Shown: positions 1-21,381 of the stretch, piece by piece
How the letters are laid out: the number at the start of each line of letters is the position of its first letter
How positions within the stretch are numbered: the first letter of the stretch is position 1
From: a virus
Direction: 5' to 3' (one strand)
DNA: 21,381 bases
IMG/VR virus record: IMGVR_UViG_3300032360_000058
Span: 1 to 21,381 of that record
Program-made: the position numbers and the translations under genes
Notes under the pieces: generated by a model
Told to the model about the DNA's origin: nothing
Databases searched by the model: none
What the model saw: only the letters and a program-made list of their open reading frames with translations

Positions 1-963
1 TATAACACATGGGCAGACCCGGAACCTCAAATGCTAAACTTGACTATGTGTGATTCAAAATATGGATTATTTGCTGTGGGAGATGTTATAAGAGGAATCA
101 ATTATGGGGGTTTAGGTAAAATAACAGAAATAATATCCTCCGAAGCTTCTTCAATAGTTTCTACTGCTTTATATACAATAACGGATGATATTGGAGGAAC
201 ACAAAGAAGATATCTTGAAAAAAATATGAATGAACTGGGGCGTTATCAGGATATGGTAGTAGAACTAAAACCTATTCCCACTAAAGAGGCAAATGGAGTG
301 GAAAGTTGGACTCCACAAGATAGTGTTCGTGAACAAGAAATTAAAGGATATGTGGGAGAAGGAGAAGAAAAACAGCCAAATTATATGACTAAGGGCGCGG
401 ATACTTTTCAGCTGAAGGGGAATGATGAGAGCGACAATCAGACCGTTAAAGCGAATTTAAGAAAATATCCAAAATATGGTACAGTATCTATGCAAAAATT
501 AGCTAAGCCAATAGAAGCTGTACCACCAAATTTTCACAGTATTCAAGTAGGTCAAATTGTTCCAATGTGGAATGAATTTTTTGAGTATATAGAAGGGTTT
601 ATAATAAGTATAAAAGGATATACTGCTACAGCAGGTAAATTTATTCAAGATATTATTGATACACTTGAGGAAATGATACATGATTTAGAAGAGATGATTA
701 AGACTATTGAGAAATTTTTAAAATTCTTTGAAGTAGATTTATCTGGAGCTGGAATATATGCTCTTCATATTCCAAGCCAGAACAAGGGTACAAATGGATT
801 AGCTCAACTCCTTCAGACTTCATCCGGATTACCTCCGAATTTAGGTTACGCAGCAGGTATTTTATTTGTAGGAGTTGAAATTGGAGGACTGAATGCTATT
901 GATAAGTTGGCACCGTTGTTAATGGGAGCAGATGATGACCAAACAGGACGTATTACAATTTAA
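1..963 (+). CDS. Virion structural protein, C-terminal part (5' end outside window)
   Basis: The frame is open from base 1 without a stop, and the residues before the first ATG (base 31) read as ordinary protein. That ATG has no convincing ribosome binding site, so the gene most likely begins upstream and this is its last 320 or so residues. The middle carries an extended charged stretch (bases 280-480). It is followed by a helical, coiled-coil-like segment at about 570-730, with acidic and hydrophobic residues alternating around the motif IDTLEEMIHDLEEM. The end is glycine-rich and hydrophobic, with the motif ALHIPSQNKGTNG and then a GYAAGILFVG segment. I recall similar C-termini in marine phage virion proteins encoded near the baseplate genes, but cannot assign a T4 gene number. 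Its position 21 bases before gp25 supports a tail or baseplate role by inference. No lysozyme domain is visible in the part present. Confidence 0.75.
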   Translation, partial: YNTWADPEPQMLNLTMCDSKYGLFAVGDVIRGINYGGLGKITEIISSEASSIVSTALYTITDDIGGTQRRYLEKNMNELGRYQDMVVELKPIPTKEANGVESWTPQDSVREQEIKGYVGEGEEKQPNYMTKGADTFQLKGNDESDNQTVKANLRKYPKYGTVSMQKLAKPIEAVPPNFHSIQVGQIVPMWNEFFEYIEGFIISIKGYTATAGKFIQDIIDTLEEMIHDLEEMIKTIEKFLKFFEVDLSGAGIYALHIPSQNKGTNGLAQLLQTSSGLPPNLGYAAGILFVGVEIGGLNAIDKLAPLLMGADDDQTGRITI

Positions 964-984
964 CTAAATAATACAGAGGTAAAT

Positions 985-1377
985 ATGGCCACAACACACG
1001 GAAAAGATTACGTAGATTTTGATATGGACATGGGAAGTCATCCTGCACACGGAGATTTAGAACAAGTTAAAAAAAATAATGTTATCAATAGGTCAATTAA
1101 TAATTTAATGAAAACAAATCCGTATGAAAGATTATTTCAACCTGATATACAAGGAGGAATATCTAATCTTTTATTTGAAAATTTTGGACCCTTAACAGAT
1201 TCTAGACTAGCGGCTGCGGTAGAACATGCAATTGAAACATATGAACCTAGAGCAATTGTACAAAAAGTAGATGTTATTCGTTTAGAAGAAGATAATGCAT
1301 ATCAAATTTATATAGAATATCAACCAGACAATAGTGCGGACACGACATCAACTGAAGTCTATTTGGAAAGGACATAG
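985..1377 (+). CDS. 25: Baseplate wedge subunit gp25 (GPW/gp25 family)
   Basis: This 130-residue protein is close to the length of T4 gp25 (132). It shows the family signature: a helical NNVINRSINNLM segment (31-42), then a YERLFQPDIQGG motif (47-58), and the diagnostic E-P-R triplet at residues 87-89 in TYEPRA. A beta-rich end follows. In T4, and in the related TssE of type VI secretion, this protein sits in the wedge at the base of the sheath and nucleates sheath assembly together with gp6 and gp7. Despite the old family name 'lysozyme-like', no catalytic activity is expected. The start is set by an AGAGGT ribosome binding site at 975-980, five bases from the ATG. The gene ends six bases before the gp6 start, so the two are probably translated together. 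The first 25 residues, rich in Asp, Met and His, are a variable N-terminal extension. Confidence 0.95.
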   Translation: MATTHGKDYVDFDMDMGSHPAHGDLEQVKKNNVINRSINNLMKTNPYERLFQPDIQGGISNLLFENFGPLTDSRLAAAVEHAIETYEPRAIVQKVDVIRLEEDNAYQIYIEYQPDNSADTTSTEVYLERT

Positions 1378-1383
1378 GACGAC

Positions 1384-3270
1384 ATGGCCAGTACAGAAGG
1401 AAAGCTTAATGTATCGGAATTAGATTTTACTCAGATTAAGGAAAATCTTATAGGTTTTTTACAGAATCAAGATGAATTTGTTGGTTATAATTTTAGAGGA
1501 TCATCCTTTGATGTTCTTTTAGATGTACTAGCATATAATACACATTATAATGCGTATTATGCCAATATGGTAGCAAATGAAATGTTTTTAGATTCTGCTA
1601 CACTTAGAAATTCAGTAGTTGCTAAAGCAAAACATTTAGGATATTTACCACGTTCAGCAAAAGGATCAAAAGCGGTGGTAGACCTTACGATTACTCCAAC
1701 GGGCGCTCCTGCGGTTATAACTATTCCAAGATTTACACAATTTCAAGGAGATGTGGATGGTATTAATTATATTTGGTGCACCGCTAATTCACATGCTCTT
1801 AATATTAATGCTAATCTTATCTATACCGTATCTAATGTTGAATTAACTCAAGGAATACCTATTTCATATAGATACACAGCAGAAACTGCTGATGTAGACC
1901 AAAGATATCTTCTTCCAAATGCAAATATCGATACAGACACGTTAACGGTAACTGTACAAACTTCTAAAACTGAATCGGCATCTTTTGCATATGATTTAGC
2001 AAATGATATTACTACTGTTAATTCTACTTCCAGACATTATTTTTTAGATGAAGTGGACGAGGGATTATATGAAGTACAATTTGGAGATGGAATATTAGGA
2101 AAAGAAGTATCAAACGGAAATATTATCACATTAGCAGGGTTAGTAACAGACACAGATGCTACTAATGGATGTAAAAATTTTACTACTGTAGCTGATGTTG
2201 GTGGATATTCAAATGTTAAAATAGTTACTGTTGATGCAGCTGGAGGAGGAGCTGGTTCAGCTGATATACAAGAAATTAAATTTAATGCTCCTAAAAGTTT
2301 TGATGCACAGAATAGATGTGTTACAGTTTATGATTATATAAGTTTAGTTAAAAGGGATTATCCTGCCGCACAATCTGTAGTAGCTTGGGGAGGAGAAGAT
2401 AGCGATCCACCCATTTATGGAAAAGTATATGTTGCAATTAAACCAAGACAAGGGAATGTTTTATCTACAGCAGCAAAAGCTCGTATTGAAAAGGCAATAT
2501 TATCTAAACGAAATGTTGTTGGTGTAACTTCTGTAGTTGTTGATCCAGATTATATGTACTTAGGAGTTGACACTACGGCAAAATATGATTCTGCTTTAAC
2601 ATCAAATAGTGAAGCATCCCTTAAAGCTACTATAACATCTACAATTAAAGCGTTTGGTGGTATTAATTTAAAAGATTTTGATAAAGCATTTCGATATTCG
2701 AATTTAGTTAGATTAATAGACCAATCAGAAATTTCTATTGCAAGTAATCAAACTGCTATAACATTAAAAAGATATCTTTATCCTGCAATAGGCCTCACTG
2801 CGGCATATACTTTAAAATTTTCTAATGAAATATATCATCCTTCTAATACTTTCTGGGGGTCTATAACAAGTAGTAAATTTACATATCGTGACAATGCAAA
2901 TACTGTATGGGAAGATTGTAGATTCCAAGATGAAAATGGTTATATTCAAGTATATAGAAAATTCGGATTAGAAAGAATTCTTGTTGCAAATAATGTAGGA
3001 ACGGTTACTTATTCAGTTGGTCAAGTAAATCTTACTGGATTTTTACCGGAAGCTATAGGTACTGTCATCACTGGAAATACCGAACCTATGACTGTTTCTA
3101 TTGTTCCCGCCTCATCAGATATTAAACCGGTACGGGAACAAATTCTATTAATGGAAGATAATGATATTAATGTTACCATGTTAGATGATTCTCCTTCCGG
3201 AACATATATTTCTGGAGTACATAGTACTGTAGATGGTTCCACCCTCCGTACTGGATATGAGACAAAATAA
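1384..3270 (+). CDS. 6: Baseplate wedge subunit gp6
   Basis: This 628-residue protein compares with about 660 in T4 gp6. The N-terminal 95 residues carry the recognisable gp6 / baseplate J-like region: a DFTQIKENLIGFLQ segment, a DVLLDVLAYNTHYNAYY segment, and then a MFLDSATLRNSVVAKAKHLG segment that leads into the beta-rich body. In T4, gp6 dimers form the continuous inner ring of the baseplate and hold the wedges together around the hub. The middle (about 230-320) is glycine-rich and contains the QFGDGILGKE motif typical of J-like proteins. The ATG at 1384 follows an AGGAC that overlaps the stop codon of gp25. The gp6 stop codon directly abuts the ATG of the next gene. Synteny with gp25 and gp7 makes the assignment firm. 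Confidence 0.95.
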   Translation: MASTEGKLNVSELDFTQIKENLIGFLQNQDEFVGYNFRGSSFDVLLDVLAYNTHYNAYYANMVANEMFLDSATLRNSVVAKAKHLGYLPRSAKGSKAVVDLTITPTGAPAVITIPRFTQFQGDVDGINYIWCTANSHALNINANLIYTVSNVELTQGIPISYRYTAETADVDQRYLLPNANIDTDTLTVTVQTSKTESASFAYDLANDITTVNSTSRHYFLDEVDEGLYEVQFGDGILGKEVSNGNIITLAGLVTDTDATNGCKNFTTVADVGGYSNVKIVTVDAAGGGAGSADIQEIKFNAPKSFDAQNRCVTVYDYISLVKRDYPAAQSVVAWGGEDSDPPIYGKVYVAIKPRQGNVLSTAAKARIEKAILSKRNVVGVTSVVVDPDYMYLGVDTTAKYDSALTSNSEASLKATITSTIKAFGGINLKDFDKAFRYSNLVRLIDQSEISIASNQTAITLKRYLYPAIGLTAAYTLKFSNEIYHPSNTFWGSITSSKFTYRDNANTVWEDCRFQDENGYIQVYRKFGLERILVANNVGTVTYSVGQVNLTGFLPEAIGTVITGNTEPMTVSIVPASSDIKPVREQILLMEDNDINVTMLDDSPSGTYISGVHSTVDGSTLRTGYETK

Positions 3271-6200
3271 ATGGCTTATGAGAAAAAAATAAAAGAACGG
3301 CAAGATGTCTCATCATTAATAGAAACTCTTGTTCCTGAATTTATAACTGCTGATCATCCGAAGATGAAAATCTTCATTGAGAAGTATTATGAATTTATGG
3401 AATCCCATCAGGTTTATTTTGAAGGGATTGCTTTTAATGAATATAAACTTGTACAAGAAGGTGAGGATGACGCCTCAATAGAGCCAGATTACTGGATTTT
3501 TGAAGATGAAATAAATAATGAATTGATGCCAGATGGCGATAAGAATGAACATTTTGATCCGCGTGTTCTAGAGGGTGCAATAGTAAATCATCGTATCCAA
3601 TTAGAAACAGAACGTGATACTACAAAAGATGATGAATTATCATTTATAATAGGTGAAACTGTTTACGGTAATACTACTGACGCAGAAGCAGTTGTTACTG
3701 GTATAAATGGAAGAACTACTGCATATTTAAAACCCACCACTAATACCAATTTCATATATGGCGAAGAACTTACGGGGGTAACCTCTCGTGCTTGGACAAC
3801 CTTTGCAAATGGTGTTCTAGCAGGAGTTTTCCCTGATGGTTCTGTAGAAGGTTTTCGAACAAGAGGGCCAATTGCTGCTACAAAAGAATTAAGTGAATTC
3901 GCGGATATTGATAGAACAGTTGAAGGTCTAATTGATGATTCTTGGAAACCAGAATTTTATACTCATGTTCCTAAGCAAGCAGCAACAGATCGAAGAATGC
4001 TTCTTAAACAAATGAAAGAAGTGTATCGGTCGAAAGGTGGGGAGGCATCTTACGACTGGTTATTTAGAGCAATCTTTGCATCACAGGAAGTAGATTATTA
4101 CTATCCTAAAGATGATATGATGAGATTGTCAGACGGTAAATGGACAAAAGATAAAACAGTTAAAATTTTAACAGATACCGCAAATAACATTGGCATATTT
4201 GAAGGAAGAGAAATTAGAGGACATTCGTCTAATGCAACAGCTATAGTAGAAAAAACTATTACTAAAATGGTTGGTGCGGTTCAAGTTACTGAATTGTTCT
4301 TGTCGAAAATCACTAAGGGTGTAGGTAGAGATGGAACTTTAGGATACTTTTCAAAACATGAAAGAGTTGAAAGTTCACCTGATGCTAATAATGAAGTAGG
4401 ACTTGGTGACTGTACAGGTATTATTTCAGATGTTACTATTGAATATGGAGGAAGTAATTATGTAGTAGGAGATGTAGTACAATTTATTGGAGGTGGAGGA
4501 GCAGATGCTAGAGCAGAAGTTGTTGATACTGTAGATGATATTCTTAAGGGTTTCCGTGTAGTTGATTCTGGTGATGGTTATTTTGTGGGGGATAGATTAG
4601 ATTTCGTTGATGGGGGTACGGGAGGAGAAGGTGCCGCCGCTACGGTAGGAACTATTATTCCTACAGGAAAAGCTCAAAAAAATGATAATACTGTCCAAGG
4701 TGGTTCGACCGAACAAATCAGTTCAAATAATATTAATAAAGCTATATTTTCAAATTCTTCCTTTAGATTTACCGCAGGAATTAAAGAAAATTCTGGTGAA
4801 GTTTTTGATGTATCGGGACCATTTTTTACTTCACAATTTTTCCAAGTCGGTGATCTTATCCGAAGACAGGCAAAACTTGATAGTACTAGAGTTTTTACCG
4901 AAACAGGTATAGGAATTACCTTAACACAATCTGGTACTACTATTACTCTTTCCGGCCCAATTACAGAAGAAGAAACAAAAACTGTTATAGGTGGAAAACT
5001 TACTTATGCAAATGGTAATAATACTATTATTGCAGGTAAAGGAAATACAACCACACTTTATACTAAAGATATCCATACAATAGGAAGCGGACAGGATTTT
5101 AATATCTATTATGCAGATCAAACTCCAGGTGCTCCTAGCGCGACGGTTGTGGGTGCTAATAATGATCTTGTTTTATATACTCTTAATTCAATGCATATTG
5201 ATGAATTAGGAAAGAAATATATAACTAATTTTTCAAATAATGATACTGTTATTTTATATGATACCTCACGTAATGTACTTTGGGGACCATTAAATTCTAA
5301 TGGTAGTGATGCAGCATTAACTCATACAGGATTTACTTTTGATATAGGTAATACTCCTTCAAATGTTGAAGGCATTCAGGTTGTTATAGGAGATGCTTTT
5401 GCAGAGGGAGGTGGTTATGTTCAAAATCAAGTCAATACAACTTTTAATGTAGCTCCTGTATTAACTTATACTGAACATGAATTTGGTGCTATTGAGACTT
5501 TAGCAATTACTAATGGTGGTACCGGTTATAAACGATTACCTATAATTACAGTTGCTAATAACTTTATGATAGGATTGTCAAATTCGTTGGAGCATACAGG
5601 CGATATGAATGCCTTGCTCAATGTTAATTTACATTCTTACAGTACGGGAACAGTAACACAAGTAGGACAGGTACTCACATTAAGTGGAGGAACATTTCCT
5701 GATGCCAATTCAAACCCATTACATATAACATATGCTAATGGATTTGAAGACTATGTTGTTTCTGTAATTAGTTCTACTTCATTAGAAATGGAAACAGGTA
5801 CAAGTGTTTCTGCCCCAGAATCATATACTCTTACGTATGGTGCGATTGCAAATAATTTTGCAGCTAATGAAATTATTTATACTGATAATTATGAGTCAAG
5901 AGGAATAGTATTAGATTGGTTTGACGAGCCCGGAAAACAAACTTATCCTAGGTCTGTAGGTACTGAAAATGAAGGAACATATGTAGAAAAGCCTGGTCAA
6001 ACAGGTTATATGAGAAGGAATATTGTAAATGGAAATACTACTCTAAGAGTAGATATGTTAACTATTTCAGATTTTACAGGAGTATATTCTTATTTCTTAG
6101 AGGAGGGTCCACCAACCGCATCAGGATATAATGATAGATTAGTTTTTGAGGATGGTAGTCGTATTTATCCAGAGGATTCTATAACTTTCATGTTAATGGA

Positions 6201-9200
6201 AGATGATTTTATTATTTTAAATGAAGATGGAGATCGTACTTTTGGTGAAGATGTTGGAAGTGATCGTATTACAGCATATGATGGGGCAAATTCAATTATA
6301 TATTCTACTGGAACAATTACACAATCAGGTAATGTTGTTACAGGAATTTCTGGAGAAACAATTTTTCCTAATGAATTAATACGAGGAACTCTTACGTATG
6401 CTAATAATCTGACAACAACTATAACAGGACATACTAATGCTACATCAATCACAGTAGAAGATTCTCAAACTATAGGTTCGGCAGAAGTATATTCCATTTC
6501 ATATAACCCTGCAGCAACTTATGGTGATAATAGTAGTGTAACAGCTGTTGCAACTGGAACAGGTTTTAGAACAGTAATAGTAACAGAAGAAGCACATACA
6601 AAAACAAAAGCTAATAAAATTAAAATTGAAGGTGCTACTGATAAAATATTCAATGGAATTTTTCCTGCTTCTCCTATAGATTCTAATAGTTATAGTTATA
6701 CAATTTCGGAAGACTTTGACTCAGCGGTAATATCAGGAAGCCTTTCATCAAAATTTGTAAAGACAGCTTACTTAGATACTTCAAATGCTTCCCTTATGGA
6801 TACCTCATTAAAAGGTAACAATGCGGTAATAGAAGTTTCTAGTATTGCTGCAGGGTCAATTAAATCTGTGGCCATTGAAAATGTTGGAGCGGGATATTCA
6901 ACTAAACCAAAAGTTTTAGCTGGAGATGGAGATAATAACGCACAAATGACTGCTGTGATAGGAGCCTTTGCTCAATATCCTGGAAAATATTATGGTACAC
7001 AAGGAAGATTAGACGATGCTCCCAAAATACAAGATAGTAGATATTATCAAAGTTTTTCTTATGTTTTAAAAGCTCCCATTGATACTACAAAATACCGCGC
7101 ACATGTAGACCGGTTGGTACATCCAGCTGGTATGAAAATGTTTGGTGAGTTAGCAGTAATTCTTAAAGCCTCTGCTGAACTTTTTTCATCTGGATATCAT
7201 GCAGGAACAGAAGGACGAGACGGCCCCGGTAAGCCGAAGGACGTAGATAATTATGATGACTCAGGATTTGAATTCGGCCGCCCAGATTATTTACATCTTC
7301 ATACTCCCCGATTTCATCCTATTATTTTGACGCGTCAAGTACTCGTTAATGCAGAAATTCAAACAGATTTTCAGCCACATGTAGAAATTTATACACATGA
7401 TGTTCCTTATCATGCAATGGATGGAAGAATAGAGCATAGAGGTAATGTAGAAATAAAAAGAGAAGATTTTAGAGATGTTCAACAGATGATACGTTCATCT
7501 GCTTCTATGTTAACATATGTAATGGATGAATCTCAAGGAAATGATGAACAATATGAAATAGGTGAAACTGTATACCAAGGTACTTCATATTTTACTAGAG
7601 TTAGAGAAGCTACTGTAGCTGGATATAATCATGATTCCAAAACATTAAATCTTATTAATATGATTCCTAATATGGATTTCATATTAGATAAAAGTATTAT
7701 AGGTTATCTTGGAGGAGCAGATTATGCGATTCTTGAAAATGTTACATTACCTATGGCGGATATTACTGAGTTAGAACATAGTCATGAAACTGGTGATATA
7801 ATACAAATCACAAGAGCAACTACTGATTATTTTAATGGTGAATTTATAATTCAAACGGTTCCTGACACAAATACCTATACTGTCTTTTTAGGAAGAGGTG
7901 ATCCTGGCGAAGATGTTGAGGCGGTAGCACAAACTGCTTATGGTGGTAGTTGGTTAAAAGTAGAAACTAAAACATTAGCAAATGTTTGGAGAGTTAGTTC
8001 CCAAAATTATGAATCTCCTTTTGAAGGAACTATTACTCAAGAAGATGAACTTATCGATGGTGTAATTTATAATTATGCAATTACATTGGAAGAAGGAGAT
8101 ACCTATTTACTTCCGAAAATACAATTTCCTGAATATGATTCTGGAACAGTTTCCATTGACATGAGTTTCAGTAGTGATCTTCTATTGGAAGACCATATTA
8201 ATCCAGATACAGGATTACATGAAGATGGATATGTCTTGCATGAAGCACATGGTGGTACAGTAGGAATGGGTCCTACAAGATATATTTCCTTAGAAGATGA
8301 TACAGAAGGAATTGAATGGAGTTATGAACGAGGTCATCTTGGCCATGAACCTCTTAGTATTCCTTATATGGAAACTCAAGTAACTTTTGATGTATATGAG
8401 AATGCCGGATACAGTTTATTCTTGGAAGATGGTTCACATCTTATTGAAGAAGGTGATGAAACATCTAGACCACTATCTAGATTTATAACAGAGGATAGAC
8501 ATCCGGGCTTACATTCTACGGAAGCTGAACATGTTCTAAGACCGGTCGGTGAAATTGAATTTGAATTTAAAGAAAATTTCGGTTGGAACTTTTTGTTGCA
8601 AGATGGACACACACGTATAATTTCAGAAAATCCACACGAAACAGAATTATTTCTTACAGAGGAAGATTATTTTAGAACAGAATTTGGAGAAGTTGAATTT
8701 GATCTATATGATTCTGTAAATCAGAATTTACTGCTAGAAGATGATGTAACATTTTTTATAGAAGAAGGAGATGAAACTGCTAGTCCATTAGCAAGATTTG
8801 TAATACTTGATAACCATCCCGGTTTATTGGCTACTGAGTATGAGCATGGTAAGAGACCACTTGGAGAAGTAGAATTTGATTTATATGAAAAAGCAGGATA
8901 CAATCTAAAATTAGAAGATGATTCACATTTTATAGAAGAAGGTGATGAGGCTTCTAAATTGTCTCGATTTATATTAGAGAACAAAGAGCCGGGATCACAT
9001 TCTACTGAAGCTGAACATGTCTTAAGACCATTTGGAGATATTGAATTTGTATTTGATTTGGCACATCCCCCATTTGGTGCACCAGCTACTGAAGCTTTAA
9101 CTCCGCCGTCTATTTTAGGAGCACTTGAAGGTTGGATACAGTATGAAGATGGTTCGGATCTTGGTTTAGAAGACGGAGGAAATCTTACTTTAGATTCTGA

Positions 9201-11220
9201 CAAGTTACCAAGTGAAGGATCGCTTGATGAAGTTCAATTTAATCTTTATGAAAGTTTGTATGTATTATATACGTTAGAAGACGGTTCACATCTTATTGAA
9301 GAAGGTGATGAAACCTCACGACCGTTATCAAGATTTGTAATGGAAAGAGGCCCTGATATGTGGAATGCATACCCTCGGCCTGATGTTCAGATTGATGCTG
9401 AAGTACAAGTTGGTTGGAACTTTATGTTGGAAGATGAACATGGTCGTATAAGAAATGAAGGCCTTGAGTGGGGAACCGAAAATGGTTCATTATTACGTAC
9501 AGAAGCAATTTATGGAAATCGACAAAGAGAAGACAACTATCTATCCGTTCAAAATGTTATTTTTGAGCTAGCTCCAATAGAAGGAATGGCCGCCACTTTT
9601 AAAGATGAGTTACGTGAAATTGAAACGCATCATGTTATAGATCGTCCTTATTTCAATTGGCATATTATGACTGAAGATGATGATCATATTGTTTTTGAAG
9701 ATGCGGATCCAGATATAAATTGGGGACTCGGAACAAAAATGACTGTAGAAGGAATGCTTTATCCGAGAGCATTTTACAGAGGTTCTGATTTACTCATGAT
9801 AGATAAAGGTGGAATAACCGCTGATAATCCAATGCGTACTTATGAGTTGATGCAGGCAAAGGGACAGATTGTAGGTGGTGATTGGATGAACAGAATAGTA
9901 GGACAGCAGATTTTTGGTTGTCAAGTTGGACGGTGTCGAGGAGCTCGTGACAAATATTTAGATGGTGTAAACCACACAGGCGACCCTCTGCAGCGTGGTA
10001 GTCTAGGAAAATTTGGTGAAGATCGACAATTAGATGGTGATGCATATAGACAAAATTATGGTGAAGCCGGAAGTATAATTTCAGGACCCGGAAATAATAT
10101 GAATCATCCTCGCCGTATTGGATATTTTAATCAATATTGGGAATTAATGTCGATACATCATCCAATAATGTTGACAGGCCCCAATTGGTGGAAAGAAGCA
10201 AAAACACCTGTAACCATATATCCTACTCCGTTAGTTATGGAAGATGGAGAAGAAATACTTACAGAAGGTGGAGAAACTTTTCTTTTAACTGGGTGGGGAT
10301 CATCAATACATGTTGTTGCGACTCATTATTCTCCTAATGCGAATACAGCATTACAAGGAATATACGTTGCACAAGATACTAACCGACTTCTTCCACCACG
10401 AAATAGCACAATTTCAGCTGTACATCTTCAGCTTGAATCAGCAACTAGTGCAGAGGGACATTATTTTGAATTAGAAGAATTTCCTGGAAGAATTAACTTA
10501 AATTATAATGATATATCGATGAAGTCAGCACATTCCGCCTTTACTACATTCGCGGGAATGACTGGAATGATTGAGATGGTCGGAGGTAGTACAACCATAA
10601 CTGGAACAAATACTTTATTTACATCTCAACTTGTTACAAATGATTTAATTCAAACTCATGCCGAAAGTGTAATTGTAGAAGATGATGAGGGTATAGTTAT
10701 GGAATCTAATGATAGAATAGAACATGAAGATGTTACTCTTGACGGATTGATAGACTATAGCGATGATGCAACCTTAGGAGCATTAGACAACATTTCGCTG
10801 TCTGAAATTAGATGGTTTATTGCAACAGAAGAAACTCAAGGACATCACGGAAATTACCATGTTGGTACTGGTTGGGATCAAGAAGACAAAGTAGATGTTC
10901 CGGGCTCTTATTGGCTAGTTGGAGAGAATTCACTTTACGAACAAGAAATAGAATTAGAAATCAATACTCCGGATCCCGGAGGAGTAGGAAATAGAGTAGT
11001 AGCTAGTGAAACTGTTTGGTATCAAGAAAACTTAATTTGGGAAGACGGTACTAGAATATTATTAACACAAGCTGCTGAATATAGAGTAGAAGCAATTACG
11101 GATGATACGACCTTAACAATTCAAAGGCCGAGTTTTCAAGGAACTGATATAGTACCTTTCTTGAAAGTGGCGTCTGAAATAGAATCGCCAGCTTTAGTTT
11201 CTGGTTTACATTCTTTATAA
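3271..11220 (+). CDS. 7: Giant gp7-like baseplate wedge protein with acidic LEDG repeats
   Basis: This protein has 2649 residues; T4 gp7 has 1032. Three segments match the C-terminal half of T4 gp7 as I remember it. Residues 20-45 (LVPEFITADHPKMKIFIEKY) correspond to the T4 stretch with a hydrophobic cap and YYE-type helix. Residues 239-290 contain YRSKGGEASYDWLFRAIF, like T4 'STKGIEASYKFLFKVLY'. Residues 1273-1298 contain KYRAHVDRLVHPAGMKMFG, like T4 'RYRDDVIRFVHPVGFGF'. About 980 residues separate the last two, against roughly 100 in T4. This insertion holds GG-x-GY beta modules and three copies of a TYAN module. After residue 1300 comes a long extension with a tandem acidic repeat array (about 1704-2095), further LEDG blocks, and a disrupted FTSQL module at the end. 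The start codon abuts the gp6 stop, and upstream there is only weak ribosome-binding sequence, so translational coupling is likely. In T4, gp7 nucleates wedge assembly by binding gp10 and gp8. The extra domains are probably surface exposed. Confidence 0.85.
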   Translation: MAYEKKIKERQDVSSLIETLVPEFITADHPKMKIFIEKYYEFMESHQVYFEGIAFNEYKLVQEGEDDASIEPDYWIFEDEINNELMPDGDKNEHFDPRVLEGAIVNHRIQLETERDTTKDDELSFIIGETVYGNTTDAEAVVTGINGRTTAYLKPTTNTNFIYGEELTGVTSRAWTTFANGVLAGVFPDGSVEGFRTRGPIAATKELSEFADIDRTVEGLIDDSWKPEFYTHVPKQAATDRRMLLKQMKEVYRSKGGEASYDWLFRAIFASQEVDYYYPKDDMMRLSDGKWTKDKTVKILTDTANNIGIFEGREIRGHSSNATAIVEKTITKMVGAVQVTELFLSKITKGVGRDGTLGYFSKHERVESSPDANNEVGLGDCTGIISDVTIEYGGSNYVVGDVVQFIGGGGADARAEVVDTVDDILKGFRVVDSGDGYFVGDRLDFVDGGTGGEGAAATVGTIIPTGKAQKNDNTVQGGSTEQISSNNINKAIFSNSSFRFTAGIKENSGEVFDVSGPFFTSQFFQVGDLIRRQAKLDSTRVFTETGIGITLTQSGTTITLSGPITEEETKTVIGGKLTYANGNNTIIAGKGNTTTLYTKDIHTIGSGQDFNIYYADQTPGAPSATVVGANNDLVLYTLNSMHIDELGKKYITNFSNNDTVILYDTSRNVLWGPLNSNGSDAALTHTGFTFDIGNTPSNVEGIQVVIGDAFAEGGGYVQNQVNTTFNVAPVLTYTEHEFGAIETLAITNGGTGYKRLPIITVANNFMIGLSNSLEHTGDMNALLNVNLHSYSTGTVTQVGQVLTLSGGTFPDANSNPLHITYANGFEDYVVSVISSTSLEMETGTSVSAPESYTLTYGAIANNFAANEIIYTDNYESRGIVLDWFDEPGKQTYPRSVGTENEGTYVEKPGQTGYMRRNIVNGNTTLRVDMLTISDFTGVYSYFLEEGPPTASGYNDRLVFEDGSRIYPEDSITFMLMEDDFIILNEDGDRTFGEDVGSDRITAYDGANSIIYSTGTITQSGNVVTGISGETIFPNELIRGTLTYANNLTTTITGHTNATSITVEDSQTIGSAEVYSISYNPAATYGDNSSVTAVATGTGFRTVIVTEEAHTKTKANKIKIEGATDKIFNGIFPASPIDSNSYSYTISEDFDSAVISGSLSSKFVKTAYLDTSNASLMDTSLKGNNAVIEVSSIAAGSIKSVAIENVGAGYSTKPKVLAGDGDNNAQMTAVIGAFAQYPGKYYGTQGRLDDAPKIQDSRYYQSFSYVLKAPIDTTKYRAHVDRLVHPAGMKMFGELAVILKASAELFSSGYHAGTEGRDGPGKPKDVDNYDDSGFEFGRPDYLHLHTPRFHPIILTRQVLVNAEIQTDFQPHVEIYTHDVPYHAMDGRIEHRGNVEIKREDFRDVQQMIRSSASMLTYVMDESQGNDEQYEIGETVYQGTSYFTRVREATVAGYNHDSKTLNLINMIPNMDFILDKSIIGYLGGADYAILENVTLPMADITELEHSHETGDIIQITRATTDYFNGEFIIQTVPDTNTYTVFLGRGDPGEDVEAVAQTAYGGSWLKVETKTLANVWRVSSQNYESPFEGTITQEDELIDGVIYNYAITLEEGDTYLLPKIQFPEYDSGTVSIDMSFSSDLLLEDHINPDTGLHEDGYVLHEAHGGTVGMGPTRYISLEDDTEGIEWSYERGHLGHEPLSIPYMETQVTFDVYENAGYSLFLEDGSHLIEEGDETSRPLSRFITEDRHPGLHSTEAEHVLRPVGEIEFEFKENFGWNFLLQDGHTRIISENPHETELFLTEEDYFRTEFGEVEFDLYDSVNQNLLLEDDVTFFIEEGDETASPLARFVILDNHPGLLATEYEHGKRPLGEVEFDLYEKAGYNLKLEDDSHFIEEGDEASKLSRFILENKEPGSHSTEAEHVLRPFGDIEFVFDLAHPPFGAPATEALTPPSILGALEGWIQYEDGSDLGLEDGGNLTLDSDKLPSEGSLDEVQFNLYESLYVLYTLEDGSHLIEEGDETSRPLSRFVMERGPDMWNAYPRPDVQIDAEVQVGWNFMLEDEHGRIRNEGLEWGTENGSLLRTEAIYGNRQREDNYLSVQNVIFELAPIEGMAATFKDELREIETHHVIDRPYFNWHIMTEDDDHIVFEDADPDINWGLGTKMTVEGMLYPRAFYRGSDLLMIDKGGITADNPMRTYELMQAKGQIVGGDWMNRIVGQQIFGCQVGRCRGARDKYLDGVNHTGDPLQRGSLGKFGEDRQLDGDAYRQNYGEAGSIISGPGNNMNHPRRIGYFNQYWELMSIHHPIMLTGPNWWKEAKTPVTIYPTPLVMEDGEEILTEGGETFLLTGWGSSIHVVATHYSPNANTALQGIYVAQDTNRLLPPRNSTISAVHLQLESATSAEGHYFELEEFPGRINLNYNDISMKSAHSAFTTFAGMTGMIEMVGGSTTITGTNTLFTSQLVTNDLIQTHAESVIVEDDEGIVMESNDRIEHEDVTLDGLIDYSDDATLGALDNISLSEIRWFIATEETQGHHGNYHVGTGWDQEDKVDVPGSYWLVGENSLYEQEIELEINTPDPGGVGNRVVASETVWYQENLIWEDGTRILLTQAAEYRVEAITDDTTLTIQRPSFQGTDIVPFLKVASEIESPALVSGLHSL
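4906..5115 (+). repeat. TYAN module, copy A (within the gp7-like gene)
   Basis: Residues about 546-614 of the gp7-like protein. Order of elements: an LTQSGTTITLSG strand pair, a GGKLTYANGN strand, a turn, then TIGSGQDFNIYYA. The same order recurs at 5641-5840 and 6301-6510. This is a protein-level repeat; the DNA has diverged. Confidence 0.7.
5641..5840 (+). repeat. TYAN module, copy B (within the gp7-like gene)
   Basis: Residues about 791-857. It reads STGTVTQVGQVLTLSGG, then ITYANGFEDYVVSVISSTS, then SYTLTYG. It is aligned by the T-Q-x-G-x-x-x-T-x-S-G start, the TYANG centre and the Y-x-x-x-Y end. It is the most diverged of the three copies. Confidence 0.65.
6109..6270 (+). repeat. Isolated acidic LEDG-type block in the gp7-like gene
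   Basis: Residues about 947-1000 contain FEDGSRIYPEDS, LMEDDFII and LNEDGDRTFGED. These are short hydrophobic strands alternating with E-D-G or E-D-D turns, the same style as the large array at 8380-9555 but about 2 kb upstream of it. Confidence 0.6.
6301..6510 (+). repeat. TYAN module, copy C (within the gp7-like gene)
   Basis: Residues about 1011-1080. It reads STGTITQSGNVVTGISG, then GTLTYANNLTTTITG, then QTIGSAEVYSISYN. It shares TYAN, TIGS and the closing Y-x-I-x-Y with copy A, and the opening STGT-TQ with copy B. An acidic LEDG-type block lies immediately before it. Confidence 0.7.
8380..9555 (+). repeat. Tandem acidic LEDG repeat array in the gp7-like gene
   Basis: Seven consecutive units can be phased by a V/I-x-F-x-Y opening and a G-E/D closing. 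They begin at 8380, 8554, 8692, 8869, 9040, 9232 and 9385, with lengths of 58, 46, 59, 57, 64, 51 and 57 codons. The full unit holds a strand ending in LEDG or LEDD, an IEEGDET turn, an LSRF strand, then HPGLHSTEAEH-VLRP. Units 1, 3, 4 and 6 are the best conserved; 2, 5 and 7 are degenerate. The DNA is still similar in places: a 32-base run at 8431-8462 is identical to 9283-9314. A weaker unit may precede the array (8149-8379) and another may follow it (9556-9720). Confidence 0.85.
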
Positions 11221-11243
11221 CGATGGACTAATATTATTAGTTG

Positions 11244-11251
11244 TATAAATA
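11244..11251 (+). promoter_or_regulatory. T4-type late promoter (TATAAATA) upstream of gp8
   Basis: This is a perfect match to the T4 late promoter -10 element TATAAATA, in the 85-base gap between the gp7-like gene and gp8 and 54 bases before the gp8 start codon. T4-like late promoters consist of this element alone, recognised by gp55 with the gp33/gp45 system. It is one of only two perfect copies I found by eye on the plus strand of the window, both of them between genes. I infer that it starts a late transcript covering gp8 and downstream genes. Confidence 0.75.
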
Positions 11252-11290
11252 TAATAAGATTGGACATTTTAAATAATAACATTATAATTC

Positions 11291-11298
11291 AGAAGGAG
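11291..11298 (+). promoter_or_regulatory. Strong ribosome binding site of gp8
   Basis: The sequence AGAAGGAG lies seven bases before the ATG at 11306. It is the closest match to a full Shine-Dalgarno in the window; the other starts here have only AGGA- or GAGG-type cores or weaker ones. It fixes the gp8 start. Confidence 0.8.
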
Positions 11299-11305
11299 CA
11301 ATAAA

Positions 11306-12955
11306 ATGCCTGCTATAGTAACCAATAAATTTAGGATTCATAATGCCAAACAATTTGTAGAGGCATTTGATGAAGTCTCAGCCACTTCTGGTGATGCTGT
11401 TGCGGATCCTACTGGGTTACTGACGACCAATATGTATCTTTTTATTGGTAAAGTAACCCCATGGGCTGATGATACCCAACCCCCAACACCTACCGATTCA
11501 GTATCTAATACTGTCTATAATCACTGGCGCGATATGATTGCGGCTAAGAGAATAGGATCGGCTGATGTTAGTCACGTTGTCCCAAGATATAACTGGACTT
11601 CAGGACAGAATTATTTTGCATATACACATGCAAATAACACATTATTTGACCAAACATTTTATACAATAACAGCAGATTATAACGTATATAAATGTCTTGC
11701 TAATAATAATGCAGGAGGAACTTCTACTACCGAACCTTCGGGAACAGGAACTTCCTTTATCACTACAGGTGATGCATATAAATGGAAATTTATGTACCAA
11801 GTTTCAGCTTCAAGAGCTTTGAAATTTGTAACACCAAGTTATATGCCAACTCAGCGTGTACGTAAAGCTAACCTTGCAGTCGCAAATACTACAGATTCTT
11901 CACAACAGTATGATGTTGAGATTGCTGCTAATACTTCAGGTAATGGAGCTGTTGAAATAGCTCATGTTACTACCGGCGGAACAAATTATAAGTTCGAAAC
12001 GGGAGCAGTACAATCAGGATATGTAGAAACCACTACTACCGCTAAAATTGTGGGAGCTGGTTTAGCAACTGATGACCTTGTTGATAGTGATATCTTTTTC
12101 ACATCAGACGGAGGAAGTGGATCTACGGGTCTTGGCGGAAGAATCACTGCATATGATGCCTCTACTCAAGTAGTAACTTGGACACCCGCACTTGACGGTG
12201 CTGTAGTTCCAGCAGACGCAGATGGATATTCTATCGGTCCCGCTGTTACTATTACGGGTGATGGACACGGTGCTAATGTTAGAACTACTAATACTGTATC
12301 CGGAGTTATCGGAGATGTAGTTGTTGTAGCAGGAGGAAATAATTATGGAAACGCAGTAGCCACTCTTTCATCAAATGGTGGAGCTGGTGGAGCAATTTCA
12401 CCTATTATCGGGCCAAGAGGTGGTCACGGTGATGATGCAATTGAAGAACTTGGCGGATTTTTCGTAATGGTTAATAGCCGTTTAGAATATGGAGAATCTG
12501 GTAACTTCACTACTAATAACGATTTCCGTAAAATCGGACTTTTGGCACAACCAAATTATGCCAATGGTGATGTTTCTACCGCAACAATTATAGACCAAGC
12601 AGTAACATTTACTATACAAACTTGGAATAGTACCGCGTTTGCTGAAGATGAAGTGGTTACCGGTGCACTTTCGGGAGCACAAGGTAGAGTAATTGATTTT
12701 AAGGGTAATACTACTATTAGATTAGTAGATGTTACTATGGGATCAAGTACTACCGCAGGATATGATAATATTACAGGATCATTCCGTGCGAATGAAACAA
12801 TTACAGCGCCAAGTGGAGCTCAAGCTAATACTTCAGCTGTAGTAGGTGGAGATTTGGAAAGGTTTTCTGGAGATGTTCTTTATATTGAGAACCGTTCACC
12901 AGTAACAAGAGCGGATGACCAAATAGAAGATGTGAAACTGATAATTGAATTTTAA
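11306..12955 (+). CDS. 8: Baseplate wedge subunit gp8, expanded
   Basis: This protein has 549 residues; T4 gp8 has 334. The N-terminal 190 residues carry the features I associate with gp8 of marine T4-like phages: NKFRIHNAKQFVEAFDE at 7-23, LFIGKVTPW at 45-53, NHWRDMIAAKRI at 72-83, VSHVVPRYNWTSG at 88-100, YNVYKCLANN at 125-134, and KWKFMYQVSASRALKFVTP at 159-177. The C-terminus (about 514-549) ends with a YIENRSPVTRADDQIEDVK motif, also typical. Between them lies a glycine-rich beta region of about 300 residues. It includes TTGGTNYKFETG and VVAGGNNYGNAVATL, the GG-x-x-Y modules also seen in both neighbouring large proteins. In T4, gp8 dimers dock on gp7 and gp10 in the wedge. The gene has its own late promoter and a strong ribosome binding site, suggesting it is expressed partly apart from gp25-gp7. 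Confidence 0.93.
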   Translation: MPAIVTNKFRIHNAKQFVEAFDEVSATSGDAVADPTGLLTTNMYLFIGKVTPWADDTQPPTPTDSVSNTVYNHWRDMIAAKRIGSADVSHVVPRYNWTSGQNYFAYTHANNTLFDQTFYTITADYNVYKCLANNNAGGTSTTEPSGTGTSFITTGDAYKWKFMYQVSASRALKFVTPSYMPTQRVRKANLAVANTTDSSQQYDVEIAANTSGNGAVEIAHVTTGGTNYKFETGAVQSGYVETTTTAKIVGAGLATDDLVDSDIFFTSDGGSGSTGLGGRITAYDASTQVVTWTPALDGAVVPADADGYSIGPAVTITGDGHGANVRTTNTVSGVIGDVVVVAGGNNYGNAVATLSSNGGAGGAISPIIGPRGGHGDDAIEELGGFFVMVNSRLEYGESGNFTTNNDFRKIGLLAQPNYANGDVSTATIIDQAVTFTIQTWNSTAFAEDEVVTGALSGAQGRVIDFKGNTTIRLVDVTMGSSTTAGYDNITGSFRANETITAPSGAQANTSAVVGGDLERFSGDVLYIENRSPVTRADDQIEDVKLIIEF

Positions 12956-13004
12956 TGAATTTGTGATAATTTAATTAAAATATTATTAATTTAGGAATAC
13001 TTAA

Positions 13005-16000
13005 ATGCCATTATCTACTAATTTTAATGTTACGCCGTATTATGATGATTATGATGAAGCCAAAGGATATTATCGCATACTTTTTAAGCCAGGTTATGGA
13101 ATCCAAGCGAGAGAGCTAACCCAATTACAAACTGCTTTACAAAAGCAAATTGAAAGGCTTGGCGCTCATAGTTTTAAAAATGGTAGTAAAGTTCTAGGTG
13201 GAGACATAACATTAGATACAGATGTTCATTCTCTTCAACTAGAAATGCAATATCTCGGCACTAATATAAATGCCGCGTCCTTTATAGGAAAAACTATTAT
13301 AGGTGAAACCTCTAATGCAAGAGGAAGGATTGTAGCGTCTCAGGCACCTACTAATCTTTTACAACCTATTTTAATGTTTCACTATTTAGGTGGTGATATT
13401 TTCGTTGACGGCGAAATAATACAAGATGAAGTTGTAGCTCCAGCTGAATCAGAAGTCTATGCAACAACTGTTAGTTTAGACGGCCCCTCCGCTATGTCTA
13501 ATGCTGTTGCAAACGGCTCTGTTGTTAGTATTGATAATGGCGTTTTCTTTCTTGATGGCCATTTTGTTCTTTGTGTCGCAAATACTCTAATTCTAGATAC
13601 TGCTAATACCGTACCTTCTGGTAGAATTGGATTAGAAATAGCAGAAACAGTTAAAACAAGTGATGATGATATGTCATTATTAGATCCAGCAGATGGATCT
13701 TTTAATTATGCTGCACCTGGTGCAACTCGACTTGATATTGAATTATCTTTGGTTAAAAAAGAACTTAACCTTGCCGATCCAATCGCAGCTGTTGCTGATC
13801 CAAATTTTATACAATTATTAAAAATTGTTGATGGAATTAAACATCAGGCAATTGAATATCCTATCTATACCGCAATTGAAAAAACTCTTACTAAAAAAGC
13901 ACATCAAAAATCAGGTGACTTTACTGTAACACCTTTTGACCTGAAATTGGAAGGAAATAGAGGACTATCAGGATTAACTGCAAATGCAGGTCTTGCTGGA
14001 ACAAGTGTATATGGAAATAATACACGGTTTACTACAGAATTGAATATAGGAGATAAAATTTATCTTGGTTCTAATGTTACAACAGCTGAAGTTAGTACAA
14101 TAGCAAATAATTCAAGATTAACAGTTACTTCTACACTTGATGCCGGAACAGAAGGATTAAAAATTTATAATGAATCTGAAATTCAAGCAGGAATAAGTTC
14201 AGGAAAAGCACAAATTGATGGTTATGAATATGAGAGTGTTTCTACTGAATTTCTTGATATTGACAAAGGACGAGATTTTGATATAGATTCTGGTTATAGT
14301 ATAGGAGCCGAAATAGGAAATTATGTTGTAATTGATAATATGAATAAATTTTTAGATGTAGGAACACACGAAATACTTCATTTACATAATGTAAAAGCTG
14401 CGAATATTAATGTAACAACTAATACAGAATATTTAGCAACCCAAACCGGTACCGCAAGAGTTCGTGGTTTAAAATGGGATTCCGTTTCAGGAAATACTGC
14501 ATATCCAGATTCCAATCATTCAAATTATAGAGCATATCTTTATGATATTGATACTTCAAATTCTGTAGCGGGTACGGTTGGTGCAGCGATTGCGAATACA
14601 ACCCATGTCAAATTAAATACCTCAGAGACTTCTTATGTAAATACTACTTATGTAGGGTCAACTATTACTGTTAATACTGTTAATGGTGTTGATAATACTA
14701 GTGATCTTAGATCAATAGATGAATATATTTCAAATTCTACAGGACATTGGGCTACTGTTAATACAGCTCTTTCTCAAGCGACTATTGCGAATAGTACTTA
14801 TGATGTATCATTTGATATTTCAGATACTAAATCCATAACGGTTGCAGAATATTCAATAGCTCTTCCAGGTGCTACTGCTACTATAAATTCTTATGCTGAT
14901 ATTGCAACCACAGGAAAAGTTGGTGGAGTTGATACTGGAAAATGTTTATTAAATGATTCAAATATAAATTCTTTAGTTTACTCTTTGCCACAAAGTCCCG
15001 TTAAAGCAACGGTGATAACGGCAAATACGGTAAACTATATGTTTAAACTAGTCCAAACAAATCTTACTTCTGATGCCGCAGGTAAATTTACAATAACTTT
15101 ATCAAATCCGGCTTACGAATTTCTTCCTACATCCGGAACATTAACTCATACTCAAGCACGAGAAGGATATATTGTAGTTGTTAAGGAAGCTGATGCAGGA
15201 GGAGCAACTACCGCACAAACATTTGTTAATGCAGTAGCATCAGGATCTTCTCTTCCGAATGCCGATGCGGCAATAGCAAGAGATTTAATTGATGGTGAAT
15301 GGTTAGACCTTGGAGCTATAGCCGATGATGCCGCTTCTATTAGACCCGTTGCTGTTTCTGGAGATAAACACACATTAGAAATACATTGTAATACTTCTTC
15401 TGCATTTACTGCAGATATTATATATTGTGCTTCAAGTTCTACAACAAGAAAAGAGCCGGGGCCCAGGACAAAATCTTTAGTATCAGGTAATGGTTCTCAT
15501 TTAGGTTCTTATGCCGCAGGACTTCCTGTAACAGATTTAAATAGTGGACAATTTTATTTCACAGCCCCCAATTTAACACAAACAGCTACAGATGAACTTG
15601 TTGTTTCAGACGCATTTAATTTAGTAAAAGTTGTTGATTCTGGAGTAGAATCTATTCCAGTAACAAATTCAATGATGACTTTATCTGCACATGATATTAC
15701 TCACATGTACGAATTTGATACAGGTCAAAGAGATGGTTTTTATGATCATGCAAATATTAAATTGAAAGCTGGTTATCCTGGCCCTTCAGGACAAATGGTA
15801 TGTGTAGTTGATTACTTTGAATGGGATGGAGCAGTGGGATATCATTCGGTAGATTCTTATCCTACAGCTGGACAATGGAATCAAAAAGATGATGCAAGCG
15901 CAAAAGTGTTTGATTATACAACAATACCTGAATTTACTAGTACTACATCGGGTGAAACATTTAAACTAAGAGACTGTATAGATTTAAGACCCCGAAGAGA

Positions 16001-19000
16001 AAATGAATCTAATGATTTTAGAGCAAATACTGCTGCACTTGAAGCAATACCAACCCCCATACCAAGTGGTACCTTGATTGGTGATGTACAGTATTATCTT
16101 CCCAGAGTAGATAAAATCACATTAACTAAAGATCGAAAATACAAAATTTTAAAAGGTACACCTTCATTAAATCCTGTGACTCCACCAGATGATGAAGATT
16201 CAATGACATTGTATTCATTGGAAGTTCCAGCATATACTTTTAGTCTTTCTGATGTCATTACACGATATGTTGATAATAAACCATTTTCTATGCGTGATAT
16301 TGGAAAATTGGAGAAACGAATTGAAAGATTGGAATATTGTACCTCATTATCTTTATTAGAAAAAGAAACTGCAGCAAGGAGTTTTTCTACTAGTCAAGGA
16401 ATTGCATTTAAAAATGGAATATTAATAGATTCATTTAGTGGTCATTCTGTTGGAGATGTTTTAAATGATGATTATAATATTTCAATAGAATATGCGTCTA
16501 AGGAAATGAGACCAGGATATTATTATGATAATCATAAATTTACGTATGATATATCATATAGTAATAACGTGACAAAAACTGGAGATTTAATTACTCTTCC
16601 TTATAGTGATGTAGATTTTATACAACAACCTATGTCTAGTAATACCGTTGTGGCAAATCCTTTTAATATTGTTACCTTTGTAGGAAATTTAAAAACATAT
16701 CCATCATCAGATGTTTGGTTTTCTCAAAATGCTAGACCCGAGATTGTAACAAATTTAGAAGGACAACATGATAATTGGAAATTAAGTGAAGGAAGAAAAG
16801 GTTTTGGTTCACAATTCAATGATTGGGAGACAAATTGGAAAGGTATAGAAAAAACTGAATCTCCTGTTCTAGGAACAGAGTCTAGAGGAAAGACTTATGA
16901 AGAAAAAAGGATGACCGCAGAATTAGATGATTCTAAAACACGAATAGGTATACAACCTACACCACCAGATGCTATTCTTAAAACTGTAGGAAAGAAAGTT
17001 GTTGATACTACAGTTAGACCTTATATAAATGGACAAAGAATACAATTTATGGCAAAAGGATTACGTCCTCTTACAAATGTATATGCATTTTTTGGTTCAA
17101 CTAATGTTGGAGTAGGTACGCGACCTGCAACATCACTCCTTCTAGGAAGTATAGATGGTGCATTTGAAGTAGGGGAAACACTTGTTGATACAGCAAATAA
17201 TCATTGTACAGTTTTAATGACAACAGATGTTGTTGATAATGTAGCTACAGTTTTGATTTCTAATGTATCAGGTAACGTATCTTCTACTACAGCAAGTCCT
17301 TATGGTGCAGCAAATGGAATGACTATTGGACTAAGAGAAATAATGGAGGATGATATTGGAGATGTAACTCACGTATTTGCTACAGGAAATACGATTACGG
17401 GTGGGATAAGTGCAGCGACTGCAACTATTACTCTTGCTTCAAAATATTCTCTTGGTGCAGCTAATGGTATTATGAGAACGGATAAAAATGGACAGATGGC
17501 TGGAGAAGTATTCTTAAATGATGGTGTATTTAGAACAGGAGATAATCTTCTTAGAATTACAGATAGTAGTTTAGACAATGTTGCAGCTACTGTCGCAGTA
17601 GCTGAAACAAAATGGCCAGCTAAAGGGGTATTAGATTCTCATTCAGCAGAATATGTTTCTACAAGAGAGGCAATCATTCGTAGAGAAACAGCAAATGAAG
17701 AAAAACTTTTCACCGATACTACTGTTCGAGAAACAGAAAAAACGAATTGGTTAAATCCCATAGCACAAACATTTTTTGTAGATCCACAGAATTTTCCAAA
17801 AGGATTATTTATAAGAAGCGTTGATTTATTTTTCGCTGCAAAAGACATATATTTACCTGTAACTGTACAAGTACGACCGGTTGTTAATGGATTTCCAAGT
17901 TCTTCTAAAATATTACCATTTAGTGAAGTAACCTTAACTCCAGAATTTGTTAATATTAATGCAATAGCAAATTCAGCAGATTCTTTGACTTATACAACAT
18001 TTACATTTGAATCTCCAGTTTATTTGGCACCAAATGAGTATTCTCTTGTAATAGGAACAAATAGTACAGATTACAAATTACACTTAGCGGAAGAAGGTTT
18101 TACTGCAATTGGAACAGATGATACTAAAATTTCTAAACCGAGTTTTATAGGTTCACTTTATAGACCACAAAATTCAGGATGGTGGGGAACTAATCTAGAT
18201 GAATATTTAACATTTAGGATGAAGCGTGCAGATTTTACAATAGGTACTGGTGGAAATACTAATTTCGCAAAAATGATTGTACATTGTAATGGTGCTTATG
18301 GAAATACAGCAAATGTAGAAATGGATTATTTTAATGTTGGTACTTCAACATTAGATTTTAGTGATACAGAATCAACTTGGAAATACGTTGCTTCTAATAA
18401 TTCTTTTACTATGAACGATGTTCTAGAAGCTACTGCAACTTGGACTGAATTTACTCCTAATAAAAATCATAAATTGATAGACAGAAAGAGACTTGTTGCT
18501 ACCTCTAATGGTACATTTAGAGTAAGAACGGAAATGATATCAGCAAATTCTCATGTTTCTCCTACAGTAGACCTTGATAGATTAAATGTAACTTCTGTAC
18601 ATAATATCATTGATAATGGAGAGTTATCAAATGAAGATATAACAGTAATGACTCGAGGATCAGGATACGAAAATGTAGAACCACAATTTGTTACTGCAGT
18701 ATTGAGTGGTGGTGGAACGGAAGATGTTGCTTCATTAAATGTACATGTTTCTGTATCAATGAATGTAAATTCAAATTCAACTACAGTATCTAGTGGAAAT
18801 ACTTCATATACTGTTGATGCTGGAAATCCCGGACAATTTATTGTGGGTGAAGCAGTAATGGCGAATACGGCAGCAGATGTTAATGCAAATAATAGTGGTA
18901 TCTACGGAGTTATAGATTCTATAACATATTTAGATGGAGATTCTGGAGCAAATACTGCTACTGTTACTATTAAAACGAGTGCGAATAATCAAGGAGTTTT

Positions 19001-19637
19001 TGGTAATGGTATATTAATTTGGGCTAATCCAAATGCACAGACAAATGCAGCGACAGGATTAGAGACATCATGTAGTAATACTAAGATGCAAGTATTGATA
19101 TCAAATGGTTATGTTTCAAATGTTGTAGTAGTTGATACAGGAACAGGATATACAAAAAATCCATCAATTAGCATTTCAGGATTAACTCCTGTTACGGGAT
19201 CTATTAATGCCGCAGTACAATGTACAGGAGAGGAAAGAAATAGTGGAGGCCCAATGCTTTCTAAATATATTTCTCGGAGGGTAACACTTAAAGATGGATT
19301 TGATGCTTCTGACATGAAAGTAGTATTAAGTGCTTATAAGCCAAAAGGTACTGATATTCATGTTTATTTCAAACCTCAAGCAGCTTCAGATCCAGAAAAA
19401 TTTGATTTAAAAAATTATATATTGATGGAACAAGAGACAAGTCCAGGAACCTTCTCTAAGGGTAAAAACGATTTTCAAGAATTTGTTTATAAAACAACAA
19501 ATGAAAACTCAAATTATACCTCAGATAATGCACTATATGAAACGTTCAAAACCTTTTCAATAAAAGTTGCATTTGTGGCCAATACCACTTATGATATGCC
19601 AAGAGTAAAAGACTTAAGGGCAATAGCATTAGATTAA
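13005..19637 (+). CDS. Large DUF4815-type virion structural protein (baseplate/fibre connector)
   Basis: This 2210-residue protein opens with a DUF4815-like segment: STNFNVTPYYDDYDE, then RILFKPGYGIQARELTQLQ and QKQIERLG within the first 52 residues. A TRFTTELNIGDKIYLG module lies near residue 345. PRVDKITLTKDRKY at about 1035 is followed by a coiled-coil motif, MRDIGKLEKRIERLEY (1096-1111), running into SLSLLEKE. At about 1580-1630 comes NPIAQTFFVDPQNFPKG with VDLFFAAKD. GG-x-GY-like modules sit near 1880 and 2041. The C-terminus has KYISRRVTLKDGFDASD and ends with PRVKDLRAIALD. I know this order of motifs from large structural proteins encoded after gp8 in marine T4-like phages. The exact role is not established to my knowledge; a peripheral baseplate or fibre-attachment role is inferred from its position where T4 has gp9-gp12. 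The start is supported by TAGGAA eight bases upstream of the ATG. Confidence 0.85.
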   Translation: MPLSTNFNVTPYYDDYDEAKGYYRILFKPGYGIQARELTQLQTALQKQIERLGAHSFKNGSKVLGGDITLDTDVHSLQLEMQYLGTNINAASFIGKTIIGETSNARGRIVASQAPTNLLQPILMFHYLGGDIFVDGEIIQDEVVAPAESEVYATTVSLDGPSAMSNAVANGSVVSIDNGVFFLDGHFVLCVANTLILDTANTVPSGRIGLEIAETVKTSDDDMSLLDPADGSFNYAAPGATRLDIELSLVKKELNLADPIAAVADPNFIQLLKIVDGIKHQAIEYPIYTAIEKTLTKKAHQKSGDFTVTPFDLKLEGNRGLSGLTANAGLAGTSVYGNNTRFTTELNIGDKIYLGSNVTTAEVSTIANNSRLTVTSTLDAGTEGLKIYNESEIQAGISSGKAQIDGYEYESVSTEFLDIDKGRDFDIDSGYSIGAEIGNYVVIDNMNKFLDVGTHEILHLHNVKAANINVTTNTEYLATQTGTARVRGLKWDSVSGNTAYPDSNHSNYRAYLYDIDTSNSVAGTVGAAIANTTHVKLNTSETSYVNTTYVGSTITVNTVNGVDNTSDLRSIDEYISNSTGHWATVNTALSQATIANSTYDVSFDISDTKSITVAEYSIALPGATATINSYADIATTGKVGGVDTGKCLLNDSNINSLVYSLPQSPVKATVITANTVNYMFKLVQTNLTSDAAGKFTITLSNPAYEFLPTSGTLTHTQAREGYIVVVKEADAGGATTAQTFVNAVASGSSLPNADAAIARDLIDGEWLDLGAIADDAASIRPVAVSGDKHTLEIHCNTSSAFTADIIYCASSSTTRKEPGPRTKSLVSGNGSHLGSYAAGLPVTDLNSGQFYFTAPNLTQTATDELVVSDAFNLVKVVDSGVESIPVTNSMMTLSAHDITHMYEFDTGQRDGFYDHANIKLKAGYPGPSGQMVCVVDYFEWDGAVGYHSVDSYPTAGQWNQKDDASAKVFDYTTIPEFTSTTSGETFKLRDCIDLRPRRENESNDFRANTAALEAIPTPIPSGTLIGDVQYYLPRVDKITLTKDRKYKILKGTPSLNPVTPPDDEDSMTLYSLEVPAYTFSLSDVITRYVDNKPFSMRDIGKLEKRIERLEYCTSLSLLEKETAARSFSTSQGIAFKNGILIDSFSGHSVGDVLNDDYNISIEYASKEMRPGYYYDNHKFTYDISYSNNVTKTGDLITLPYSDVDFIQQPMSSNTVVANPFNIVTFVGNLKTYPSSDVWFSQNARPEIVTNLEGQHDNWKLSEGRKGFGSQFNDWETNWKGIEKTESPVLGTESRGKTYEEKRMTAELDDSKTRIGIQPTPPDAILKTVGKKVVDTTVRPYINGQRIQFMAKGLRPLTNVYAFFGSTNVGVGTRPATSLLLGSIDGAFEVGETLVDTANNHCTVLMTTDVVDNVATVLISNVSGNVSSTTASPYGAANGMTIGLREIMEDDIGDVTHVFATGNTITGGISAATATITLASKYSLGAANGIMRTDKNGQMAGEVFLNDGVFRTGDNLLRITDSSLDNVAATVAVAETKWPAKGVLDSHSAEYVSTREAIIRRETANEEKLFTDTTVRETEKTNWLNPIAQTFFVDPQNFPKGLFIRSVDLFFAAKDIYLPVTVQVRPVVNGFPSSSKILPFSEVTLTPEFVNINAIANSADSLTYTTFTFESPVYLAPNEYSLVIGTNSTDYKLHLAEEGFTAIGTDDTKISKPSFIGSLYRPQNSGWWGTNLDEYLTFRMKRADFTIGTGGNTNFAKMIVHCNGAYGNTANVEMDYFNVGTSTLDFSDTESTWKYVASNNSFTMNDVLEATATWTEFTPNKNHKLIDRKRLVATSNGTFRVRTEMISANSHVSPTVDLDRLNVTSVHNIIDNGELSNEDITVMTRGSGYENVEPQFVTAVLSGGGTEDVASLNVHVSVSMNVNSNSTTVSSGNTSYTVDAGNPGQFIVGEAVMANTAADVNANNSGIYGVIDSITYLDGDSGANTATVTIKTSANNQGVFGNGILIWANPNAQTNAATGLETSCSNTKMQVLISNGYVSNVVVVDTGTGYTKNPSISISGLTPVTGSINAAVQCTGEERNSGGPMLSKYISRRVTLKDGFDASDMKVVLSAYKPKGTDIHVYFKPQAASDPEKFDLKNYILMEQETSPGTFSKGKNDFQEFVYKTTNENSNYTSDNALYETFKTFSIKVAFVANTTYDMPRVKDLRAIALD

Positions 19638-19641
19638 AAAC

Positions 19642-19866
19642 ATGGGAAAACAAATACAAACTGATGATCCAAGATTTGTTAGAGATATTGAATCCAGAGC
19701 TTTATTGAATACAGATCATAATGCTTTACAGCAACATAGACAAGAACGTGCATATTTTGAGAACCAACGGAGAGACATAAATATAATGAAAGATCAAATA
19801 AAACATTTAACAAAAGTAACTGAAGAAATGTTAGAAATAAAAACCCTTCTTAGGAATTTTCAATGA
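19642..19866 (+). CDS. Small coiled-coil protein between structural genes
   Basis: This 74-residue, highly charged protein starts with DDPRFVRDIESRALLNTDH. It continues as an almost uninterrupted predicted helix rich in Gln, Arg, Glu and Lys (RQERAYFENQRRDINIMKDQ), ending with a heptad-like run of hydrophobic residues (LTKVTEEMLEIKTLL). There is no signal peptide or membrane segment. It lies four bases after the large DUF4815-type gene and overlaps the next fibre-like gene by four bases (ATGA at 19863-19866), so it is almost certainly translationally coupled to it. Its own ribosome binding site is poor. Small proteins with a similar PRFVRDI-type start occur, as I recall, in the same place in other marine T4-like phages, with no known function. 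A trimerisation, adaptor or chaperone role for the neighbouring fibre protein is an inference from size, coiled coil and coupling. Confidence 0.8.
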   Translation: MGKQIQTDDPRFVRDIESRALLNTDHNALQQHRQERAYFENQRRDINIMKDQIKHLTKVTEEMLEIKTLLRNFQ

Positions 19867-20732
19867 CTGCAAATGTTGAACTAACGGACACTTTTGGAGC
19901 TTTTAGAACTAAAAGTAATGAACTTGTAGCAATGACTCATGATGGAATGAATAACTTCATCAAGGTATTGGATACTACAGATTCAACAAGTAATGTTACT
20001 GGTTCGATTATTACTGCAGGAGGTATTGGAGTAGCTGGAAGTGGAACTATCGGTGGAAATCTTAATGTTCATGGAAATCTTCATGCAAATGGAAATATCA
20101 CTTCAGATGGAAGTCTAACTTTTGGTGATGCTGATACAGACAATGTTATATTTGGCGCTGATGTAAATTCACATATAATACCAAATACAGATGATACTTA
20201 TGATTTAGGTTCAACTACACAAAGGTGGAAAGATTTATATGTAGATGGTACTGCTTATGTTGATGATGCAGTTCTTGATGGCACTACGATTACTGCATCC
20301 GGTGACCAAATTAATTATAATAATATTACCACATTAGGAACAGCAGAAGTAAGTAAGACTGTTACAAGTGATGCGTCCGGTAATGTTACTTTTGTAGATG
20401 GTACAAATAATATTGATATAGCTTCTCATGATGGTACAAACGGATTAAAACTAGGTGGAACATTAGTAACTTCATCTGCTACAGAACTTAATTACAATAA
20501 TATTACCACATTAGGAACAGCAGAAGTAAGTAAGACTGTTACAAGTGATGGAGCTGGTAATGTTACTTTTGTAAACAGCACAAATGATATCGACATTGCA
20601 TCACATGATGGTACAAATGGATTAAAACTGGGTGGAACACTAGTTACAAAAACAGCTGCTCAGATTAACTCTGCCGCAACAGATGAATCGGCAACAGCTG
20701 TTGCCGTTTCAATGGCAATAGCATTAGGATAA
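19863..20732 (+). CDS. Tail fibre-like protein with two 59-residue repeats
   Basis: This 289-residue, Gly/Thr/Asn/Asp-rich beta protein has no cysteine. Residues 44-100 form a collagen-like or beta-helix-like run of alternating short strands (GGIGVAGSGTIGGNLNVHGN). A YDLGSTTQRWKDLYVDGTAY motif (113-132) is a hallmark of marine phage fibre proteins. Two near-identical 59-residue repeats begin at residues 150 and 209. Each runs from LNYNNITTLGTAEVSKTV through a VTF-DGTN strand to ASHDGTNGLKLGGTLVT. The C-terminus (267-289) ends in AVAVSMAIALG and is shared with the next gene. No intramolecular chaperone (S74-type) domain follows, which is unusual for a fibre carrying the RWKDLY motif. The start overlaps the stop of the preceding coiled-coil gene. 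A virion fibre role is inferred from composition, repeats and context; the receptor is unknown. Confidence 0.82.
   Translation: MTANVELTDTFGAFRTKSNELVAMTHDGMNNFIKVLDTTDSTSNVTGSIITAGGIGVAGSGTIGGNLNVHGNLHANGNITSDGSLTFGDADTDNVIFGADVNSHIIPNTDDTYDLGSTTQRWKDLYVDGTAYVDDAVLDGTTITASGDQINYNNITTLGTAEVSKTVTSDASGNVTFVDGTNNIDIASHDGTNGLKLGGTLVTSSATELNYNNITTLGTAEVSKTVTSDGAGNVTFVNSTNDIDIASHDGTNGLKLGGTLVTKTAAQINSAATDESATAVAVSMAIALG
20311..20373 (+). repeat. Direct repeat in fibre gene, copy 1 (177-base period)
   Basis: This 63-base segment recurs at 20488-20550 with a single mismatch (base 20318 against 20495). The offset is 177 bases, exactly 59 codons. It encodes the NYNNITTLGTAEVSKTVTSD part of the protein repeat. 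Near-identity at synonymous sites points to recent duplication or ongoing recombination. Confidence 0.9.
20488..20550 (+). repeat. Direct repeat in fibre gene, copy 2 (177-base period)
   Basis: Second copy of the segment at 20311-20373. Downstream of it the two units diverge at the DNA level while the protein pattern (VTF strand, ASHDGTNGLKLGGTLVT) is kept. Confidence 0.9.
20608..20732 (+). repeat. Duplicated fibre C-terminal module, copy 1
   Basis: This is the last 125 bases of the 289-residue fibre gene, including its stop codon. It matches 20878-21002 at an offset of 270 bases (90 codons). Identity is highest at the two ends: bases 20618-20646 and the final 33 or so bases are identical, with scattered changes between. 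Confidence 0.88.
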
Positions 20733-20748
20733 TTTCGTTTAAAAGAAA

Positions 20749-20756
20749 TATAAATA
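20749..20756 (+). promoter_or_regulatory. T4-type late promoter (TATAAATA) within the fibre cassette
   Basis: A perfect TATAAATA in the 39-base gap between the 289-residue fibre gene and the 76-residue gene, 15 bases before the ATG at 20772. By analogy with T4 late promoters, the transcript should start only a few bases before the start codon, leaving a very short leader. It lies between the two copies of the duplicated C-terminal module and would give the last genes of the cassette their own late transcript. Confidence 0.7.
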
Positions 20757-20771
20757 TAGGTACAACAACTT

Positions 20772-21002
20772 ATGTCACAAGCAAGAAATATCGCTAATTT
20801 TGGTGTACATACAACTACTCCTGATGGTGCAGTGACATTCCTAGATGGTGCAACGGATGTAGATATTGCTCAACACGATGGTACAAACGGATTAAAACTG
20901 GGTGGAACACTAGTTACAAAAACTGCCGCCGAAATTAATACTGCAGCAACAAATGAGGAAGCGACAGCAGTTGCCGTTTCAATGGCAATAGCATTAGGAT
21001 AA
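20772..21002 (+). CDS. Minimal fibre-like protein, duplicate of the upstream fibre C-terminus
   Basis: This protein has 76 residues. The first 16 or so (MSQARNIANFGVHTTT) resemble the 'ARDIAN'-type N-termini of marine phage fibre proteins. From residue 18 it follows the repeat pattern of the upstream fibre: GAVTFLDGATDVDIAQHDG, then TNGLKLGGTLVTKTAA and the shared end AVAVSMAIALG. The coding frame equals that of the upstream gene, but the gap between them holds further in-frame stops (TAA and TAG), so the two are separate genes. The ribosome binding site is weak (AGGT, 10 bases upstream of the ATG), with the late promoter directly before it. It could be a functional short fibre-tip protein or a recently formed product of recombination. 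An intact frame, start, promoter and stop favour a working gene. Confidence 0.75.
   Translation: MSQARNIANFGVHTTTPDGAVTFLDGATDVDIAQHDGTNGLKLGGTLVTKTAAEINTAATNEEATAVAVSMAIALG
20878..21002 (+). repeat. Duplicated fibre C-terminal module, copy 2
   Basis: Second copy of the 125-base module at 20608-20732, forming the last 41 codons and stop of the 76-residue gene. A third, shorter and more diverged relative of its first part (the HDGTNGLKLGGTLVT coding segment) lies at about 20428-20471. Confidence 0.88.
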
Positions 21003-21016
21003 TAAAGGATTAAAAA

Positions 21017-21349
21017 ATGGCAAATTCATTTAAAAGAAAAAAGACAGCGGGAATTGGAACTAGTTTTGCATTGATAGACAGTTATACTGTTGCTGGATCG
21101 ACAGAAGTTACTGTAATTGGATTAACTATAGCAAATGTTACATCCAGTCCTATTTTAGCTGATGTATCATTACATGATGGTTCCAATTATTTCTCTGTCG
21201 TAAAAGAAGCTCCTATTCCAAGTGGTGGGTCATTAGTTGTTGTCGGAGGAGATCAAAAACTTGTAATGGAAACAGGTGATAGTATGCAAGTTAAATCTGA
21301 TACCGCATCATCTATAGATGCAATAATGAGTATTTTGGAGATAACATAA
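21017..21349 (+). CDS. Small conserved beta-rich virion protein of marine phages
   Basis: This 110-residue protein has a basic start (MANSFKRKKTAGIGTSFALI) and then alternating short beta strands. Recognisable segments are STEVTVIGLTIANVTSSPI at about 28-46, APIPSGGSLVVVGGDQKLVM at 65-84, and a GDSMQVKSDTASSIDAIMSI segment leading to a LEIT end. I have seen this type of small protein in fibre regions of many marine phages, without an established function. The single compact beta domain suggests a fibre-associated or decoration protein, which is an inference. The ribosome binding site AAAGGA at 21004-21009 lies seven bases before the ATG and close after the stop of the previous gene, so it should be cotranscribed from the late promoter at 20749. 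There is no signal peptide or membrane segment. Confidence 0.82.
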   Translation: MANSFKRKKTAGIGTSFALIDSYTVAGSTEVTVIGLTIANVTSSPILADVSLHDGSNYFSVVKEAPIPSGGSLVVVGGDQKLVMETGDSMQVKSDTASSIDAIMSILEIT

Positions 21350-21350
21350 T

Positions 21351-21381
21351 ATGTCAATGATAGGTAGACAGCCAGCACGAG
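21351..21381 (+). CDS. Start of a tail fibre-like gene (3' end outside window)
   Basis: An ATG one base after the stop of the 110-residue gene opens a frame that runs to the window end and reads MSMIGRQPAR. The M-x-I-G-x-QP opening is one I recall from marine phage fibre proteins that continue with threonine- and alanine-rich repeats. Only ten codons are visible, so the call rests on position, tight spacing and this short motif. There is no separate ribosome binding site in the gap, which suggests coupling to the gene before it. Confidence 0.5.
   Translation, partial: MSMIGRQPAR

Follow-up and report, generated by a model that had tools for sequence, protein, structure and literature searches.

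A C-terminal end shared by two neighbouring fibre-like genes of a T4-like phage is a candidate docking tag matched to a downstream beta-sandwich protein

In a 21,381-nt stretch of viral DNA (IMG/VR record IMGVR_UViG_3300032360_000058, positions 1 to 21,381; here called the window), we found that a 289-aa fibre-like protein and a 76-aa protein encoded just downstream of it have a common C-terminal end (ATAVAVSMAIALG). The end behaves as a tag that occurs on unrelated fibres and is almost always followed by the gene for one small partner protein, and the 76-residue gene is thus probably a second, minimal carrier. The explanation we favour, and hold to be somewhat better than an even bet, is that the duplicated end is a C-terminal docking or assembly tag for the downstream beta-sandwich protein, that the 76-aa protein is a minimal second carrier of it, and that gene conversion or selection matches the tags.

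The window contains the baseplate and fibre cluster of a T4-like marine phage (gp25, gp6, a gp7-like gene, gp8, a DUF4815 protein and a 74-aa virion protein). Homologues of gp25, gp6 and gp8 are found in order upstream (PF04965, PF21379, PF09215, phrog_219, phrog_261), as in a T4-like (Kyanoviridae-like) myovirus, and the window is syntenic with Methylophilales phage Melnitz (Kyanoviridae), where a short relative of the 289-aa fibre occupies the same place. The original prediction that the fibre gene's final 125 nt are repeated, 270 nt further on, as the end of a 76-residue gene was confirmed: positions 20608-20732 and 20878-21002 are identical at 109 of 125 nt (87%, not exact, with longest exact runs of 35 and 33 nt), the spacing is exactly 270 nt, and both open reading frames are as described. 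A repeat finder extended the pair to 229 nt at 73% identity (20540-20768 and 20810-21038), far above chance, and it also detected a 177-nt (59-codon) tandem repeat within the fibre gene (20292-20468 and 20469-20645). The 76-aa protein corresponds approximately to the last 59-codon unit of the fibre with about 17 new N-terminal residues. NCBIfam also gave a sub-threshold match between the fibre and AcrF10 (E=2e-4); it lies inside the repeats and was judged spurious. The features of the locus are collected in Table 1.

Table 1. Features of the duplicated fibre end and its surroundings, in window coordinates.
Feature	Position	Strand	Basis
289-aa fibre-like gene, first tag carrier; N-terminus MTANVELTDTFGAFRTKSNELVAMT, also in relatives L001, L003, L004 and L005	19863..20732	+	ORF list; relatives L001, L003, L004, L005
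Two tandem 177-nt (59-codon) repeats in fibre	20292..20645	+	repeat finder; one copy fewer in L001/L002
Tail copy 1, last 42 fibre codons and stop	20604..20732	+	copy alignment
Fibre C-terminal tag AVAVSMAIALG, type A	20697..20729	+	tag comparison with relatives and IMG/VR matches
Spacer with late-promoter-like box	20733..20771	+	alignment with relatives
TATAAATA, putative T4-type late promoter box, 15 nt from ATG	20749..20756	+	motif count
76-aa small gene, second carrier: 17-aa own N-terminus, one fibre repeat remnant, tag	20772..21002	+	ORF list
Tail copy 2, last 43 small-gene codons and stop	20871..21002	+	copy alignment
Small-protein C-terminal tag AVAVSMAIALG, type A	20967..20999	+	tag comparison with relatives and IMG/VR matches
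110-aa partner, type A, MANSFKRK..., predicted beta-sandwich	21017..21349	+	homologues annotated 'virion structural protein'

Between the two copies of the end there are, as had been proposed, a box resembling a late promoter, a new start codon and a short ARNIAN-type N-terminus (MSQARNIANFGVHTTT). The box, TATAAATA, occurs four times on the two strands of the window, which is not above chance (mean 4.5). Both copies on the + strand are intergenic, though the intergenic share of the window is 1.3%, and in phage Melnitz 4/4 copies are intergenic; the copy before the 76-aa gene is thus likely a T4-type late promoter. No clear Shine-Dalgarno sequence was seen in the 15 nt between this box and the ATG of the 76-aa gene. 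The spacer is identical at 38/39 positions in L001 and in L003, whose backbone is 96% identical to the window anyway, and it is missing from L004 and L005. Within the spacer (20733-20760) we also observed TTCGTTTAAAAGAAA, which recurs in the first codons of the 110-aa gene of L001 and L005 (the window has TTCATTTAAAAGAAA at 21020-21038) and is a probable remnant of an older copy of the start of that gene.

The 76-aa gene was predicted to encode a minimal fibre-like protein that shares the tip of its neighbour, and this reading stands in part: it is a real gene with the common C-terminus, whereas the end is not a private or host-specific tip and instead appears to be a generic tag tied to the downstream gene. 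The small gene is present in L001/L002, in L003 and, with 76% identical residues, in L004, which is more distant, and is known from only four contigs besides the window, all close or moderately close relatives; QARNIAN-type starts were found only in these same four contigs. When codons 1-49 of the window and L004 are compared, there are 14 synonymous and 5 nonsynonymous differences (dN/dS ~0.1, Fisher 2e-6), which points to strong purifying selection, and we therefore rejected the idea that the 76-aa protein is recombination debris. L005 is without the gene. We found no whole-length homologues of the 76-aa protein in cultured phages or in the genome contigs searched.

To define the tag, we scanned IMG/VR with degenerate DNA for MAIALG followed by a stop codon (type A; at least 120 contigs) and for GKAIAMA (type B, of the form [ST]GKAIAMA[ILM][VI]FG). 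Among the matches listed, 121/121 for type A are C-termini of open frames, on bodies whose lengths span about 60 to 1326 aa and whose N-termini differ greatly, and 117 of the 119 type B matches are also C-termini. Lax single-linkage clustering left at least 15 unrelated bodies for type A and 14 for type B. Since the tag codons are diverse, the peptide and not the DNA is conserved, and conservation at the DNA level is unsupported. The end could also be conserved for translation, with its last codons (..TTAGGATAA..) serving as the Shine-Dalgarno sequence of the next gene. The final Gly codon is often GGA and the gap after type A tags is often only 3 nt, but the preceding residues are conserved with varied codons, the gaps reach tens of nt, the Gly codons GGT and GGC also occur and the type of ending tracks the partner subfamily; we regard this explanation as extremely improbable.

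The last ~10 residues of the tag alternate between small and bulky hydrophobic side chains (A-V-A-M-A-I-A-L-G), a pattern that may resemble an edge beta strand. Frames of at most 90 aa make up 24/116 type A carriers, about a fifth, among the matches listed, and small carriers like the 76-aa protein are thus a recurrent form. In three cultured phages, S-TIM5 (81 aa), RHph_Y65 (76 aa) and S-BM3 (82 aa), the gene immediately upstream of the partner gene is a small tag carrier; the larger gene that precedes this carrier lacks a tag in S-TIM5 and RHph_Y65.

The distal end of a fibre is usually its receptor-binding end, and the shared end was originally proposed to be a tip, with the two proteins able either to compete for one virion site or to assemble there together. 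That two fibres carry one receptor-binding tip is very unlikely, in our judgement. The common C-terminus is real, but its last residues hardly vary among phages that infect SAR11, cyanobacteria, Rhizobium, Methylophilales and Yersinia, unlike those of a host-specific tip. Competition for one site is not indicated either, since the two N-termini, the usual determinants of the attachment site, differ. A hypervariable host-range tip was likewise rejected, as the end is the most widely shared part. Judging from these comparisons, what the two genes have in common is a generic tag, present at the C-terminus of many unrelated fibre-like bodies of aquatic phages, and the fibre and the 76-aa protein plausibly share a partner protein at their C-terminal ends.

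Tags and partner genes are linked in both directions, in contig samples that are pattern-based and phylogenetically redundant, so that the counts that follow are not independent events. In 98/120 cases among the matches listed, a type A tag is followed by a gene of the ~110-aa family of the window, as compared to 1/102 for the upstream neighbours of type A tag genes (Fisher test versus downstream, 7e-40). After type B tags, nearly all of the next genes encode MA[AN]PNIVNV proteins of ~120-130 aa that are homologous to the type A partners (hhalign, 98%). For each partner of a 60%-nonredundant set we took the nearest relative, and this relative follows the same tag type in 86 of the 87 cases with a relative (Fisher 9e-23). 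In the converse sample, where loci were fetched by the 110-aa protein of the window alone, the readable upstream genes end in [AS]IALG in 77/77 cases (one, L538, read by eye). A third partner subfamily (MAIPSGSGTEVLK...), homologous to the others and also found in L002, follows a third kind of ending (QSSTHQALxLGG, THHALAL or STGKxxVxGF) in about 34/35 loci. In cultured phages, the gene before the partner has a tag-like ending at 18/18 loci in 17 phages; most have IALG, Lederberg and HMO-2011 have AIAL with the final Gly missing, VALG and IVFG occur once each, and type B tags precede the partner in HTVC033P and DSL-LC04.

The linkage could come partly from joint inheritance of adjacent genes, and a fibre tag that has an intervening gene between it and the partner argues against this only in two lineages. 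In the window, the small tag gene is directly followed by the gene of the partner family, the fibre before it has the same tag, and both tags and the partner are of type A. L004 has a different type at both ends (...TTGKxIAMSIVFGG), and its two carriers and its partner are all of type B. The match of both L004 carriers despite the gene between fibre and partner suggests that matching is needed and not only inherited.

Further tag and partner genes were observed elsewhere in these genomes. L002 (8573-8929 and 8979-9326) and L004 (2722-2925 and 2969-3319) each have a second pair, of the third type, with a tag gene that ends in THQGLFL or THHALAL and a MAIPSGSGTEVLKV... partner; one phage can thus carry two different tag-partner pairs. 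In phage Melnitz (L226:11782-12671 and 15308-16292), two genes end in a tag and a separate partner gene comes after each of them; TATAAATA lies between the two genes of the first pair. In L006 (2295-6489) and L009 (1461-6483), three adjacent fibre genes have a common N-terminal motif, SDTFDQWRxKxNEW, which is likely an anchor, and a type B-like tag, while their middles differ. L009 also has three tandem paralogues of about 185-204 aa (7717-9409) with the common ending QEIQTY, another family with shared C-termini.

The partner belongs to phrog_26609 and phrog_1276, which PHROGs lists as function unknown. No Pfam or NCBIfam family was found for the partner or its relatives, except for a weak stray PF07880 match in 1/51 relatives; these libraries gave no gp38 or Tfa family-model match, and the PDB gave no sequence match for the type A or the type B partner. 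AlphaFold2 predicts a nearly all-beta sandwich with most of the domain at pLDDT >90 (type B was modelled too). In Foldseek searches this fold recurs in many proteins of phages, several of which are named virion structural protein, whereas against the PDB there were only weak jelly-roll-like matches, one of them to a phage fibre that ends in a jelly roll. Homologues are annotated as virion structural protein in many phages, among them Microcystis phage MaMV-DC and S-TIM5; the homologue in S-SCSM1, a phage whose virion proteome was measured (PMC9602691), goes by the name 'Virion protein'. In AlphaFold2 monomer models of two tag-partner read-through fusions (stop read as Q), which allow no trimeric interface, no docking of the tag was seen and its pLDDT was ~57-60.

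The partner might instead be a trimerisation chaperone that recognises the tag in the manner of Tfa or T4 gp38 and stays outside the finished fibre, with the small protein as a second client or titrator. The gene order is the same as in fibre-chaperone pairs, and in the gp24-gp25 complex of Pam3 the chaperone sits on the fibre's distal end but does not occur in virions (PMC9608196). Set against this are the structural annotations of the homologues in many phages, S-TIM5, MaMV-DC and S-SCSM1 among them, and the partner has no match to chaperone families. We consider the chaperone role unlikely, at perhaps one chance in a handful.

Close relatives of the window indicate how the ends change. The upstream backbone of L001/L002 and L003 is ~96% identical to the window, and the stretch from the spacer through codon 33 of the small gene remains at this level (97%); identity is lower in the tails (84-94%) and in the 110-aa gene (82-85%). 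In L001, a private GAC is common to the fibre and the small gene, and in L003 a private GCCGGG is common to both; the L001 fibre tail is a chimera of which one half is fibre-like and the other small-gene-like. The fibre and small-gene tails of L004 pair at 100% bootstrap, while those of L003 pair at only 58%. L005 has no small gene, and its fibre is followed by the 110-aa gene via the spacer TAATAAAGGATTAAAAAATGG, the same as after the small gene of the window, as a tail-to-tail crossover would leave. Comparison of the locus in relatives for copy number and exchange of ends thus agrees with the suggestion that the two ends recombine: they share private variants in L001 and in L003, both were replaced together in L004, and L005 lacks the small gene and has the joint just described. 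Separately, the fibre body at 20101-20300 is 72-75% identical to L001 and L003 beside ~96% upstream, with a sharp boundary near 20100, and by this measure is a replaced segment.

These exchanges also bear on whether the end is only a modular recombination junction, with tag and partner as an exchange cassette and the 76-aa gene as a passenger of unequal crossing-over. The mosaic tails among 96%-identical phages, the variable repeat copy number (one 177-nt unit fewer in L001) and the resemblance of L005 to a tail-to-tail joining product all favour such a junction. It does not account for a tag that is kept as amino acids with diverse codons, a small gene under purifying selection, similar small tag genes in unrelated cultured phages, or a non-adjacent fibre tag that also matches the partner type in L004, and we regard it as quite unlikely. 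The docking tag remains the reading that we prefer.

If the docking tag is real, the last ~10 residues would act like one edge strand of a beta sheet, and the ~110-aa beta-sandwich protein would recognise them and cap, fold or form the distal end of any carrier, having been acquired there as a structural cap, adhesin or chaperone. The phage of the window would then have two carriers, the 289-aa fibre and the 76-aa protein, the latter consisting of little except an anchor at its N-terminus, the remnant of one repeat and the tag itself. The small gene may have been born when the fibre end was duplicated onto a new N-terminus beside a late promoter, and gene conversion or selection would hold both tags to the type of the partner. 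The 76-aa protein might display the partner at a second mounting site, or be a spare adaptor or a titrator.

The arrangement resembles several known systems. In T-even phages, the adhesin or chaperone gp38 is encoded downstream of gp37 (T2, S16; T4 gp38) and acts at the C-terminal end of the fibre (PMC9608196). Here too, a fibre gene is followed by the gene for a protein that would act at the C-terminal end, and fibre ends are exchanged modularly. The partner gene lies directly downstream of the tagged gene in the counts given above, and in the window it follows the small gene. Binding of the partner to the C-terminal end would fit the linkage and the matched types, while the AlphaFold2 monomer fusions showed no docking. 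In contrast to gp38, the partner falls in no gp38 family model and is predicted to be a ~110-aa beta-sandwich, and the recognition element is apparently a ~10-residue tag that is found on many unrelated bodies and, here, on two neighbouring genes. Tfa-type tail fibre assembly proteins (Mu Tfa and cyanophage Pam3 gp25; PMC9608196) and the Alteromonas phage chaperones V22 gp27 and A5 gp9 (PMC10579305) are encoded beside the fibre and act at its distal end; the partner gene of a tagged fibre is similarly placed, as its action may be. Pam3 gp25 is not present in virions and combines a beta-sandwich with a helical domain at its C-terminus; the partner, in contrast, has one domain that is nearly all-beta in prediction, with neither a Tfa family match nor a helical C-terminal domain. 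Unlike V22 gp27 and A5 gp9, which resemble intramolecular chaperones, its homologues are annotated as structural. The long tail fibre of Agrobacterium phage 7-7-1 (PDB 9rkv) ends in a triple jelly roll (PMC12796354) that has a weak fold match to the partner, but there the jelly roll is within the fibre chain and here the protein would be separate.

Duplication of a fibre-end segment has a precedent as well. Tetart et al. reportedly described in 1996 that duplication of a small domain in the T4 tail-fibre adhesin expands host range. There as here a fibre-end segment was duplicated and recombined; here, in contrast, a separate gene was made, and the end is a generic tag, not a receptor-specific box. 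We did not find, in the tools and open-access literature searched, a description of a short tag that many unrelated fibres share and that comes in three or more types, each matched to a subfamily of the same small protein. The strings MAIALG and AIALG likewise gave no phage paper on the motif in open-access text, which is weak evidence of novelty, as motifs are rarely printed.

Taken together, these data raise a broader possibility, to which we give about even chances: that aquatic tailed phages use distinct tags (IALG, GKAIAMAxVFG, THQALxLGG), each matched to a beta-sandwich subfamily, to plug an interchangeable distal protein onto unrelated fibres and minimal carriers, with neighbouring tags evolving in concert. 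If this is true, one short peptide rule would identify the fibre ends, and the protein on them, in a large share of marine phages (those of SAR11, cyanobacteria, roseobacters and methylotrophs), where such genes are mostly annotated as hypothetical or structural. It would also offer a directly testable tag-partner interface, and would account for the free exchange of fibre bodies with retention of the distal protein.
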